Assembly (NCBI RefSeq): GCF_003590775.1
Contig: NZ_QYUM01000002.1
Coordinates: 124,001 to 188,000, forward strand
Direction: 5' to 3'
From: Sphingomonas cavernae
Lineage (GTDB): Bacteria; Pseudomonadota; Alphaproteobacteria; Sphingomonadales; Sphingomonadaceae
Length of the DNA: 64,000 bases
Shown here: one piece after another, positions 1 through 64,000 of the stretch
Layout of the letters: each line of letters begins with the position of its first letter
Numbering within the stretch: the stretch's first letter is position 1
Translations under genes and position numbers: made by a program
Notes under the pieces: generated by a model
Told to the model about the DNA's origin: nothing
The model's database searches: none
Seen by the model: only the letters and a program-made list of their open reading frames with translations

Positions 1-1097
1 GCCGCTGGACTTACAAGTATGAGGAAGCCGCTCGCTTGGGTGCCGCAGGCCTGCTGATCGTCCATGAGGATGCGCCGGCCGCGTACGGCTGGGAGACGGT
101 GAAGAATTCCTACACCCACGACCTGTACGACATGGTGCGCGACGACCCCAAATCGGCGCATGTGCCGCTGGAAGGCTGGATTCAGCGCGACCTCGCGGTG
201 GCTCTGTTCAGGCAGGCCGGTCTGGATTTCGATGCAGTGAAGAAGCAGGCGCAAACGCGCGACTTCAAGCCAATCGATCTCAGGGCGAACCTCAGCGCCG
301 ACTACACCGTCGATGCCAAGGTCATCACCACGCACAACATCGTCGGCCGCCTCGAAGGTAGCCAGCGCCCGAACGAGACGGTGATCTACAGCGCGCACTG
401 GGACCATTTGGGCGTCGGCGAGCCCGACGCCAAGGGCGACCGCATCTACAACGGTGCGCTCGACAATGCGACTGGCACAGCGGCCTTGCTCGAACTGGGC
501 CGCGCTTTCGCCCAGGCAAAGCAGAAGCCCGCACGCTCGCTGGTGTTTCTCTACACCACCGCGGAGGAGAAAAACCTGCTGGGCGCGGAATATTATGCGT
601 CCAAGCCACTTTATCCGCTGGCCCAGACGGTCGCGGTGATCAATGTCGACTCGCTTCAACCATTTGGTCCGACGCGCGACTTCAGCGTCCTTGGCGACGC
701 CAAATCCGATCTGCTCGACCAGTTGAGCGCCCTCGCAGCGAAGTGGGACGTGCGTTACTCACCTGACATCATGCCCGAAGCAGGCTTCTTCTTCCGCGGC
801 GACCAGTTTCCATTCGCCCAGCGTGGTGTGCCGGCGTTCTGGTTCAATTCGGGCAGCGACCGCATCGACGGCGGTGTTGCAGCGACCAAGGCATGGAGTT
901 CTGCTTATTTTCGCGACAGTTATCACCAGCCGTCAGACGAATGGCATGCCGACTGGCCGTTTACTGGCATGGCGCGTGATTTGCAGATCATCTACACGCT
1001 CGGCAGCGACCTCGCCAACGCGACGACCTGGCCGAACTGGGCACCGGATTCGGAGTATCGCGCCGCACGCGACGCCAGCGCGGATGAACGCAAGTAG
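1..1097 (+). CDS. M28-family metallopeptidase, 5' end cut by window edge
   Basis: The reading frame is open from base 3, so the true start lies left of the window. The product is a zinc aminopeptidase of the M28 type, probably exported, but the signal peptide is not visible. Seen: HWDH near base 396 (first metal His), GALDNATG (bridging Asp), TAEEKNLLG (Glu pair), INVDS (Asp) and YHQPSDEW (last His), in the family order. The upstream part (GAAGLLIVHED) fits the PA-type insert found in many M28 enzymes. It ends with TAG just before a small membrane-protein gene. Substrate unknown. Confidence 0.9.
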   Translation, partial: RWTYKYEEAARLGAAGLLIVHEDAPAAYGWETVKNSYTHDLYDMVRDDPKSAHVPLEGWIQRDLAVALFRQAGLDFDAVKKQAQTRDFKPIDLRANLSADYTVDAKVITTHNIVGRLEGSQRPNETVIYSAHWDHLGVGEPDAKGDRIYNGALDNATGTAALLELGRAFAQAKQKPARSLVFLYTTAEEKNLLGAEYYASKPLYPLAQTVAVINVDSLQPFGPTRDFSVLGDAKSDLLDQLSALAAKWDVRYSPDIMPEAGFFFRGDQFPFAQRGVPAFWFNSGSDRIDGGVAATKAWSSAYFRDSYHQPSDEWHADWPFTGMARDLQIIYTLGSDLANATTWPNWAPDSEYRAARDASADERK

Positions 1098-1141
1098 CCG
1101 CGGGATGGTCATGCGATGCTAAGTCAGGAGTTTGGCGCGCC

Positions 1142-1525
1142 GTGACGCTACGCACCCTGTTGAAACTGCAGTTCCTTTACGCCCTGCTCGGGCTCATCTA
1201 TTTGGCCGTCAGCTTCATCCGGATTCAGGGAGGCGAGGCAGGGCTGAGCAAGGCTCCGCCGGCTCCAGCGGCGGCAGCGTTCGTGGTCTACGCGCTTTGC
1301 GTGTACGTTTTCGGTGTCAGGTATAGGGAAAAGCCCTACCGCATAGCCATGGCGATCGCCATCCCGGTGCTGGCCTTCGGCGGCGTATTGGTGAACATCG
1401 TCAGCTATTTCCGTATCGGGCTGGAGGGGTACCACTCGTTCGGGGCCTGGGCCATTGGCACGGCTATCAATATCTACGGCGTAATCTGGAACATCGTCGC
1501 CGCTTTTGGGAAATACGAACGTTAA
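1142..1525 (+). CDS. Small four-helix membrane protein, unknown function
   Basis: 127 residues with a GTG start 44 bp after the M28 peptidase gene. Four hydrophobic segments are visible, at about residues 8-26, 43-60, 68-88 and 101-121, joined by short charged loops. No catalytic motif is recognised. Its 3' end overlaps the longest version of the next reading frame by 20 bp. The proximity suggests co-transcription with the peptidase, but function is unknown. Confidence 0.6.
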   Translation: MTLRTLLKLQFLYALLGLIYLAVSFIRIQGGEAGLSKAPPAPAAAAFVVYALCVYVFGVRYREKPYRIAMAIAIPVLAFGGVLVNIVSYFRIGLEGYHSFGAWAIGTAINIYGVIWNIVAAFGKYER

Positions 1526-1547
1526 CGTCCGGAATGATCGCGACCCG

Positions 1548-1796
1548 ATGCGGACAAAGGGGAACGCCAATGAGCCCGGCGCGGTCACGGCGGGCGATGA
1601 CAAGCAGATCAACAATGACGGCACCGTTCCGCGAACGGAGCCGCCCGCCGAACCGGATGCCCCAGACGCGCCGCCCGCTCCAGACCCGGCAACCGAAATA
1701 GCCTATTGGGGGGTCGACCCGAGCAAGCTTGTCCCGATGCTTGTTCTCGAAATTCAGCATTTGCGCGGTCGGATCGCGGCGCTGGAAAGCGCCTAG
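1548..1796 (+). CDS. Hypothetical protein, acidic and proline-rich
   Basis: 82 residues from the ATG at 1548; an in-frame TTG at 1506 would add 14 residues and overlap the previous gene. The middle is rich in Pro, Ala, Glu and Asp, like a disordered linker. The end (LEIQHLRGRIAALES) is a short amphipathic helix that could form a coiled coil. No known family is recognised. No clear ribosome binding site separates the two possible starts. Confidence 0.45.
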   Translation: MRTKGNANEPGAVTAGDDKQINNDGTVPRTEPPAEPDAPDAPPAPDPATEIAYWGVDPSKLVPMLVLEIQHLRGRIAALESA

Positions 1797-1880
1797 CCGG
1801 GGGACGATTCGCCCGATTTCATGTTCTTTTCATGTACCGTCGAGAAAAAACCGTAACCCCGCGTGCGTCGATGTGCGTTG

Positions 1881-1930
1881 ACGTAACTCCGCGTAACTCC
1901 GCGTAACTCCGCGTAACTCCACGTAATTCA
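1881..1930. repeat. Tandem 10-bp repeat, five units
   Basis: Five consecutive units: ACGTAACTCC, three identical GCGTAACTCC, then the degenerate ACGTAATTCA. They lie between the small host gene ending at 1796 and the tRNA terminator. The repeats are flanked on both sides by TGTACCGTC (near 1834 and 1934). Function unknown. Confidence 0.85.
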
Positions 1931-1954
1931 CCGTGTACCGTCAAATAGAACATG

Positions 1955-1981
1955 AAAAAACCCGGCGGAGTTAGCGCCGGG
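1955..1981 (-). terminator. Rho-independent terminator of the tRNA-Arg gene
   Basis: Read on the minus strand, a perfect 7-bp stem (CCCGGCG/CGCCGGG, 1961-1967 with 1975-1981) with a 7-nt loop is followed by six T (1960-1955). It lies 32 bp past the tRNA 3' end, in the right direction for tRNA-Arg. Confidence 0.85.
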
Positions 1982-2012
1982 CTCTTAAGGTGTTGGTTTT
2001 CCGTGGTTTACT

Positions 2013-2089
2013 TGGTGCGCCCGACAGGATTCGAACCTGTGGCCCCCAGATTAGGAATCTGATGCTCTATCCTGCTGAGCTACGGGCGC
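2013..2089 (-). tRNA. tRNA-Arg (anticodon CCT), prophage integration site
   Basis: 77 nt including an encoded CCA. The 7-bp acceptor stem GCGCCCG/CGGGCGC, a D-arm with GCTC/GAGC, the anticodon loop TTCCTAA (anticodon CCT) and a T-arm with GGTTCGAATCC are all visible. The 5' 43 nt are part of the 44-bp attachment core. This copy is therefore a hybrid: the 3' part is host DNA left of the prophage, while the sequence upstream of the gene is prophage DNA. Confidence 0.95.
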
Positions 2090-2090
2090 T
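2047..2090. other. Prophage attachment core, left copy
   Basis: 44 bp identical to 40643-40686. It covers tRNA-Arg nucleotides 1-43 plus one upstream base. Outside this block the two flanks differ at once (C versus A before it, AACC versus CCGC after it), so recombination took place within it. Confidence 0.92.
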
Positions 2091-2121
2091 AACCTAGAAT
2101 TCGCTGAATTCCTGCGGTGCA

Positions 2122-2150
2122 GCGATAAGAGGTCGCATAGCCCCCGTCAA
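2122..2150 (-). promoter_or_regulatory. Predicted promoter for tRNA-Arg, inside prophage DNA
   Basis: On the minus strand TTGACG (2150-2145), a 17-bp spacer and TATCGC (2127-2122) lie 33 bp before the tRNA 5' end. The element is inside the prophage end, so a lysogen would depend on it to make this tRNA. The -10 box is only a moderate match. Confidence 0.5.
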
Positions 2151-2328
2151 CCAGACCGGAACAAAGCGGCACTCCCCGGCACATTCGGGCACAATCGTGT
2201 CACACTGGCGGACACAGCCGACGCGAGCCCCGCGCGATCATCCACCATCAACAAGGACAAATCCGTGAAACGCGGGCGATGATTAGCATTTCTCGCCGCG
2301 CATTCTATATGCGTGCGCGACCCTTGGA

Positions 2329-3110
2329 TTAGGCGGCGTGGACGAATTTGATCCAAAGCCGGATGGCAGCGAGATGGACCATGCCGAGGAAACTTGAGGG
2401 CGTTTGATCGTAGCGGGTGGCGACGGCACGATTGATTTTCAGCTTGCCGAACATTCGCTCAATGCCGTTTCGCTGCCTGTAGAGCTGCCGATCGTGCTCG
2501 ATCCTTTCTCGGCGATTGGAGCGCGCCGGGATGACAGCCTGTATGCTGCGGCTCGCGAGATCGGCGCGAATGGCGTTGGTGTCGTAGCCTTTGTCGGCCA
2601 GCAGAGCCGCCGGAGCGCGGTCCGGCAGGCGGATCAGCGTGTCATAGGCCGTGCAGTCGGCGGCTTCACCACCAGTCAGGTGGAAGGCGACGGGGCGTCC
2701 TCGGGCATCAGCCAGACAGTGAAGCTTACTGGTGAACCCGCCCCGCGAGCGGCCAAGAGCGCGTCGACAAGTCCCCCTTTTCCGCCCGCTGCCGAGACAT
2801 GGGCGCGAAGGGTGGTGCTGTCGATGCTGTAGTGTCCGGTGTCGGCCATGATCTCGGCAAGCGTCACCGACACGGCCTCCCAGACCCCGGCCTCGCTCCA
2901 ACGACGGAACCGCCGGTAGATCGTGTTCCAATTGCCGTATTTTGGCGGGACATCGCGCCAAGCAGTCCCACAGCGCAGCCGCCAGAGTATGCCGTTGACT
3001 ATCGAGAGATTCTGCTCAGGCCTGCGGCCGCGCCCTCGGTTCTCTGGCTCGATCGGCAGCAGACCCTTCAGAACGCGCCATTCTGCTTCGCTCAGATCGC
3101 CCCGGCTCAA
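2329..3110 (-). CDS. IS5/IS427-type DDE transposase (two frames, -1 frameshift)
   Basis: OrfA supplies the N-terminal part (RGDLSEAEWRVLKGLLP) and the first catalytic Asp (HYSIDSTTLRAH). OrfB supplies the second Asp (LADKGYDTN) and the Glu (RNGIERMFGKLK). The frames overlap at an AAAAGGGGGA run (2781-2772 region), where a -1 slip joins them. I favour the TTG at 3110, which has GGAGG five bases before it; an earlier TTG is at 3140. The stop codon is completed by the target-site TA and the next host base. Confidence 0.88.
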
Positions 3111-3178
3111 ACCTGCCTCCAAAAGGCAGCCTTGAATCAACCCACACCGTCCACGTCAACCAATTCGTCCACGCCGCC
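2332..3178 (-). mobile_element. IS5-family (IS427-like) insertion sequence, copy 1
   Basis: 847 bp, with ends defined by comparison with the second copy at 28463-29309. The terminal inverted repeats begin GGCGGCGTGGACGAATT, and a TA target duplication flanks the element (2330-2331, 3179-3180). It carries one transposase made from two overlapping frames. It sits in the left end of the prophage, between the att site and the repeat-rich region, and interrupts no recognised gene. Confidence 0.95.
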
Positions 3179-3180
3179 TA

Positions 3181-3832
3181 GTAGATTGGGGGGTGTCGGG
3201 AAAAACATAATAAACATAACATCGGCGGAAATCTGCGGGTTTGCGGCATAACCAAAACCATAACCTGACCATGACCTGATTATGTCTGATGATCATGATT
3301 TTCCTGTTGAATGTTATCCTGTGTTTTCAATGGGATTATGTTTTTGGCCAACCGAGATCAGCTCAGATTATGTTTGAACCCTAACCCGATTAATGGCGGA
3401 TTTCTGCGGTTTTTCTGGCAGAGGATCGCACGGGTTACGGAGATTATGTTTTTCCCGACCCCTCCCCCTTTGGGCGGGGTTACGACCGTCTTTTTCGCTC
3501 GATCTTCACAGGGCGATTTCGGGGGCCGTAGCTGCATCAATCCGCATCAATGGGCTGAGCGTCGTCAGCTCTATCTATCGCGCTTCCTAGCCCGGTTTCC
3601 GAGGCGCGGCGGGGATGCATCAATAGCGACATAAAAAGCCCGCGGGCGAGGCGGGGGGAAAAGCGCGCGCTGCGGGGTGGCAACGGTGGTGCACAGGCGC
3701 CCGGCCCTCGCCTTGTCGGCTCGATCGCGTCGGCATCGGCCTGCCGCATCGCGCCTTGCCGTTATGTTCACTTTATGTTCCATTATTCCCCATGGATCGA
3801 ATCGACGAACGCGGGTGCGGTGGACGCGCACG
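3181..3832. other. Non-coding stretch with repeats; no convincing gene
   Basis: About 650 bp between IS copy 1 and the zinc-ribbon gene. The left half is AT-richer than its surroundings and carries the GATTATGT repeats and the inverted repeat listed separately. The right half (3470-3832) is GC-rich, contains a GCCCGCGGGC palindrome (3638-3647) next to an A-run, and has only weak open frames. Confidence 0.6.
3188..3458. repeat. Inverted-repeat-bounded element with GATTATGT repeats
   Basis: A perfect 16-bp inverted repeat, TCGGGAAAAACATAAT at 3196-3211 and its complement at 3443-3458, is preceded on the left by six G and followed on the right by a C-rich run. Between the arms GATTATGT occurs at 3278, 3334 and 3366 on plus, and again in the right arm (3442); ATTATGT and GTTATGT occur on minus at 3205-3220. 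It looks like a small transposon-derived element or a multi-site protein-binding region. Confidence 0.6.
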
Positions 3833-4159
3833 ATGACGGGCGAGCAGGAAAGGCTACGATTCGCGCGGGCGCTCGACGTCGGCACCATCGCGCGCAGCGG
3901 CTATGGGCTCAGCGTGCGATGCACGAACAGCAAATGCGGCCACACGCGCATCGTCGACGCGCAGCCGCTCTTCGATCTCTGCAGGGCCAAGGGCTGGAAT
4001 ATGCACCTCGACCATATGATGAACCGGCTCAAATGCAGCCGTTGCGGTGCGAAATGGCCGCTGCTCAAGGCAACGGCGCAGCCGCCCGATAGCGGGCCAG
4101 CGCTCGGCCCGACAACGGATGAAGAATGGAAGCGATTGGTACGGCGGGCGCGGGGCTAG
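3833..4159 (+). CDS. Small zinc-ribbon protein, unknown function
   Basis: 108 residues from the ATG at 3833. Two cysteine pairs (CTNSKC and, about 35 residues on, CSRCGAKW) form a probable Zn ribbon. No other motif is seen. The stop codon TAG overlaps the stop of the convergent portal gene, the two sharing CTAG at 4156-4159. It is not a P2 core gene. It differs from the Ogr-type protein at 32344, because the spacing is CX4C then CX2C rather than CX2C then CX4C. A longer in-frame start exists at 3761. Confidence 0.55.
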   Translation: MTGEQERLRFARALDVGTIARSGYGLSVRCTNSKCGHTRIVDAQPLFDLCRAKGWNMHLDHMMNRLKCSRCGAKWPLLKATAQPPDSGPALGPTTDEEWKRLVRRARG

Positions 4160-5160
4160 GCCGCCGCGCGCTGCCGTTCCTTGAACGCGATCGCATCAAG
4201 GCCGAGCAGCTCGTTGAGCTGCAGCATTGTCGCCTGGATCGGCTCGATTTCGAGTTCGAAGAACTGATCGGTCGCCTTCGCCGGATCGCCGAACCCGCCC
4301 GCGTTGGCCGGGATGATCCCCAAGAGCTGGGGCGGCACGCGGTGCGCCGCCAGCACGTCGTCGCGCGTCGTATTTTTTATACCGAGGAATTCGTCCTTGG
4401 CCGCCACCTCGGCGATCCTGATCAACTCGAGCCCGTTTTCCTTCGCGCCGTTGGGCGAATGGATGAACATATTGCGGAAATTGCCCGGCCCCTTCGCATT
4501 CTTCAGCGCTTCCTTGATGCCCTCGGCCGCGCCCTCAGCGAAATCGCCCTTAGCGTGCAGGATGAACCCGGCATGGCTCCCGTTGATGTAATAGCGGCGG
4601 CGGAACAGCGTCGCGTCTTCGTTCAGCAGGGCCGACTGCAGCGCGCTCAGATATTCGGGCAGGCCATAGATTTCCTGATTGATATCGGGCTGCAGGATCT
4701 GGCTGACACTGCCGGGCTTGAATTCGGTCTCTTGGCGATAGCCCGGCACAAACCAGAAATGGCCGGGCTTGACGCCGCGGCGCGTATATTTCGCGAGCGA
4801 ATGGTCGAGGCGCAGGGGATCGCCGAGCAGATTGGTCCGGGTCTCGAAATAGCAGTTCCCGAAGATGAGCAGATCGATGACCGCGGCCTTAAACGCCTGA
4901 CGGCTCACCAGCTTGCTCGGGATGAACGACGCGGCCGCCAGATTGACCTTGAGCATGATCGCCGAGCTGTGATGCGGCGAAACGCGGAATGCCCGCGCGA
5001 GTCCGTTCAGCGAAATCGGCGGCTCATACCAGCGCCCGTTATGGTAGCACTCGACCATGTCGAGCAGCTCGCGCCGGTTGAGCACCGGCTCGGGATCTCC
5101 GAAGGTGAAAGCCTGAATGGCCGGGTTGTCGTTCGCGACGCCGCCAAGCGATCGATCCAT
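4156..5160 (-). CDS. Q: Phage portal protein (P2 gpQ family)
   Basis: 334 residues against about 344 in P2. It forms the dodecameric DNA entry ring at the capsid vertex. Typical portal stretches are visible: NDNPAIQAFTFGDPEPVL near the start, FGNCYFE in the core, and NAKGPGNFRNMFIHSPNG followed by EVAAKDEF in the stem/crown region. The ATG overlaps the terminase stop by one base (TGATG), so the two are translationally coupled, as P2 genes P and Q are neighbours. Part of this sequence recurs in the early gene at 37174. Confidence 0.95.
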   Translation of the reverse strand: MDRSLGGVANDNPAIQAFTFGDPEPVLNRRELLDMVECYHNGRWYEPPISLNGLARAFRVSPHHSSAIMLKVNLAAASFIPSKLVSRQAFKAAVIDLLIFGNCYFETRTNLLGDPLRLDHSLAKYTRRGVKPGHFWFVPGYRQETEFKPGSVSQILQPDINQEIYGLPEYLSALQSALLNEDATLFRRRYYINGSHAGFILHAKGDFAEGAAEGIKEALKNAKGPGNFRNMFIHSPNGAKENGLELIRIAEVAAKDEFLGIKNTTRDDVLAAHRVPPQLLGIIPANAGGFGDPAKATDQFFELEIEPIQATMLQLNELLGLDAIAFKERQRAAA

Positions 5161-6959
5161 CAGAAAATCTCCATTGTGGCTTTCGGGCGTTCCTTGCCGT
5201 CGAGCGGTTCGTTGATGAGCACGTGCATGATCGCCCAGGCGAGATCCGCGTGGCCGTCGGCTTCGGACCGCCCGGCCTTGAAAGTGACGTTGCGGCCGCT
5301 GTCCGTGATCGTCTTCTTGATCGACAGAAAGCTCGACATGACGTCGGTCGCGCCCATGTCCCACGCGATGCGGGCGCGGCGGATCACGTTCTGCGCCTTC
5401 ATGACCATCTGGGCCTTGAAATCGAGCGAATAGTCGATCCGTGCGACGATCGAGGCCAGCGGACCCTTGGCAAGCAACTGATAAACCGCGGAGCCCACGC
5501 CCGTCGCATCGACGCCCAGATAGGCGCAATTATAGCGGCTCAGCATCGCGACGATGAATTCGGCCTGCTGCTGATAATCGAGCCCGCGGAGCTGATGCTT
5601 TTCGAGCAGCCGGAATTGCCCGCCCGGTTCGCTCGGCGGTGCCATGATGACCAACGCGGCGTTGTCGCCCTCGGCGCTTCCCTGCGGATCATAGCCCGCC
5701 CAGACGCGCTGGTTGCCGAACGGCCGCGCGGCATCGATGTTGAAATCGGTCCAGTCGATAAGGCTATCGCAGCCGCAGGCCGTCAGATCGTTGAACTTGA
5801 AGGCCGACAGGCTGTCGTCGACGAACTGGCACAGGAAGAGGTTAGCGAATTCGTCGGGCGCATACTCATCGCGCAGCTCTTCGATGTCGAACAGGTCGCA
5901 ACCGCCCGCCTCGGCATCCTCGACCGTGACAATGTGCCGCCATGTCCGATCGGCGCAAAGCATCCCGTGCTTGAGCGCTTCGTGCGAGACATCGATGTCA
6001 ATCTGCTCGGCCTTTTTGCGCCCCTTGTTCTTTCGCGAACCGGTCCAATAGGGATAGGCTTGGTGCGCAACGGTCGATGGCGTCGAGAAGTATGTTTTGC
6101 GCCATTTTTTGTGCGTCGCCATGCCCGAGGCGACCTTGTTCAGCACCTCGAAGCCGTGAACCCAGAAGAATTCGTCGAAGTAGAAATTGCCGCTATAACT
6201 CTGCGCCGTTTTCGAGTTCGTGCCGAGGAAGATGAGATTGGCCGCGGGCTCGTTCTCACCGACCAGCTCGGACGTGATCGCGATCGGATCGCCCACCAGA
6301 TCGACGCCGACGAGCTTTGCGAAGCCGACGATATAGCTGCGGAAGACATGCGCCTGCGCCTTCGACGCGGAAAGGAAGATCTGATTGCGTCCGGTCTCGA
6401 TCGCGTCGATCAGCGCTTCGAAGGCGAAATAATAGGTCGCGCCGATCTGGCGCGATTTGAGGATCATGCGCGTACGGAAGCTCAGCGCGTTCCACCACGT
6501 TTCCTGATAGTCGAAGAGCTGGCTTTCGAAGATGCGGCGCAGCTCGGCCGCCTGCTCGGCGGTGAAGTGATTGCGCTTCGCCTTCTTCTTCGGCCCGGCG
6601 TTCCGGTTGGCGACCTTTTCGTTGAGGTCGCCTTCATGCCCGCCCGGCGCCTGATAGCGGCGAACGCGCGCCAGTCGCTCGATCTGGCGCACGAGCAGAT
6701 CGATTTCCTTGAAATCGGCGCCCGTCTTCTTCTCTTTGAGGATCAGCGTATTGAGCCGCCATTCGAGATGATCCTCGATCTTGGCGATCATCGGCGCGTC
6801 GTCCCAGCGATCGCGCTGCTTCCAGCTCTGCACGGTTTTCTGATTGAGCCCCAGCTCTTCGGCGATCTGCGTTACCGGATAGCCACGCCAATAGTAGCTG
6901 CGCGCCAGACGGCGCGCATCGAAGGGAATGGCGGGCACAGGATCTGCGAGGATCGACAT
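5160..6959 (-). CDS. P: Terminase large subunit, ATPase/nuclease (P2 gpP family)
   Basis: 599 residues (P2 gpP is 590). It translocates and cuts DNA during packaging. An N-terminal HTH (residues 28-50, VTQIAEELGLNQKTVQSWK) precedes a terminase-type Walker A, SRQIGAT (169-175), and Walker B, FYFDE (259-263). Nuclease acidic residues lie at D424 (GYDPQG), D484 (LGVDATG) and D572 (HADLAW). The first gene of the leftward late operon, it has no Shine-Dalgarno before ATG 6959, and an Ogr-type site is centred 58 bp upstream. Confidence 0.95.
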   Translation of the reverse strand: MSILADPVPAIPFDARRLARSYYWRGYPVTQIAEELGLNQKTVQSWKQRDRWDDAPMIAKIEDHLEWRLNTLILKEKKTGADFKEIDLLVRQIERLARVRRYQAPGGHEGDLNEKVANRNAGPKKKAKRNHFTAEQAAELRRIFESQLFDYQETWWNALSFRTRMILKSRQIGATYYFAFEALIDAIETGRNQIFLSASKAQAHVFRSYIVGFAKLVGVDLVGDPIAITSELVGENEPAANLIFLGTNSKTAQSYSGNFYFDEFFWVHGFEVLNKVASGMATHKKWRKTYFSTPSTVAHQAYPYWTGSRKNKGRKKAEQIDIDVSHEALKHGMLCADRTWRHIVTVEDAEAGGCDLFDIEELRDEYAPDEFANLFLCQFVDDSLSAFKFNDLTACGCDSLIDWTDFNIDAARPFGNQRVWAGYDPQGSAEGDNAALVIMAPPSEPGGQFRLLEKHQLRGLDYQQQAEFIVAMLSRYNCAYLGVDATGVGSAVYQLLAKGPLASIVARIDYSLDFKAQMVMKAQNVIRRARIAWDMGATDVMSSFLSIKKTITDSGRNVTFKAGRSEADGHADLAWAIMHVLINEPLDGKERPKATMEIF

Positions 6960-6967
6960 CGCCGCGG

Positions 6968-7026
6968 AGCCTAGTCACCGCGCCCCCGCCCACGCGCCAA
7001 CGCCTTGATGTGCAATCGACTCTACA
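6968..7026. promoter_or_regulatory. Late promoter with Ogr-type site, copy A (P and probably O)
   Basis: TGT-N12-ACA at 7009-7026, read on minus as TGTAGAGTCGATTGCACA, matches the binding signature of P2 Ogr/Delta activators and is partly palindromic. On minus a TAGGCT -10-like box (6973-6968) lies 8 bp before the terminase ATG. The same site lies 97 bp before the capsid protease gene on plus, so it could serve both divergent late operons, as in the P2 P/O intergenic region. Confidence 0.7.
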
Positions 7027-7114
7027 TCAACGCACGCTTGAGACTTTCCCCCCTCTCGGTCCCTGTTCGGGCCTTCGCCGCGCCCGGCACCGAACCGAAA
7101 TCGAGGGATCAACC

Positions 7115-7939
7115 ATGGCCAAAACGAAATTCTTCTGCGTCGCTGTCGAAGGCGCCACCGTCGACGGTCGCGAAATCAGCCGCCAGTGGCTCGAAGAAAT
7201 GGCCGCGTCCTACGATCCCGCGACCTACACCGCGCGCATCAATTGCGAGCACATTGCGGGCTACAGCCCCGACAAGCCCTTCAACGCCTATGGCTCAGTG
7301 CTCGCGCTGAAAACCGAGGAAGTCACGCTCAAGATCAACGGCAAGGAGGAAAAGCGCCTCGGCCTCTTCGCCCAGATCGACGCCAACGATCAGCTCATCG
7401 CGATCAACAAGGCTGGCCAGAAGCTGTTCCACTCGTGCGAGATCCATCCGAACTTCACCGGCAGCGGCAAGGCGTATCTGGTCGGGCTCGCGGTGACCGA
7501 CAAGCCCGCCTCGCTGGGCACCGAGCCGCTCAAATTTGCGGCCATGTCGCGACCCAACATTTTCACCAACGCCGAAGAAACCACGATCGAGCTGCTGACC
7601 GCAGCGCCGGGCGGCAATGAACCGGGTTGGGCGGCCTCGCTCAAGGGCGCGCTCGACGCGTTCACCGCGAAATTCGCGGCCAACAACGAGACGAAGCAGC
7701 CCGAAACGCCCCCGCCGCCGCCGCCCGCGAACGACAATGACATGGCGAAATTCGCTGTCGCTATCGGCGAGACCGTCAGCGCGGCGATCACTGCCTATGC
7801 GGCGACAAATGACGCCGCGGTCGCGCAGATCGGCGCGAGTCTCGCCGAGCTGCGCACCAAGCTCGAAACCACCGAGACGAAAGATTTCAAGCGCCAGCCC
7901 GCATCGGGCGGCAATGGCGCTCCGCTCACCGACTGCTGA
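7115..7939 (+). CDS. O: Capsid scaffold/maturation protease (P2 gpO family)
   Basis: 274 residues (P2 284). The N-terminal serine protease matures the shell and the C-terminal part is the scaffold. The predicted triad D17, H46 and S107 matches P2 gpO (19, 48, 107) in position and context (VEGATVDGR, RINCEHIAG, LFHSCEI). A proline run (about 200-206) separates the protease from a C-terminal helix ending near a Lys/Arg-rich tail. ATG 7115 has GAGGGA before it; a longer in-frame start at 7010 would place codons inside the Ogr site. Confidence 0.95.
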   Translation: MAKTKFFCVAVEGATVDGREISRQWLEEMAASYDPATYTARINCEHIAGYSPDKPFNAYGSVLALKTEEVTLKINGKEEKRLGLFAQIDANDQLIAINKAGQKLFHSCEIHPNFTGSGKAYLVGLAVTDKPASLGTEPLKFAAMSRPNIFTNAEETTIELLTAAPGGNEPGWAASLKGALDAFTAKFAANNETKQPETPPPPPPANDNDMAKFAVAIGETVSAAITAYAATNDAAVAQIGASLAELRTKLETTETKDFKRQPASGGNGAPLTDC

Positions 7940-7990
7940 TCCCGACACGTCCGCCCGCCCCGTCCATTTTTCGCCCAGGAGCCCACGCCC

Positions 7991-9073
7991 ATGCGTAACG
8001 AAACCCGCGTTCTCTTCACCGCCTATGTCAGCCAGATCGCGCTGCTGAATGGCGTTGCCGACGCATCCGTCAAATTCAGCGTCGCGCCATCGGTCGAACA
8101 GACGCTTGAAGAGAAGATTCAGGACTCCAGCGACTTCCTGACTGAAATCAACCTCGTTCCCGTGCCCGCGCAGACCGGCGACAAGGTCGGCGTGAGCGTC
8201 ACGCGCCCGCTTGCTGGTCGCACCAACACCGCCGCGGGCAATCGTCGCACGCCCACCGATCCGACCGACACCACGGACGACGGCGGCTATTGCTGCCGCC
8301 AGACCAACTTCGATCACGCGATCAAATACACCAAGCTCGACGCGTGGCGCCACAAGCCGGAATTCCAGACGCTGCTCCGTGACGCTATCCTAAAACAGCA
8401 GGGCCGCGATCGCATCATGATCGGCTTCAACGGCACGTCGGCTGCTGCGCAGACCGATCGCGTCGCCAATCCGCTGCTGCAGGACGTGAACGAAGGCTGG
8501 CTCCACAAGATCCGCACGCATGCGCCGACGCGCGTGCTCAACGACGGCGAGCTGACGGCGGGCGCCCTCAAGGCGATCTACGTCGCTGCCGGTGTCGAGG
8601 TCGTCGATCCGGACGGCACCAACACCGCCACCGCCAAGGCCGACTATGCCAATCTCGACGCGCTCGCCTTCGATGCGCTCGATCTGATCGATCCATGGCA
8701 CCGCAGCGACACCGATCTGGTGGTCATCGTTGGCTGGAAGCTGGTCAAGGACAAGTATCTCAATCTGCTGCAGGCCGCCGGCGACACCGCGACCGAGCGC
8801 GAGGCCGCACATCGCATCCTGACGCTTCCCAAGCAGCTCGCGGGCAAGCGTGCAGTGATCGTACCCTTCTTCCCCGAAGACGCGCTGATGGTCACCAGCC
8901 TCGATAACCTGTCGATCTACTGGCAGGAAGAGACCCGCCGTCGTCAGATCAAGGATGAACCGGCGCTCGATCAGATCGAAAACTACGAGTCGGTCAACGA
9001 AGACTATGTCGTCGAGGACTACGGCCGCAGCGCGCTCGTTGAAAACGTCGTCATGGGCAAGAAGCCCGCCTGA
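7991..9073 (+). CDS. N: Major capsid protein (P2 gpN family)
   Basis: 360 residues (P2 357). It has an HK97 fold and is cleaved by gpO in P2. The family start (MRNETRVLFTAYVSQ), SSDFLTEINLVPV and the central GFNGTSAAAQTDRVANPLLQ block are clearly recognisable. A ribosome site CCAGGAGCC precedes the ATG. It lies directly after the scaffold gene and before the small terminase gene, as in P2. An unusual CC pair (GGYCCRQ) lies near residue 101. Confidence 0.95.
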   Translation: MRNETRVLFTAYVSQIALLNGVADASVKFSVAPSVEQTLEEKIQDSSDFLTEINLVPVPAQTGDKVGVSVTRPLAGRTNTAAGNRRTPTDPTDTTDDGGYCCRQTNFDHAIKYTKLDAWRHKPEFQTLLRDAILKQQGRDRIMIGFNGTSAAAQTDRVANPLLQDVNEGWLHKIRTHAPTRVLNDGELTAGALKAIYVAAGVEVVDPDGTNTATAKADYANLDALAFDALDLIDPWHRSDTDLVVIVGWKLVKDKYLNLLQAAGDTATEREAAHRILTLPKQLAGKRAVIVPFFPEDALMVTSLDNLSIYWQEETRRRQIKDEPALDQIENYESVNEDYVVEDYGRSALVENVVMGKKPA

Positions 9074-9108
9074 TCCCTCCCGATCTCTCCATCTGACAGG
9101 ACACGCAC

Positions 9109-10062
9109 ATGAGCCTTGCTCGCCGCAACCGGGACCGCATAGCCGCTGCCCTTATCGTCGCGTCCGCTCCCGATGATGGAGCGGTGCTGCCCGTCGCCGA
9201 TGCCCATGCGGCCTCGGCGGCGGCGCAGATCGGGATGCGCCTGACGCACGATCGCCGCCGCCTCAAGGAAATCCAGTCGCGCGAGCGCAAAATTGTCGCC
9301 AAGCGCGATATGATCCCCGACTATCTCCCGTGGATCGAGGGCATCCTTGCGGCGGGCGAGGCCACCGGCAATGGCGTGGCCGATCCCGTCATCCCCACCA
9401 TCATGATCTGGGCGATCGACACCGAGGATTTCGATCTGGCGCTGCGCCTGGTCGAATATGTCCAGCGCCACAAGCTCCCCCTGCCCGCCCAATTTGAGCG
9501 CCAGACGGCCACGCTGATCGTCGAGGAAATCTCGGAAGTGGCGCTGCGCCATCTGCTCGATGGGCGCGAATTCTCGATCGACGTGCTCGAAACGGTCGAA
9601 CTTCTCACGGGCGATGACGACATGCCCGATGAAGTTCGCGCCAAACTGTTCAAGGCGATCGGCCTCGAAACCGCGCGCCTTGCGGATGCGGCGGGCACAG
9701 CGCCCAGCCCTGCCCACGAAAGCGCTCTCGCAGCCCTGCGCCGCGCGCAGGAGCTGTATGACCGCATCGGGGTCAAGGATCGCATCAAGCGCATCGAGAA
9801 AGCGAACGAAAAGGCGGCTGAGGCTGAGCGTGTCGCTGAGGCTGAGCGTGCGGCCGATGCTGAGCGCGCCGCCGAGGCTGAGCGTGCCGCCGATGCTGAG
9901 CGCGCCGCCGAGGCTGAGCGTGCCGCCGAGGCCGAACGTGCTGCTGAGGCCGAACGTGCTGCTGAGGCCGAACGTGCTGCTGAGGCCGAACGTGCTGCTG
10001 AGGCCGCAAAAGGCAAAGGCGGCAAGCCCGCCAAGGATAACACCGGCAAGGCCGGTCAATAG
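9109..10062 (+). CDS. M: Terminase small subunit (P2 gpM family) with long Ala-Glu-Arg repeat tail
   Basis: 317 residues against about 247 in P2. The first 230 residues are gpM-like (MSLARRNRDR, FDLALRLVEYVQRHKLPLP, EVALRHLLDGREF); it recognises cos DNA and activates gpP. The extra length comes from a six-residue repeat (AERAAE/AERAAD) at about residues 235-298, encoded by 18-bp tandem repeats (9812-10002), four of them nearly identical at the end. It should form a long charged helix. The tail ends with a Lys/Gly-rich stretch. Confidence 0.9.
   Translation: MSLARRNRDRIAAALIVASAPDDGAVLPVADAHAASAAAQIGMRLTHDRRRLKEIQSRERKIVAKRDMIPDYLPWIEGILAAGEATGNGVADPVIPTIMIWAIDTEDFDLALRLVEYVQRHKLPLPAQFERQTATLIVEEISEVALRHLLDGREFSIDVLETVELLTGDDDMPDEVRAKLFKAIGLETARLADAAGTAPSPAHESALAALRRAQELYDRIGVKDRIKRIEKANEKAAEAERVAEAERAADAERAAEAERAADAERAAEAERAAEAERAAEAERAAEAERAAEAERAAEAAKGKGGKPAKDNTGKAGQ
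9812..10002 (+). repeat. 18-bp tandem repeat inside gene M
   Basis: About ten units encoding Ala-Glu-Arg-Ala-Ala-Glu/Asp. The last copies (GCTGCTGAGGCCGAACGT) are identical, and the earlier ones differ at third positions, so expansion at the 3' end looks recent. Confidence 0.9.
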
Positions 10063-10066
10063 CTCG

Positions 10067-10085
10067 CCCCCCGGCGCTCGGGGGG
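10067..10085 (+). other. Hairpin after gene M
   Basis: A 7-bp stem CCCCCCG/CGGGGGG with a 5-nt loop lies five bases after the gene M stop. No T-run follows, so it is more likely an mRNA-stabilising or attenuating hairpin than a full terminator. Confidence 0.5.
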
Positions 10086-10175
10086 CGGTTGGATAGTCGG
10101 TGAGTTCCCTACTCCATCCGGCTCATCCTTCCCCACCCCCCGTTTGCCGAGGGCGAGCACAAAGGAGGCGAACCC

Positions 10176-10388
10176 ATGTTAATTGCTCTTGGCGTCTATG
10201 CCGTTGTTGCTCTGCTCGTGCTGCTCTGGGCCATTTCCGCCGCGCTGCGCGAGCCGACCGCGCACGGTCAGTCGATCCTGCTTCCGCTTGCGTTCCTGCT
10301 TGCCGCGCTCTGGCCCGGCGCTCTCATCTATCTGATCGTGATCTTGATCGTCGAGGGTGCGCGCTGGGTCCGCTCCTGCTTCGGCTGA
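10176..10388 (+). CDS. Small two-helix membrane protein (possible holin/antiholin)
   Basis: 70 residues with two hydrophobic segments (about 3-24 and 35-60) joined by a short polar loop (REPTAHGQ). A strong ribosome site AAAGGAGG precedes ATG 10176. It lies between terminase gene M and head-completion gene L, where P2 has no gene. Size and topology resemble small holins or antiholins, but the position away from the lysis cluster makes this only a guess. Confidence 0.6.
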   Translation: MLIALGVYAVVALLVLLWAISAALREPTAHGQSILLPLAFLLAALWPGALIYLIVILIVEGARWVRSCFG

Positions 10389-10400
10389 TCGAGTAAGCGC

Positions 10401-10889
10401 ATGTCCGGCCTCATCTCCATCGTTTCCCCGCCCGCCGATCCCGACGCGCCCGCGCCCGAGCCGATCCTTGTTGAAGCCGATGGCTGGTTTCCGGCCATAG
10501 ACCTGACGGCGATGCGCGCGGCGCGGCGCCTGGACGACACGATCACGACGGAAAGGCTTCGCGACGCGGTGCGCAACGCGATGGCAACCGTGATGAACGA
10601 CCTGCTCGATTGGCAGGGTGATCAGATCTTCGCAGGCCATGCCAGCCTTGAGGCGGTTCCCTCGCCCGATCTCGACGGCGAAAGCCGCCTGCTCCGCGCA
10701 TGGACGCGCGCCGTCTATTGCTACGCCCGCGCCGAGCTGGTCGAGGAATATGCCGACTATGACGCGACGGGCTCGGGCGAGCGCAAGGGCGAGGATCTCG
10801 ATCCAGCCCCCGGCAAGCTGCGGCGCGACGGGCTGGGCGCCATCCGCGACATTCTCGGCAAGCCGCGCACGCTCGTGGAATCGATCTGA
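10401..10889 (+). CDS. L: Head completion protein (P2 gpL family)
   Basis: 162 residues (P2 169). It closes the filled head beneath the portal. Family features are FPAIDLTAMRAARRLD, the ALEAVPSPDLDGESRLLRAWTRAV-type core, and the end with DAIRDILGKPRTLVE-like sequence. The stop overlaps the start of X (TGATG at 10887-10891). Order M-L-X as in P2. Confidence 0.92.
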   Translation: MSGLISIVSPPADPDAPAPEPILVEADGWFPAIDLTAMRAARRLDDTITTERLRDAVRNAMATVMNDLLDWQGDQIFAGHASLEAVPSPDLDGESRLLRAWTRAVYCYARAELVEEYADYDATGSGERKGEDLDPAPGKLRRDGLGAIRDILGKPRTLVESI

Positions 10890-11101
10890 TGGCGACGACG
10901 GTCCACGCACGGCAGGGCGACACGCTCGACGGGCTGATCTGGCGCGAGGCCGGGCTCGGCTCCAGCGCGATCGCGCTCGTGTTCGAAGCAAACCCCGGCA
11001 TCGCCGAGCTTGGGCCAATTCTGCCCCATGGGCACCCCGTAACCATCCCCTCCATCGCGCCCGCACCCGACAAGCTGCAGCTCGTCCAGCTCTGGGACTG
11101 A
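10889..11101 (+). CDS. X: Tail protein X (P2 gpX family, LysM-like)
   Basis: 70 residues (P2 67). It begins with the gpX/LysM-like pattern HARQGDTLDGLIWR, followed by VFEANPGIAELGPILPHG and an end with QLVQLWD. The gpX family acts in tail completion. It is translationally coupled to L and followed by the holin candidate. Confidence 0.92.
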   Translation: MATTVHARQGDTLDGLIWREAGLGSSAIALVFEANPGIAELGPILPHGHPVTIPSIAPAPDKLQLVQLWD

Positions 11102-11116
11102 GGAAAAGGACACCGA

Positions 11117-11470
11117 ATGACCGTTCAGGAATTGATCGATGCGGGCATCAACCTTGCGGGCGCAGTGATCGCCGCGATCGGGCCTGCCGCCATGGGCTCG
11201 GCCGTCGCGCAGGCATGGAAGCCGGGCCTGAGCTGGCGCCAGCGCATCGTTCAATGGGTGGTCGGGATCTGCGTATCCTATTTCGTCACCCGCGCGCTCG
11301 GCGTGTGGCTGGGCTGGCACGAATTCGTCAGTCAGGCCATGGGATTCGTCATCGGCATGGTGGCATTCGAGGTCGCGCCGCGCTTCGTCAAGGCCGCGGG
11401 CGACACCGCCGCGCAGCTCCCCGACGCAATCAAGGATTACTTCCTCAAGCGGAAAGGCCCTTCGGCATGA
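11117..11470 (+). CDS. Holin candidate, three membrane segments
   Basis: 117 residues, with hydrophobic stretches at about residues 10-30, 45-68 and 72-92 and a basic C-terminus (FLKRKGPSA). Its position immediately upstream of, and overlapping (ATGA), the endolysin gene matches P2 holin gene Y, although P2 Y is a different family. No sequence motif proves the role. Ribosome site GAGGAAAAGGA precedes ATG 11117. Confidence 0.65.
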   Translation: MTVQELIDAGINLAGAVIAAIGPAAMGSAVAQAWKPGLSWRQRIVQWVVGICVSYFVTRALGVWLGWHEFVSQAMGFVIGMVAFEVAPRFVKAAGDTAAQLPDAIKDYFLKRKGPSA

Positions 11471-11910
11471 CGACGCCCGCCTACATGGACCCGGAAAAGA
11501 TCCATTCTCTGACCATCCACTGTGCCGCGACACCTGAAGGCCGCGACGTGAAAGCCGCGACGATCTCGAAATGGGATCAGGAAAAATTCGGGCAGACCAG
11601 CTATCACCACGTCGTCGAGCTGGACGGGACCGCCGTGCGCACGCTCAGCGATGATCAGCGCGGCGCGCATACGGGCGGCGCCAACACCGGCAACATCGGC
11701 ATCTGCTATGTCGGCGGCGTCGATGCGAAAATGAACGCCAAGGACACCCGCACCGCCGCCCAGCGCGCCACGCTCGCCCGCCTCGTGCGTGAGTATCGCG
11801 AGCGCTATCCCGGTATCATCGTGCGCGGGCACCGCGACTGGCCGGGCGTCAAAAAAGCGTGCCCGAGCTTCGACGTCGCCGCATGGCTCAAGTCCGTGAG
11901 GCTGGCCTGA
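11467..11910 (+). CDS. Endolysin: N-acetylmuramoyl-L-alanine amidase (T7 lysozyme type)
   Basis: 147 residues. It cuts the amide bond between muramic acid and the peptide in peptidoglycan. Zinc ligands H18 (TIHCAA), H122 (RGHRDW) and C132 (KACPSFD), with Y47 and K130 as catalytic partners, correspond closely to T7 lysozyme (H17, H122, C130, Y46, K128). There is no signal peptide, so it needs the holin. P2 itself uses an unrelated endolysin (gpK), so this lysis gene was exchanged. It overlaps both neighbours (ATGA, TGATG). Confidence 0.93.
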   Translation: MTTPAYMDPEKIHSLTIHCAATPEGRDVKAATISKWDQEKFGQTSYHHVVELDGTAVRTLSDDQRGAHTGGANTGNIGICYVGGVDAKMNAKDTRTAAQRATLARLVREYRERYPGIIVRGHRDWPGVKKACPSFDVAAWLKSVRLA

Positions 11911-12386
11911 TGTTCGGCATCGCCAAGGCTCTGGGCTGGATCAGCGGGAATCGGCACTGGCTGACGCTGCTCGCGGTGGCCGCCGCAGCCGCCTTCCTGT
12001 TCGTGCGCGGCGAGACGTTCCGCATGGACCGCGATCGGATAGCCAGCACCGCCGATGGCATCTGCGCGGCCGCGGGCAGCGGATTTCAGCCCGAGGGCGT
12101 CGCAAAGAGCGATCGCGGTAAGGCCTGCCGCAAGGCTGTCGAGCGCCTCGCCGCCTTCGAACGTGAAACCCGGTCCGAAAGCGCGCGCGTGCTGAGCGAG
12201 GTGAACCGCGAGCGCGAGACCAAGACACAGGCGGATATCGCGCGGGCGAGCAGCAATGCCCAGGCGGCGCGTGACGCCCAGATCCTCATGGAGAAAGCTG
12301 ATGGCAAAATCGCAAATGATGACCGCGTTGACGGTGGCTGGTTTGATGCTTTCAATCGCGCTGCAGGGCTGCGCCCACCGCGTTGA
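11910..12386 (+). CDS. Inner-membrane spanin (Rz/LysB-like)
   Basis: 158 residues. One N-terminal membrane anchor (about 18-34) is followed by a long charged helical region (residues 75-135, rich in Glu, Arg and Ala), the usual i-spanin layout. It joins the outer-membrane partner across the periplasm in the last step of lysis. The start overlaps the amidase stop (TGATG). The o-spanin gene begins inside its 3' end in another frame. Confidence 0.78.
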   Translation: MFGIAKALGWISGNRHWLTLLAVAAAAAFLFVRGETFRMDRDRIASTADGICAAAGSGFQPEGVAKSDRGKACRKAVERLAAFERETRSESARVLSEVNRERETKTQADIARASSNAQAARDAQILMEKADGKIANDDRVDGGWFDAFNRAAGLRPPR

Positions 12387-12624
12387 GACGCCGCCAGCGC
12401 CTGCCGTCGTCGCGGTGCCCGTCAAGGATACGCCGCCCGCGGATCTGCTGATCTGCCCTGAAAAGCCCGAGGGATTTCCGGTCGATGCCGAAGCGACCAT
12501 GCCCGCGCCCGTGCGCGCCGCGGCGATCCGGCTCGGCCGCGCCTATGCGGCGGTCTACGGTCAGCTCGTGCGCCTGATTGAATGGGAACAGCCGGGCGCC
12601 TGCGCGCCGCGTGCTGCGCCCTGA
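12301..12624 (+). CDS. Outer-membrane spanin lipoprotein (Rz1/LysC-like)
   Basis: 107 residues from ATG 12301, with the first 86 bp overlapping the i-spanin gene out of frame. The signal sequence ends in a lipobox, LSIALQGC, and the mature part is proline-rich (ETPPAPAVVAVPVKDTPPAD), typical of o-spanins. It is unusually long for Rz1, with a further domain (PVRAAAIRLGRAYAAVY). The overlap mirrors P2 lysB/lysC. Confidence 0.8.
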   Translation: MAKSQMMTALTVAGLMLSIALQGCAHRVETPPAPAVVAVPVKDTPPADLLICPEKPEGFPVDAEATMPAPVRAAAIRLGRAYAAVYGQLVRLIEWEQPGACAPRAAP

Positions 12625-12640
12625 TCCGAAAGCATCGCCG

Positions 12641-13153
12641 ATGTATAAGCCCGACAGCCTGCGCAAGTTCCTGACCACTGCAATCCCCGAGATCAAGCGC
12701 AGCCCCGAAAAGCTACACATTTTCATCACGCGCGGCGCGGTCCGCTCAACCGGCGCGAACAAGCTGGGCTTCGCCTATCGCTACACGCTCACGCTGTTGA
12801 TCGAGGATTTCGGCGGTTCGCCCGACAAGCTCACCCTGCCCGTTCTGATCTGGCTATCGCGCCACCAGCCCCAGCTCTTCGCGAAGGCGCTGCAGGGCGG
12901 CGACAGCTTCGCGTTCGATGCCGACATTCTGGCGAACGATAAGGCGGATATCGAGATCCGGCTCGAGCTGGACGAAACCGTGACGGTCAAGCTCCTGCCC
13001 AACGGCAGCTATGAGGTCGATCATCCCGAAGAGCCGGTCTATGACAGCCCCTTCGAAAGCGTGTCGGGCGACGTGCGCCTCTGGAAACTGTTCCTGAAAG
13101 ACGAGCTGATCGCCGAGGCATTGTTTCCTGACGGCCCGCCGCCGATCCCATGA
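12641..13153 (+). CDS. R: Tail completion protein (P2 gpR family)
   Basis: 170 residues (P2 155). The start MYKPDSLRKFLTTAIP and the DKLTLPVLIWLSRHQPQL stretch are the family hallmarks. It caps the tail before head joining. Overlaps gene S by ATGA (13150-13153). An in-frame TTG at 12578 is rejected because it would overlap the spanin gene. Confidence 0.9.
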   Translation: MYKPDSLRKFLTTAIPEIKRSPEKLHIFITRGAVRSTGANKLGFAYRYTLTLLIEDFGGSPDKLTLPVLIWLSRHQPQLFAKALQGGDSFAFDADILANDKADIEIRLELDETVTVKLLPNGSYEVDHPEEPVYDSPFESVSGDVRLWKLFLKDELIAEALFPDGPPPIP

Positions 13154-13629
13154 GCGAAGATCTGGCGGAAATCGAAAACTGGATTGCCGGGCTCACCGCG
13201 CGGCTGTCGGATTCTGATCGCGCGCGTCTTGGACGGCGGCTCTCCGTCGATCTTCGCCACGCACAGGCCGAGCGCATCGCATCGCAGCGCAACCCGGACG
13301 GCTCGGCCTTTGAGCCTCGCAAGCCCCAACGCGAACCGCTCCGCGCGCAGAAAGGGCGCATCCAGCGCCGCGTGAAGGCGCGCGCCATGTTCGCCAAGCT
13401 GCGGCGGCCGAAATACCTTCGCGCCGAATCGTCGGCCAGCGAGATCAGCGTCGGTTTCGAAGGCGCGGCCGCGCGCGTAGCGGCCGTTCACCAGCGCGGT
13501 CTGCGCGATCGTGTGTCAAAGCAGCCCGGCGCGCCCGAGGTCGACTATCCCCGGCGCGAGCTGCTCGGCCTGACCGAAGCCGATCGCGCGCGCCTCATGG
13601 ACGCAATTCTGCGTCATCTGGGCGAATGA
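13150..13629 (+). CDS. S: Virion morphogenesis / tail completion protein (P2 gpS family)
   Basis: 159 residues (P2 150). The N-terminus LAEIENWIAGLTARLSDSDR and the RRIAKDLR-like and NPDGSAFEPRK stretches match gpS. It works with gpR in tail completion. Last gene of the first rightward late operon; the convergent toxin-antitoxin pair begins 8 bp further on. Confidence 0.92.
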   Translation: MSEDLAEIENWIAGLTARLSDSDRARLGRRLSVDLRHAQAERIASQRNPDGSAFEPRKPQREPLRAQKGRIQRRVKARAMFAKLRRPKYLRAESSASEISVGFEGAAARVAAVHQRGLRDRVSKQPGAPEVDYPRRELLGLTEADRARLMDAILRHLGE

Positions 13630-13636
13630 TAGACCG

Positions 13637-13936
13637 TTACGCGTGGCGTGTCGGCTGAATATCGATCCGCATTCCCAGCGCCTTCAGCACCGGCAGCAGC
13701 GTGCCCAGGCGCGGATTGCCGCGCGGGCTCAGCGATTTGTAGAGCGCTTCGCGCGTCACGCCCGCCTCTTCTGCGATCTTTGCCATGCCGCTGGCCTTGG
13801 CGACGTCGCCGATCGCCGCCGCAATCAGCGCCGGGTCACCATCCTCGAAGGCGGCCGCAAGATAGGCCGCCACCGCCTCTTCGTCGTCCAGATGCTCGGC
13901 CGCATCCCAAGCCGTGATTTTCTCGGCCATGTTCAT
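13637..13936 (-). CDS. Antitoxin of a type II TA pair (addiction-module antidote, HigA-like)
   Basis: 99 residues with a C-terminal HTH (MAKIAEEAGVTREALYKSL, then GNPRLGTLLPVLKALGM), the pattern of the addiction-module antidote family. It neutralises the toxin and represses the promoter. Start ATG 13936 overlaps the toxin stop; ATG 13939 and 13930 are alternatives, with GGAGG just upstream. Toxin-first order, as in higBA. Confidence 0.88.
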   Translation of the reverse strand: MNMAEKITAWDAAEHLDDEEAVAAYLAAAFEDGDPALIAAAIGDVAKASGMAKIAEEAGVTREALYKSLSPRGNPRLGTLLPVLKALGMRIDIQPTRHA

Positions 13937-14232
13937 CATTCCTCCAAATCTGCCGCCAGAGCCTTCGCCTTGACGATATCGCCTTCCTGACTGGCTTTGT
14001 CGCCACCGCACAGCAGGATCACCACCACCTCGCCGCGCTGGACGAAATAGACCCGGTAACCCGGCCCGTAGTCCACGCGCAGCTCGCTCACGCCTTCGCC
14101 CACCGGCTTCACATCGCCGAAATTGCCGAGCGAGACGCGACGAATGCGAATATCGATCCGCGCGCGCGCCGTTCGATCGCGCAGTTTGCGGAACCATTTG
14201 GCGTAGGTCTCTGTCTGGCGAATTTCGATCAT
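13936..14232 (-). CDS. Toxin of a type II TA pair (RelE/ParE superfamily, Gp49/HigB-like)
   Basis: 98 residues. The RelE-fold pattern is visible: IEIRQTETYAKWFRKLRD, the DVKPVGEGVSELRVDYGPGYR core and RVYFVQRG with a final CGGDKASQ. Members usually cleave mRNA at the ribosome, but the exact activity cannot be read from the sequence. It lies with its antitoxin between late genes S and J but on the opposite strand and with its own promoter, so it should be expressed in the lysogen. Confidence 0.88.
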   Translation of the reverse strand: MIEIRQTETYAKWFRKLRDRTARARIDIRIRRVSLGNFGDVKPVGEGVSELRVDYGPGYRVYFVQRGEVVVILLCGGDKASQEGDIVKAKALAADLEE

Positions 14233-14234
14233 GA

Positions 14235-14280
14235 GTAATCTATAGATTACGCTGAACGACACTGTCAACTATAGATTACA
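14235..14280 (-). promoter_or_regulatory. Promoter and operator of the toxin-antitoxin pair
   Basis: On minus TTGACA (14268-14263), an 18-bp spacer and TATAGA (14244-14239). The -10 box is inside a perfect 16-bp palindrome GTAATCTATAGATTAC (14235-14250). A second copy of one arm, CTATAGATTAC, lies at 14269-14279, next to the -35. This is a good autorepression layout. The strength stands out against the GC-rich surroundings. Confidence 0.8.
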
Positions 14281-14297
14281 GATGGCAGGGCTGTTGA

Positions 14298-14345
14298 TGT
14301 AGAGTCAACTGCACAGCAACGCGCGCTGGCCCGCGCGCGAATGCG
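14298..14345 (+). promoter_or_regulatory. Late promoter with Ogr-type site, copy B (gene J)
   Basis: TGTAGAGTCAACTGCACA at 14298-14315, flanked by GTTG and CAAC as in the other copies. AATGCG (14340-14345) lies 8 bp before ATG 14354, the same spacing as in the other two late promoters. The site centre is 47.5 bp before ATG 14354 and 56.5 bp before ATG 14363. Confidence 0.7.
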
Positions 14346-14353
14346 GCGGCGAC

Positions 14354-15265
14354 ATGGCCGCCATGGCCGAAACCGCGCAAACCTTCACCGCTGTCGATCT
14401 GTCGCGCCTCCCCGCGCCCAAGGTGATCGAAGAGCTGTCCTATGAGGCGACATTCGCGGCGATGCTCGCCGCGCTGCTCGAAGTCCTGCCCGATTTCGAC
14501 GCCACTGTTGAAAGCGACCCTGCGGTGAAGGTGCTGCAGGTTGCCGCGCTTTTCGTGATGATGGATCGCCAGCGCGTCAACGAGGCCGCGCGCGCCGTCA
14601 TGCCCGCCTATGCGATCGGCACGGATCTTGATCATCTGGCGGCACTGCTCGGCATAGCGCGGCTCCAGCTCGATCCCGGCAATCCCGAGCTTGGCATTCC
14701 GCCAACGATGGAATCGGACGCCGATTTCCGGCGCCGCATGGTGCTCGCCCCCGAAGGTTATTCGGTCGCGGGGCCGGAAGGCGCCTATATCTCGCACGCG
14801 CTCAACGCGCACCCCGACGCGCTCGATGCGAGCGCGACCAGCCCGACGCCCGGTCACGTCATCATCACCGTCCTGTCGCGCGATGGCGACGGCGCGGCTT
14901 CGCCCGAATTGCTCGATGCGGTCGAGGCGCGCGTGTCCGACGAAAGCGTTCGTCCGCTCACCGATTATGTGACCGTCCAGAGCGCGGCGATCGTCAACTA
15001 TGCGGTCGCAGCCGAGCTGCGCACCTTTGCCGGGCCTGACGGCAGCGTCGTGCTCGATGAAGCGCTGCGCAGGCTCGATGCCTATATCGAGGGCAGTCAT
15101 CGCCTCGGCCGCGATGTGACGCGCTCGGGGATCTATGCTGCTCTCCACAGCGAAGGCGTCCAGAATGTCACGCTCACCAGCCCTGCGGCCGATATCGTGC
15201 TCGATCGCACACAGGCGAGCTGGTGCACGGCGATCAACGTCGTCCATGTGGGCGTTGGCGAATGA
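14354..15265 (+). CDS. J: Baseplate assembly protein (P2 gpJ family)
   Basis: 303 residues (P2 302). Edge wedge of the baseplate. Family features are LSRLPAPKVIEELSYEA, the DFDATVESDPAVKVLQVAA stretch and ESDADFRRRMVLAPEGYSVAGP. A second ATG at 14363 (MAETAQTF) is nine bases on. No Shine-Dalgarno precedes either. It overlaps gene I (ATGA). First gene of the J-I-H-G unit. Confidence 0.93.
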   Translation: MAAMAETAQTFTAVDLSRLPAPKVIEELSYEATFAAMLAALLEVLPDFDATVESDPAVKVLQVAALFVMMDRQRVNEAARAVMPAYAIGTDLDHLAALLGIARLQLDPGNPELGIPPTMESDADFRRRMVLAPEGYSVAGPEGAYISHALNAHPDALDASATSPTPGHVIITVLSRDGDGAASPELLDAVEARVSDESVRPLTDYVTVQSAAIVNYAVAAELRTFAGPDGSVVLDEALRRLDAYIEGSHRLGRDVTRSGIYAALHSEGVQNVTLTSPAADIVLDRTQASWCTAINVVHVGVGE

Positions 15266-15807
15266 GCCTGCTGCCGCCGAATGCCACGCCGCTGGAGCGC
15301 GCGCTTGAAGCGGCCGTTGCCCGCGTTTCGGGCGTGCCCGTCCCGATCCGCGACCTGTTCAGCCCAGATCGATGCCCGGTCAATCTGCTGCCTTGGCTCG
15401 CCTGGTATCTGTCGCTCGATAGCTGGTCGAGCGACTGGCCCGAGGGCGTCAAGCGCGAGCGCGTGCGACAGGCTATCCCGATCCAGCGCCGAAAGGGAAC
15501 CGCCCGCTCTGTGCGCGACGTCGTCGAAAGCTTCGGCGGATCGGTGGCGCTGCGCGAATGGTGGCAGCTTGACGAACCCGGAGATCCCCACACCTTTGAG
15601 CTGATCCTGACGCTCAACGGACAGGGAGGCGTTCCGGTCAGCGCCGCTTTCGTCGATGCCGTTATCGCGGAAGTCCACCGCACCAAGCCCGTGCGATCGC
15701 ACTTCACCTTTACGCAGGGCCTGCAGGCCGAAGGGAGCGTCGGTTTGATCGGCGTTGCTCGCCCCGCGGTGTTCGTGCGGCTGACTGCCAACGCCCCCGC
15801 CGCATGA
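15262..15807 (+). CDS. I: Tail protein I (P2 gpI family)
   Basis: 181 residues (P2 176). Baseplate wedge protein. Characteristic: LLPPNATPLERALE, PVNLLPWLAWYLSLDSWSSD and IQRRKGTARSVRDVVESFG. ATG 15262 overlaps the J stop. It is followed after 34 bp, with a purine-rich stretch CCCCGGAGA, by the tail fibre gene. Confidence 0.93.
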   Translation: MSLLPPNATPLERALEAAVARVSGVPVPIRDLFSPDRCPVNLLPWLAWYLSLDSWSSDWPEGVKRERVRQAIPIQRRKGTARSVRDVVESFGGSVALREWWQLDEPGDPHTFELILTLNGQGGVPVSAAFVDAVIAEVHRTKPVRSHFTFTQGLQAEGSVGLIGVARPAVFVRLTANAPAA

Positions 15808-15841
15808 ACCACCCCGACCCCAGCCCCCGGAGACACCGCCC

Positions 15842-18016
15842 ATGAGCGCCATCACGATCATCATTACCGACGCCGGGCGCGCCGCGATCGTCAATGCCCA
15901 GAATACCGGCACTGCGCCCGTGACGATCGCACAGTGCGGCGTCTCGCCGACCGCCTTTGCTGCGTCCAAGACGACGACGGTGCTGCCCGACGAATTCAAG
16001 CGCATTGCGGCGCTCTCGGGCGATGTGGTGGACGACGACACGATTCACCTGATCGTCCGCGACGAAAGCAACCAGACCTATGCCGTGCGCAGCTTTGCGC
16101 TCTATCTCGCCGATGGCACGCTGTTCGGCGTCTATAGCCAGGCCGCGCCGATCATCGAGAAATCGGCGCAGTCAATGCTGCTGCTCGCGATCGATATCCG
16201 CTTTGAAGATATCGACGCAGATCTGATCACCTTCGGCGACGCGAATTTCCTGCTGCCGCCCGCAACCACCGAGATCATGGGCGTTGTCGAGCTGGCGACC
16301 GATGACGAAGCCGACACGGGCACCGATGATCGCCGCGTCGTGACGGCCAAGGCGCTGCGCTACGCAGTCACGCGATGGCTCGACGATCGCTTGGGCGCGG
16401 GCGCGCCCTCGGCCTTCATGAAAACCCTGCTCACTGCGGCCAGCGCGATTGCGCTGCGCGCGGCGATCGGGATCAAGTCGGCAGCGCTCAAGGATGAAGG
16501 CGCGGGCAATGGGCTCGACGCGGATCTGCTCGACGGGCAGCAGGGCGCCTATTACACGAACATCCCAGCGCGTTTGGGCTATGTCCCTTGGGGGCCGAGC
16601 AATGACGGCTCAGGATCGGGCATGGATGCGGACACCGTCGACGGCCGTCACGCTTCGGAATTCGCACTGCTGACCGGCGCGATATTCACGGGTGCCTTGC
16701 GCGCAACGCGATTTACCGCAACCACCGATGACGGTCTGCGCCTTCTCGGTGCAGGGCCTTATATCTCGTTCTACAATGCGGCCGAGAGCACGCGTTTTGG
16801 CTTCATCCAGCACAATGCGACAAACATAATTATCGCCAATGAGGTTGGCGGCGGCGCCGTTCAGGTCAACAACAATTTCGGCATTGGAGCCGCGCCGACC
16901 ACTCATTTTGAAGTCTCAAATGCTGCGTGGCCCATAGCCCGTCTGCGCAAAGCGGGCGTCGGATTTTGGGATATGAGCGCCGGTATCGGCGGTGCGGGCG
17001 GCAATAGCTGGTGCCTGAGCGTTAACGGCGGCGCATCATTGTTTGAGGTCAACACCAACGGCGATACGAAATTCGCGGGAAACCTCGGTATCGGGGTTAC
17101 GCCATCGCACAGGCTGCACGTCAAAGGGGGCAATGCTGCATTTATTCCGTTTTCTACCCCGACTGGCGTAGGCGACGCGCAGCAAATAATGATCGGCGAG
17201 GCAAGCGATAATGGCCTGTACCGTATGCGGCTGGGTTACTATAACCAAGGAACGTACAAAGGCTCCATTGATGTTATAGCCGGTGGGGTGGCCGCTGATC
17301 TTGTATTGCAAGGCAGCGGTGGGAATGTCGGCATCGGCATAGGTCCGAGCTACAAGCTCGACGTGAACGGCATCTTGAACGCTGGCGGGTTTTTCGTGGG
17401 TGGCGCCGCGCTTGCGGGCGGCACTCCTGCCGAGAAGGTGCTCTATGCCGGCACGAGTTTTCTGCACATTCTCAAACATGACGGCTCGACCGCGTTCGTC
17501 ACGCTCAACAACACCACGGGCGGCGTGTCGTTCACCGGATCCCTGACCGCTGGGGGATCCCTCGTCTGGACGGCCGGGAATGATGGCGCGGGTTCTGGCA
17601 TGGACGCCGATATGCTCGACGGCCTGCATGCCAGCCAGTTCTGGCGGCCCGACAACGACGGCCCCGGCTCCGGCATGGACGCCGACATGCTCGATGGCCT
17701 GCACGCGTCGGCCTTCGTTCTTGCGTCGCAATATGCAAGCCGGAGCCTTGCCCAGAATGGATATCAGGTGCTGCCCTCGGGTCTGATCATTCAGTGGGGC
17801 CGCTTTACCGCGCTGGCCAACACATCGACATCGGTCACTTTCCCTATCCAGTTCCCCAATGGTGCCTTCGCGGCGACCGTGAGCGGCGTTTCCAGCGGCG
17901 GCGTCGATCAACAGGACAACACTGCCGATGTCACCAGCATCGCGCCCGCTGCGATGACCGTCTGGAGCGCCGACAACACCCACAACACCACGCACTACAT
18001 CGCAATCGGCTATTGA
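15842..18016 (+). CDS. H: Tail fibre protein (P2 gpH type), mosaic
   Basis: 724 residues. The N-terminal 150 residues attach to the baseplate (ITIIITDAGRAAIVNAQNTG, SAQSMLLLAIDIRFEDID). Then follow several copies of a GSGMDADLLDG-type fibre repeat (about residues 222, 258, 581 and 605), a long beta-rich shaft, and a host-binding tip with YQVLPSGLIIQWGRF and SVTFPIQFPNGAF, as in gp53-like fibre ends. Mosaic construction is usual for fibres. No reverse transcriptase or variable repeat is near, so it is not a diversity-generating element. Confidence 0.9.
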   Translation: MSAITIIITDAGRAAIVNAQNTGTAPVTIAQCGVSPTAFAASKTTTVLPDEFKRIAALSGDVVDDDTIHLIVRDESNQTYAVRSFALYLADGTLFGVYSQAAPIIEKSAQSMLLLAIDIRFEDIDADLITFGDANFLLPPATTEIMGVVELATDDEADTGTDDRRVVTAKALRYAVTRWLDDRLGAGAPSAFMKTLLTAASAIALRAAIGIKSAALKDEGAGNGLDADLLDGQQGAYYTNIPARLGYVPWGPSNDGSGSGMDADTVDGRHASEFALLTGAIFTGALRATRFTATTDDGLRLLGAGPYISFYNAAESTRFGFIQHNATNIIIANEVGGGAVQVNNNFGIGAAPTTHFEVSNAAWPIARLRKAGVGFWDMSAGIGGAGGNSWCLSVNGGASLFEVNTNGDTKFAGNLGIGVTPSHRLHVKGGNAAFIPFSTPTGVGDAQQIMIGEASDNGLYRMRLGYYNQGTYKGSIDVIAGGVAADLVLQGSGGNVGIGIGPSYKLDVNGILNAGGFFVGGAALAGGTPAEKVLYAGTSFLHILKHDGSTAFVTLNNTTGGVSFTGSLTAGGSLVWTAGNDGAGSGMDADMLDGLHASQFWRPDNDGPGSGMDADMLDGLHASAFVLASQYASRSLAQNGYQVLPSGLIIQWGRFTALANTSTSVTFPIQFPNGAFAATVSGVSSGGVDQQDNTADVTSIAPAAMTVWSADNTHNTTHYIAIGY

Positions 18017-18027
18017 GGAGCGCGCAC

Positions 18028-18468
18028 ATGTCCCGATATTTCAGCCCCGGCAGTGGCGGCTTCTTCGACACTGCCATCCATGCGATCGTCCCGAGCGACG
18101 CCGTCCCTGTCACCGACGCGGAATATGACGCGCTGTTCGAGGCGCAGGCCAATGGCGCGATCATCAAGCCCCATGCGGACGGTCACCCGGTGGCGGTTCC
18201 CCTTGCCGAGCCGACGCTCGACGAACGCCGCGCGCGCGCCGTCGATCGGGTAAAACGTGAAGCGGCCCGGCGCATTGACCTAATCGCACCCGTCTGGCGC
18301 CAGATGAACGCCATTCGCGAAGGCGTTCCGCTTGATTGGTCTGCCATCGACGCGATCCGCGAGGCGTCCGACGTGCTCGAAGCCATGATCGCGACCAGCT
18401 CGGCCGCGCAGCTCGCCGCGCTCGACGTTGCCGCAAATGACAACTGGCCCGCAACCGCGGCCGCCTGA
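18028..18468 (+). CDS. Probable tail fibre assembly chaperone (P2 gpG position)
   Basis: 146 residues directly after the fibre gene. TDAEYDALFEAQANGAIIKPHADGHPV-like text and ERRARAVDRVKREAARRIDLIAPVW fit tail-fibre assembly proteins of the Tfa/gpG kind, which fold and trimerise the fibre. Start ATG 18028 has GAGGAG before it. Sequence similarity to P2 gpG itself is weak; position carries much of the call. Confidence 0.7.
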   Translation: MSRYFSPGSGGFFDTAIHAIVPSDAVPVTDAEYDALFEAQANGAIIKPHADGHPVAVPLAEPTLDERRARAVDRVKREAARRIDLIAPVWRQMNAIREGVPLDWSAIDAIREASDVLEAMIATSSAAQLAALDVAANDNWPATAAA

Positions 18469-18479
18469 AAGGAATCGCC

Positions 18480-18716
18480 ATGAAAACCCGTATGAGCGCC
18501 TATGATCCCGAAACCCGCTCGGTCACCGTCACTTTCAGCGACGGCACGATCAGCCACAAGCGCACCGTGAACGCCTGCCTCGACGCGGAGGGCTATTTCG
18601 ACCGCAAGGCAACAGCCGAGCGCGTGCAGGAAGTGGCGCGCGGAGTCGCCGTGAAGATCGCCGCGGGCGTGGTCACCAATCCGCCCAAGCCCGAGCGCAA
18701 GCGCAAGGCTGGCTGA
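18480..18716 (+). CDS. Small hypothetical phage protein
   Basis: 78 residues, beta-rich N-terminus (MSAYDPETRSVTVTFSDGTI) and basic C-terminus (NPPKPERKRKAG). AAAGGAATC precedes the ATG. No family recognised. It lies 11 bp after the fibre-assembly gene, so probably the last gene of the J-I-H-G operon; a hairpin follows. Confidence 0.6.
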   Translation: MKTRMSAYDPETRSVTVTFSDGTISHKRTVNACLDAEGYFDRKATAERVQEVARGVAVKIAAGVVTNPPKPERKRKAG

Positions 18717-18723
18717 CGAATCT

Positions 18724-18741
18724 CCCTCGGGTTTCCGAGGG
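18724..18741 (+). other. Hairpin at end of the J-I-H-G unit
   Basis: A 7-bp stem CCCTCGG/CCGAGGG with a GTTT loop, 8 bp after the last stop. G-rich sequence rather than T follows, so termination, if any, would be weak or factor-dependent. Confidence 0.45.
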
Positions 18742-18865
18742 GGGCCAAGGTGCTGTCACACCTTGAGCCGCGAGATTGGGCTCTCGCACGTCGCACGATC
18801 CGGAATCGTGTTCAGTTCCCCCCTTCCGAGCGCACCGGAGCGGGGCGTTCAACAGAGTCTTGCAA

Positions 18866-19720
18866 ATGAAGTCCAGCCCAAAAATGTCCCCGGTTCAGCC
18901 GGTTCGTCCCGTCGCACCCTATATCGGCGGCAAGCGCGCGCTCGCAAAGCGCCTGACTGCCCTGATCGACGCCATCCCCCATGACACCTATGTCGAGCCC
19001 TTCATCGGCATGGGCGGCATCTTCCTGCGCCGCCGCATGCGCCCCAAGGCCGAGGTCATCAACGATATCAGCCTGGACGTGACCACGCTGTTCCTGATCC
19101 TGCAGGAGCACTACGGCTATTTCGTCGATCATCTGCGTTTCAGGATCACGGGCCGCGCCGAATTCGAGCGCCTCGCCAGCATCGACCCCCAGCGCACGCG
19201 GATGACCGATCTTAACCGGGCCGCGCGCTTCCTCTACCTGCAGCGCACGGCCTTCGGCGGGAAAGTTAGCGGCCGCCATTTCGGCGTCGATCCGCGGAGC
19301 GCGGGGCGCTTCAACGTCAGTCAACTCGAGCCCATGCTTGCGGATCTGCACGAGCGGCTTGCGGGCGTCATTATCGAATGCCTGCCCTATGCCGAGCTGA
19401 TCGCGCGCTATGATCGCCCCGGCACGCTGTTCTATCTCGATCCGCCCTATTTCGGCTGCGAGCGCGACTATGGCGCTGGCGTCTTCGATCGCGCGGACTT
19501 CGAGACCATGGCTGCCCAGCTCGCCACGATTCGCGGACGGTTCGTGCTGTCGATCAATGACCACCCGGAAATCCGCCGCGTTTTCGCGGGCTTCCATTTG
19601 ATCGAAGTCCAGACCACCCGATTCGATCGGGATGAAGAGCAAGCCCGTGGGCGAGCTGATCATAACCAACATCGCGGATCTGGCGCCGATCGCCGCCAAC
19701 GATCGGGAATGACGCTATAG
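18866..19720 (+). CDS. dam: DNA adenine methylase (Dam, D12 class), frameshifted 3' end
   Basis: 284 residues from ATG 18866; a start at 18776 would add 30 unlikely residues. It methylates N6 of adenine, in Dam relatives at GATC. SAM-binding PYIGGKRALAKRL and YVEPFIGMGG (about 18-51) and catalytic DPPY (192-195) are intact. After QTT near 19618 the frame changes: four bases (19619-19622) stand where three are expected. In the other frame the normal family ending follows (SIGMKSKPVGELIITN), with a stop at 19710-19712. The annotated last 33 residues are therefore out-of-frame. Confidence 0.85.
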   Translation: MKSSPKMSPVQPVRPVAPYIGGKRALAKRLTALIDAIPHDTYVEPFIGMGGIFLRRRMRPKAEVINDISLDVTTLFLILQEHYGYFVDHLRFRITGRAEFERLASIDPQRTRMTDLNRAARFLYLQRTAFGGKVSGRHFGVDPRSAGRFNVSQLEPMLADLHERLAGVIIECLPYAELIARYDRPGTLFYLDPPYFGCERDYGAGVFDRADFETMAAQLATIRGRFVLSINDHPEIRRVFAGFHLIEVQTTRFDRDEEQARGRADHNQHRGSGADRRQRSGMTL

Positions 19721-19728
19721 CGCGTTGA

Positions 19729-19786
19729 TGTAGAGTCGATTGCACAGCAACGCACCCGCGCACGGCTCAGGCACCTTGGCCATGCT
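19729..19786 (+). promoter_or_regulatory. Late promoter with Ogr-type site, copy C (gene V)
   Basis: TGTAGAGTCGATTGCACA at 19729-19746, identical in these 18 bases to copy A read on minus. CATGCT (19781-19786) lies 8 bp before ATG 19795, matching TAGGCT before gene P. Site centre is 57.5 bp before the ATG. Confidence 0.75.
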
Positions 19787-19794
19787 CCGGCGCC

Positions 19795-20349
19795 ATGAAC
19801 CGCGCGCAATCCGAAGACCGCCCCATGGGCGACCTGATCCGCCTCGGCACTATTGCCGAGGTGGATTTGGCGGGCGCGCGCTGCACCGTCGATCTGGACG
19901 ATGAGCTGACCACCGATTGGGTGCCATGGTTCGCGCCGCGCGCGGGCGAAACCGCGATCTGGTCGCCGCCCAGCGTCGGGGAACAGGTGCTGTTGATCAG
20001 TCCGGAAGGCGACATGGAATCGGCTGTCGCGTTGCTCGGCGTCTATTCCGACGACAATCCCGCCCCCGGCGACAGCCTGACTGAGCTGATCCGCTTCAAG
20101 GACGGCGCGATCATCTCTTACGATCCCGAGGCGCATGCGCTTTCCGCAATCCTGCCCGATGGCGCGACGGCCGAAATCACCGCGCCGGGCGGGCTCACCA
20201 TCACGGGCGACGTCACGATCGAAGGCGATGTTACGATCAACGGAAAGGCCGAGGCCAGCGAAGACGTTGTCGGCGGTGGGATCAGCCTGAAATCGCACAA
20301 GCATGGCGGCGTGGCCGCTGGCGGCGCCAAGACGGCGGTGCCCGAGTGA
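19795..20349 (+). CDS. V: Baseplate spike protein (P2 gpV family)
   Basis: 184 residues (P2 211). Central membrane-piercing spike. An OB-fold N-terminus (IRLGTIAEVDLAGARCTVDL, TDWVPWFAPRAGE) is followed by a short beta-helix (ITGDVTIEGDVTINGKA) and a tip with SHKHGGV, the HxH that holds iron in P2. No Shine-Dalgarno before ATG 19795. The next start overlaps its stop (TGATG). Confidence 0.93.
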   Translation: MNRAQSEDRPMGDLIRLGTIAEVDLAGARCTVDLDDELTTDWVPWFAPRAGETAIWSPPSVGEQVLLISPEGDMESAVALLGVYSDDNPAPGDSLTELIRFKDGAIISYDPEAHALSAILPDGATAEITAPGGLTITGDVTIEGDVTINGKAEASEDVVGGGISLKSHKHGGVAAGGAKTAVPE

Positions 20350-20519
20350 TGCTCGACGACACCCCCATGATCTGGTCGTTGCTCATCTGGGCCACCATTG
20401 CGCTGGTTTGCGTCCTGCTCGGCGGGCCGTGGTGGCTCCTGATCACCCTGCCCCTTGGCTGCGCCGTCCTGCTGCCTTGGGGGCTCGCCATCATTCTCGC
20501 CTGGGCGATCGCACACTGA
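20349..20519 (+). CDS. Tiny membrane protein between V and W
   Basis: 56 residues, with two hydrophobic segments: about 8-26 (IWSLLIWATIALVCVLLGG) and 28-54. Starts in the V stop (TGATG) and ends in the W start (TGATG), so all three are translationally coupled. P2 has no gene here. Function unknown; too hydrophobic for a structural baseplate part, perhaps a lysis or envelope accessory. Confidence 0.65.
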   Translation: MLDDTPMIWSLLIWATIALVCVLLGGPWWLLITLPLGCAVLLPWGLAIILAWAIAH

Positions 20520-20875
20520 TGCGCGGCATGGACGCCACCACCGGCAGGCCGCTTGAAGGGCTCGATCATCTGCGCCAGTCGATTGCGGATATCCTGTCCA
20601 CGCCGATCGGCACGCGCGTGGCGCGCCGGGACTACGGATCGCTGCTGTTCGAGCTGCTCGATCAGCCCATGGCCGGATCTGGCCGCATCCGCCTCTACGC
20701 CGCAATCGCCGTTGCCCTGTCCCGCTGGGAAAAGCGCCTGCGCCTCAAGCGCGTTGCGATTGAGCGCGGCGACACGCCCGGCGCCTTCACCGTCACGATC
20801 GAAGGCATCCGCACCGATTCACCCGCGCCCAACAGCTTTGCCCGTCTCACCGTCCCCCTGCGCACCACTCAGTAA
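20519..20875 (+). CDS. W: Baseplate assembly protein (P2 gpW family, T4 gp25-like)
   Basis: 118 residues (P2 115). GLDHLRQSIADILSTPIGTRVARRDYGS is the gp25/gpW hallmark. It links wedge and hub in the baseplate. The ATG overlaps the previous stop. FI follows after 11 bp (AGTAAGGAG ribosome site), so V, W and the tail sheath gene form one transcript. Confidence 0.93.
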   Translation: MRGMDATTGRPLEGLDHLRQSIADILSTPIGTRVARRDYGSLLFELLDQPMAGSGRIRLYAAIAVALSRWEKRLRLKRVAIERGDTPGAFTVTIEGIRTDSPAPNSFARLTVPLRTTQ

Positions 20876-20886
20876 GGAGCCCTGAA

Positions 20887-22050
20887 ATGCCAATCCAGCA
20901 CGGCATCAAGATCATCGAAATCAACGAGGGCGTCCGCACGCTCAGCACGGTTGCCACCGCAATCATCGGCATCGTCGCCACCGGTCCCGCCGCCGACGCC
21001 GTCACTTTCCCGCTCAACAAGCCCGTGCGGGTCACCAATCTCGCCGACGCGATCGAAAAGGCGGGCGCGACGGGAACGCTGCGCAAGGCATTGCAGGCGA
21101 TCTACGACCAGGCGCAGCCCGTCGTCGTCGTCGTCCGCGTTACGCCGGGCGCCGATGAGGCTGCGACCAACACCGCTGTTATCGGCGGCACCGTTGAAGG
21201 GCAAAAGACCGGCATGCAGGCGCTACTGGCGGCCGAAGCCCAGATCGGCGTCAAGCCGCGGATCATCGGTTGCCCCGGCCTCGATACGCAGGCTGTGACA
21301 ACGGCACTGGTGAGCGTCGCCCAGAAGCTGCGCGCCTTTGCCTATGCAAGCTGCTGGGATTGCGACAGCGTCGAGGACGCGGTGCTCTACCGCGCCAGCT
21401 TCTCGGCACGTGAGCTTATGCTGATCTGGCCCGATTTCCTCGCGTGGAACGTCGATACCAGCGCCGCGGATACCAGCTTTGCCGTTGCGCGTGCGCTGGG
21501 CCTGCGCGCGCGGATCGATCAGGAGGTCGGCTTTCACAAGACGATCTCCAATTTCCCCGTCAACGGCGTCACCGGCCTTACCCATGACGTGCATTGGGAT
21601 CTGCAGAGCAGCGCCAATGATGCGGGCCTGCTCAACGACGCGGACATCACGACGATCGTCAACGCGAATGGCCGCCGTTTCTGGGGCAACCGCACGACGT
21701 CCGACGAACCCCTGTTCGCCTTCGAAAGCGCCACCCGCACGGCTCAGGTGCTTATGGACACGATCGCCGAGGGCCTGCTCTGGGCAATCGACAAGCCGCT
21801 GCGCCCCTCGCTGATCCGCGACATCGTCGAAACGATCAATGCCAAGTTCCGCGCGATGAAGGCGGCGGGCCTGATCATCGACGGTCAGTGCTGGTACGAC
21901 GCCAGCGTCAACACCACGGATCAGCTCAAAACCGGCAAGGTCGTGATCGACTACGATTACACGCTCGTCCCGCCGCTCGAAGGCCTGACGCTCAACCAGC
22001 GCATCACCGATCGCTATCTGGCCGACTTCGCCGCTGATCTCGGCGCCTGA
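20887..22050 (+). CDS. FI: Contractile tail sheath protein (P2 gpFI family)
   Basis: 387 residues (P2 396). Forms the contractile outer tube. Similarity runs through the whole length: HGIKIIEINEGVRTLSTVAT, FPLNKPVRVTNL, RELMLIWPDFLAWN and the end YDYTLVPPLEGLTLNQRITD. A 7-bp hairpin (22058-22077) separates it from the tube gene. Confidence 0.95.
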   Translation: MPIQHGIKIIEINEGVRTLSTVATAIIGIVATGPAADAVTFPLNKPVRVTNLADAIEKAGATGTLRKALQAIYDQAQPVVVVVRVTPGADEAATNTAVIGGTVEGQKTGMQALLAAEAQIGVKPRIIGCPGLDTQAVTTALVSVAQKLRAFAYASCWDCDSVEDAVLYRASFSARELMLIWPDFLAWNVDTSAADTSFAVARALGLRARIDQEVGFHKTISNFPVNGVTGLTHDVHWDLQSSANDAGLLNDADITTIVNANGRRFWGNRTTSDEPLFAFESATRTAQVLMDTIAEGLLWAIDKPLRPSLIRDIVETINAKFRAMKAAGLIIDGQCWYDASVNTTDQLKTGKVVIDYDYTLVPPLEGLTLNQRITDRYLADFAADLGA

Positions 22051-22106
22051 TCCAATCGGGCGGCCGTCGCGCCGCCCCCTCTTCCCTCGATCAAGGAGCA
22101 CTTCGC

Positions 22107-22616
22107 ATGGGCATCCCCAGCAAACTCAAGGACATGATGCTGTTCAACAATGGCAACAACTATCTGGGCCAGATCGCGAGCGTCACGCCGCCCGTTCTGA
22201 CGCGGAAAATGGAGGAATGGCGCGGCGGTGGGATGAGGGCGCCGGTCAAAGTCGATCTGGGCATGGAAGCGCTCACCATGGAATGGACCTGCGGCGGCTT
22301 CATGCGCGAGGTCATGGCGCAGTGGGGTGAGCCGACGCTCGACGGCATCCAGCTCCGTTTCGTCGGCGCCTATCAGCGCGACGATACCGGCGCCTATGAC
22401 ACCGTCGAGATCGTGGCGCGCGGCCGTCACGAGGAAATCGACATGGGCGAGGCCAAGGTCGGCGAGGATACCGAATTCTCCGTCACGACCGCGCTCGCCT
22501 ACTACAAGCTCAGCGTCAACGGCTCCGTCGTTCAGGAATTCGACCTGCTCAACATGGTCGAGATCGTCAACGGGGTCGATCGCCTGTCCTCGGCGCGCAA
22601 CCTCTTCGGCATCTAA
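22107..22616 (+). CDS. FII: Tail tube protein (P2 gpFII family)
   Basis: 169 residues (P2 172). Inner tube of the contractile tail. Starts GIPSKLKDMMLFNNGNNYLG and has the family end FDLLNMVEIVNGVDRL. AAGGAG precedes the ATG. It is followed by a strong hairpin with a T-run, which may reduce transcription into the assembly genes and keep tube and sheath in excess. Confidence 0.95.
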   Translation: MGIPSKLKDMMLFNNGNNYLGQIASVTPPVLTRKMEEWRGGGMRAPVKVDLGMEALTMEWTCGGFMREVMAQWGEPTLDGIQLRFVGAYQRDDTGAYDTVEIVARGRHEEIDMGEAKVGEDTEFSVTTALAYYKLSVNGSVVQEFDLLNMVEIVNGVDRLSSARNLFGI

Positions 22617-22630
22617 CCCCTCTCCCCCCT

Positions 22631-22662
22631 GACGGCCCCGCCCCCTCGGGGCCGTCCCTTTT
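22631..22662 (+). terminator. Hairpin with T-run between FII and E (attenuator-like)
   Basis: A perfect 10-bp stem GACGGCCCCG/CGGGGCCGTC with a 6-nt loop, then CCTTTT. It stands 14 bp after the tube gene inside the tail operon. Since E, T, U and D downstream have no visible late promoter, it probably lets a fraction of transcripts pass. Confidence 0.65.
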
Positions 22663-22682
22663 CGCTTCAAGGAAAGCCGACA

Positions 22683-22988
22683 ATGTCCGACGAAAATTCG
22701 AAGCTCCGCAGCGTTACACTCGACGAACCGATTCAGCGCGGCGACACCACGATCGACAAGGTCCAGATCCGCAAACCGCAGTCGGGCGAGCTACGCGGCC
22801 TCTCGCTGGTCGAGCTGGGCCAGCTCAACGTCGACGCGCTGTCGAAGATCCTGCCCCGTATCACCATCCCGACGCTGACGCCGCAGGAAGTCAGCGCGCT
22901 CGACCCCGCCGATCTGCTCGCCATGGGGGGCATTGTCGGACGTTTTTTGTTGCAGAAGTGGCGGCTCACGGATGCCCCCGATCAGTAG
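22683..22988 (+). CDS. E: Tail assembly chaperone E (P2 gpE family)
   Basis: 101 residues (P2 91). Binds the tape measure during tail assembly. TLDEPIQRGDTTIDKVQIRKPQSGELRGL is typical. Contains the slippery heptamer TTTTTTG at 22943-22949, in frame as T TTT TTG, exactly the kind used in P2. A -1 slip continues into E' without meeting a stop. Confidence 0.92.
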   Translation: MSDENSKLRSVTLDEPIQRGDTTIDKVQIRKPQSGELRGLSLVELGQLNVDALSKILPRITIPTLTPQEVSALDPADLLAMGGIVGRFLLQKWRLTDAPDQ

Positions 22989-23125
22989 AGGATGCGATGG
23001 CCGACGTGGCGGTGGTGTTTCACTGGCCACCGCAGGCCATGGACGAAATGCCCCTGTCTGACCTGATGCTCTGGCGCACCAAGGCGGCCGAGCGCTCCAA
23101 GCCCACCGAGACAAAGAGGAAATAG
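22683..23125 (+). CDS. E+E' fusion made by -1 frameshift (tail assembly chaperone)
   Basis: After the TTTTTTG at 22943-22949, the -1 frame reads VAEVAAHGCPRSVEDA and then enters E', giving about 147 residues. P2 and many tailed phages make the same minor long form, and the ratio controls tape-measure loading. The frameshift itself is inferred from the heptamer, the open -1 frame and P2. Confidence 0.82.
22997..23125 (+). CDS. E' (GpE family), normally read as extension of E
   Basis: 42 residues from the ATG at 22997: VVFHWPPQAMDEMPLSDL and LWRTKAAERS match the GpE family pattern. It lies in the -1 frame of E. The ATG may not be used if it is only expressed as the fusion. Confidence 0.85.
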   Translation: MADVAVVFHWPPQAMDEMPLSDLMLWRTKAAERSKPTETKRK

Positions 23126-23130
23126 CCGCC

Positions 23131-25554
23131 ATGGCCGACCGCGACCTGAAACTGAGCGTGATTTTCGAGGGGCTCGATCGCCTGACCGGCCCCTTGAAGA
23201 ACATCACCAACGCTTCAGGCGGCGCGCGCAAGGCCATGTCCGAAACGCGCGCAGAGCTGAAGGCGCTGACGGCCGCGCAGCGCGATATCGACAGCTTCAA
23301 GCGCGCAGAGACCAAGCTCGGACTCGACACCGAGGAAGTGACCAAGGCGCGCGCGCGCCTGGCCGATTTGAAGCGTGAGCTGGACGCCATCGAGCAGCCG
23401 ACGAAGAGGATGGCGGCCGCCTATGCCGCAGCCGAGCGCAACGTCGCGCGGCTCACCGATCGGCACGAGGAAACCGGGCGCGAGTTGCAGACGCTGTCCA
23501 CGCGGCTCAATTCCGCGGGGATCGACGTTGCCGAGCTGGGCCAGCACGAGGATCGCCTTGCGCTGCGCACGCGCGAGGCCAACAAGGCGCTCGCCGAGCA
23601 GAAGGCCAAGCTCGATCAGGTGGCCAAGGCGCGGCGTCAGTCCGACGAAATGCGCGACCTGAGCGGCAAGCTCGCTGCCAGCGGCGCGGGCATGATTGCA
23701 ACCGGCGTTGCTGCGGGCGCTCCCGTGCTGGGTGCGGTCAAGGATGCGATGACATTCGAATCGGCGATGGCCGACGTTCGCAAGGTGGTCGATTTCGCGC
23801 CGCCCGGCTCATTCGAGAAAATGAGCGACGACATTCTCGACCTGAGCACGAGAATCCCGATCGCGTCGGAGGGGCTGGCGCAAATTGCGGCTGCTGCCGG
23901 TGCCGCTGGTGTCCAGCGCAACGAGATCGTCAAATTCACCGAAGATGCCGCAAAGATGGGTGTGGCCTTCGGCGTGTCTGCTGACGAGGCCGGCGCCATG
24001 ATGGCGAAATGGCGAACAGCGTTCGACATCGGGCAGGGTGATATCGTGGGGTTGGCGGATCGCATCAACGCGCTCACCAATGCCTACGGCGGCAAGGCGG
24101 ATGCGGTTTCCGAAATTGTCACGCGCATCGGTCCGCTCGGTAAGGTAGCTGGCGCCACCGCGCCGCAGATCGCTGCAATGGGCCAATTGCTCAATGCGGT
24201 AGGCATCGAATCCGAGATCGCGGCCACCGGCATCAAAAACACAATGCTTGCCCTTACCAAAGGCACCGCCGCCACCAAAGGGCAACAAGGTGCCCTAAAA
24301 TCTCTCGGTCTGGAGGCGAATCAGGTCGCTAAGGACATGCAAGCCGACGCTGGCGCGACGATCATGAACGTGATGCAGAGGATCGCCAAGCTGCCGAAGG
24401 AAGCTCAAGCGGGCTTGCTGACGACCCTGTTCGGATCGGAATCCGTTGCCGCGATCGCACCCCTTCTCGTGAACCTCGATCGCCTGCAGGCCAATTTCAA
24501 ACTGATTGGCGATCAGGGCGCCTATGCGGGCTCGATGACGAAAGAGTTTATCGCCCGCATGGAAGCGACCGAAGGCATTACCGGCATCGCGGGTAATGCC
24601 CTGAACGCGCTCAACATCGAGCTGGGGACGGCGCTGTTGCCGACCGTGAAGGAACTGGCGCTTTGGCTCCGCGATCTCGCTAAGGAGTTCCGCGGATGGG
24701 CGCAGGAACATCCTCTGCTTGCAAAGGGCCTTGGATTGTTTCTTGGCGTCGGATCGGCCCTTCTCATCATAGTCGGCGGTCTCGGCATCGCCTTCGCGGC
24801 GCTCACCGCGGCGGCGGCCCCGCTCGGCATCGCCCTCGCGCCGCTGCTGCTGATACTCGCGGCGGTGGCTGCGGTCGCGGCGGCTGCGTGGCTGATCTAC
24901 GACAATTGGGGAGCGATCTGGGATTGGTTCGGGCGCGCGTGGCAGACGCTCAAGGATCTGTTCTCCGAGGGCATCCAGTTCCTGATCAGCGCCTTCCTGC
25001 GCTTCACGCCGCTCGGCTTGCTCATGATGGTCATGAACCCCGCGATCGCGTGGCTGCGCAGCCTCGATTTCGCGACGATCGGCCGCAATCTCATTCAGGG
25101 GCTGATCAACGGCATCACCAACATGCTCGGCGCGCTGAAATCGACGATCGTCAACGCGGCCAGCTCGGCCGCGAACTGGTTCAAGCAGAAGCTCGGCATC
25201 CATTCGCCGTCGCGCGTTTTCATGGGGCTCGGCGGCTTCGTGATGGAAGGGCTCGCCGATGGCATTTCGGCGGGCCAGTCCGATCCGATCCGGCGTATCA
25301 GCGCCGTTGCTGGCCAGATGACCGCCGCGATGGCGCTGGGCGCCGCCACGCCCGCGATCGCAGCAGTCGGGCTGGCACAGGGCGCGGGCGCATCGGCGGG
25401 CGCTATGCAAGCTGCCGCTGGCCCCAGCTACACCATCAGTATCAAGGCCGATGGATCGAACGCAGACGCGATCGCCAAAGCGGTGCGCGAAGCGATCGAC
25501 CAGATTGAGCGCGACCGGCGCGCCAATGCCCTGTCCGCCTACGACGACGATTGA
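23131..25554 (+). CDS. T: Tail tape measure protein (P2 gpT family)
   Basis: 807 residues (P2 815); sets tail length. N-terminal coiled coil (about 30-190), a conserved block with FESAMADVRKVVDF, AAAAGAAGVQRNEIVKFTED and MAKWRTAFDI, hydrophobic segments near 530-590 (possible membrane-channel part), and the frequent KLGIHSPSRVFMGLG motif near residue 690. Starts 5 bp after the E' stop. Confidence 0.95.
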   Translation: MADRDLKLSVIFEGLDRLTGPLKNITNASGGARKAMSETRAELKALTAAQRDIDSFKRAETKLGLDTEEVTKARARLADLKRELDAIEQPTKRMAAAYAAAERNVARLTDRHEETGRELQTLSTRLNSAGIDVAELGQHEDRLALRTREANKALAEQKAKLDQVAKARRQSDEMRDLSGKLAASGAGMIATGVAAGAPVLGAVKDAMTFESAMADVRKVVDFAPPGSFEKMSDDILDLSTRIPIASEGLAQIAAAAGAAGVQRNEIVKFTEDAAKMGVAFGVSADEAGAMMAKWRTAFDIGQGDIVGLADRINALTNAYGGKADAVSEIVTRIGPLGKVAGATAPQIAAMGQLLNAVGIESEIAATGIKNTMLALTKGTAATKGQQGALKSLGLEANQVAKDMQADAGATIMNVMQRIAKLPKEAQAGLLTTLFGSESVAAIAPLLVNLDRLQANFKLIGDQGAYAGSMTKEFIARMEATEGITGIAGNALNALNIELGTALLPTVKELALWLRDLAKEFRGWAQEHPLLAKGLGLFLGVGSALLIIVGGLGIAFAALTAAAAPLGIALAPLLLILAAVAAVAAAAWLIYDNWGAIWDWFGRAWQTLKDLFSEGIQFLISAFLRFTPLGLLMMVMNPAIAWLRSLDFATIGRNLIQGLINGITNMLGALKSTIVNAASSAANWFKQKLGIHSPSRVFMGLGGFVMEGLADGISAGQSDPIRRISAVAGQMTAAMALGAATPAIAAVGLAQGAGASAGAMQAAAGPSYTISIKADGSNADAIAKAVREAIDQIERDRRANALSAYDDD

Positions 25555-25626
25555 GGGACCGGAGCGATCGCAGTCGAAGTGGTTTTGGTTCGGCGTTCGT
25601 GATCGCGACCAAAGGAGAAATGCCCC

Positions 25627-26037
25627 ATGATGATGAGCCTCGGCATGTTCGTTTTCGAGATCCCCTCGCTGGTCTATCAGGAGCTGCAGCGGCGCACGAG
25701 CTGGAGCCATGCCCAGATCGAGCGCGTCGGCGCGCGCGCAGCCAATCAGTTCACCGGACCGGGCACCGAGACGATTGCACTTTCGGGGACCACGGCGGCA
25801 GAGCTGCAGGACGGCCGCGCGTCACTCGATTCCCTGCGCGAAATGGGCGATCAGGGCGAGGCGTGGCCGCTGGTCGACGGCGCCGGGACCGTGTTCGGCA
25901 ACTATGTGATCGAGGGGCTCGACGAACGACACAGCTATTTCGCGCCCAATGGAACGCCGCTCAAGATTGACTTCGGGCTCGATCTGTTGCGCGTCGACGA
26001 CGCGGCCGACGCTCAGGCGGTAACACAGCCGCTATGA
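25627..26037 (+). CDS. U: Tail assembly protein U (P2 gpU family)
   Basis: 136 residues (P2 159). MSLGMFVFEIPSLVYQELQRR is the family start and WPLVDGAGTVFGNYVIEGLDE the conserved centre. Preceded by AAAGGAGAAA; three ATG codons in a row (25627, 25630, 25633). It overlaps D (ATGA). Confidence 0.94.
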   Translation: MMMSLGMFVFEIPSLVYQELQRRTSWSHAQIERVGARAANQFTGPGTETIALSGTTAAELQDGRASLDSLREMGDQGEAWPLVDGAGTVFGNYVIEGLDERHSYFAPNGTPLKIDFGLDLLRVDDAADAQAVTQPL

Positions 26038-27041
26038 GCGATCAGGCCAGTAACGTCCCGCGCGCGCGCATCACGCTCGACGGCAAGGATCTGTCGCCGC
26101 TCATTGACCCTCGGCTTGTCTCATTGCGCCTGCAGGAAAAGCGCGGGGATGAGGCCGATCAGCTCGATATTGTGCTGAGCGATACGGACGGCAAGCTGGC
26201 CCTGCCCTCGCCGGGCGCGGTGCTGCGGCTCGAGTTGGGCTGGGAACGCGGCGACAATGTGTCGGTGGGGCTGATCGACAAGGGCAGCTTCAAGGTCGAC
26301 GCGATTGGGCACAGCGGCCCGCCCGACGCGGTCACCATCCGCGCCCGATCGGCCGACTTCACCAGCAAGATCCGCGGGCGCCGCGATCAGAGCTGGCGCG
26401 GCAAGTCGCTCGGCCAGATCATCCGCGATGTCGCTGGGCGAAACGGGCTCAAGGCGCATATCGACCAGGCGCTCGGCGGCAAGGTGCTCAAGATACTGAC
26501 ACAGAGCCGCGAAAGCGATATCGCCCTGCTCAAGCGACTCGGCAAGGAACATGACGCCGTCGCGACCGTGAAGGACGGAAAGCTGATCTTCGCGCAGATC
26601 GGCAAGGGGACGACGGCCAGCGGCGCGTCGATCCCGCGGCTGACGATCCGCCGCCGCGACGGTGACAAGCACAGCTACGATATCGAAAAGCGCGACGAAT
26701 ATACGGGCGTCACCGCCAAATGGCGCGATGCCAAGGGCGCGAAGCGCAACAAGGTCACCGTGGGCGGCGATGATAACGCCAAGGCGCTCAAGCGCGTTTA
26801 TCCCAGCGAGGCCGAGGCACGCCGCGCCGCGCAGGCCGAGCGCGGCCGCATTCAGCGCGCCACGGCGAAAATGACCCTGACCCTCGCCTATGGCCGCGCG
26901 GATCTATATCCCGAGCGCAAGGCGAAGGTGCAGGGCTTCAAGGCCGATATCGACGGCACCGACTGGCTGATCACCGAGGTCACGCATGAAATGAGCAAGC
27001 GCGGCCTGACCAGCCAATTGCAACTGGAAACGGCCGCTTAG
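26034..27041 (+). CDS. D: Late control / tail hub protein D (P2 gpD family)
   Basis: 335 residues (P2 387). Baseplate hub that binds the spike. Family features are RITLDGKDLSPLIDPRLVSL, the DQLDIVLSDTDGKLALPSPG block and the LTSQLQLETAA end. Last late gene; the antirepressor gene converges on it 33 bp away without an evident terminator. Confidence 0.94.
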   Translation: MSDQASNVPRARITLDGKDLSPLIDPRLVSLRLQEKRGDEADQLDIVLSDTDGKLALPSPGAVLRLELGWERGDNVSVGLIDKGSFKVDAIGHSGPPDAVTIRARSADFTSKIRGRRDQSWRGKSLGQIIRDVAGRNGLKAHIDQALGGKVLKILTQSRESDIALLKRLGKEHDAVATVKDGKLIFAQIGKGTTASGASIPRLTIRRRDGDKHSYDIEKRDEYTGVTAKWRDAKGAKRNKVTVGGDDNAKALKRVYPSEAEARRAAQAERGRIQRATAKMTLTLAYGRADLYPERKAKVQGFKADIDGTDWLITEVTHEMSKRGLTSQLQLETAA

Positions 27042-27074
27042 CGGGCGATCTAACTTTGGGCTAGGCGGGCACTC

Positions 27075-27743
27075 CTATGCTGCCTGCGCGATCGCCAGCA
27101 GCGCGAGGCTGCGCGGATCACCCGACTGGCGGATATAGTCGATCACGCGCCTTTCGGTCGGCGAAACGGTGCGCTGCCCGGTAAGGACGTACAGAACATC
27201 CATACCCGCCAGCGCCATCATCTCGACGCGATTTCCCTTCCGGGCGCCTGAATCGGTCTGCTCGATCGTCCGAATGATCGACTTACTGAAACCCGGCACA
27301 TGCTCGAAGCCATGCCCCGTCAGCGCTTCCCAGCGCAAACGCTCTTCGCGAAAGCGCTCGCCGAGCCGCAAGCGCATGCCATCCTGCCAATCCTCGTGGT
27401 CGATCTGGTCAATGAGCGGCGGCGGGTACATACCAAATTTGCGGATCGAGGGCAGGACTTCGGTGAACAGCCATTTGGCGAAGCTCTTGGCCACCGCCTT
27501 TCGGCTGCTGAGCGTCAAAGCGTAAATGCCGGGCTCGTTCGTGATCGCGATTTCCTGTCGGCCACCAAGGGTGTCCATACTATGGACACCCTTTTGGTAG
27601 TCATCGAGCCGCTGCGCAGCATTTCGCGGGTTCGCGATCTCCAAAATCGCGCAGACATCGTTGAGCACCCACCACGGTTCGCCGTCGCGCAGGATCATGC
27701 GGACGTCGGCGCTTTCAAAGTGCAGGGGGACCAATGCCGACAT
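27075..27743 (-). CDS. Bro-N domain protein, probable antirepressor
   Basis: 222 residues from ATG 27743 (in-frame ATG 27755 has GGAGG directly abutting it). Bro-N domain at about 8-105: PWWVLNDVCAILEIANPRNAAQRLDD, then ITNEPGIYALTLSSRKAVAKSFAKWLF. The C-terminal part has GMDVLYVLTGQRT, the same motif that ends the DNA-binding domains of both repressors next door. Phage antirepressors with Bro-N inactivate repressors. Transcribed leftward with the repressors but with its own promoter. Confidence 0.8.
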   Translation of the reverse strand: MSALVPLHFESADVRMILRDGEPWWVLNDVCAILEIANPRNAAQRLDDYQKGVHSMDTLGGRQEIAITNEPGIYALTLSSRKAVAKSFAKWLFTEVLPSIRKFGMYPPPLIDQIDHEDWQDGMRLRLGERFREERLRWEALTGHGFEHVPGFSKSIIRTIEQTDSGARKGNRVEMMALAGMDVLYVLTGQRTVSPTERRVIDYIRQSGDPRSLALLAIAQAA

Positions 27744-27769
27744 GATACGCTTCATCCTCCGAGTTTGCC

Positions 27770-27798
27770 TAACTATGTCCAATCGAATGAAAGTCCAA
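27770..27798 (-). promoter_or_regulatory. Predicted promoter of the Bro-N gene
   Basis: On minus TTGGAC (27798-27793), a 17-bp spacer and TAGTTA (27775-27770), 27 bp before ATG 27743. Good match for a sigma-70 promoter. No clear operator palindrome. Confidence 0.55.
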
Positions 27799-27876
27799 CA
27801 CCATTCGTTGAGCGCGAAGGTTGGCCGATGGCAAAACGGGGTGCGCGTTCAATGCCCAAATCGGAAAATCGGATGA

Positions 27877-28260
27877 TTACCTAGCCGATGCGCGAGGTGC
27901 GGCGTAGAAACCGTTGTCCAGGCGAATATCCCGCAACCCCATGAGCATTTTTAGCGCTGCGTTCCGCTCATCGGGTGCAATATTTCGCCAAATATCGAGA
28001 GCGCGAATATCCTCGGCTTCCATATCGACCGCCTGCGGCGCGTGGTTACCCGTCAGAACATACCAGACGTCGGCGCCTGATCGGCTGATCGCTTCGAGAT
28101 AGACGATCGTCGGCGAATTCTGGTCCGCCTCATAGGCCGCCTGCGTTCGCCTGCTGACGTCCGCCAGCTTGCCAAATTCCTCCTGTGTCAGGCCCAGACG
28201 CTCCCGCTCTGTGCGAATTCTTGACCCTGCCCCACCCGCAAGATGCATATTTTTTCCCAT
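27877..28260 (-). CDS. XRE-family phage repressor 1
   Basis: 127 residues from ATG 28260 (also possible: 28263 and 28248). HTH at about 17-55 (RIRTERERLGLTQEEFGKLADVSRRTQAAYE), followed by SRSGADVWYVLTGN and a short C-terminal helix region. No peptidase domain, so release is probably not by RecA-type self-cleavage; the neighbouring Bro-N protein may do it. Divergent from the disrupted early unit A. If TATGAT (28264-28259) is the -10 box, a leaderless start at 28248 is likely. Confidence 0.85.
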   Translation of the reverse strand: MGKNMHLAGGAGSRIRTERERLGLTQEEFGKLADVSRRTQAAYEADQNSPTIVYLEAISRSGADVWYVLTGNHAPQAVDMEAEDIRALDIWRNIAPDERNAALKMLMGLRDIRLDNGFYAAPRASAR

Positions 28261-28265
28261 CATAC

Positions 28266-28294
28266 TTGACGGTGCGAAGTTTTTCGCACATTCA
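28266..28294 (+). promoter_or_regulatory. Early promoter A with operator A
   Basis: TTGACG (28266-28271), a 17-bp spacer and CATTCA (28289-28294). The spacer is an operator: GTGCGAAGTTTTTCGCAC, a perfect 7-bp inverted repeat around GTTT (28272-28289). Repressor 1 starts just left of it, so this is its obvious target. Same scaffold and same distance (29 bp) to the duplicated unit as promoter B. Confidence 0.72.
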
Positions 28295-28459
28295 TTGTGC
28301 ATAATTATGCAGATTATGGCGCATTGAGCATGAAAATCGAGTCTGGCCCGAGTGGCGATGTTCAGAATTCTGATCAACCGTGCTCCGGCATCGACCCGGC
28401 GCGTCTGGCTGCGGCTAAAGACCGCCTTGATCGCGCAGGCATTTCCGTGCGCGATTGGG

Positions 28460-29241
28460 CTAGGCGGCGTGGACGAATTTGATCCAAAGCCGGATGGCAG
28501 CGAGATGGACCATGCCGAGGAAACTTGAGGGCGTTTGATCGTAGCGGGTGGCGACGGCACGATTGATTTTCAGCTTGCCGAACATTCGCTCAATGCCGTT
28601 TCGCTGCCTGTAGAGCTGCCGATCGTGCTCGATCCTTTCTCGGCGATTGGAGCGCGCCGGGATGACAGCCTGTATGCTGCGGCTCGCGAGATCGGCGCGA
28701 ATGGCGTTGGTGTCGTAGCCTTTGTCGGCCAGCAGAGCCGCCGGAGCGCGGTCCGGCAGGCGGATCAGCGTGTCATAGGCCGTGCAGTCGGCGGCTTCAC
28801 CACCAGTCAGGTGGAAGGCGACGGGGCGTCCTCGGGCATCAGCCAGACAGTGAAGCTTACTGGTGAACCCGCCCCGCGAGCGGCCAAGAGCGCGTCGACA
28901 AGTCCCCCTTTTCCGCCCGCTGCCGAGACATGGGCGCGAAGGGTGGTGCTGTCGATGCTGTAGTGTCCGGTGTCGGCCATGATCTCGGCAAGCGTCACCG
29001 ACACGGCCTCCCAGACCCCGGCCTCGCTCCAACGACGGAACCGCCGGTAGATCGTGTTCCAATTGCCGTATTTTGGCGGGACATCGCGCCAAGCAGTCCC
29101 ACAGCGCAGCCGCCAGAGTATGCCGTTGACTATCGAGAGATTCTGCTCAGGCCTGCGGCCGCGCCCTCGGTTCTCTGGCTCGATCGGCAGCAGACCCTTC
29201 AGAACGCGCCATTCTGCTTCGCTCAGATCGCCCCGGCTCAA
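28460..29241 (-). CDS. IS5/IS427-type DDE transposase, copy 2 (-1 frameshift)
   Basis: Same protein as at 2329-3110: DDE residues in HYSIDSTT, LADKGYDTN and RNGIERMF, with the -1 slip at the AAAAGGGGGA run (28912-28903). The stop here is TAG, in copy 1 TAA, because the last base comes from the target. Confidence 0.88.
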
Positions 29242-29309
29242 ACCTGCCTCCAAAAGGCAGCCTTGAATCAACCCACACCGTCCACGTCAACCAATTCGTC
29301 CACGCCGCC
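28463..29309 (-). mobile_element. IS5-family (IS427-like) insertion sequence, copy 2
   Basis: 847 bp, apparently identical to copy 1 and in the same orientation. TA duplications at 28461-28462 and 29310-29311. The empty site is preserved in the paralogous unit at 30878-30885 (GGGCTAAT), which proves the exact ends. Confidence 0.97.
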
Positions 29310-29458
29310 TAATCAGCACAATTTCCCAGAAGCCCTAGTTTACACGATCCTCCGCGGGCAGCGCCGCTGCAAGCGTGGCCTGTCGCACCGGATAGCGGTT
29401 GCCCTTGGCATCAAGGACAGTGACGCTGTCGCGCGGGCCGAACTTCGTGGTGGCGATA

Positions 29459-29890
29459 ATGACTGATCTCCCCCTTCCCTTCGGGCGCACCATAGGGAAG
29501 CCCGCTCCGGTCGTCGCTTGCGATCGGAGCGGGATTTTGCAGCTCGGCGACGATCGCTACACCGAAGCACTGGCGGTGGTCGAGGATCACCGGAAGCCAT
29601 CCTGCAGCTTCGTGCAGCGGCATTTGCGGATCGGCTACAATGAGGCGGCTCGCTACGTCGAACGCATGGAGGCAGAGGGGCTTGTTTCGAGCCCGAACAT
29701 CGCGGGTGCTCGGCGTTGGATCGGAGATCGGCTTTCCTGCACGTGCGGCGAGGTCCACGACGCAAGCGATATCGAGGCCCGTGCCACGATCCTATCCGCG
29801 AACGCCTTGCGCGCGTCGCCGGATGCCGATGGCGGAACCTCCAACTGGCCGACGTCAAAGGCGGCGCCTGAGCATGCGGTGGCGGCCTGA
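29459..29890 (+). CDS. FtsK-gamma-domain protein, copy A, chimeric truncated end
   Basis: 143 residues. Residues 1-112 match copy B: an FtsK gamma winged helix ([42 protein letters not shown]) and the first half of a Cys motif (CTCGEVH). At 29795 the homology stops and the frame runs for 32 residues antisense through the membrane-protein gene. The second Cys pair is lost. Probably non-functional or altered; no promoter other than through the IS-disrupted gene. Confidence 0.7.
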
Positions 29891-30225
29891 TCGGCGAGAC
29901 CGTAAAGCGTCACGATATCGGGATTTCCCTCTGACGTTTTGGCCAGCGCGGTCGAGCGCGCATCGCACGCTTTCACGCTGCCCAGAAACTTGGTCCAAAG
30001 CGCCTTGGTTTCAACGCCGAGATCGCCCTTTGGCGCTGCCGCGTTGCCCTTCGTCGTCGCGCTAGGTCCGTCGATGATGGCCCCGGCTACGAAGACGACG
30101 AACGATCCGAGCAGCACGTATCCGGCCCGCTTGCGGGAGACCGCTGGGATCGGCCGCACCAGAAACACAACCCCGAAGCAAAACCCTACCATCGCCAGCA
30201 ACGCCAGCGTCAATCCCATCGTCAT
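29653..30225 (-). CDS. Two-helix membrane protein, 3' end replaced by the duplication
   Basis: 190 residues from ATG 30225 (GGGGATTCG before it). Two membrane segments (about 3-22 and 34-51), then a soluble helical domain ([38 protein letters not shown]) with two Cys that may pair. After FADRI, from 29795 down, the frame is just the antisense of unit A, so the original C-terminus was lost there. It follows repressor 2 and may be co-transcribed. Superinfection-exclusion is one possibility but unproven. Confidence 0.6.
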
Positions 30226-30294
30226 CGAATCCCCCGAGTTAAGGTATTGCTTCAATAGACAGAATTATTGGCACCCCCAAGCGTCGGCATCCCA

Positions 30295-30666
30295 TTAACC
30301 CGAGCGGCGAACCGATTCCTCGGCGACATTCTCGTGCGGCGATCCGCGAAGCTGCAGCGCCTCAACGATGCGCCGCACGGCCGCGCGATCGATTTCGTCC
30401 AGGCTGTCATATTGCCTGAGCATGGCGACCACCTCTTCACTTAGATTCGCGGGCGCAGCGCTCTGCCCCGTCAGGACAAACCAAACGTCTATGCCGCCCG
30501 CATCGAGCGCCGCGAGGTAAGTGACGGTCGGCGACGTCTGGTCATTTTCATAAGCAATTTGAGACCCCCTGCTGACGCCACCAATCTTGCCGAAATCCGC
30601 TTGGCTGATGCCGCGTTTTTCGCGTTCCTGTCGAAGCCGCGCTCCGATCTCGGTTGCGATGTTCAT
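30295..30666 (-). CDS. XRE-family phage repressor 2
   Basis: 123 residues. HTH at about 8-48 (ARLRQEREKRGISQADFGKIGGVSRGSQIAYE) then GGIDVWFVLTGQS and a C-terminal helix (SLDEIDRAAVRRIVEAL). Same architecture as repressor 1 but clearly different in the recognition region (SRGSQIAYE versus SRRTQAAYE). Starts 19 bp left of early promoter B, facing away. GGGGGAG lies about 11 bp before the ATG. Confidence 0.87.
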   Translation of the reverse strand: MNIATEIGARLRQEREKRGISQADFGKIGGVSRGSQIAYENDQTSPTVTYLAALDAGGIDVWFVLTGQSAAPANLSEEVVAMLRQYDSLDEIDRAAVRRIVEALQLRGSPHENVAEESVRRSG

Positions 30667-30684
30667 AATTCTGTACGCTCCCCC

Positions 30685-30713
30685 TTGACGCAGTTTAGAA
30701 TTCTGGACATACG
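30685..30713 (+). promoter_or_regulatory. Early promoter B with operator B
   Basis: TTGACG (30685-30690), a 17-bp spacer and CATACG (30708-30713). The spacer holds AGAATTCT (30697-30704), a different palindrome from operator A. A longer version, TCAGAATTCTGA, recurs at 30781-30792 inside the first gene. This promoter should drive the whole early operon to integrase. Confidence 0.7.
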
Positions 30714-31365
30714 TTGTGCATAATTATGCAGATTATGGCGCATTGAGCATGAAAATCGAGTCTGGCCCGAGTGGCGATGTTCAGAATTCTGATCAACCGT
30801 GCTCCGGCATCGACCCGGCGCGTCTGGCTGCGGCTAAAGACCGCCTTGATCGCGCAGGCATTTCCGTGCGCAATTGGGCTAATCAGCACAATTTCCCAGA
30901 AGCCCTAGTTTACACGATCCTCCGCGGGCAGCGCCGCTGCAAGCGTGGCCTGTCGCACCGGATAGCGGTTGCCCTTGGCATCAAGGACAGTGACGCTGTC
31001 GCGCGGGCCGAACTTCGTGGTGGCGATAATGACTGATCTCCCCCTTCCCTTCGGGCGCACCATAGGGAAGCCCGCTCCGGTCGTCGCTTGCGATCGGAGC
31101 GGGATTTTGCAGCTCGGCGGCGATCGCTACACCGAAGCACTGGCGGTGGTCGAGGATCACCGGAAGCCATCCTGCAGCTTCGTGCAACGGCATTTGCGGA
31201 TCGGCTACAATGAGGCGGCTCGCTACGTCGAACGCATGGAGGCAGAGGGGCTTGTTTCGAGCCCGAACAGCGCGGGTGCTCGGCGTTGGATCGGAGATCG
31301 GCTTTCCTGCACGTGCGGCGAGGTCCACGACGCAAGCGATATCGAGGCCCGTGCCACGATCCTAT
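30714..31365 (+). repeat. Duplicated early unit, copy B (intact)
   Basis: 652 bp matching unit A with about four differences noted (for example GAT/AAT at the RDW/RNW codon and ATC/AGC at the SPNI/SPNS codon). Holds the complete first gene and the N-terminal half of the second. Confidence 0.93.
30749..31036 (+). CDS. BcepMu gp16-like DNA-binding protein (Cro/early regulator candidate)
   Basis: 95 residues from ATG 30749; a GTG at 30716 would add 11. A DNA-binding helical domain at about 36-80, [20 protein letters not shown] then [23 protein letters not shown], fits the BcepMu gp16 phage family. First gene of the early operon, facing repressor 2, so a Cro-like role is plausible. Overlaps the next gene by 8 bp. 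Confidence 0.78.
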
Positions 31366-31868
31366 GCGGCTGCGGCTCTGGGGTGGCGGTGCCAGAGCGC
31401 GAATGGCGACCAATGCACCAGATGCCGATCGGCGATCAGCGCAATTACGTTGCGCAAGTGCGCGGCGGAAAGGGCCAAACTGCCTTGGCCTACTGGACTG
31501 GTCGCTTCTGGGCATATGCGCCGATCAGCGAAGATCCGAAGCAATTGCCCTTTCATCCAATCGTGCATCGCGCCGCGATGTGGGCGCGATCGAGCAGCCC
31601 ACGGCCGCAGCTCGATTGGCAACCGCGAATTGGCGAGGAAGTCGAGCTGACCGCAGATTTCCTTGAGCGTTGGCCGGAATGGAGCGGGGCTCGTCTCTGG
31701 GTTGTCGGCCTCAACCATCAACGCGGCAAGCCGGGCATCAACGTGACGGTATCCGAGGAATGGCCGACCACGCCTTCTTCCTACGGATTCACCGATGATT
31801 TCTGGATAGACCGGCCCGGCAAGGCTGATGATCTGCAGCCGCTGACCAGCACGGATCGCGGCGCATGA
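31029..31868 (+). CDS. FtsK-gamma winged-helix domain protein, intact copy
   Basis: 279 residues. Residues about 30-85 read [42 protein letters not shown] and SAGARRW, the pattern of the FtsK C-terminal gamma domain that reads KOPS sequences and touches XerD. There is no FtsK motor. Next comes a possible zinc site, CTCGEVH and CGCGSG (about 96-117), and a C-terminal domain with [14 protein letters not shown] and [17 protein letters not shown], unrecognised. Ends ATGA into the CII-like gene. Confidence 0.78.
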
Positions 31869-32347
31869 CCAAGGCCCGCCCTCCCGTCAGCTTCGCCCAG
31901 GCGATCGCGCGTATTGCCGGTCGCATCGGCTACGACGTCGCCGCAAAGGTCGCCGATCGCAGCGAGCGTACCGTCTATCAATGGGCCGATCCCGACACCG
32001 ACACCACGCCCACGCTCGCGCAGGCGGTTGCTCTCGACACGGCCTATGCCGAGGCAGGCGGCGAAGGTTCGCCCATCCTCGACACCTATGCGCAGATTTT
32101 CGATCGCGTCTTTGCCGACGCATCCGCTGATCGGAACGCGCTGGCGCAATCAGCGGCGCTCGCCTCGCTCGAAGGAGGCCAGTTCGTGGCGGCATTGATC
32201 GCGGCGGCTATGCCGGGCGCTACGCCCGCTCAGATCGCGCGTGCCGAGGCCGAGGGGGAAGAGGCGGTCAACGCCTTCAAAAATTCGATGCGCCAGCTCA
32301 GCCGCTTGGCCGCTGGCAGGGGTTCACAACCGGGAGGGTCGAAATGA
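31865..32347 (+). CDS. Phage regulatory protein, CII-like
   Basis: 160 residues. N-terminal HTH-like region ([20 protein letters not shown] then [11 protein letters not shown]) with [19 protein letters not shown], the layout of phage CII-type (CP76) regulators that bind DNA through a degenerate HTH followed by a list of rows. C-terminal helices ([16 protein letters not shown]). Overlaps both neighbours by ATGA. Probably an early/late or lysogeny switch factor. Confidence 0.6.
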
Positions 32348-32688
32348 GTGAGAGTAGCTTTAGCGAACAACCGGCGCGCGTTTCGCGCCAGCGCGCCCCG
32401 ATGATGCATTGTCCACACTGCGATGGGCGGTCGCACGGCCGCACCAGCACGCGCCTGAGCCCGACATATCGCGAGGCGACGTATATCTGCCAGAACATCG
32501 CCTGCGGCCATGTGTTTGTGGTCGGCATGGAAGCCATCCGCACGCTGCGCCCCTCGGCTCTGCCCAACCCCGAGGTCAAGCTCCCGATCGCGCCGCCCCG
32601 CGCCAAGGGAACGCCCGCCAACGACAATAACGAACCGGTCCAGCTTCCGCCCGCGGCCAATGACACCGTGAGGATCGAAGCGGGCTAA
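32344..32688 (+). CDS. ogr: Late transcription activator (Ogr/Delta family)
   Basis: 114 residues. C23-X2-C26-X22-C49-X4-C54 is exactly the zinc spacing of P2 Ogr (C4, C7, C30, C35), with the family words MHCPHCDGRSHGRTS and YICQNIACGHVF. Ogr contacts RNA polymerase alpha from a TGT-N12-ACA site about 55 bp before late starts. Longer than P2 Ogr (72) by a Pro/Asn-rich tail. Here it is an early-operon gene, not beside gene D as in P2. Confidence 0.9.
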   Translation: MSESSFSEQPARVSRQRAPMMHCPHCDGRSHGRTSTRLSPTYREATYICQNIACGHVFVVGMEAIRTLRPSALPNPEVKLPIAPPRAKGTPANDNNEPVQLPPAANDTVRIEAG

Positions 32689-32785
32689 GCCGCGCGGCGC
32701 CCGCCGCATCCGACCCCTTCCAATCTGAAATGCCACCCGGCTGCACCGCTGCCGGGATCGGCCCCGCCTTGCCTGAAAGATCCCG

Positions 32786-35473
32786 ATGCACGCCGATTTG
32801 CTCAACGAAGTCCTGCCCCGGTTGAAGCGCGATTTCAGCTTCGAGCCCAAGGGCACCTATCTGCGCAAGGGTCGCTGCCCCGACTGCAAGAAGCGCGAAA
32901 TGTATGCGCGTGCCGAGGCGCCTTGGGTGCTCCGCTGCGGCCGCCTCGATCGCTGCGGAACCGAAATCGAGATCAAGACGCGCTATCCCGACATTTTCGA
33001 GGATTGGTCGAAACGCTACCCGCGCAGCGAGCGCGCGCCGCATGCCGCCGCCGACGCCTATCTCGCGCACGGCCGCGGCTTCGACCTGCAAAAGCTGCGC
33101 GGCCACTACACCGAGGAATATTACAAGGATTCTAAGACGGGCATGGGCAGCGCCACCGTGCGCTTCCAGCTCGCCTGCGGCGTCTGGTGGGAACGCCTGA
33201 TCGATCAGCCCCAGCGCTTCGGCAAGATGAAGGCCCGCTTCTCCTATGAGGGCACCTATGCCGGGCACGTCTGGACGCTGCCGCACCTGTCGCTTGAGCA
33301 ATATGCAGACGCCGCGCAGATCTGGTTTGCCGAAGGCATCTTCGACACGATCGGACTCAATCAGGGCGCAGGGCTCGCGGCCGCGTCCACCATGTCGTCG
33401 AACAACTATCCCGCGGAGTTTCTCAAGCAGATCCACGCGATCATCGCCGCCCGCGGTCCAGGCGCCCGGCGCCCCAAGCTGATCTTCGCCTATGACGTCG
33501 GCCGCGCAGGCGTCGAGTTCACCCGCGACTTTGTCGAGCGCGCGCGGGGCGATGGCTGGGAATGCGGCGCTGCTCAGGTGCGCCCCGATGGCGAGGGTCA
33601 TAAGCGCGACTGGAACGACCTGTTCATTCGCAAGGAGCTGACGCCCGAAAAGATCGAGGAATACCTCTGGAACGGCGACGTCACGATCGCCGCGACGGCG
33701 CCGGAAAAGGCGTTCCTGCTCTACAGCCGCGATCGCTATGCCACCTTTCCCTTCACCTTCCGATCCAAGCAGCTCTGGGCAGAATACAGCCTCGCGCGGA
33801 TCGAAGAGCGCGTCATGGAAATGGGCGAGGACAAGGCGCTCAAGGAACTGACCTACGAGGCGAAATGGGACATGGCGGCGCGCGACGCGTGCGAGATCCA
33901 TGAAATCGCCAATTGCACCTTCCACGCCCTCTACTGGCAGCATGACGAAGCGATCGACGACAGCGCATATTATTTCCGCGTCGATTTCCCCGGCAAGCAA
34001 AAGAGCATCAAGTCGACCTTCACTGGTGCGTCGATCGCCGCGGGCGCCGAGTTCAAGAAGCGCCTGATATCGATCGCCCCCGGCGCGATCTGGACGGGCA
34101 GCACGGGCCAGCTCGATCGCATCATGCAACGCCAGCTTGTCGGGATCAAAACCGTCGAGGCAATCCAGTTCACTGGCTACAGCATCGACCACGGCGCCTA
34201 TGTGCTCGGCGATATCGGGGTGAAGGACGGCCGCGTCTATCAGCCCAACGCCGAGGATTATTTCGATTTCGGCAAGACGGCGCTGAAACTGCGCAGCGCC
34301 GAGCGCGTCCTTGCGATCAACTATGACGCCGAAAAGCTCGATCTGCGCTGGGCGGGCTGGGTCATAACCGCATACGGCCCCAAGGGGCTGGTCGCCCTCG
34401 CCTTCTTCTTCGGCTCGCTTTTCGCCGAGCAGATCCGGCGCGAGCAGAAGAGCCTCGCCTTTCTGGAAATGACCGGCGATCCCGGCACCGGCAAAACCAC
34501 GCTGCTGGAGTTCCTCTGGCGCCTGCTCGGCCGCGATGCGTACGAAGGGTTCGACCCGGCAAAGGCGACGGCCGCGGCGATCGCGCGCAATCTCGGCAAG
34601 GTCGCCAACCTCCCCGTCGTCCTGCTCGAAGGCGATCGCACGCAAGAGGTGCCGCATAGCCGCCGCTTTGAATGGGACGAGCTGAAAACCGCCTATAACG
34701 GCCGCTCGGTTCGTGCACGCGGTGTCGCCAACGGCGGCATGGAAACTTTCGAACCGCCCTTCCGCGCCTCGATAGTCATTGCCCAGAACGCGCCCGTCGA
34801 AGCCTCGGCCGCGATGCACGAACGCATCATGGCCATCCATTTCGACAAGGCGGGATGGAGCCCCCAGACCAAGGCGGCGGCCGAGAAGCTCGAAGCCACC
34901 GCGACTGATGACGTTTCGGGCTTCATCATCCACGCCCTACGCCGCGAGGCCGACGTGATGAAGGCATATCGCGCCGCCTTCGCGCAGCACGAGCAGCGCA
35001 TGGCCGGGCTCAAGGACGTGCGCAATGGCCGTCTGGTCAAGAACCACGCCCAGCTCGCCGCGATGTTCGATGCGATGCGGCTGATCGTCACCAACATCAA
35101 CGATCGCGACGCCGCAGCCGTGCAGGATTTCATGGATGACATGCTGGTCGAGCGGCAGCGGACCATCAACAAGGATCACCCCGACGTCATCCTGTTCTGG
35201 GAGCGCTTCGACTGGCTCAACAGCCAGATCGCGGCCGACAGCGACAACCCGATCAACCACAGCCGCGATCCCGACAAGATGATCGCCATCAACCTAGTCC
35301 AGTTCGAGCAGAAATGCGGCGACAACCGCCTGTCGCTGCCGCGCATGAACGATCTCAAGAAGCTGCTGAAAACGTCGAAAGAACGCAAGTTCGCGGGCTC
35401 GAAACCCATCAATTCGCGCACCGGCAAGTCCGTCTTTTGCTGGTGTTTCGAGCCTGCGCCCACCCACCGCTGA
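32786..35473 (+). CDS. Phage primase-helicase (zinc finger, Toprim, P-loop ATPase)
   Basis: 895 residues. N-terminal zinc finger (CPDCKKREMY ... RCGRLDRCG, about 32-60), Toprim-like motifs (IWFAEGIFDTIGLNQG near 180 and LIFAYDVGRAG near 233) and a helicase Walker A, GDPGTGKTT (about 568-576), with LLEGD as likely Walker B. It should synthesise primers and unwind the phage DNA, replacing P2 gpA rolling-circle replication. Weak ribosome site (GAAAGA). Confidence 0.85.
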   Translation: MHADLLNEVLPRLKRDFSFEPKGTYLRKGRCPDCKKREMYARAEAPWVLRCGRLDRCGTEIEIKTRYPDIFEDWSKRYPRSERAPHAAADAYLAHGRGFDLQKLRGHYTEEYYKDSKTGMGSATVRFQLACGVWWERLIDQPQRFGKMKARFSYEGTYAGHVWTLPHLSLEQYADAAQIWFAEGIFDTIGLNQGAGLAAASTMSSNNYPAEFLKQIHAIIAARGPGARRPKLIFAYDVGRAGVEFTRDFVERARGDGWECGAAQVRPDGEGHKRDWNDLFIRKELTPEKIEEYLWNGDVTIAATAPEKAFLLYSRDRYATFPFTFRSKQLWAEYSLARIEERVMEMGEDKALKELTYEAKWDMAARDACEIHEIANCTFHALYWQHDEAIDDSAYYFRVDFPGKQKSIKSTFTGASIAAGAEFKKRLISIAPGAIWTGSTGQLDRIMQRQLVGIKTVEAIQFTGYSIDHGAYVLGDIGVKDGRVYQPNAEDYFDFGKTALKLRSAERVLAINYDAEKLDLRWAGWVITAYGPKGLVALAFFFGSLFAEQIRREQKSLAFLEMTGDPGTGKTTLLEFLWRLLGRDAYEGFDPAKATAAAIARNLGKVANLPVVLLEGDRTQEVPHSRRFEWDELKTAYNGRSVRARGVANGGMETFEPPFRASIVIAQNAPVEASAAMHERIMAIHFDKAGWSPQTKAAAEKLEATATDDVSGFIIHALRREADVMKAYRAAFAQHEQRMAGLKDVRNGRLVKNHAQLAAMFDAMRLIVTNINDRDAAAVQDFMDDMLVERQRTINKDHPDVILFWERFDWLNSQIAADSDNPINHSRDPDKMIAINLVQFEQKCGDNRLSLPRMNDLKKLLKTSKERKFAGSKPINSRTGKSVFCWCFEPAPTHR

Positions 35474-35490
35474 AACCGAAAGGGACCGTC

Positions 35491-35679
35491 ATGCAGACCG
35501 GCCTAGATGAATTCGCGCACGCCTCGCGCCTCCGCGACGGCAACATTCGCGGCGCCCGCCCAGGCGTTCATACCGCCCGCATCCAGAGCAGCCGCCGCGC
35601 GCGCCGCAAGGCACTGGCCGAAGCTGGCGAAATGCTCGGCGCAATCGCGCTCGTGATCGTCGCGGTGGCGCTGGTATGA
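35491..35679 (+). CDS. Small basic protein with one C-terminal membrane segment
   Basis: 62 residues: a basic region (RIQSSRRARRKALAEAGE) and a hydrophobic end (LGAIALVIVAVALV). AAAGGGACC precedes the ATG. It overlaps the GapR-like gene by ATGA. Unknown function. Confidence 0.6.
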   Translation: MQTGLDEFAHASRLRDGNIRGARPGVHTARIQSSRRARRKALAEAGEMLGAIALVIVAVALV

Positions 35680-36050
35680 ACGCCCCCCTGCGCATGGCCA
35701 CGGTGTCAGATGGGATGGGCGGCATCCGGCACGTGCTGCGTCCGGCACCGCCTCCGGCCCCGGCGAACAGCCGTGGCAAGAAAAAGCGCCATGTCCCCGA
35801 TCCGATCAAGGCGAACCCGGAATCCGCCGCTCAGCAACTGCGCCTGTTCATCGAGCGACTTGAGCGGATGGATGAAGAAATCCGGGGAATGCAGGACGAT
35901 CGCAAGGACGTGCTCAATGAGGCGAAAGCCAACGGCTACGACACCAAGACGATCGGCACGATTCTCAAGCTGCGGCAGCTCGATCCGAACAACCGGATGG
36001 AAGCCGAGGCGCTGCTCGAAACTTACAAAGCCTCGCTGGGGATCGAATGA
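35676..36050 (+). CDS. GapR-like nucleoid protein (DUF2312)
   Basis: 124 residues. After a Pro/Lys-rich N-terminal extension (about 1-50), residues 51-124 read SAAQQLRLFIERLERMDEEI, DDRKDVLNEAKANGYDTKTI and LKLRQLDPNNR, matching alphaproteobacterial GapR, which clamps overtwisted DNA ahead of polymerases. In a phage it may guide topoisomerases during replication or compete with the host protein. Overlaps its neighbours. Confidence 0.88.
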   Translation: MNAPLRMATVSDGMGGIRHVLRPAPPPAPANSRGKKKRHVPDPIKANPESAAQQLRLFIERLERMDEEIRGMQDDRKDVLNEAKANGYDTKTIGTILKLRQLDPNNRMEAEALLETYKASLGIE

Positions 36051-36493
36051 TGCGCCCGGTTCATGCCGATCGGTGGCGCGCCATCGCCATCATCGCCCGG
36101 CTCGAGTTGCGCGATCGTCGCCGCGCGTTCGCGGCCGAAAAGGCGAAGGGCGGCGAAGCGGCCTCGCTCGCGACCAAGGACGGTGCCGCATGGGCGGCGA
36201 TCGCTGCCGACTGGACCTATTACACGACGCATGTTCGTCCGAAGGCACCCGACGTCACTGCCGATGACAAGTTGGGCGCGATCGACCGCGAGCTGCAGCG
36301 CTATGACCGCCTCGCGAATTCTGGCGGCCTGACGCCCCGCGAACGCCGCCGCCGCGCCTTTCTGGAGGCGATGCGCTGGCATGCCGAGCCGCGGGCCTTC
36401 GGCATCGAATTTTGCGTCGCCGTCACGATCGAAGCCCGGCGCCGCCGCGCAACCAACGACAATTTCCACACCAACGAAAGGAACGCCGCATGA
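36047..36493 (+). CDS. Hypothetical early protein
   Basis: 148 residues, highly basic and helical (LRDRRRAFAAEKAKGG, GLTPRERRRRAFLEAMRW). Begins ATGATG in the stop of the GapR-like gene and overlaps the next by ATGA. No family recognised. Confidence 0.65.
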   Translation: MMRPVHADRWRAIAIIARLELRDRRRAFAAEKAKGGEAASLATKDGAAWAAIAADWTYYTTHVRPKAPDVTADDKLGAIDRELQRYDRLANSGGLTPRERRRRAFLEAMRWHAEPRAFGIEFCVAVTIEARRRRATNDNFHTNERNAA

Positions 36494-36738
36494 CTGACGG
36501 CCGTCATTTTCCCGATATCGAGGGCTGCAACGTCGCGGTCCAGCTCGATCATCACAAGGGCAAGCCCGGACTGCTCTTCACCGTCGAGCTGCCGAACCAA
36601 CGCGGGAAGATCTCGGATTGGTTCCGCCCGTACAAAACGGAGCAAGAAGCGATCGCCGGTATGACTGTGCTGACCGCTGCTGACGTTGTCGTCGTCGCCC
36701 GCGAGGCGATGAATTTCGACAACGAAATTCCGTTCTGA
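36490..36738 (+). CDS. Hypothetical early protein
   Basis: 82 residues, alpha/beta: GCNVAVQLDHHKGKPGLLFT, SDWFRPYKTEQEAIAGM and a final acidic FDNEIPF, an end that resembles the C-terminal tip by which single-stranded DNA-binding proteins hold partners; this is only a resemblance. Coupled to the preceding gene. Confidence 0.6.
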   Translation: MTDGRHFPDIEGCNVAVQLDHHKGKPGLLFTVELPNQRGKISDWFRPYKTEQEAIAGMTVLTAADVVVVAREAMNFDNEIPF

Positions 36739-36747
36739 GCCCCCACG

Positions 36748-36864
36748 ATGAACCGCAACACCAAGCGCGATCACATCGCCGTCAAGACCATCGTCGCCCT
36801 CGCCGCGATCGTCGCCGCCACCTTCATCTTCATCGCCCACCTGACGGGCAACCGGAGCCGCTGA
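36748..36864 (+). CDS. Tiny single-pass membrane protein
   Basis: 38 residues: basic start (MNRNTKRDHIAVK) then a hydrophobic helix (IVALAAIVAATFIFIAHL). Fills the 127 bp between its neighbours and ends one base before the next ATG. Weak ribosome site. Unknown function. Confidence 0.5.
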   Translation: MNRNTKRDHIAVKTIVALAAIVAATFIFIAHLTGNRSR

Positions 36865-36865
36865 C

Positions 36866-37177
36866 ATGAGCATCGAACCGCCACGCACCCGGAATATCGG
36901 GCAAACGAAAACGATCGCCAAGCGCCTGCGGGCGAACTTGGAAGCGCTCGGATTCTTGATCAACCACGGTCGCTGCCTCGAAGCCGTCGCGGCGGGCTTC
37001 GGCTTCAACAGCTACGCCCATATGCGCGGCGACGCTGGCGCGGCAAAGCCTTGGACAATCCTGCGCGCCGCCGATCGTCTCATCGCCCTTGCTTCGTCGA
37101 TCGACCTGCCTTTCGCCGATGCGATCCGTGCGCTCGATGCCGCGATCAGCATCCCCGTGAAGGAGGCGGCAGAATGA
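36866..37177 (+). CDS. Hypothetical early protein
   Basis: 103 residues. Contains HGRCLEAVAAGFGFNSYAHM, a pattern (His, then LExVAxxxGF and an aromatic) seen at the start of several small uncharacterised bacterial proteins. Overlaps the next gene (ATGA). Function unknown. Confidence 0.6.
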   Translation: MSIEPPRTRNIGQTKTIAKRLRANLEALGFLINHGRCLEAVAAGFGFNSYAHMRGDAGAAKPWTILRAADRLIALASSIDLPFADAIRALDAAISIPVKEAAE

Positions 37178-37653
37178 GCACCGAACCCGAAGCCGCCCCC
37201 GATCCGCGCGTCGAAGCGATCGCCGGTCACATCACTGCCGGGATCTACTCGGCACCGCTCGCACAGGCGACGGCGCGCCAGCGCACCCTTGCGCTGAGCG
37301 TGGCAGACAAAATCGTCGCCGCCGAACAGCCGCCCAAGGCCGTTTGGATCGGGTACGACCCGTCGTCCGAAGCCGCAGTCGAAGGCATCCGGGAAGCGAT
37401 CAGGAACGCGAAGGGTCCGGGCAAGTTCCGCAACCTGTTCCTCCACGCCCCCGAACCGGCCTCGCCCGCGGCTGAGATCACGCGCTACCGCAACGGCCTG
37501 ATCGCGATCCAGAAAGCATGCGCCAATGGGAGGATCTGCGACGACGTCGCATGGTTCGACGATATCACCACGCTCCACGATTTTATCGAAGAGCTGCTTT
37601 CCCCGAGCGCGCCTGCTGTCGTCGCGGATCTGTTCGAAGGGCCTCGGGCGTGA
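37174..37653 (+). CDS. Early protein containing a portal-like segment
   Basis: 159 residues. About residues 70-95 (EGIREAIRNAKGPGKFRNLF then LHAPEP) closely match this phage's own portal protein (EGIKEALKNAKGPGNFRNMF then IHSPNG). The rest is not portal-like: N-terminus ITAGIYSAPLAQATARQRTL and C-terminus FDDITTLHDFIEELLS. It is in the early operon, coupled to both neighbours, the next starting with GTG. Role unknown; see findings. Confidence 0.65.
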   Translation: MSTEPEAAPDPRVEAIAGHITAGIYSAPLAQATARQRTLALSVADKIVAAEQPPKAVWIGYDPSSEAAVEGIREAIRNAKGPGKFRNLFLHAPEPASPAAEITRYRNGLIAIQKACANGRICDDVAWFDDITTLHDFIEELLSPSAPAVVADLFEGPRA

Positions 37654-38291
37654 TCGCTTACGCAGCACGCACGGGCACGCGGCGGAATTTAGCTGCACTT
37701 CGTCAAGCGGGGTGGCGGCTCATGGTTTCCGCCCGTGGCGTCCTTCGCACCGAAGGCTTTCCCTATGCCCTCGACAACGGCGCATGGACGTCATTCCAGC
37801 GGTCGGAACCGTTCGACGTCGAAGCGTTCGAACGCGCGGTGCGCCAGCTCGGGGCCGAGGCTGACTTCATCGTCCTGCCCGATATCGTGATGGGCGGACT
37901 CGCGAGCCTAGAATTCTCGAAGGCATGGCTGCGGCGCTTGCGGCGTCGCAAAGCCCTTCGCGATCGGACGTTCCTGATTGCGGTCCAAAACGGCATGGAG
38001 CCCGCTCATCTGCGGCGGCTTATCGGCCCGCGGGTCGGTATCTTCATCGGCGGTGATACCGCATGGAAAATTGCCACAATGGGACAATGGGCGAATCTCG
38101 CCCGTCGCCGTGGCGCTATTTGCCATGTCGGCCGCGTCAATACCGCTAAGCGCATCCGGCTTTGCGAAGCCGCAGGAGTGGACAGCTTCGACGGATCCAG
38201 CGCGAGCCGCTTTGCGGTCACGGTGGCGCCGCTCGATCTGGCCCGCCGCCAATCAGACCTTGAAGGATATCTGGCGAGGATCGCGGCATGA
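37650..38291 (+). CDS. TGT/DpdA-like protein (predicted base-exchange enzyme)
   Basis: 213 residues, GTG start overlapping the previous stop. Motifs follow tRNA-guanine transglycosylase order: LDNGAW (D42), LPDIVMGG (77-83), IAVQNGM (111-116), IFIGGD (131-136), CHVGRVNTAKRI (158-169) and GVDSFDGSSASRF (176-188, like FD-PTR in TGT). TGT relatives in phages (DpdA) put 7-deazaguanine bases into DNA. It is much shorter than TGT (about 370) and the zinc site is not evident. Next to a DNA methyltransferase. Family call is inference. Confidence 0.6.
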   Translation: MIAYAARTGTRRNLAALRQAGWRLMVSARGVLRTEGFPYALDNGAWTSFQRSEPFDVEAFERAVRQLGAEADFIVLPDIVMGGLASLEFSKAWLRRLRRRKALRDRTFLIAVQNGMEPAHLRRLIGPRVGIFIGGDTAWKIATMGQWANLARRRGAICHVGRVNTAKRIRLCEAAGVDSFDGSSASRFAVTVAPLDLARRQSDLEGYLARIAA

Positions 38292-38971
38292 TCGCAACCG
38301 TTCAGATCGGCCCGCACCGCCTCTTTCTCGGCGACGCTTACCAGATCCGCGCCGCGCTGGGCTGGCAGGATGCCGACGTGCTCGACCCGCCTTTCAAATA
38401 CAAGGCGGTCGGCGCGGGCAATATGCGCAAGAAGCGGCAGGCAACCCGGCTCGTGATCGAGCAGGACATGCATAAGGGGTTCGATATCCGCATCATCAAT
38501 CCGCTGCTCTGCGGCTCGGTGGTGGTGTTCTGCCACAATGATCAGATCCCCGAGGTATCGGCGCATCTGAAAGGCAGTTTTCAGCGCTTCGTGATGGCGG
38601 GATGGCGCAAGTCCAACCCCATGCCCGTCTGCAACAAGCACTACCTTTACGACACCGAATTCTATTTTCACGCCTGGACAAAGGGGCACCATCCCCGCGG
38701 CGAATATGCGGACAAGCGCCGATTCGTCGAGGCGCCCGTCGCGCCCTCCAAGCGGTTCAACCATGGCACGGTCAAACCCGATCGCGTGATGGACAAGATC
38801 CTGACCAACGTCGCAGGCGCCACGATCTGCGATCCCTTCATGGGAACCGGCAGCACGGGCGTCGCCGCCATCAAGGCAGGCCGCATCTTCACCGGGATCG
38901 AGCACAACGCCGAGCACTTCGAAACGGCTGTCAGCCGCATCCGCGAAGCCTTTGAAAGACAAGCAGCATGA
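38288..38971 (+). CDS. DNA methyltransferase (N6-adenine/N4-cytosine type)
   Basis: 227 residues. DPPF (33-36) is motif IV and comes before the SAM motif DPFMGTGSTG (182-191), i.e. the beta-class order. Tail KAGRIFTGIEHNAEHFETA is usual for this class. The target site cannot be read. No restriction enzyme gene is near, so it is an orphan protective or regulatory enzyme. Overlaps both neighbours (ATGA). Confidence 0.88.
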   Translation: MIATVQIGPHRLFLGDAYQIRAALGWQDADVLDPPFKYKAVGAGNMRKKRQATRLVIEQDMHKGFDIRIINPLLCGSVVVFCHNDQIPEVSAHLKGSFQRFVMAGWRKSNPMPVCNKHYLYDTEFYFHAWTKGHHPRGEYADKRRFVEAPVAPSKRFNHGTVKPDRVMDKILTNVAGATICDPFMGTGSTGVAAIKAGRIFTGIEHNAEHFETAVSRIREAFERQAA

Positions 38972-39324
38972 GGAACATGATCAAGGTGGGCGACGTCCTG
39001 CCGATGCCCGCGGGGTATGACCCCGAAGCCCTGCGCTACGCCATCGCCCGCCGTGGCCTCACCGAGCGCACCGCGCGCAGCGCATCCACCAACCAGCGCG
39101 CCAAAACCGCCCGCCTGATCATGGCAGCGATCGCAGATCAGCACAGACGCGCCACCGATCCGATCGAGCAGGCGGCCGCCTTCCTGCGCCGCCGCGGCTT
39201 CGTCGTCTTCAATCAGGGCCAGATCGATAGCGCCAGCGGCACCGGCTATGTCGTCGGCCGCAAGCGCTTCGACACCTCGGCCGAGCTGCTCGACTATGCC
39301 CGCGCGCGAGGGTGGCAGGGATGA
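38968..39324 (+). CDS. Hypothetical early protein
   Basis: 118 residues. N-terminus basic (RRGLTERTARSASTNQRAKT), C-terminus a small alpha/beta domain (AAAFLRRRGFVVFNQGQ, KRFDTSAELLDYARARGW). Overlaps the excisionase gene by ATGA. No family recognised. Confidence 0.6.
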   Translation: MRNMIKVGDVLPMPAGYDPEALRYAIARRGLTERTARSASTNQRAKTARLIMAAIADQHRRATDPIEQAAAFLRRRGFVVFNQGQIDSASGTGYVVGRKRFDTSAELLDYARARGWQG

Positions 39325-39614
39325 GCTGGGCACAAAGCGCGAATTCGCTGTTCACCGAAGTTGAGGCAGCAAGGTGGTTGAAGATCTCGCCTCGAACGCT
39401 GCGCAAGGAACGGCAGGACGGAAAGATCCACTATGTCTTGATCCGCAGCGCGGTCCGCTACAGTTTCGACGATCTAACCCGATACATTGAGAATGCACGC
39501 ACATGCCAATCTACCAGCGAGAAGGCTCCCCCTATTGGTGGTACACATTCTCGATCGACGGTAAGCGATTTCGAGGAAGTACGGGCGAGACGAAGGAGCG
39601 CGCGGCGCTCTTAG
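39321..39614 (+). CDS. xis: Excisionase-like HTH protein
   Basis: 97 residues. TEVEAARWLKISPRTLRKER then DGKIHYVLIRSAVRY and a final DDLTRYIE is the MerR-like winged-helix pattern of phage excisionases. It directs the integrase to excise. The last 112 bp overlap the integrase gene in another frame, so xis and int are tightly linked in expression. Confidence 0.82.
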   Translation: MSWAQSANSLFTEVEAARWLKISPRTLRKERQDGKIHYVLIRSAVRYSFDDLTRYIENARTCQSTSEKAPPIGGTHSRSTVSDFEEVRARRRSARRS

Positions 39615-40603
39615 CCGAAGCGGAAAAATATCAGCTTGAGCGCGGTCGCCCAACCGCCGATCAGGCATGGCGATTGCGAGAGGTACTCGGCACGTTCTGG
39701 ACTGAACATGCACAGCACCTTTCAAGCGCCAGCGACATTTTCTTTCACTTCGAAATGCTCTCACAATTTCTAGGCCCGAGCCTGCCTATTTCAGACGTGA
39801 CGAACGCTAAGCTGCTCGACTATCGCGCGGCTCGCCGCGGCGGCACGATCGAGGCCACCGAGGAATTGGTGCGGGATCGGCCGAAGGCGTGGCGTCATCG
39901 CATGATCACCAAGACCGGCTTTATCAGGCCGGTTGCACCGCAGACGGTGAACCGCGATTTCGCCCATATTCAAGCCGCAATGAATTGGGCTCGCGACGTG
40001 CACGGAAAGCCGATGCCGACGATCGCCTGGACGCGGCTAAAGTCCAAGGAAGCGCCGTTTCGTGTCCGCTTTGCAGCAGCCACTGAATTCGAGCAGCTCA
40101 TGAGCGGTGCGCATCCAGCGATGCGGACGATCATATTATGCGCCGTCACGACTGGGCTTCGCCGCGCAAATATCCTCGGCATGCAATGGCATCAGGTCGA
40201 CCTGTCGAGCTGCACGATCACGTTGCCACGCGTGAAGGGCGACAAGCCGCACAGCGTGTCGATCGCGCCCGTGCTGCGGGCAGCTCTGGCGCGGACGCCG
40301 CCCAACCTGCGCAAAGGGCCAGTATTCGACGCGACGAATTACAAGCGGCGATGGCAGGGCGCCGTCAAATCGGCCGACCTGCGCGATTTCCGGTTTCACG
40401 ATTTGCGCCACACCTTCGCGAGCTGGGCTCGGCAAAATGGCGCGGATCTCGCCGACATATGTGAGGCCCTAGATCACAGCAGCGTGGCGGTTACGCAGCG
40501 CTACGCCCACATCCAACCCGAGACGACGACAACTGCCTTTGACCGGGTTGCAGATCTGCTCGCGTCACAATCACGGTCACAATCGCGGAAAAAGCGGGCC
40601 TGA
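39503..40603 (+). CDS. int: Phage tyrosine integrase
   Basis: 366 residues. N-terminal arm-binding region (YWWYTFSIDGKRFRGSTGE), a core-binding domain (about 55-170) and the catalytic set R220 (GLRRANIL), K248 (KGDKPH), H299 and R302 (HDLRH), H325 (LDHSS) and Y334 (TQRYAHI). It ends 39 bp before the right attachment core, the standard int-att arrangement. Start inside the excisionase gene. Confidence 0.95.
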   Translation: MPIYQREGSPYWWYTFSIDGKRFRGSTGETKERAALLAEAEKYQLERGRPTADQAWRLREVLGTFWTEHAQHLSSASDIFFHFEMLSQFLGPSLPISDVTNAKLLDYRAARRGGTIEATEELVRDRPKAWRHRMITKTGFIRPVAPQTVNRDFAHIQAAMNWARDVHGKPMPTIAWTRLKSKEAPFRVRFAAATEFEQLMSGAHPAMRTIILCAVTTGLRRANILGMQWHQVDLSSCTITLPRVKGDKPHSVSIAPVLRAALARTPPNLRKGPVFDATNYKRRWQGAVKSADLRDFRFHDLRHTFASWARQNGADLADICEALDHSSVAVTQRYAHIQPETTTTAFDRVADLLASQSRSQSRKKRA

Positions 40604-40607
40604 AAGT

Positions 40608-40622
40608 CGCAGAATTCTGCGG
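40608..40622. repeat. 14-bp palindrome next to attR (possible integrase arm site)
   Basis: CGCAGAATTCTGCG (40608-40621), 21 bp before the attachment core. GAATTCTGCGG here resembles GAATTCCTGCGG at 2106-2117, 15 bp outside the left core, so the two could be arm-type sites on either side of attP. Confidence 0.5.
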
Positions 40623-40642
40623 CTGAGAGCGGATTTCAAGAA

Positions 40643-40686
40643 CAGATTAGGAATCTGATGCTCTATCCTGCTGAGCTACGGGCGCT
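40643..40686. other. Prophage attachment core, right copy (5' half of tRNA-Arg)
   Basis: 44 bp identical to 2047-2090. It contains only tRNA-Arg nucleotides 1-43 and no 3' half, so it cannot give a tRNA. The host side of the original tRNA gene lies to its right. Confidence 0.92.
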
Positions 40687-40695
40687 CCGCCAAGC

Positions 40696-40724
40696 TGGTT
40701 AGGGCGACAGCCACGCCGGGTCAA
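40696..40724 (-). promoter_or_regulatory. Original host promoter of tRNA-Arg, now orphaned
   Basis: On minus TTGACC (40724-40719), a 17-bp spacer and TAACCA (40701-40696), 10 bp before the tRNA 5' end at 40685. It overlaps the DUF1178 stop. In the lysogen it would transcribe the tRNA half and then run antisense into the integrase gene. Confidence 0.5.
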
Positions 40725-41173
40725 TTGCGTGCTTGGGGCGGAACAACGGGAAACGGCAGCGCGGCGACCTCGACACCTTCGTCGACCAGCGCGCGGGCCT
40801 GTTCGACGGTGGCCTGGCCGTGGATCGTCCGTTGCTCGGTTTCGCCCAAGTGCATCGCGCGCGCCTGGTCGGTGAAATCCGTGCCCACCCACTCCGAATT
40901 CTGAAGTGCCGACTGTTGCGCGCGGGCAAGCGCTTCAAGCGCCATCTTCATCTGGTCAGGCGCAGGTGCAGCCAGTTGCACAGTTTCGCCGCCGCCCCGA
41001 TTGCCCTTGGGCGCGACATTGGGCGCCATGATCGCCTTGCTGACATCCACGTCCCCACACATCGGACAGGCGATCAGCTTGCGCGCGCGCTGTGCTTCAT
41101 AATCCGCGCTTGAGCCGAACCATGCCTCGAAAACATGGCCCGAGGATGCGCAATGCAGGTCAAAGACGATCAT
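40721..41173 (-). CDS. DUF1178 family protein
   Basis: 150 residues. MIVFDLHCASSGHVFEAWFGSSADY and CPMCGDVDVSKAIMAPNVAP are the family words; the Cys residues suggest zinc binding. Its ATG overlaps the nitrilase stop. Common in alphaproteobacteria after grxC and the nitrilase. Function unknown. Confidence 0.9.
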   Translation of the reverse strand: MIVFDLHCASSGHVFEAWFGSSADYEAQRARKLIACPMCGDVDVSKAIMAPNVAPKGNRGGGETVQLAAPAPDQMKMALEALARAQQSALQNSEWVGTDFTDQARAMHLGETEQRTIHGQATVEQARALVDEGVEVAALPFPVVPPQARN

Positions 41174-42000
41174 CCGAACGTTTCGGGCGAAGGGATCGGC
41201 CGTCGGTGCGCCAGCACGGGGATACGCGCACGCACATCGTCGAGTCGCGTAAAGTCGATATCGGCAAAGCCGAGCCCCGCGCCTTCCCCCATATCGAGCA
41301 GTATCTCGCCCCACGGGTCGATGACGAGCGAATGGCCATAGGTCTCGCGCCCGTCCTGATGCAGGCCCGATTGCGCCGCGGCGATGACGAAGCATGCCGA
41401 TTCGATCGCGCGCGCGCGCAAGAGGGTATGCCAGTGGGCGCGTCCCGTCGGCACGGTGAAGGCAGCCGGCACCGTCAGGATTTTCGCGCCGGCATCCGAA
41501 AGCCGGCGATAGAGCTCTGAAAAGCGCAAGTCGTAGCACACGGATAAGCCTATCGCGGCCCAGGGCGTTTCCACAACGACTGCACGCTCACCGGGAGCAT
41601 AGGCGGCCGATTCACGCCAGCTTTCGCCGGTCGGCAGATCGACATCGAACAGATGCATCTTGTCGTAATGCGTACGCACGGCCCCGCTGCCGTCGATAAC
41701 GAGCCCGCGATTGACAAGTCGCCCGTCGTCGCGCTCGCCCTTCAGCGCCAGCGATCCGATATGCACCCACAGCCCCGTCGCGGCCGCAGCCGCGCGGACG
41801 GCGGCAAGCACCACGTCCGAATCGGTATCGCTGAGGTTGGCGGCGGCGCGCTCGCGGTCGCGGTCGAGCAATCCCGACATTTCGGGGGTGAACAGCATAT
41901 CTGCGCCGCCCGCGCGCGCGTCCCTGATCGCCGCGACGATTGTCGCGGCGTTGCGTACGGGGTCGACCCCGCTGGTCATCTGCAGAACTGCGACGCGCAT
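41170..42000 (-). CDS. Carbon-nitrogen hydrolase (nitrilase superfamily)
   Basis: 276 residues with the Glu-Lys-Cys triad visible in FTPEMSG, HYDKMHLFD and SVCYDLRF. It resembles Nit1/Nit2-type amidases, which hydrolyse omega-amides or deaminated glutathione. Start at ATG 42000 (MRVAVLQMTS). Probably one operon with grxC (13 bp upstream) and DUF1178. Confidence 0.92.
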   Translation of the reverse strand: MRVAVLQMTSGVDPVRNAATIVAAIRDARAGGADMLFTPEMSGLLDRDRERAAANLSDTDSDVVLAAVRAAAAATGLWVHIGSLALKGERDDGRLVNRGLVIDGSGAVRTHYDKMHLFDVDLPTGESWRESAAYAPGERAVVVETPWAAIGLSVCYDLRFSELYRRLSDAGAKILTVPAAFTVPTGRAHWHTLLRARAIESACFVIAAAQSGLHQDGRETYGHSLVIDPWGEILLDMGEGAGLGFADIDFTRLDDVRARIPVLAHRRPIPSPETFG

Positions 42001-42013
42001 CAGGGCTCTCCGT

Positions 42014-42271
42014 TCAGCCTTGAAGCAGCGGATCGAGCTTGCCGGCGGCCTCAAGCGCGGCTAGATCGTCGGAGCCGCCGACATGGCGGCCGTCAATGAA
42101 AATCTGCGGCACGGTCGTGCGTCCGTGGGCGCGCTGGATCATTTCCGCGCGCTGGGGGCCGCCCATGCTGATGTCATATTCCTCGAACTCCGCGCCCTTC
42201 GATGCCAGCAGCGCCTTCGCGCGCGTGCAATAGCCGCAGAGCAATTTTGTATAGATCTCGATCTTCGCCAT
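42014..42271 (-). CDS. grxC: Glutaredoxin 3
   Basis: 85 residues, standard size. The active site CGYC (about 12-15), the TVPQIF cis-Pro motif and GGSDDL for glutathione binding are all present. Reduces disulfides with glutathione. ATG 42271. Confidence 0.95.
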   Translation of the reverse strand: MAKIEIYTKLLCGYCTRAKALLASKGAEFEEYDISMGGPQRAEMIQRAHGRTTVPQIFIDGRHVGGSDDLAALEAAGKLDPLLQG

Positions 42272-42320
42272 TCGTCGATGCTTTCCTTCTTCCCCGAGGT
42301 GAGTTCGACGCGCGGCAAAG

Positions 42321-43052
42321 TCAATATTCCTCATTGAGCACGCGCGCCCAGCACAGCACGATCACGCGCGCCGCGCCCGCGCGCTTGAGCACAGCGGCAC
42401 AGGCGTTGGCAGTCGCGCCGCTCGTATGGACGTCATCTACCAGCCATATGGTCTTACCCGCCAGGCAACCGCGTTCGCGCGACGGAACCGCAAAGGCTCC
42501 GCGCACCGCCTTGGCGCGCGCGCGGGCGCCGAGCCCCCGCAGCACCGGCGTCGCTCGCTTGCGTAACAGCGTGTCCGTCGACAAGCGCACGCCCGTTCTC
42601 CGCGCCAGAGCGCGCGCGATCAGCGCCGACTGATTATAGCCGCGCCACCAGAGCCGCCAGCGATGGAGCGGTACCGGAATCAGCAGATCGTGGCCCTCGG
42701 ACTCCAGATGTCGCTGCAACAGGCTCGCAATCATTTCCGCCATCGCCGGCCGCGATCCGTATTTGAGTTTCAGGACGATACGCCGTGCGGTTTCGCCATA
42801 GGCAACGGCAGCGCGCACCCCGTCATGCGCAGGCGGCTCCGCCAGACAGCGACCACAAAGCAGGCCTTCCTGCCACGCATCCGCGACGGGTGCTCCGCAA
42901 CCCGCGCAACCGCTGCCCGTCAGAAATTCCAACCCGCCCCAGCAATCGAGGCAGAAGCGAAGATCGCCCTCAACCACGACTCCGCAGCCTGGGCAGCGCG
43001 GTGGAAGCGCAAAATCGGCCACCGATCGCCAAAGGAGCAGCCCCACCCTCAT
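42321..43052 (-). CDS. comF: ComF family protein (phosphoribosyltransferase-like)
   Basis: 243 residues. Two N-terminal zinc fingers (CPGCGVVV, CAGCGAPV and CGRCL) and a PRPP-binding motif, WLVDDVHTSGAT. ComF acts in DNA uptake and recombination in several bacteria. The ATG overlaps the ATG of the divergent methyltransferase gene in CATG. Confidence 0.92.
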   Translation of the reverse strand: MRVGLLLWRSVADFALPPRCPGCGVVVEGDLRFCLDCWGGLEFLTGSGCAGCGAPVADAWQEGLLCGRCLAEPPAHDGVRAAVAYGETARRIVLKLKYGSRPAMAEMIASLLQRHLESEGHDLLIPVPLHRWRLWWRGYNQSALIARALARRTGVRLSTDTLLRKRATPVLRGLGARARAKAVRGAFAVPSRERGCLAGKTIWLVDDVHTSGATANACAAVLKRAGAARVIVLCWARVLNEEY

Positions 43053-43953
43053 GGCGCTCTTGTCCAACGCGTCGCGGCAATGCACAAGCCGCCTCGTGCA
43101 ACCGCCCGAAATCTTCGACCGTGCGCTGCGTCGTCTGCGCCGCGACCGAGCCGCCTCCCACTTTGCCGCGCATGATTTTTTGCGGGCGCACATGATCGAG
43201 GAGATTCTTGACCGACTCGACAGCGTCAAGCGCAGCTTCACCCGCGCGCTCGATCTGGGGGCCTGTGACGGCGCGCTGGGCAAGGCGCTAAGAGCGCGCG
43301 GCATCGAGGTAGTCTCTGCCGACCCCGGTCGCGCGTTCGCGGACGCGCTTGGCGGTGTGCAATGCGACGAGGATCGCCTGCCCTTCGCAGACTCCAGCTT
43401 CGACCTCATCGTGCAGGCGGGCGGGCTTGAAAGCGTCAACGACGTCCCCGGCGCGCTGACGCTCGCACGCCGCGCGCTTATGCCTGACGGGCTCTATCTC
43501 GGTGCGCTTGTAGGTAGTGGCAGTCTGCCGGCGCTCAAGGCGGCTATGCTCGCGGCCGACATGGACGTGGGCGACGCTGTCCACGCGCGCACCCATCCGC
43601 AGATAGACGTACGCGCGGCGGGAGATCTTCTCTCGCGCGCAGGATTTGCGCTTCCTGTTGCCGATACGGCGCGACTGACCGTGCGCTATCGCGACGTGTT
43701 CAGACTTTTCACCGATCTGAGGGGGATGGCGGCGACCAATTTGTTGCGGGGCGAACGCTCACCGATCACGCGGCGGTGGCTTGCAGCGGCTACGCAGGCT
43801 TTCGCGAAGGGCGCAGATGCCGACGGCAAAATCTCCGAGCATTTCGAGATTGTCTGCCTGACCGGCTGGAGCCCGTCGCCCGACCAGCCCAAGGCCGCGC
43901 GGCGCGGCAGCGCCACCACGTCGCTCGCTGCGATCCTCAAGCCCGGCGGGTGA
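43051..43953 (+). CDS. SAM-dependent methyltransferase (BioC/NDUFAF5-like)
   Basis: 300 residues from ATG 43051. PPEIFDRALRRLRRDRAASHF is the typical start of this alphaproteobacterial family; the SAM motif is ALDLGACDGALG, then DEDRLPFADSSFDLIVQAGG. Similar proteins methylate or hydroxylate respiratory-complex subunits, or act in biotin synthesis. A GTG at 43096 may be the true start, since family members begin near PPEIF. Confidence 0.82.
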   Translation: MALLSNASRQCTSRLVQPPEIFDRALRRLRRDRAASHFAAHDFLRAHMIEEILDRLDSVKRSFTRALDLGACDGALGKALRARGIEVVSADPGRAFADALGGVQCDEDRLPFADSSFDLIVQAGGLESVNDVPGALTLARRALMPDGLYLGALVGSGSLPALKAAMLAADMDVGDAVHARTHPQIDVRAAGDLLSRAGFALPVADTARLTVRYRDVFRLFTDLRGMAATNLLRGERSPITRRWLAAATQAFAKGADADGKISEHFEIVCLTGWSPSPDQPKAARRGSATTSLAAILKPGG

Positions 43954-43957
43954 GCGT

Positions 43958-44356
43958 TCAAACCAGCGCTTCGAGCAAGCCGATCAGCGGTTTGTCCGCA
44001 GGCGGCATGTCGAGCGCATGAAGTTCGACCGGTCTGACCCATTTTATCCCGTCGGAGTCGAGCGCGGCAGGGATCCCCTTCCACTTGCGACAGACATAGA
44101 GCAAAAGGATCAGGTGCCGGTCGCCCAGCGCTTCGCTCGCAAAGCCCGCCGGGGCAAGGCACGCTGCCTCGGTTTCGATCCCCAGTTCCTCGCGCAACTC
44201 TCGAATCAGCGCATGTTCGGGGGTTTCATCGGGTTCGACCTTGCCCCCGGGAAATTCCCACAGCCCGGCCATGCTGCGATGGCGACTGCGTTGCTGCACC
44301 AGCACCCTGCCATCACGATCGACAAGCGCCGCTGCGGTTACAAACAGAAAATCCAT
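43958..44356 (-). CDS. mutT: NUDIX hydrolase (8-oxo-dGTP diphosphatase type)
   Basis: 132 residues. Nudix box GGKVEPDETPEHALIRELRE then ELG (about 37-59), preceded by GLWEFPG as in MutT. Cleans oxidised dGTP from the nucleotide pool. Convergent with the methyltransferase, 4 bp apart. Confidence 0.92.
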   Translation of the reverse strand: MDFLFVTAAALVDRDGRVLVQQRSRHRSMAGLWEFPGGKVEPDETPEHALIRELREELGIETEAACLAPAGFASEALGDRHLILLLYVCRKWKGIPAALDSDGIKWVRPVELHALDMPPADKPLIGLLEALV

Positions 44357-44437
44357 GCGGGGCCCCTTCGAGAAACTAGCAATTTGTTAACGGCTAAAGC
44401 CGCATAACCCGATATTCCAGGGAACAGGAATATCGAG

Positions 44438-44620
44438 ATGAAGCGAATTCTGGAGAAATTCGCCAGTCTAACCGCGGATAGCGGGGCGGCCACGGCGGTC
44501 GAATATGGTCTTATCGTGTCGTTGATCGTGATTGCGATGATCGGCGCGCTCAATGGTGTGGCATCACGGACCAACGAGATCTGGAATTTCGTCTCCAATA
44601 CCGCCGCATCGGTGATGTAG
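44438..44620 (+). CDS. Flp-type pilin 1
   Basis: 60 residues. Class III prepilin: cytoplasmic leader, then SGAATAVEYGLIVSLIVIAM with the Flp Glu-Tyr pair. Processed by a TadV-type peptidase and assembled by Tad proteins, which are not in the window. GAATATCGAG precedes the ATG. Confidence 0.88.
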   Translation: MKRILEKFASLTADSGAATAVEYGLIVSLIVIAMIGALNGVASRTNEIWNFVSNTAASVM

Positions 44621-44758
44621 CTGCGCGCCGCATTTCGGTGCCGCAATATTACTTGCTCCGTTTACGCTTTGGCAAGTTTCATTCCGTAAACCAGCAGTGT
44701 CGATCCAGTAAATCCCGGGTCGACCGGGAAAGTGAAGTTGGAACCAAGGAGACCGGTT

Positions 44759-44926
44759 ATGAAATTCTTCAAGAAGATGCTCCGCGACAACAAGGCCGCG
44801 ACTGCCATCGAATATGGCCTGATCGCCGCCCTCATCGCAGTTGCTGGTGTCACCGCGTTCAACACGCTGGGTGAGCAGATCGGCACCACGATGAATAACG
44901 CATCGGCCGCGATGATCACCTCTTAA
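44759..44926 (+). CDS. Flp-type pilin 2
   Basis: 55 residues from ATG 44759, with AAGGAGA before it; in-frame ATG 44732 is less likely. KAATAIEYGLIAALIAVAG is the canonical Flp motif. Closer to the consensus than pilin 1. A strong terminator follows. Confidence 0.92.
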   Translation: MKFFKKMLRDNKAATAIEYGLIAALIAVAGVTAFNTLGEQIGTTMNNASAAMITS

Positions 44927-44964
44927 TTTCCTATCTCGTTGTTTCGACGACGATTGGAATACTG

Positions 44965-44994
44965 GCGGGCGGAGACCAAGTCTCCGCCCGCTTT
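44965..44994 (+). terminator. Rho-independent terminator after the pilins
   Basis: A perfect 12-bp stem GCGGGCGGAGAC/GTCTCCGCCCGC with a CAA loop, then TTT. Also lies at the 3' end of the convergent M48 gene. Confidence 0.85.
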
Positions 44995-45006
44995 CCATTT
45001 GCCTGA

Positions 45007-46464
45007 TCAATAAGTAACAATCTTGACCCGCTGACCGGGATTAAGCCGCGAATTAGCCTGCAGCGCGTTGAGTATCATGAATCGTTCGAGGCGATAGTCG
45101 GGATACGCCATACGCGCGGCAAAGGTCTGGGGCGTCTGCCCCGCCTGTACCGTCACCACCTGCACGCGCCGCGGCTTGATCGCACTCGCTTCAGCCGCGT
45201 TCAGCCTCCGCACGCTCCGGTACATGGTGTTGAATATCCCGGGGTTGCTGACCGGTGTGATTGCAACAAAGTGATAGGCGGTGCGTGGGTCAAACTGATA
45301 GGCGAACACTGTCACCGCGACCTCGCCCGACTGGGTGTTCGCTCGCGCGATCGCATAGGCCGCGTCGAGGCCGTTGACCTGGGTCCGCTGGATCTGCCCA
45401 TAGCCGATATTGCCGCTTTGACCGCCCAGCCCGCGAAACACCGAATCAATATAAGAGTCGAGGCTTCCATTAAGCGCGCCGCCTGAAAACTGCGCCTGGC
45501 CATTCGAACCGCTGACGGAAACAGCCGTCGTCCCGTTGGCCATGGAATAGCCCTGCGGCACGGTGAACATCAGCTTCAGATCGGGATGCCGAAAGCTGTT
45601 GCCGTCTACGATGCCCTGCCGCGGATCATCATCATACAACACTCCGTTGAGCGCGGTCAGAAAGGCGTCGCGATTGCGAGCCCCGCCCGTGGCGCCTGTC
45701 TTGCGTGCCTGATTGAGCGCGCGCGTCACGCGGCTTGCCGGATCGGGATGGGTGCTCGCCCATTCGGGAAGCGTCCTCGCCGCCCCACCGCGCTGGCGCG
45801 ATTCAAGCGCAGTTTGAGCCGCAAGCGACGCAAGCATGGAAGAGGACGCCGCAGGATCATAGCCCGCGCGCACCAGATACTGGATGCCGAGGTCGTCGGC
45901 CTCATATTCCTGGCTTCGCGAGAAGCTCAGCGTCGCGAGTTGCGCGGCTTGTCCCACACCCTGTTGTAGCAACTGGCCCAGACCCGAACTGCCCGCCACC
46001 GCACCGACCAGCACCTGGCCCAATACGCCGAGGATCGTGTTGCGCGTCGCAGCGCTCTGACGCTTGGCTGAATGCCTCGCGGCGACGTGTCCAACTTCGT
46101 GGCCCAGCACTGAAGCGAGCTCGGCCTCGTCGTTCATCAGCGCCATCAACTGCCGCGTGACGTAGACATAGCCACCGGGGATCGCGAATGCGTTGTTGAC
46201 CGGCGAGTTGAGCAGCGTGATCGTGAAATCGCTCTGGCTGTTCGACAGCCCCGATTGCACCGCGATCTTCTGACCCACGCGCGTCACATAGGGCACCGGG
46301 CTGCCCGAATAGGCGCCACCAAACTCCTGCAACAATTCCGGGTGCGCCTGCGCGCCTTGCTGCTTGTCACGCGCTGAAATGGATTGCGGCTGCTGTGCTG
46401 TGCCTGGCAACGCAAGGCTCGCGCAGGCCAGAAGCGCTGCCGCCTGAAACATCCTCGTCGTCAC
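45007..46464 (-). CDS. M48 zinc metalloprotease, exported (BepA-like)
   Basis: 485 residues. A signal peptide (AALLACASLALPGTAQQ), the zinc motif HEVGH (near residue 121) and a second ligand region in SQEYEADDLG, then tetratricopeptide-like helices are absent; instead a C-terminal LysM-like end (VVTVQAGQTPQTFAARM). Such proteases oversee outer-membrane assembly. Confidence 0.9.
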   Translation of the reverse strand: MTTRMFQAAALLACASLALPGTAQQPQSISARDKQQGAQAHPELLQEFGGAYSGSPVPYVTRVGQKIAVQSGLSNSQSDFTITLLNSPVNNAFAIPGGYVYVTRQLMALMNDEAELASVLGHEVGHVAARHSAKRQSAATRNTILGVLGQVLVGAVAGSSGLGQLLQQGVGQAAQLATLSFSRSQEYEADDLGIQYLVRAGYDPAASSSMLASLAAQTALESRQRGGAARTLPEWASTHPDPASRVTRALNQARKTGATGGARNRDAFLTALNGVLYDDDPRQGIVDGNSFRHPDLKLMFTVPQGYSMANGTTAVSVSGSNGQAQFSGGALNGSLDSYIDSVFRGLGGQSGNIGYGQIQRTQVNGLDAAYAIARANTQSGEVAVTVFAYQFDPRTAYHFVAITPVSNPGIFNTMYRSVRRLNAAEASAIKPRRVQVVTVQAGQTPQTFAARMAYPDYRLERFMILNALQANSRLNPGQRVKIVTY

Positions 46465-46541
46465 GCAACCTCCTTGTTCAAAGGCTTCCCTCTTTCACGA
46501 CTCAACGGCCGGAAATCGAGACGGTTCCGTAACTTGTTGTT

Positions 46542-47489
46542 TCAGATCGTGCCGATCGCCAGAAATTTCTCACGGCGCGCGCGGCGAACGTCGTCGCGCG
46601 AAAGCGCCTTAAGCGAATCGAGTTCCTCTCCGATTGCGCCTCCCAGCGCCGCAATCGCGGCGGCGGGGTCGCGGTGCGCGCCCCCTACGGGTTCGGGCAC
46701 GATCCGGTCGATGACGCCAAGCCGGTGAAGATCCGCCGCCGTAACGCGCATCGCGTCGGCGGCATCGCTCGCCTTTTCGGCGGTGCGCCACAGGATGGAA
46801 GCACAGCCCTCGGGCGAGATGACCGCATAGACCGCATGCTCGAACATCAGCACACGATTGGCGGCCGCCAGCGCCACCGCGCCCCCCGACCCGCCTTCAC
46901 CGACGACCGCAGCGACCATCGGCACGCCCAGTTCGAGGCACTTTTCAGTCGATCGCGCGATGGCTTCTGCCTGGCCGCGCTCCTCGGCTTGCACGCCGGG
47001 GAACGCGCCCGACGTGTCGACCAGCGTGACGACAGGGATACCGAAACGGTCGGCAAGCTCCATCAGGCGGATCGCCTTGCGATAGCCCTCGGGCTTGCCC
47101 ATGCCGAAATTGTGCTTGAGCCGGCTGGCCGTGTCGTCACCCTTCTCGTGGCCGATCACCATGACGCGCCGGCCACCCAGCCGACCCAACCCGCCGATGA
47201 TCGCCTGATCGTCGGCAAAGGCGCGGTCGCCCGCGAGCGGCATGAAATCTTCAAACAGTCCCGCAACATAATGCTTGAAATGCGGCCGCTCGGGGTGACG
47301 TGCGACCTGCGTCTTCTGCCACGGCGTCAGCCTGGCATATGTCTCGTGAAGCAGCTTGTCGGCTTTCGCCTGAAGCCGCGCAACGTCGCCCTCAATATCG
47401 ACTGCGCCTGTCTGTGCGGTTTCCCGCAGATCGGCAATGCGCGATTCGAGCTCGGCGATCGGTTTTTCAAAGTCGAGAAAGCTAACCAT
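46542..47489 (-). CDS. accA: Acetyl-CoA carboxylase carboxyltransferase subunit alpha
   Basis: 315 residues, usual length. [15 protein letters not shown] start, [21 protein letters not shown], and the biotin/CoA site GEGGSGGA with [12 protein letters not shown]. Makes malonyl-CoA with AccD. ATG 47489; an in-frame GTG at 47495 is less likely. Confidence 0.96.
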
Positions 47490-47570
47490 CGGCACGCGGG
47501 TTAAGCGCGTGTCTCGCCGTCGTCAACGCGTGCCTTGGACCTTGATCGTTTCGGCCCTGTCGGCCCGGCA

Positions 47571-47612
47571 CGTGAATCAAGGTCCCGACATTTGAAACGA
47601 GCCTGATTCACG
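47571..47612. other. Hairpin between accA and xerD
   Basis: A 9-bp stem CGTGAATCA (47571-47579) with TGATTCACG (47604-47612). No T-run on either side. Part of the 139-bp gap between xerD and accA; role unknown. Confidence 0.4.
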
Positions 47613-47628
47613 CTTGCGGCGCAAGCGA

Positions 47629-48522
47629 TCAGGCTCGATCGGCGAGCGGATGACGGCTGTTGACCAGCTCGACGAGCCTCCTGCTGTCGACATGCGTGTA
47701 GATCTGCGTGGTCGCGATATCGGCGTGGCCTAGCATGGCCTGCAACGCGCGCAGATCGGCGCCGCCTTCCAGAAGATGCGTGGCAAAGGCATGTCGCAGC
47801 ACGTGCGGGCTTATTCGTTCGGGCGGAATGCCCGCGCGTGCGCCGAGCGCCCGGATGAGTTGATAAAGCCTGATTCGGCTGAGATGGGACTTGCCCGATG
47901 GGAACAGCCATCGGGAATCGGTGGGCACGAACGCCGCCCAATCCGCCACCGCCCGTCTGGCGCGGTCGGAAATAGGCACAAGCCGCTCGCGGTCGCCCTT
48001 GCCTCGGAGGATCAGGAACGGCCTGTCGGGCGTAATCGCCTTTCGCGGCAGCGAAACCAGCTCGGTCGCGCGAAGCCCCGATCCGTAGAGAAGCTCGATC
48101 AGCGCGGCCAGGCGATAATCGAGCTGTGCCGGATGGGCGCACGCGAGCGCGGCGTCGATTTCGGCGAAGATGCGCTCGACATCGCCGTGCGTCAGCACCT
48201 TGGGTAGCGGCCGCTGTGTCGCGGGTCGCGGCAATGCGCCCGACGGATCGTCGCTGCGTAACCCCTCATCAACCAGAAAGCCGTAGAACCGCCGGAGCGC
48301 GGCCGCCTTGCGCGCCGCGGTGGATTGCGCCAGCGACATCCAGTTCCCGGCGAGCCGCCCCAGCGCCGCCGCATCGGCATCGCCGAGTCCGTCGCGCAGA
48401 AACGCCGATGCCCCGCGCAAATCCGTACCATAAGCGAGCAGCGTGTTGCGTGCCGCCCCCGTCTCGGCCGCCAGCATTTCCAGGAAGCGGTCGATCAGCG
48501 CCGAATCCTGCCCGGCTGACAC
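47629..48522 (-). CDS. xerD: Tyrosine recombinase XerD
   Basis: 297 residues, GTG start 48522 overlapping the end of the next gene. Catalytic set in SGLRATEL, RGKGDRERLVP, HVLRHAFATHL, LGHADI and TQIYTHV. With XerC it resolves chromosome dimers at dif under FtsK. Of interest because the prophage carries an FtsK-gamma domain. Confidence 0.92.
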   Translation of the reverse strand: MSAGQDSALIDRFLEMLAAETGAARNTLLAYGTDLRGASAFLRDGLGDADAAALGRLAGNWMSLAQSTAARKAAALRRFYGFLVDEGLRSDDPSGALPRPATQRPLPKVLTHGDVERIFAEIDAALACAHPAQLDYRLAALIELLYGSGLRATELVSLPRKAITPDRPFLILRGKGDRERLVPISDRARRAVADWAAFVPTDSRWLFPSGKSHLSRIRLYQLIRALGARAGIPPERISPHVLRHAFATHLLEGGADLRALQAMLGHADIATTQIYTHVDSRRLVELVNSRHPLADRA

Positions 48523-48524
48523 GG

Positions 48525-50309
48525 CTATACCCGCGTCAACGCTTCTGCGGCGATCATCCGCGCCTCGGGTTCGAGACCGACGCGGCGCAGCGCCGAGACA
48601 ATCCGATAGAGATGCGCGGGGGGCACATAACGCCAGTCGACCGTCTGCATGCCCAGCGCCGCGAGCAGCACCACCGTGCCCGGCTGCCGGGCCTCGACCG
48701 CGCGCTCGAGCAGGGTACTCCATTTGCTGCCCCGCGCCAGGTCGAATTCGAGTTCGCCCGCAAGCGCTGAAGCCTCTTCGCCGCTCAACCGGCCTAGGCC
48801 CGCAAGTCCCGCCACAAGGAACTGCCCCTTGAGCGAATCCACGCTCGTCGCATAGCTTTCCGCGCGCGCCGCGCTCACGGTAACACCGGGCCGCGGCGAC
48901 CCGACCGCGAGCAGCGCCCAGGCATCTCCCTCCTCGGCGTCCTCAACCGCGCTCGACCAACGCGATGCACCGCGATCGAAGCCCGCGGTGAACATTGCTC
49001 CGATCAGGCTCGGGGTATCCGCGACATAGTCGGGATCGACCGGCACGCGTGCCGCCGCGCGCGCGGTGAGGATGAGGTTGGCGTAGCGTTCGACACCGTC
49101 GTCGCTATCGCCCCAGATGTCGCGCAGCGCCGCAAGCCGCGCGTCGACATCCTCGCCTGCATAGGCTTCGCGCAAGGCAAGCGGTGGCGTCCCTGCGCTG
49201 TCGGCAGGATCCATCCGGTCGAGCACCGCGCCATAGAGGTCGACCAGCGCTGCGCCCGACAACACGCCCAACACCGCCGCACGGCGTCCGGTCGCGATCC
49301 GGTCGCCGTCCGGCAGCATAGACGCGCGCGCGCGCCAGCCCGCAACCTGCCGCCCCGCGGTCTGGAAAAGACGTGCGGGTATTTCGACATTGGTCGCGGT
49401 CGCAAGGCCGTATCGCCACGTCGTAAGCTGCTCGACCCCATCCCATTCGATCGTCACCGAGCGCCGGCCATCAACCCCTGCGCCCACGACCTTCTCGGCG
49501 AGCAGCAGGTCGATCGAACGCCTCCCGCCAAGCCGCGTACGGCGCGCATCCTCGATCGCCGCGCTCGCAGTGCCCGGTTCACCGGACAAGGCTGCGCACA
49601 TTGCGCGCGCCAGTATCCAGCCGGTTTCACGGCTGGTGGCCGAAGCCGGCTCGACCAGCGGGCACAGCCCGGCGGGATCGCCAAGCGCGAGCGAGGTCTG
49701 CATTGCCACTTGAAAAAGCTTGGGCGAATATTGGCTGACATCGGCGCTCTGGACGAGCAGCCGGGCCGAATCGGCTTCACCCATTCTGAGCAGCAGCCAT
49801 GCACGCTCGGCGATCCAGTCGGGTGCCGAAACGCCGCTCGGCGCTGGGACGTTCGACAGCAGCGTGCGACGGAGCAGAATCGACGCCCAGCGCGAAGGCA
49901 GGGGTGCATCCAGACGGCGCATCATCTGCGACAGCGCAGCGCCGTCGGCCGCACCAAAGGCGCCCTGCCCCAGTCCGCCATCGACATCGTGCAAGGGCCC
50001 CACACTGCCCAGCGGACGCACCGGCGCCGAAGGCATCGCAAAGCCGATCAATGCTTCCTCGTCGTCCTCCTCGCCCTCCTCGGCTTCGACGAGCGGAGAC
50101 ACCGGCACAGTGAGCGGTTCCGAAGGGCGAGCGGTATCCGCGGGCCGTTGGCTGGGCGGCGGGGGCGGAGGCGCGGTGACCGGATCGCCAAAGCCTTCAG
50201 GCAGTAGCGATTCGGGTGCTTCCTGGCCGATCGCGGGAATCGCCGCGAGCAACCCGGCGCCCGCCAGTGCGAGCGCTATGCGCGAAACCTTATTGTCCCA
50301 GAGTCTCAT
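48525..50309 (-). CDS. Exported helical protein of unknown function
   Basis: 594 residues. Signal peptide (ALALAGAGLLAAIPAIGQ), an acidic/Pro-rich linker (about 45-90), then a long helical, Ala/Leu-rich region that looks like repeat helices. No catalytic motif. Lies upstream of xerD and overlaps it functionally by tight spacing. Confidence 0.75.
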   Translation of the reverse strand: MRLWDNKVSRIALALAGAGLLAAIPAIGQEAPESLLPEGFGDPVTAPPPPPPSQRPADTARPSEPLTVPVSPLVEAEEGEEDDEEALIGFAMPSAPVRPLGSVGPLHDVDGGLGQGAFGAADGAALSQMMRRLDAPLPSRWASILLRRTLLSNVPAPSGVSAPDWIAERAWLLLRMGEADSARLLVQSADVSQYSPKLFQVAMQTSLALGDPAGLCPLVEPASATSRETGWILARAMCAALSGEPGTASAAIEDARRTRLGGRRSIDLLLAEKVVGAGVDGRRSVTIEWDGVEQLTTWRYGLATATNVEIPARLFQTAGRQVAGWRARASMLPDGDRIATGRRAAVLGVLSGAALVDLYGAVLDRMDPADSAGTPPLALREAYAGEDVDARLAALRDIWGDSDDGVERYANLILTARAAARVPVDPDYVADTPSLIGAMFTAGFDRGASRWSSAVEDAEEGDAWALLAVGSPRPGVTVSAARAESYATSVDSLKGQFLVAGLAGLGRLSGEEASALAGELEFDLARGSKWSTLLERAVEARQPGTVVLLAALGMQTVDWRYVPPAHLYRIVSALRRVGLEPEARMIAAEALTRV

Positions 50310-50427
50310 TCGCTACCGGCTTTTCGACGCGCGTCTGCGGTTTTTCGCTGGCGAGCGTGGAGAGGAAATAGAGCGCGCCACCGATGATGACGAGCAGGAT
50401 GATCAGGTTCCGGATGAGACGCGACAT
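50290..50427 (-). CDS. Short single-pass membrane protein
   Basis: 45 residues: MSRLIRN, a hydrophobic helix (LIILLVIIGGALYFLSTLA) and a charged tail. Overlaps the start of the exported protein by 20 bp. Divergent from aroK. Function unknown. Confidence 0.65.
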   Translation of the reverse strand: MSRLIRNLIILLVIIGGALYFLSTLASEKPQTRVEKPVANETLGQ

Positions 50428-50525
50428 GGCTTTCCTATGCTGTGGCAAGTTCCGGGCGGCAAGAGCGTAGCGATATTTCGTGTGCTTTTGCCCCATGGCC
50501 ATGGCTTGTGTATAGCCCCGCCGCC

Positions 50526-51080
50526 ATGCACGCCGAGCCCGTCCGCATCCTGTCGAACCCCATGCCACCGATCGTGCTGGTCGGGCTGATGGGCGTGGGC
50601 AAGTCGACCGTGGGCAAACGGCTCGCCAGCCGCCTCGATATTCCCTTCGTCGATGCCGATCAGGAAATCGAAACGGCCGCAGACCTCACGATAAGCGAGA
50701 TTTTCGAACGTTATGGCGAAGCGCATTTCCGCGACGGTGAACGCCGCGTCATCGCGCGCCTGATCGATGGCTCGCCCAAGGTCATCGCGACCGGCGGGGG
50801 CGCATTCATGCAGGAGGAGACGCGGACGCTGATTCTCGAGCGCGCGCTCGCCATTTGGCTCGACGCTGACATTCCCGTGCTCGCGCAGCGTGTCGGGCGC
50901 CGCGACACGCGCCCGCTCCTGCGCGACAAGGATCCGGAAGTCGTCCTCGCCGAGCTCGCCGCGATACGCAATCCGATCTACGCGCTCGCACCGATTCATG
51001 TCCGCAGCCAGCCATCGCCGCACGACATCACCGTAGACCGAATCCTCAATGCCTTGCGCGAAAGGGCCCTTATCCAGTGA
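50526..51080 (+). CDS. aroK: Shikimate kinase
   Basis: 184 residues. Walker [10 protein letters not shown] (about 20-28), shikimate-binding DADQEIE, and TGGGAF. Fifth step of the shikimate pathway. ATG 50526; overlaps aroB by ATGA. Confidence 0.95.
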
Positions 51081-52177
51081 CCATCGTGCCCGTTGCGCTC
51101 GGTTCGCGCAGTTATGACGTTCATATCGAGGACGGCGCTCTCGACCGCGCCGGGACGCTGCTCGCGCCATGGCTCAAGCGCGGACGCGCCGTCATAGTCA
51201 CCGATGCCAACGTGGCGCGCGCCCAGCTTCCCCGGCTGCAGGCGGCGCTGTCCGGCACTGAGCAGCACGTCATCACGCTCGATCCCGGCGAAGCAACCAA
51301 GAGCTGGGCTGAGCTCGAGGCGCTGACCGACAGGCTGCTCGATCTGGAGGTCGAGCGCGGCGATTATGTGCTCGCGCTTGGCGGGGGCGTGATTGGTGAT
51401 CTCGTCGGCTTCGCGGCAGCGATTCTCAAACGCGGATGCGGCTTCGTCCAGGTGCCTACGACCCTGCTTGCTCAGGTCGACAGTTCGGTGGGCGGCAAGA
51501 CCGCGATCAACAGCCGCGCGGGCAAGAACCTGATCGGCGCTTTCCATCAACCCGGCTTCGTGCTGATTGACCCCAGCGTGCTCAATACGCTGCCAGCGCG
51601 CGAGCAGCGCGCCGGCTATGCCGAGGTCGTCAAATACGGCCTGATCAACGATTTCGCCTTCTTCGAATGGTGCGAAGCCAATGGCGCCGCGCTGCTCGCC
51701 GGAGATGGCGTCGCGCGCGCGCACGCGATTGCAACGAGCGTCGCCGCCAAAGCGGGGATCGTGGCGGCCGATGAACGCGAAACCGCCGATCTGCGCGCGC
51801 TGCTTAACCTCGGTCACACCTTCGGCCATGCGCTGGAGGCGGACACGGGCTTTTCGGACCGCCTGCTTCACGGCGAAGCGGTCGCGGCCGGCATGGCGCT
51901 CGCCTTCCGCTTCTCGGCCGAACGCGGGCTTTGTTCGGCGCAAGATGCAGAACGCGCGTCGGCGCATCTCGCGGCATCGGGACTGCCCGATGGCCTGAAG
52001 GCTGCGGGCGTGAGCGCGAGCGGAGAGGCGCTCGTTGCACACATGCTCCACGACAAGAAGATGGCGGGCGGCACCCTGTCCTTCATCCTCGCGCGCGGGA
52101 TTGGCGAATCCTTCGTCGACAAATCGGTCGCGCTCGCCGACGTCGCCGCCTTCCTCAACCGCGAAGAACGGGCATAA
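51077..52177 (+). CDS. aroB: 3-dehydroquinate synthase
   Basis: 366 residues. NAD-binding [23 protein letters not shown], and zinc ligands in [21 protein letters not shown] and [11 protein letters not shown]. Second step of the shikimate pathway. Coupled to aroK. Confidence 0.96.
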
Positions 52178-52198
52178 CCCGTTAGATCGGGATCAGTG

Positions 52199-52269
52199 CT
52201 CCTGCGAAAGCAGGAGCCCATCCGTCCGGCCTTGCAGTAATTTCATAGGCTCCGGGTCAAGCCCGGAGC
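52199..52269. repeat. Two small palindromes after aroB
   Basis: CTCCTGC-GAAA-GCAGGAG (52199-52216) and GCTCCGGG-TCAAG-CCCGGAGC (52249-52269). Short hairpins of this kind are common between sphingomonad genes. They separate convergent aroB and the DUF423 gene and may help termination. Confidence 0.7.
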
Positions 52270-52304
52270 GCAAATATGAATCAGGTTTCGCACGAGACTC
52301 TAAA

Positions 52305-52634
52305 TCAGCAGCGAAACGCGATCCAGGCCAGCCATAGCCAGCCAAGAATCATCAGCGTCCCGCCGATCGGCGTGATCGCGCCGAACCAGCGCGGCGCGCC
52401 AAAAGCCATCAGATAGAGCGTTAGCGCGAAGATCGCGCCTCCGGCGATAAAGAGGATCGCGGGGCCTTTCGCGCCGATGCGCTCGACGATGGCAAGCGCC
52501 GCAACCGCGTGGATTAACTGGTAAGAAGCGCCGGTCTTCAGCCACTCGGCAGCCTGCTCCGATGCGCCGTGCGCCGCGAAAGCCCCTGCGGCCACCGCCA
52601 GAGCGCCCGAAAGGCCGATCAGAACAAGCAACAT
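52305..52634 (-). CDS. DUF423 membrane protein (YgdD-like)
   Basis: 109 residues, four hydrophobic segments. GAFAAHGASEQAAEWLKTGASYQLIH is the family signature. ATG 52634 is embedded in the stop of the antiporter gene. Function unknown. Confidence 0.92.
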   Translation of the reverse strand: MLLVLIGLSGALAVAAGAFAAHGASEQAAEWLKTGASYQLIHAVAALAIVERIGAKGPAILFIAGGAIFALTLYLMAFGAPRWFGAITPIGGTLMILGWLWLAWIAFRC

Positions 52635-54415
52635 CAGCCGCACTCCCCGCGATTCATCGGACTTCCCGGCCGGAACATCATTTCCTTGGCCGCATAAAGG
52701 TCTCCCGCTTCGGCCTGCTTTTCCATGCGGGCGATGTCGCGACGGCGATATTCGCGCTCGACCTCAGCGATCTCGTCGGCGGGCACCGCCAGTTCCTCGA
52801 GCGCGTGGATCCCCATCATCACCGCCGATTCGTAGACCTCGCGCACCGTGCCCGCGACATTAACCTTGGAATATTCGATGAGCTGACGCCGGTCATAGGC
52901 GCGCATCAGGAAGCGCGCGTGAGGAAAGGCCTGGACGATTGTCCGCAAGTGCGCGCCATCGAGCGAGCGGTCATCGATGCAGAAGATGATGATCTTGGCC
53001 TGCTCCGCTCCCGCACGGCGCAGCAGATCTATCCGGCGCCCATCGCCATAATAGACCTTGAGCCCGAAGGTGCTCGACAGCTCGATCTGGCTGGGCTTTC
53101 GGTCGATCAGCGTGACCGAGACGTTGCGCGCCATCAGCATCTGCGCGACCGTCTGCCCGAATCGCCCATAGCCGATCACCAGCGCGCGCGCCTGCTCGGC
53201 TGCCTCGGGGCCTTCCAGTCCATCGATGCTTGCCTGCTCCTTGCCACGTTCAAAGCGCCGCGCGATCGCGAGCAGGAAGGGCGTGGTTGCCATCGAAAGC
53301 GTGACGACCGCGCTGAACAGGCTCGCGGCTTCAGGTTCGATCAGCAGCGCGTCCTGTGCCTGCGTAAAAAGCACGAAGCCGAACTCGCCGCCCTGACTCA
53401 ACAGAAGCCCGAGGCTGAATGCCTGCCGCGTCTCGAACCCGAAGGCGCGCGCGATCGCGAAGATCACGCCCGTCTTGAGCACCACCAGCGCCGCCGCCAT
53501 GCCCACCACGAATAGCGGATTTGCAAGCACCGCCTGCACGTCGAGCACCATGCCGACCGCAAGGAAGAACAGGCCGAGCAGGATCGAGCGGAACGGCTCG
53601 ACGTCAGCCTCGATTTCGTGCCGATAGGGCGAATCGGCGAGCATCACACCCGCGATGAACGCGCCGAGCGCGGTCGACAGATGCAGCGCCTCCATCAACG
53701 CCGCGCTCGCCAGCACCGTGAACAACCCGACGACGACGAACAGTTCGCGTTCGCCCAGCCGTCCGACAAGCTTGAGCAGCGGACTGAGGATGAAGCGCCC
53801 TGCCAGTACAAGTCCCGCGATCGCGCCGACCGTGTAAACCGCGAGCAGCCAGCCCGGCGGGACGCTCGGATCGGCCGGTGCGCGTGAAAGCGCGGCAATG
53901 ATTGTGATCAGCGGGATGATCGACAGGTCCTGAAACAGGAGGATCGAGAATGCGCGCTCGCCGAATGCGGTGTTGATCCGTCCCGAGGATTTGAGCGAGG
54001 GCAGAACCTGCGCGGTCGAGGACAGCGCCAGCGGCAGGCCGAGCGCGAGCGCGGCACCCGACGTGAAGCCGGTCACGACAAAGATCATCGCGGTGATCGC
54101 GAGTCCGCACAGCACGACCTGCGCGAGTCCGAGCCCGAATATCTCGCGCCTTAGCCGCCAGAGCCGCGCCAGATTGAGCTCCAGCCCGACGAGAAAAAGC
54201 AGCAGCACGATACCGATCTCGGCAATATCCAGCTTGGATTCGCCGCCCCCGACCAGACCCAGGACATGCGGTCCGATGATAACGCCCGCAACCAGATAGC
54301 CGAGCACCGCGCCCAGCCCCAACCGGCGAAAAAGCATGACCGAGGCGAGCGCAGCGCCTAACAGCACCACCCCCTCGGTCAGCAGAAATCGGGCGCCCTC
54401 GGCCTCTTCGATCAC
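52634..54415 (-). CDS. Kef-type cation:proton antiporter (CPA2) with RCK domain
   Basis: 593 residues. About 12 membrane segments in the first 380 residues, then a TrkA-N/RCK domain (ARALVIGYGRFGQTVAQML, VTLIDRKPSQIEL). Likely K+/H+ exchange under stress. Whether it is KefB or KefC type is not resolved. Confidence 0.92.
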   Translation of the reverse strand: MIEEAEGARFLLTEGVVLLGAALASVMLFRRLGLGAVLGYLVAGVIIGPHVLGLVGGGESKLDIAEIGIVLLLFLVGLELNLARLWRLRREIFGLGLAQVVLCGLAITAMIFVVTGFTSGAALALGLPLALSSTAQVLPSLKSSGRINTAFGERAFSILLFQDLSIIPLITIIAALSRAPADPSVPPGWLLAVYTVGAIAGLVLAGRFILSPLLKLVGRLGERELFVVVGLFTVLASAALMEALHLSTALGAFIAGVMLADSPYRHEIEADVEPFRSILLGLFFLAVGMVLDVQAVLANPLFVVGMAAALVVLKTGVIFAIARAFGFETRQAFSLGLLLSQGGEFGFVLFTQAQDALLIEPEAASLFSAVVTLSMATTPFLLAIARRFERGKEQASIDGLEGPEAAEQARALVIGYGRFGQTVAQMLMARNVSVTLIDRKPSQIELSSTFGLKVYYGDGRRIDLLRRAGAEQAKIIIFCIDDRSLDGAHLRTIVQAFPHARFLMRAYDRRQLIEYSKVNVAGTVREVYESAVMMGIHALEELAVPADEIAEVEREYRRRDIARMEKQAEAGDLYAAKEMMFRPGSPMNRGECG

Positions 54416-54846
54416 TGCGCCTTCTCCCCGGCCAGCCGCACCGCTTCCGCAACCGCCTCAAATGCCAGCCTGATCGATGCGTGACGCGCGGTGTGCGGCA
54501 GCGCTGGCAGGAAAATGTCGAGCCCGGGCCAATCGCCGGGATCCGGGCGCTCCCCGGCGAGAAAAGCAGTGAGCGCGTCTCGCGCTGCGGCCAGCTCATC
54601 GGCATCGCGCCCGATCGCTTCGGCCGCCATCAGCGACGCTGAGGCCTGCCCCAGCGCGCACGCGCGCACTTCCTGCCCGATTTCCGCGATGCGTCCCGCC
54701 TCGTCGAGCACGACGTCAACGGTCACGCGGCTGCCGCATACCGGCGACCGCTTCTCGACGCTCGCCTGTGGGTTCGCGAGCCTTTGGTGGTGCGGGATCG
54801 ACGCGGCAAGCCTCAGGATCGTGCTGTTGTAGAGCGGCGCGTTCAT
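54412..54846 (-). CDS. Iron-sulfur scaffold-like protein (NifU/SufU type)
   Basis: 144 residues. PVCGSRVTVDVVLDEAGRIAEIG and VRACALGQASASLMAA carry two of the usual cluster Cys; the third is replaced, with His residues nearby (LPHTARHASIRLAFEA). Overlaps the antiporter and cvpA genes. Confidence 0.85.
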   Translation of the reverse strand: MNAPLYNSTILRLAASIPHHQRLANPQASVEKRSPVCGSRVTVDVVLDEAGRIAEIGQEVRACALGQASASLMAAEAIGRDADELAAARDALTAFLAGERPDPGDWPGLDIFLPALPHTARHASIRLAFEAVAEAVRLAGEKAQ

Positions 54847-55391
54847 TCTCCGCTTATAGCGTTTTCGGCGCCCTCGTCAGCCTTGTCGTCCCCCCGCTGA
54901 TATTCGACGAAATCCACCAGCGCGCGGCCCGAGGCATGGAGCAGCGGGAACGTGCGTGATTCGCGCATCCAGTCGGGCCGTTCGGCGCGCGCTCCGTAGA
55001 CCACGTCATAGATCAGCGAGGCCGCCAGATAGAGCACAGTCGCGATGATCAGCCCCTTGAGCGCCCCGAAGCCAACACCCAGCAGCCGGTCGAACCCGCC
55101 CAGCACCGATTGGCGCGTCCGCTGGCCGATCGCGCGTGCCGCCAGTCTCCCGGCAAGGAAGGTGAGACCGAAGACGAGTGCAAAGCCAAGCACCGTTGCG
55201 CCGCCCGTGCCGCCCACCCAACCTGTCAACAGCGCCGTCGCAGGAGCGTGCAGGAATTTGAGCGCGAAGATCGCCGCAACCCACGCGAACAACGAGAGCA
55301 CCTCGGTGGTGAAGCCCCTCAGGAAGCCCAGGACGGCAGCGCCACCGACGAGCAGCAGGACGACGATATCGAGCGCGGTAAAGGCAGACAT
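54843..55391 (-). CDS. cvpA: CvpA family membrane protein
   Basis: 182 residues, four membrane segments; ALDIVVLLLVGGAAVLGFLRG and GGFDRLLGVGFGALKGLI are the CvpA words. Envelope function not settled. ATGA overlap with the scaffold gene. Confidence 0.92.
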   Translation of the reverse strand: MSAFTALDIVVLLLVGGAAVLGFLRGFTTEVLSLFAWVAAIFALKFLHAPATALLTGWVGGTGGATVLGFALVFGLTFLAGRLAARAIGQRTRQSVLGGFDRLLGVGFGALKGLIIATVLYLAASLIYDVVYGARAERPDWMRESRTFPLLHASGRALVDFVEYQRGDDKADEGAENAISGE

Positions 55392-55400
55392 CAGGTCCCG

Positions 55401-56774
55401 CTAATCGCGCCTGAGCATGTGGTCAACGAATTGACGCAGCGTGCGAAATCCCGAAAGCGACAGGCCACCTTTCTCATGCGTCACCGATGCTGGCACCAGC
55501 GCGCGCGTAAAGCCCAGTTTCGCCGATTCCTTGAGGCGCAGCGCGCCGTGCGCGACAGGCCGGATCTCGCCCGAAAGCGCTACCTCGCCAAAGGCCACGG
55601 CGTCGGCGGGCACCGGCTGCTCGCTCAGCGCCGAAATGAGCGCGGCCGCCACCGCCAGATCAGCGGCGGGGTCCGAAAGCCGATAACCCCCGGCGACGTT
55701 CAGATAGACCTCGCATGTCGAAAAGCTCAGCCCGCAACGCGCTTCGAGTACCGCAAGAATCATCGCGAGCCGTCCCGAATCCCAGCCGACTACCGCGCGC
55801 CGCGGCGTCGCACCGCTCGCCAGCCGCACCGTCAGCGCCTGGATCTCGACGAGCACGGGCCGCGTGCCCTCGAGCGCAGGAAACACCGTCGAGCCCGTCA
55901 CCGTCTCGTCACGATGTGTCAGGAATAGCGCAGAAGGATTTGATATTTCAGTCAACCCTTCCTGTTCCATCGCGAATACGCCGATCTCGTCGGTGCCGCC
56001 AAAGCGGTTCTTGATCGCACGCAGGATACGATATTGATGGCTGCGTTCGCCCTCGAAGCTGAGCACGGTGTCGACCATATGTTCGAGCACGCGCGGTCCC
56101 GCGATCGAGCCGTCCTTTGTCACATGCCCCACGAGCACGAGCGCGGTACCGCGCTCCTTGGCGAAGCGGATCAGCTCCTGTGCCGACGCTCGCACCTGAC
56201 TCACCGTGCCGGGTGCCCCTTCGATCAGGTCGCTGTGCATCGTCTGGATCGAATCGATCACGAGCAATGCGGGCGGAGCGCCCTGCCCCAGCGTCGTCAG
56301 GATATCGCGCACCGAGGTCGCCGCGGCGAGTTGGACGGGCGCTTGCCCCAGTCCCAGCCGTCGTGCACGCAACCGCACCTGATCCGCAGCTTCCTCGCCA
56401 GAAACATAGGCAACACCCACGCCATCGCCTGCGAGCTTCGCCGCGGCCTGGAGCAGCAAGGTCGACTTGCCGATCCCTGGATCGCCGCCGATCAGCGTCG
56501 CCGACCCCTCGACGAAGCCGCCGCCGAGCGCCCGATCGAGTTCCTTGATTCCCGTCGCGGCGCGATCGGGAAGCTTCACATCGGCATCGAGCCTGACCAG
56601 TTCGAAGGCCCGGCCGCCCGACTGGAGGTTATGCTTCGCGGCAAAGGGGGTCACCACCGCACTGGCTTCCTCCACCAGCGTGTTCCATTCGCCGCAGTCG
56701 GCGCACTGGCCCTGCCATTTCGACGCAACCGAGCCGCAGGCCTGGCATACATAACGCTTCTGGAGTTTCGCCAT
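55401..56774 (-). CDS. radA: DNA repair protein RadA
   Basis: 457 residues, ATG 56774. Zinc finger CQACGSVASKWQGQCADC, Walker A GGDPGIGKST, the RadA motif KNRFG and a C-terminal Lon-like domain. Branch migration in recombination. 9 bp from cvpA. Confidence 0.96.
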   Translation of the reverse strand: MAKLQKRYVCQACGSVASKWQGQCADCGEWNTLVEEASAVVTPFAAKHNLQSGGRAFELVRLDADVKLPDRAATGIKELDRALGGGFVEGSATLIGGDPGIGKSTLLLQAAAKLAGDGVGVAYVSGEEAADQVRLRARRLGLGQAPVQLAAATSVRDILTTLGQGAPPALLVIDSIQTMHSDLIEGAPGTVSQVRASAQELIRFAKERGTALVLVGHVTKDGSIAGPRVLEHMVDTVLSFEGERSHQYRILRAIKNRFGGTDEIGVFAMEQEGLTEISNPSALFLTHRDETVTGSTVFPALEGTRPVLVEIQALTVRLASGATPRRAVVGWDSGRLAMILAVLEARCGLSFSTCEVYLNVAGGYRLSDPAADLAVAAALISALSEQPVPADAVAFGEVALSGEIRPVAHGALRLKESAKLGFTRALVPASVTHEKGGLSLSGFRTLRQFVDHMLRRD

Positions 56775-56853
56775 GGCGCGACAATTAGCATTGCCACGGA
56801 GAGAAGCCACACCATAACGCGTTAGAGACAATCAACCCCAAACGGGAGACGCG

Positions 56854-57549
56854 ATGACGGTCGTCGCCAGCTACAATATCCGCAAGGCCATCGGCACCGA
56901 CCGCCGTCGTCGTCCCGAACGCACGCTCGAAGTGCTCCGCGAAGTCGATGCCGATATCATCGCGCTTCAGGAGGCGGATCGGCGCTTCGGCACACGCGCA
57001 GGCGTAATTCCGCCTCACATGCTCGACGAGCATAGCGATTATAAGGCGGTACCCTTCGACGTTCGTGCGCACAGCATGGGCTGGCATGGCAACGCGATCC
57101 TGGTGCGCAAGCGCGCCGAAATTCTTCACCGTGAAGTGATTCACCTGCCCTCGTTAGAGCCCCGTGGTGCTGTGATGGCGGAGATTCGACTGGACGGCCG
57201 CGCCATGCGCGTCGTGGGCATGCACCTGGATCTGTCAGGCCTGTGGCGACGGCGTCAGGCGCATGCCGTAATCGCGCATCTGGGGGCGTGCGAACGGAAG
57301 TTGCCGACCGTGCTGATGGGCGATCTCAACGAATGGAGCCGGATGAACGGCTGTCTCCACGATTTCGCGCACCATTTCAGCTTCGCGCATTGCGGCAAGA
57401 GCTTCCACGCGCGACGCCCGATCGCGACGCTCGACCGGATCATGGTCTCCGACCAGTTCAGGATTTCCGAGGCGGGCACACATCTCAGCGCCACCGCGCG
57501 GCACGCCTCGGATCACTTGCCGGTCTGGGCACGCCTCGGGCGCGCCTGA
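56854..57549 (+). CDS. Endonuclease/exonuclease/phosphatase family protein
   Basis: 231 residues. Metal and catalytic words: VVASYNIRKAIG, ALQEADRRFG, GMHLDLSG, MGDLNEW and ASDHLPVWA. Could act on DNA or on phospholipid/inositol substrates. Divergent from radA. Confidence 0.88.
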   Translation: MTVVASYNIRKAIGTDRRRRPERTLEVLREVDADIIALQEADRRFGTRAGVIPPHMLDEHSDYKAVPFDVRAHSMGWHGNAILVRKRAEILHREVIHLPSLEPRGAVMAEIRLDGRAMRVVGMHLDLSGLWRRRQAHAVIAHLGACERKLPTVLMGDLNEWSRMNGCLHDFAHHFSFAHCGKSFHARRPIATLDRIMVSDQFRISEAGTHLSATARHASDHLPVWARLGRA

Positions 57550-57554
57550 TCCGG

Positions 57555-58178
57555 CTATTGTTTCTGGCCGGTGACCTGGCCCAGAATGTCGTCGAGCGGA
57601 TTGCCGTCGCCGTCAGCATCAAGCATCGAGGCGAGGCCGCCAAGCCCGCCTGCCTGCGCGCCCGCGCCACCGGCGCCGCCCAACAGCCCGCCGAGCAAAC
57701 CACCCAGCCCGCCATCGGCACTCGCAGCCGATGCCTGCGCCGCGCCGCCGCCCAGCAGCGACCCAAGCACGCCGCCCGCCAGTCCGCCGAGCATGCCGCC
57801 GCCCATCCGCTTGGCCACCTGCTGCGCGACGAGGCCGGCCACGACGGGCAGCATCGCCTTGAGGACGACATCGCTGATCCCGGTTTGCGCTGAGGCATTG
57901 GTCGCCACTGCGCGGCTGACCTCCTTGGATCCGAAGATCTGGCCGAGCACCGCGTTGCCGCCATCGGCATCAAGCGCGGGCGCTCCGATCTGGCCGGCGA
58001 GCGAACTCAACTGATCGAGCCCCCCTGCCTGCTCGGTCTTCTTCACGCCGCCGAGGACAGCCGGGAGCAGCGCCGATACCGCAACGTCCGCCTGTTCTTC
58101 GGACAGGCCAAAACGGCTCGCCAGCGCGCCCATATCGATATTATCGCTCTGGTTGAGAAGTTCGCGCGCAATATCCAT
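57555..58178 (-). CDS. DUF937 family protein
   Basis: 207 residues, ATG 58178 with GGGAGG six bases before. SEEQADVAVSALLPAVLGG and a long Gly/Leu-rich tail (GLLGGLLGGAGGAG) ending in DADGDGNPLDDIL, a calcium-loop-like motif. Function unknown. Confidence 0.85.
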   Translation of the reverse strand: MDIARELLNQSDNIDMGALASRFGLSEEQADVAVSALLPAVLGGVKKTEQAGGLDQLSSLAGQIGAPALDADGGNAVLGQIFGSKEVSRAVATNASAQTGISDVVLKAMLPVVAGLVAQQVAKRMGGGMLGGLAGGVLGSLLGGGAAQASAASADGGLGGLLGGLLGGAGGAGAQAGGLGGLASMLDADGDGNPLDDILGQVTGQKQ

Positions 58179-58302
58179 CGTCATCCTCCCGATTGTTACG
58201 ACTGCGAACACATTGCCTGCAACCGGGATATGACGGGCTCAAGTCGCCGGCAGCGCGGTGCGAACAGTTTACAATCGCGCAACGCCTGGAAACGCAATTG
58301 GT

Positions 58303-59055
58303 TCAGGAGCACGATGGTTCGGCCGCCTTCATGAAATGCGCGTCCCACCAGAGCTTCCAGCGCGCCTCCAGTTCGCCAAACGCCGCGTCGGAAAGGCCGT
58401 AGGTGGTAAGGATCACCATCCCGCGACCGTCGGGTGACGTCTCGGTCGTCGGTTTGTCGGTCACGATGAGCAACCCGTCGCCCCATTGCGGCACTGTCAC
58501 ACCGCACTGGAAAGGCGTGCGGTGCCAGGCAATCCCGTCAACCTTGTCGCCGCTCGCCAGCTTGGCACGCACAGTATTGCCCGCCGGCGCGCGGCTGTGT
58601 TCGGTCAGGCCTAGCGCGGCGATGGGCGCGCTGCCGCCGGGCTTCGCCGCCCCCTCGAGGTAGATCGTCCGCCGCGTTCCCAGGTTGTGCTGTTCCAGCG
58701 CCAGACGCAGTTGCTGAACGAAGCTGATCCAGCCCTCGACGATGTCGTCATAGACATTTTCCTCCCCGGCCTCGGCGGCTGTGGCGCGCACGATTCGCAG
58801 CAGGCTGGTATCACCCCGCGCCTCCACCTCGAAGCGGTCGGGCATCCCTTTGAAATGCAGGATGCGCGCGGTTTCTTCAGGCCTGACATGCCTGGCGAAG
58901 ATGAAGTCGATTTCGTCGCTGAGCGTGTCGGCGTCCCAGCCGAACCAGTTGTGGATTTTGGCGGGATCGCGGATTGCCTCCCATACCGCGTCTGCGGGCG
59001 CAGCGATTGTCACCTCGACGAGTATGCGATCGCGGGTCGACGGCATTTCGGGCAT
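58303..59055 (-). CDS. SRPBCC (START-like) domain protein
   Basis: 250 residues. VEVTIAAPADAVWEAIRDPAKIHNWF is the SRPBCC start; a second half (GLTEHSRAPAGNTVRAKLA) appears to be a related repeat. Binds a hydrophobic ligand in known members. Ligand unknown. Confidence 0.82.
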   Translation of the reverse strand: MPEMPSTRDRILVEVTIAAPADAVWEAIRDPAKIHNWFGWDADTLSDEIDFIFARHVRPEETARILHFKGMPDRFEVEARGDTSLLRIVRATAAEAGEENVYDDIVEGWISFVQQLRLALEQHNLGTRRTIYLEGAAKPGGSAPIAALGLTEHSRAPAGNTVRAKLASGDKVDGIAWHRTPFQCGVTVPQWGDGLLIVTDKPTTETSPDGRGMVILTTYGLSDAAFGELEARWKLWWDAHFMKAAEPSCS

Positions 59056-59153
59056 CGCTCTGCTCCGTCGTGAAGGTCAGTTACCGGCTGACAAACTATT
59101 TTATCGATTGTTCGCGGCTCGACAATCCACCTCCCCGCTGCCAGTCTCGCGCC

Positions 59154-61496
59154 ATGCGGGAAAAAGAATTGCGGCTGGCGCTGATCTGTTATGGCGGTAT
59201 CAGCCTTGCGGTCTACATGCATGGAATCACAAAGGAAATCTGGCGGCTTACGCGGGCCAGCCGGCATTTTCACGACGGCGACGCCCCCGCTGCGGGCAGT
59301 CAGGGCGTCTATCACCAGATGCTTCAGGCGATCGAAACCGAGACGGGAACCCGGATGCGAGTGCTCGCGGATATCATCGCGGGCGCGTCGGCGGGCGGGA
59401 TCAACGGCATCTTCCTTGCGCACGCGCTCGCAACCGGCCAGTCACTCGACCCGCTGACCGATCTCTGGCTCGATTGCGCCGATGTGGACCGGCTGCTCGA
59501 TCCTGATGCGCGTCCGCTTTCGCGTTTCTCGAAATTCTGGGCGCAGCCGCTGGTCTGGGTCGCGGCGGGCAAGAGCGAAACCGTGGAGCGCACCGTAGAG
59601 CCCGGAACGCGCGAGGAAGTACGCGCCAAACTGTCCAGTTTCATCCGCGCGCGCTGGTTCGAGCCGCCCTTTGGCGGCAAGGGCTTCACGGGTCTGCTGC
59701 TCGACGCCTTCGAGGCGATGGGCAAGAGCGAGACCGGTCCCGTCCTGCTGCCTGAGGGGCAGCCCCTCGACCTGTTCGTCACGGTCACCGACTTCCACGG
59801 CCATCCCGAGCGGCTGAAGCTCAACAGTCCTGCCGAGGTGGTCGAGACCGAGCACAGGCTCGTGCTCGGCTTCTCCACGCGCGCGCAGGGCGTTCCGGGA
59901 ATCGGCGATGTTGCCGAGCTCGTCTTCGCGGCACGCGCCACCGCCAGCTTTCCGGGGGCGTTCCCGCCCTTTACCGTCGGCGAGCTCGATGGGGTGCTTG
60001 CCGATCGCGAGCATGCCTGGCCCGGTCGCGACGCCTTTCTTGCACGCGCGCTGCCCCGGCAAAGCGCTGCGGGCGTCGTCGAAAACACCGCACTCATCGA
60101 CGGTTCGGTGCTGGCCAACGCGCCCTTCGCGCCCGCGATCGGCGCGCTCCGAAATCGCCCCGCGCGGCGCGAAGTGGATCGCCGTTTTGTCTATATCGAT
60201 CCCAAGCCGGGCGTGCGCAGCATCCAGCTCCGACGCACCGGCAACGGTGAAAGTTCGCTTCCCGGCTTCTTCGGTACGATCTTCGGTGCTCTGTCGGATC
60301 TGCCGCGCACGCAACCCATTCGCGACAATCTCGAAGCGATTGAGAGCCGTTCCTCGCGTATCCGGCGGATGCGCACGATCGTCGAGGCGCTAAGGCCAGA
60401 GGTCGAGGAATCGATCGAATCGCTGTTCGGCATCACGCTCTTTCTCGATCGCCCCACCGCCGCGCGGCTCGCCGGGTGGCGCGCCAAAGCACAGGACAAA
60501 GCAGCGCGCTCGGCGGGACATGCCTATCCGGCCTATGGTCACCTCAAGCTGTCGGGGGTGATCGAGGAGGTCGCCGCGATGCTCTTCGCGCTTTCGACGC
60601 ACAGCGGCAGCCATGCACGCGAAGAGGCGCGACGCGCGATCTGGGGTGCCGCACGCGCAGGCAGTCTCGATCGCGTGACCGGCCGCGGCAACGGCGCGAC
60701 CGAGCCCGTCATAGACTTTTTCCGCGCGCACGATCTGGGCTTTCGAATTCGTCGCCTGCGCTTCCTCGCGCGGCGTCTGTCGGAATTGTCCGAGGCAGTG
60801 GATGCGCCGCTGGTCGCACTCGATGCGATGAGCAAGGTGACCTATGAATGCCTCGCGCTCTATCTCGATCGCGAAATACTCGACTTCTACGGCCTGGCGG
60901 TCCGCGAGGCCGCAACCGCCACATCCGAAGCACCGCAGGCCGCAATGGATGCGCTCGGCGCCGCGCGCAACCTGCGCGCGATCGACCAGATAACCGACGA
61001 GCGCATCGCCGAGGCGCTGGCCCAACTTCCCAAGGCCGAACGCCGCGTGATGCTGCTGACCTATCTGGGCTTTCCCTATTACGACATCGCCACGCTGCCG
61101 CTGCTCCAGGGCGAGGGACTCGACGAGTTCGATCCGGTAAAGGTCGACCGGATTTCGCCTGACGATGCCGCCACGATCCGTGCCGGTGGTGCGGAAGCCA
61201 CGCTCAAGGGCATCCAGTTCAACAGCTTCGGCGCCTTTTTCAGCCGCGCATACCGTGAAAACGACTATCTCTGGGGGCGTCTGCACGGCGCGGACCGGCT
61301 GATCGACATTCTTGTGTCCAGCCTGCCGACCGGCAAATCGCTCGGCGCAGGCGCCGTCGCCGCGATCAAACACGCCGCCTTCGTTGCGATTCTCGACGAA
61401 GAGGAGCCTCGCCTGACGACTATCCCCGAACTCTTTAGGGATCTGCGGCAGGAGATTGGGACCGATCCCTTGGCAAGCACCGCCCAAACGGCTTAG
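59154..61496 (+). CDS. Patatin-like phospholipase
   Basis: 780 residues, ATG 59154. The nucleophile elbow GASAGGINGIFL (G-x-S-x-G) and the dyad Asp in LIDGSVLANAPF are present, with YGGISLAVYMHG as oxyanion region. The long C-terminal part matches the DUF3376 type. Lipid acyl hydrolase. Confidence 0.9.
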   Translation: MREKELRLALICYGGISLAVYMHGITKEIWRLTRASRHFHDGDAPAAGSQGVYHQMLQAIETETGTRMRVLADIIAGASAGGINGIFLAHALATGQSLDPLTDLWLDCADVDRLLDPDARPLSRFSKFWAQPLVWVAAGKSETVERTVEPGTREEVRAKLSSFIRARWFEPPFGGKGFTGLLLDAFEAMGKSETGPVLLPEGQPLDLFVTVTDFHGHPERLKLNSPAEVVETEHRLVLGFSTRAQGVPGIGDVAELVFAARATASFPGAFPPFTVGELDGVLADREHAWPGRDAFLARALPRQSAAGVVENTALIDGSVLANAPFAPAIGALRNRPARREVDRRFVYIDPKPGVRSIQLRRTGNGESSLPGFFGTIFGALSDLPRTQPIRDNLEAIESRSSRIRRMRTIVEALRPEVEESIESLFGITLFLDRPTAARLAGWRAKAQDKAARSAGHAYPAYGHLKLSGVIEEVAAMLFALSTHSGSHAREEARRAIWGAARAGSLDRVTGRGNGATEPVIDFFRAHDLGFRIRRLRFLARRLSELSEAVDAPLVALDAMSKVTYECLALYLDREILDFYGLAVREAATATSEAPQAAMDALGAARNLRAIDQITDERIAEALAQLPKAERRVMLLTYLGFPYYDIATLPLLQGEGLDEFDPVKVDRISPDDAATIRAGGAEATLKGIQFNSFGAFFSRAYRENDYLWGRLHGADRLIDILVSSLPTGKSLGAGAVAAIKHAAFVAILDEEEPRLTTIPELFRDLRQEIGTDPLASTAQTA

Positions 61497-61529
61497 TGTT
61501 GTAGTCACGCAACAAAACAGGGTCACGGC

Positions 61530-61865
61530 ATGCAATTCCTGAGAACGATCTTCTGGGTGATTCTCGCCGTCACCGCAGTGATCTTCGCGGTCGGCAACTG
61601 GACCGCTGTCACGATCAATCTGTGGGGCGATATCCAGGTCGATTCCAAGCTGCCCGTTCTGCTCTTCGGTGCGTTCCTTCTGGGTCTTCTGCCCACGCTT
61701 ATTCTCCACCGCGCAACGCGCTGGAGCTTGAAGCGCAAGCTCGATTCGACCGAGCGCGCGCTCGCCGATGTGCGTGGCTATACGACAACGCCCGCCGCTC
61801 CCGCTGCCGGATCCGAGACACCGCCGCCCTATGCGCCCACCGCAGTCCCGCCGGGTGTCTCATGA
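61530..61865 (+). CDS. LapA domain membrane protein
   Basis: 111 residues, two membrane helices (about 5-25, 43-62), a short coiled coil and a Pro-rich tail. Lipopolysaccharide-assembly protein A type. Overlaps pyrF by ATGA. Confidence 0.88.
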   Translation: MQFLRTIFWVILAVTAVIFAVGNWTAVTINLWGDIQVDSKLPVLLFGAFLLGLLPTLILHRATRWSLKRKLDSTERALADVRGYTTTPAAPAAGSETPPPYAPTAVPPGVS

Positions 61866-62536
61866 GCGGCCCCGTCTATGTCGCGCTCGACACGCCCGAT
61901 CTTGATCGCGCCAAGGCGCTCGCCACCAAGGTCCGAAACCATGTTGGCGGAATCAAGCTTGGCCTCGAATTCTTCTCTGCCAATGGTCGTGCTGGGATCA
62001 AGGAGATGGCGTCGCTCGACCTGCCGATCTTCCTCGACCTGAAGTTCCATGACATCCCCAACACCGTCGCCAAGGCAATCCAGGCATTGCGCCAGCTTGA
62101 ACCCGCGATCCTGACGGTTCACGCCGCGGGCGGACGGGCGATGATGGAGGATGCCAAGGCCGCTGCCGCCAACGGCACCAAAGTCGTGGCTGTCACAATG
62201 CTCACCAGCCTCGACGGAAACGACCTGACCTCGATCGGACTCAAGGAGGATACGCACGAGCAGGTCGTGCGGTTGACGGAGCTTGCGAAGAAATCGGGGC
62301 TCGACGGCGTCGTCTGCTCGGGTCACGAGGTCGCGGCCGCGCGCAAGACATGGCCCGACGGCTTCTTCGTCGTGCCCGGCGTGCGCCCCGCGGGCGCCGC
62401 CACGGGCGACCAGAAGCGGCTGATGACCCCGCGCGGCGCGCTCGACGCGGGCGCCTCGATCCTCGTCATCGGCCGTCCCATCACGCAGGCCGAAGACCCC
62501 GATCAGGCCGCACGCGACATCGCGGCGACGCTGTAA
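61862..62536 (+). CDS. pyrF: Orotidine 5'-phosphate decarboxylase
   Basis: 224 residues. Catalytic FLDLKFHDIPNT and the phosphate-binding end SILVIGRPITQAEDP. Last step of UMP synthesis. Coupled to lapA. Confidence 0.96.
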   Translation: MSGPVYVALDTPDLDRAKALATKVRNHVGGIKLGLEFFSANGRAGIKEMASLDLPIFLDLKFHDIPNTVAKAIQALRQLEPAILTVHAAGGRAMMEDAKAAAANGTKVVAVTMLTSLDGNDLTSIGLKEDTHEQVVRLTELAKKSGLDGVVCSGHEVAAARKTWPDGFFVVPGVRPAGAATGDQKRLMTPRGALDAGASILVIGRPITQAEDPDQAARDIAATL

Positions 62537-62538
62537 AG

Positions 62539-62659
62539 CCCTCTCCCCGCGTGCGGGGAGAGGGTTGGGAGAGGGGCACGACGGGAGAGTCGGCCCACTA
62601 GTATCAACGCGCTGCAGAACTCCCCCTCTCCCCAACCCTCTCCCCTGAAGGGGAGAGGG
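62539..62659. repeat. Paired palindromes (BIME-like) between pyrF and trpF
   Basis: CCCTCTCCCCGC/GCGGGGAGAGGG (62539-62564) is a perfect 12-bp stem, and CCCTCTCCCC-TGAA-GGGGAGAGGG (62636-62659) a 10-bp stem. The inner flanks also pair (GGTTGGGAGAGGGG with CCCCTCTCCCCAACC). A dispersed sphingomonad-type repeat. Confidence 0.85.
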
Positions 62660-62675
62660 AGGCTAAGGAACCCCG

Positions 62676-63320
62676 ATGCCCCGAATCACCGCCAAGATCT
62701 GCGGCCTTTCGACGCCCGAAACGCTAGACGCCGCGGTCGCGGGGGGCGCGAGCCATATCGGACTGGTCTTCTTTCCGAAGAGCCCGCGTCATGTGCAGTT
62801 CGGTCAGGCCGCCGCGCTCGCGCAGCGCGTGCCCGCGCATGTGCTCAAGGCGGGCGTATTTGTCGACCCCGACGACGCGCTGCTCGACGCCGCGATCGCC
62901 GCCGGCGGGCTCGATGTGATCCAGTTGCATGGCAAGGAGGCGCCCGAACGTGCCGCTGCCGTCAAGGCACGCTCCGGCAAGGAGGTGTGGAAAGCGCTTC
63001 ACGTTCGCACCAGTCTCGATCTCGCGGGCGCGGGCAGTTACCGTGGCGCCGCAGATCGGCTGCTCTATGACGCCAAGACGCCCGAGGGTGCAGATCTCCC
63101 CGGCGGCATGGGGTTGCGCTTCGACTGGCGGCTGCTCCAGGGCTTCTCTCACCCCCTTGCCTGGGCGCTGTCGGGCGGGCTCGATGCCGCCAATGTCGGC
63201 GAAGCGGTTGGCATCACCGGCGCGGCGCTGGTAGATGTGTCGTCCGGTGTCGAAAGCGCGCCGGGTATCAAGGATGTGGACAAGATCGCCGCATTCCTTA
63301 AAGCGACGGCCCAGCTATGA
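62676..63320 (+). CDS. trpF: Phosphoribosylanthranilate isomerase
   Basis: 214 residues. [15 protein letters not shown] (catalytic Cys), [19 protein letters not shown] and the RFDWRLL Asp. Third step of tryptophan synthesis. Coupled to trpB by ATGA. Confidence 0.95.
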
Positions 63321-64000
63321 CCATCATCAACTCGCTTCGCACCCAGCCCGACGAGCGTGGGCATTTCGGGCAGTTCGGCGGCCGCTATGTCGCCGAGACG
63401 CTGATGCCGCTGATCCTCGATCTCGACCGCGAATACCGCGCCGCGAAGCAGGATCCCGCATTCAAGGCTGAATTCGACTATCTGCTGAAGCAATATGTCG
63501 GCCGTCCGAGCCCGCTCTATTTCGCCGAGCGGCTGACCGAGGAACTGGGTGGCGCAAAGGTCTATCTGAAGCGCGAGGAGCTCAACCACACCGGCGCGCA
63601 CAAGATCAACAACTGCATCGGCCAGATCCTGCTCGCCAGACGCATGGGCAAGACGCGGATCATCGCGGAGACGGGCGCTGGCCAGCACGGCGTCGCCACC
63701 GCCACCGTTGCGGCGCTGTTCGGCCTGCCCTGCACGATCTTCATGGGCGCGGTCGACGTCGCCCGTCAGCAGCCCAACGTCTTCCGGATGAAGCTGCTCG
63801 GCGCCGAAGTCCGGGCGGTTGAATCGGGTGCAAAAACGCTCAAGGATGCGATGAACGAGGCGCTGCGCGACTGGGTCGCGAACGTCCACGACACCTTCTA
63901 CATCATCGGCACCGTCGCAGGCCCGCACCCCTATCCCGAACTCGTCCGCGACTTTCAGACCGTCATCGGCAATGAGGCGCGCGAACAGATTCTCGAGGCC
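63317..64000 (+). CDS. trpB: Tryptophan synthase beta chain, cut by right window edge
   Basis: 228 residues are visible. [26 protein letters not shown], the PLP lysine in HTGAHKINN, and [14 protein letters not shown]. The frame is open to base 64000. Condenses indole with serine. trpA presumably follows. Confidence 0.96.

Follow-up and report, generated by a model that had tools for sequence, protein, structure and literature searches.

A P2-like prophage of Sphingomonas cavernae includes a gene for a small protein of the TGT superfamily, here called the short TGT, and we consider it probable (approximately 0.6) that this protein is a minimal DpdA-like enzyme that inserts a host-derived 7-deazaguanine into phage DNA. 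Its activity, its substrate and its DNA target are our inference from what was computed, namely the fold, the register of the motifs, their conservation, the linkage of the family to precursor genes and the precursor genes of the host. Taken separately, a 7-deazaguanine is very probably the substrate, DNA is likely to be the target, and a role in anti-restriction is favoured, somewhat less firmly than either. As genes of this family repeatedly adjoin genes for 7-deazaguanine synthesis or import, the short TGT probably disguises phage DNA.

The short TGT gene lies near the right end of the prophage in the window, which is the whole 64,000 nucleotide stretch of S. cavernae DNA that was analysed. 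The features discussed here, with motif coordinates computed from residue numbers and prophage boundaries computed from IMG/VR contig coordinates, are:

2676–40603, forward strand: P2-like prophage, given as the extent of the matching IMG/VR contig and not from attachment sites
37174–37653, forward strand: upstream ORF, no family match, approximately 159 aa from its ATG, stop overlapping the short TGT start
37650–38291, forward strand: short DpdA-like member of the TGT superfamily (phrog_15826), 213 aa, starting at GTG
37770–37787, forward strand: LDNGAW codons, residues 41–46; D42 is the counterpart of D72 in phage 9g DpdA (LDSGAF)
37875–37889, forward strand: LPDIV codons, residues 76–80; D78 is invariant across the family
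37977–37997, forward strand: IAVQNGM codons, residues 110–116; the invariant Q113 falls on the tRNA TGT motif of QGG type
38040–38057, forward strand: IFIGGD codons, residues 131–136; G134-G135 is the predicted base-binding loop
38121–38144, forward strand: CHVGRVNT codons, residues 158–165; H159 aligns with H196 of 9g DpdA
38187–38210, forward strand: FDGSSASR codons, residues 180–187; D181 is the predicted nucleophile, aligned with the Asp of TGT FDCV
38288–38971, forward strand: orphan beta-class N6/N4 DNA methyltransferase, 227 aa, Pfam N6_N4_Mtase 3e-13
38968–39324, forward strand: downstream ORF, no family match, 118 aa, overlapping the methyltransferase stop
39312–39614, forward strand: excisionase-like helix-turn-helix protein
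39503–40603, forward strand: tyrosine integrase, right end of the P2-like prophage

The prophage has a P2-type gene set that includes capsid, scaffold, tail tube, sheath, baseplate and Ogr/Delta proteins. A further prophage protein (30969–31868) contains an FtsK gamma domain, which in FtsK reads the DNA sequence. As the first-pass annotation had stated, a D12-class (Dam-type) methyltransferase is found among the prophage ORFs, and the families of the preQ0 synthesis proteins QueC, PTPS and FolE are all absent from them.

The 213 residues of the short TGT are encoded by 37650–38288, and its stop codon ends at 38291. The same annotation had described a protein of little over half the usual size that keeps the TGT motif order, and this description was borne out. 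LDNGAW, LPDIV, IAVQNGM, IFIGGD, CHVGRVNT and FDGSSASR occur in that order, and the protein is shorter than both the host tRNA TGT (417 aa as an ORF) and phage 9g DpdA (317 aa). Its cysteines number two, at positions C158 and C172, and the zinc-binding C-terminal subdomain of tRNA TGT is absent. No meaningful match was found in Pfam, where PF01702 was not matched, NCBIfam or PADLOC, and searches of the solved structures in the PDB with the single sequence or with a profile returned chance matches only. A ketosynthase match in NCBIfam (E 0.0016) was rejected as spurious, as its score of 17.5 bits lay far below the cut-off of 445. The sole PHROG match was to phrog_15826 (7e-48), which is annotated as being of unknown function.

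An AlphaFold2 model built from 100 sequences (pLDDT 96.5, pTM 0.92) indicates that the short TGT almost certainly has a TGT fold. When the model was compared with known structures, a check that had been proposed for the DpdA assignment, the best PDB matches in Foldseek were all TGT (E 3e-6, probability 1.0), and the viral matches included annotated phage queuine transglycosylases and the Vibrio phage nt-1 protein R9TGF0. With VIA-align, TGT reached Z scores of approximately 16 over 207–209 residues, but pyruvate-kinase barrels scored equally high (Z 16). The fold alone therefore does not settle the function, and the residue-level evidence matters. When profiles of the short family and of phage DpdA1 were aligned (E 2e-6, probability 89%), D42, H159 and D181 paired with D72, H196 and D215 in 9g DpdA numbering. 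Against tRNA TGT the profile signal is weak (E 7e-4, probability 27%); there, D181 falls on the nucleophile aspartate of the FDC motif, and the QNG and GG motifs fall on QGG and GG.

The family is large, and the motif pattern is therefore no chance likeness. At least 500 relatives were found in IMG/VR, bacterial and archaeal genomes contributed 57 loci, and 21 phage records matched. Matches were also found in 172 plasmid records, 146 of them from Pseudomonas. The plasmid members (regions L184–L189, L187 being pJB37) include some on plasmids of 400–500 kb and carry the annotation 'hypothetical protein'; in these six regions the records name no Que or Vut gene in their vicinity. Two Gemmataceae members (L112:5992-6966 and L115:5884-6993) have an ISL3-type zinc ribbon fused to the C-terminus, possibly a DNA-binding extension, and the fusion in L115 also has a weak helix-turn-helix match.

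Among 124 sequences that share less than 85% identity, D78, Q113, G135, K140, H159, R168 and D181 are invariant, and D42, N43, P77, F132, G134, R162, N164 and G182 are nearly so. Loss of the catalytic aspartates had been named as evidence against a TGT, but approximately 120 relatives keep the Asp, Gln and Gly-Gly of the catalytic site. The gene is within an integrated prophage and might thus be a decayed or unexpressed remnant that has no function. However, this is scarcely credible, as the frame is intact and overlaps tightly with its neighbours, the near-invariant residues are all kept, and the protein is 76% identical to its homologue in Sphingomonas laterariae, the nearest genomic relative.

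Comparison of the short TGT with characterised enzymes revealed that its assignment as a TGT/DpdA holds. The fold, the motif register and the link to 7-deazaguanines agree with it, but the short family forms a clade separate from the characterised DpdA and DpdA2 proteins, and we therefore prefer the term DpdA-like to DpdA. With phage DpdA1 (the 9g, CAjan and Rosebush type; phrog_887 and phrog_7068) the family shares the TGT fold, the D-(S/N)-G-A motif, the GG loop, the conserved His, the S-x-D nucleophile motif and linkage to preQ0 genes. It is nonetheless outside the DpdA1 sequence family: the short TGT is approximately 100 residues shorter than 9g DpdA, belongs to phrog_15826 and not to phrog_887 or phrog_7068, is similar at the profile level only, and is not matched by the PADLOC DpdA models. 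PADLOC also returned no match to the other proteins of the Dpd island (DpdB and others) for the short TGT or its flanking genes. With bacterial Tgt (PF01702) it shares the barrel fold and the succession of QGG-like, GG and FD(C/G) motifs, but it is half as long, lacks the zinc subdomain and does not match PF01702. To DpdA2, known from Vibrio phage nt-1, the likeness is the distant fold match to the nt-1 protein R9TGF0 noted above; the His conserved at position 196 is missing from DpdA2 (PMC6884629), and the short family keeps H159 there. Named relatives include actinobacteriophage proteins annotated as 'DpdA-like tRNA-guanine transglycosylase' (GreaseLightnin gp55, Sonali gp81 and Aoka gp40). 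They belong to the same family by the phrog_15826 profile and are of the same length, but are only 27–31% identical to the window protein, and their function is named by annotation.

In Arthrobacter phage Sonali and Vibrio phage R29Z, members of the short family coexist with a canonical DpdA and preQ0 genes, and in R29Z the short TGT lies beside the DNA polymerase. A homologue split over two overlapping ORFs is found beside the canonical dPreQ0 cluster in Escherichia phages phiG7 (L160:9938-10530) and SHIN8, and the split is a frameshift, a pseudogene or a sequencing error. The coexistence with canonical DpdA in Sonali and R29Z, and in split form in phiG7, suggests that the short family acts on DNA in a role of its own, separate from that of DpdA1.

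The genes adjacent to family members link the short TGT to 7-deazaguanine supply. The neighbour genes of 125 non-redundant members were clustered, and adjacency was tested against the adjacent share of all neighbour slots, 14.5%. QueC was adjacent to the short TGT in 14 of 17 occurrences (P 8e-10), a Vut/YhhQ-type precursor transporter in 15 of 16 (P 4e-12) and QueD in 8 of 9 (P 1.5e-6), where the P values treat loci as independent. On the tree of the family, QueC, Vut and QueD require at least 9, 7 and 6 changes, respectively, so this linkage is not one inherited arrangement. A Pfam scan of the direct neighbours found 14 Vut_1, 14 QueC, 8 PTPS, 2 QueF and one GTP cyclohydrolase I (FolE), and a Vut/YhhQ-like gene is directly upstream of GreaseLightnin gp55. 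YhhQ is cited in PMC6884629 as a preQ0 transporter. No enrichment in adjacent positions was seen for helicases, integrases or PAPS reductases among the 125 loci. PAPS-reductase-family (PP-loop) genes do occur next to or near the short TGT in some plasmids and phages (L185:4665-5807, L186:6735-8540, L012:5643-6560 and L016:9463-10503), and a PAPS reductase was rejected as a family partner for lack of adjacent enrichment in the IMG/VR and genome set.

This linkage does not extend to every member. When members were clustered, 83 of 123 had no precursor gene nearby, and QueC was above the cut-off in 20 of the 44 genomes carrying members. For the other 24 the precursor source is not always evident, and part of the family must either rely on import or carry out another function. 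Vut transporters were expected to be concentrated in hosts that lack QueC, but a hand count showed a weak trend only (9 of 13 loci with Vut were in such hosts, compared with 15 of 32 without). In an actinomycete sub-branch (L128, L140–L146 and related loci, from Nonomuraea, Nocardia and their relatives) no precursor gene is nearby and the hosts mostly lack QueC; these members may use another substrate. More broadly, the short TGT could be a diverged TGT-fold enzyme that exchanges guanine for a different base or removes a modified base, with the 7-deazaguanine linkage applying to some branches only. The many members without precursor genes, the hosts without QueC, the invariant or near-invariant K140, R162, N164 and R168, which are specific to the family, and the coexistence with canonical DpdA all fit such a reaction. 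It is unlikely, however, as the catalytic positions of the base-exchanging TGT and DpdA enzymes are kept, and the precursor linkage arose many times on the tree, including close to the clade of the window protein.

The genomic link to 7-deazaguanine supply is thus seen at the family level; for this prophage, which has no precursor gene, there are host genes only. The suggestion that host preQ0 would be used is plausible, because the host has FolE, QueC, QueF, a tRNA TGT, a QueE-like match (below the cut-off) that adjoins QueC, and two transporters of the Vut Pfam family, named queuosine precursor transporter by NCBIfam. However, QueD (PF01242) was not detected in the host genome. The S. laterariae genome likewise has QueC and no match to PF01242, and Caulobacter was positive among the controls of the same search. 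The lineage may therefore use another enzyme or rely on import.

The TGT fold and the precursor linkage do not separate an RNA target from a DNA target, and a TGT-fold enzyme could use 7-deazaguanines on phage or host tRNA, keeping translation efficient during infection. This we regard as less likely still, as the tRNA-binding zinc subdomain is missing from the 213 aa protein with its two cysteines, the Pfam TGT family is unmatched, and the host already has a tRNA TGT. In R29Z and phiG7, moreover, the gene adjoins a DNA polymerase and a canonical DpdA.

The short TGT had also been proposed to form a compact functional pair with the methyltransferase encoded downstream. Several details of that proposal are correct. 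The GTG start of the short TGT overlaps the stop of the upstream ORF (GTGA, 37650–37653), and its own stop overlaps the methyltransferase ATG (ATGA, 38288–38291), consistent with the translational coupling claimed. The methyltransferase is of the beta class, with DPPF preceding DPFMGTGST, has both the catalytic and the SAM motif of an N6/N4 DNA methyltransferase, and the closest solved structures are annotated as DpnA (E 6e-15). The ORFs that flank it have no family match in Pfam or PADLOC, and one of them may encode an uncharacterised nuclease as the cognate restriction enzyme. Functional pairing did not find support across the family, where methyltransferases are adjacent no more often than expected by chance (N6/N4, 3 of 25, P 0.72; C5, 4 of 20, P 0.33; 125 non-redundant loci). 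An obligate two-enzyme modification pair would explain the ATGA overlap, the 56%-identical methyltransferase downstream of the S. laterariae homologue and the methyltransferases that recur near other members of the small clade to which the window protein belongs. It is nevertheless very improbable, as an adjacent methyltransferase is missing from nearly all family members. Because S. laterariae keeps a methyltransferase nearby and others recur in this clade, the association may be lineage-local. Given the adjacency enrichment and the identity of the transporter, 7-deazaguanine supply, not methylation, is indicated as the partner of the family.

In the preferred reading, that of a DpdA-like enzyme acting on phage DNA, D181 would attack the glycosidic carbon of deoxyguanosine, by analogy with TGT. 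Guanine would be expelled and a 7-deazaguanine (preQ0 or a derivative), predicted to be bound by D42, D78, Q113 and G134-G135, would be accepted in its place. The precursor would have to come from a host pathway or from import, because the prophage makes none itself. The modified guanines would then protect the DNA against restriction, and neither the orphan methyltransferase nor the D12 enzyme would have a part in this protection.

Phages that carry only dpdA and have dADG in their DNA are already known, namely 7-11 (PMC6884629) and MED16 (PMC8306585), and phage Orion has a lone dpdA and no modification (PMC6884629). Some relatives of the short TGT had been called DpdA-like by actinobacteriophage annotators, and no paper on the short family was found among the open-access papers searched. 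New here are the breadth and the separate identity of the family, its statistical association with genes for precursor supply and import, and the occurrence of members in Pseudomonas and other plasmids.

A more speculative extension, which we put forward tentatively, is that phages and plasmids use the family for an 'import and insert' form of base exchange. An enzyme of approximately 200 residues, which in many actinobacterial members comes with its own YhhQ-type importer, could allow mobile DNA to be modified with 7-deazaguanine even in hosts unable to make preQ0. The target motif or base would differ from that of canonical DpdA, and large Pseudomonas plasmids would also be marked. If so, the Pseudomonas plasmid members would represent DNA modification hidden by the annotation 'hypothetical protein'. 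As it stands, phrog_15826, with hundreds of members and no name, becomes a testable candidate DNA-modification enzyme. The finding has a bearing on the role of a DpdA that a phage carries alone, for which the importer linkage offers a concrete answer that could be tried in Mycobacterium smegmatis phages. It also suggests that gene-cluster searches understate how common 7-deazaguanine is in the DNA of temperate phages and plasmids.
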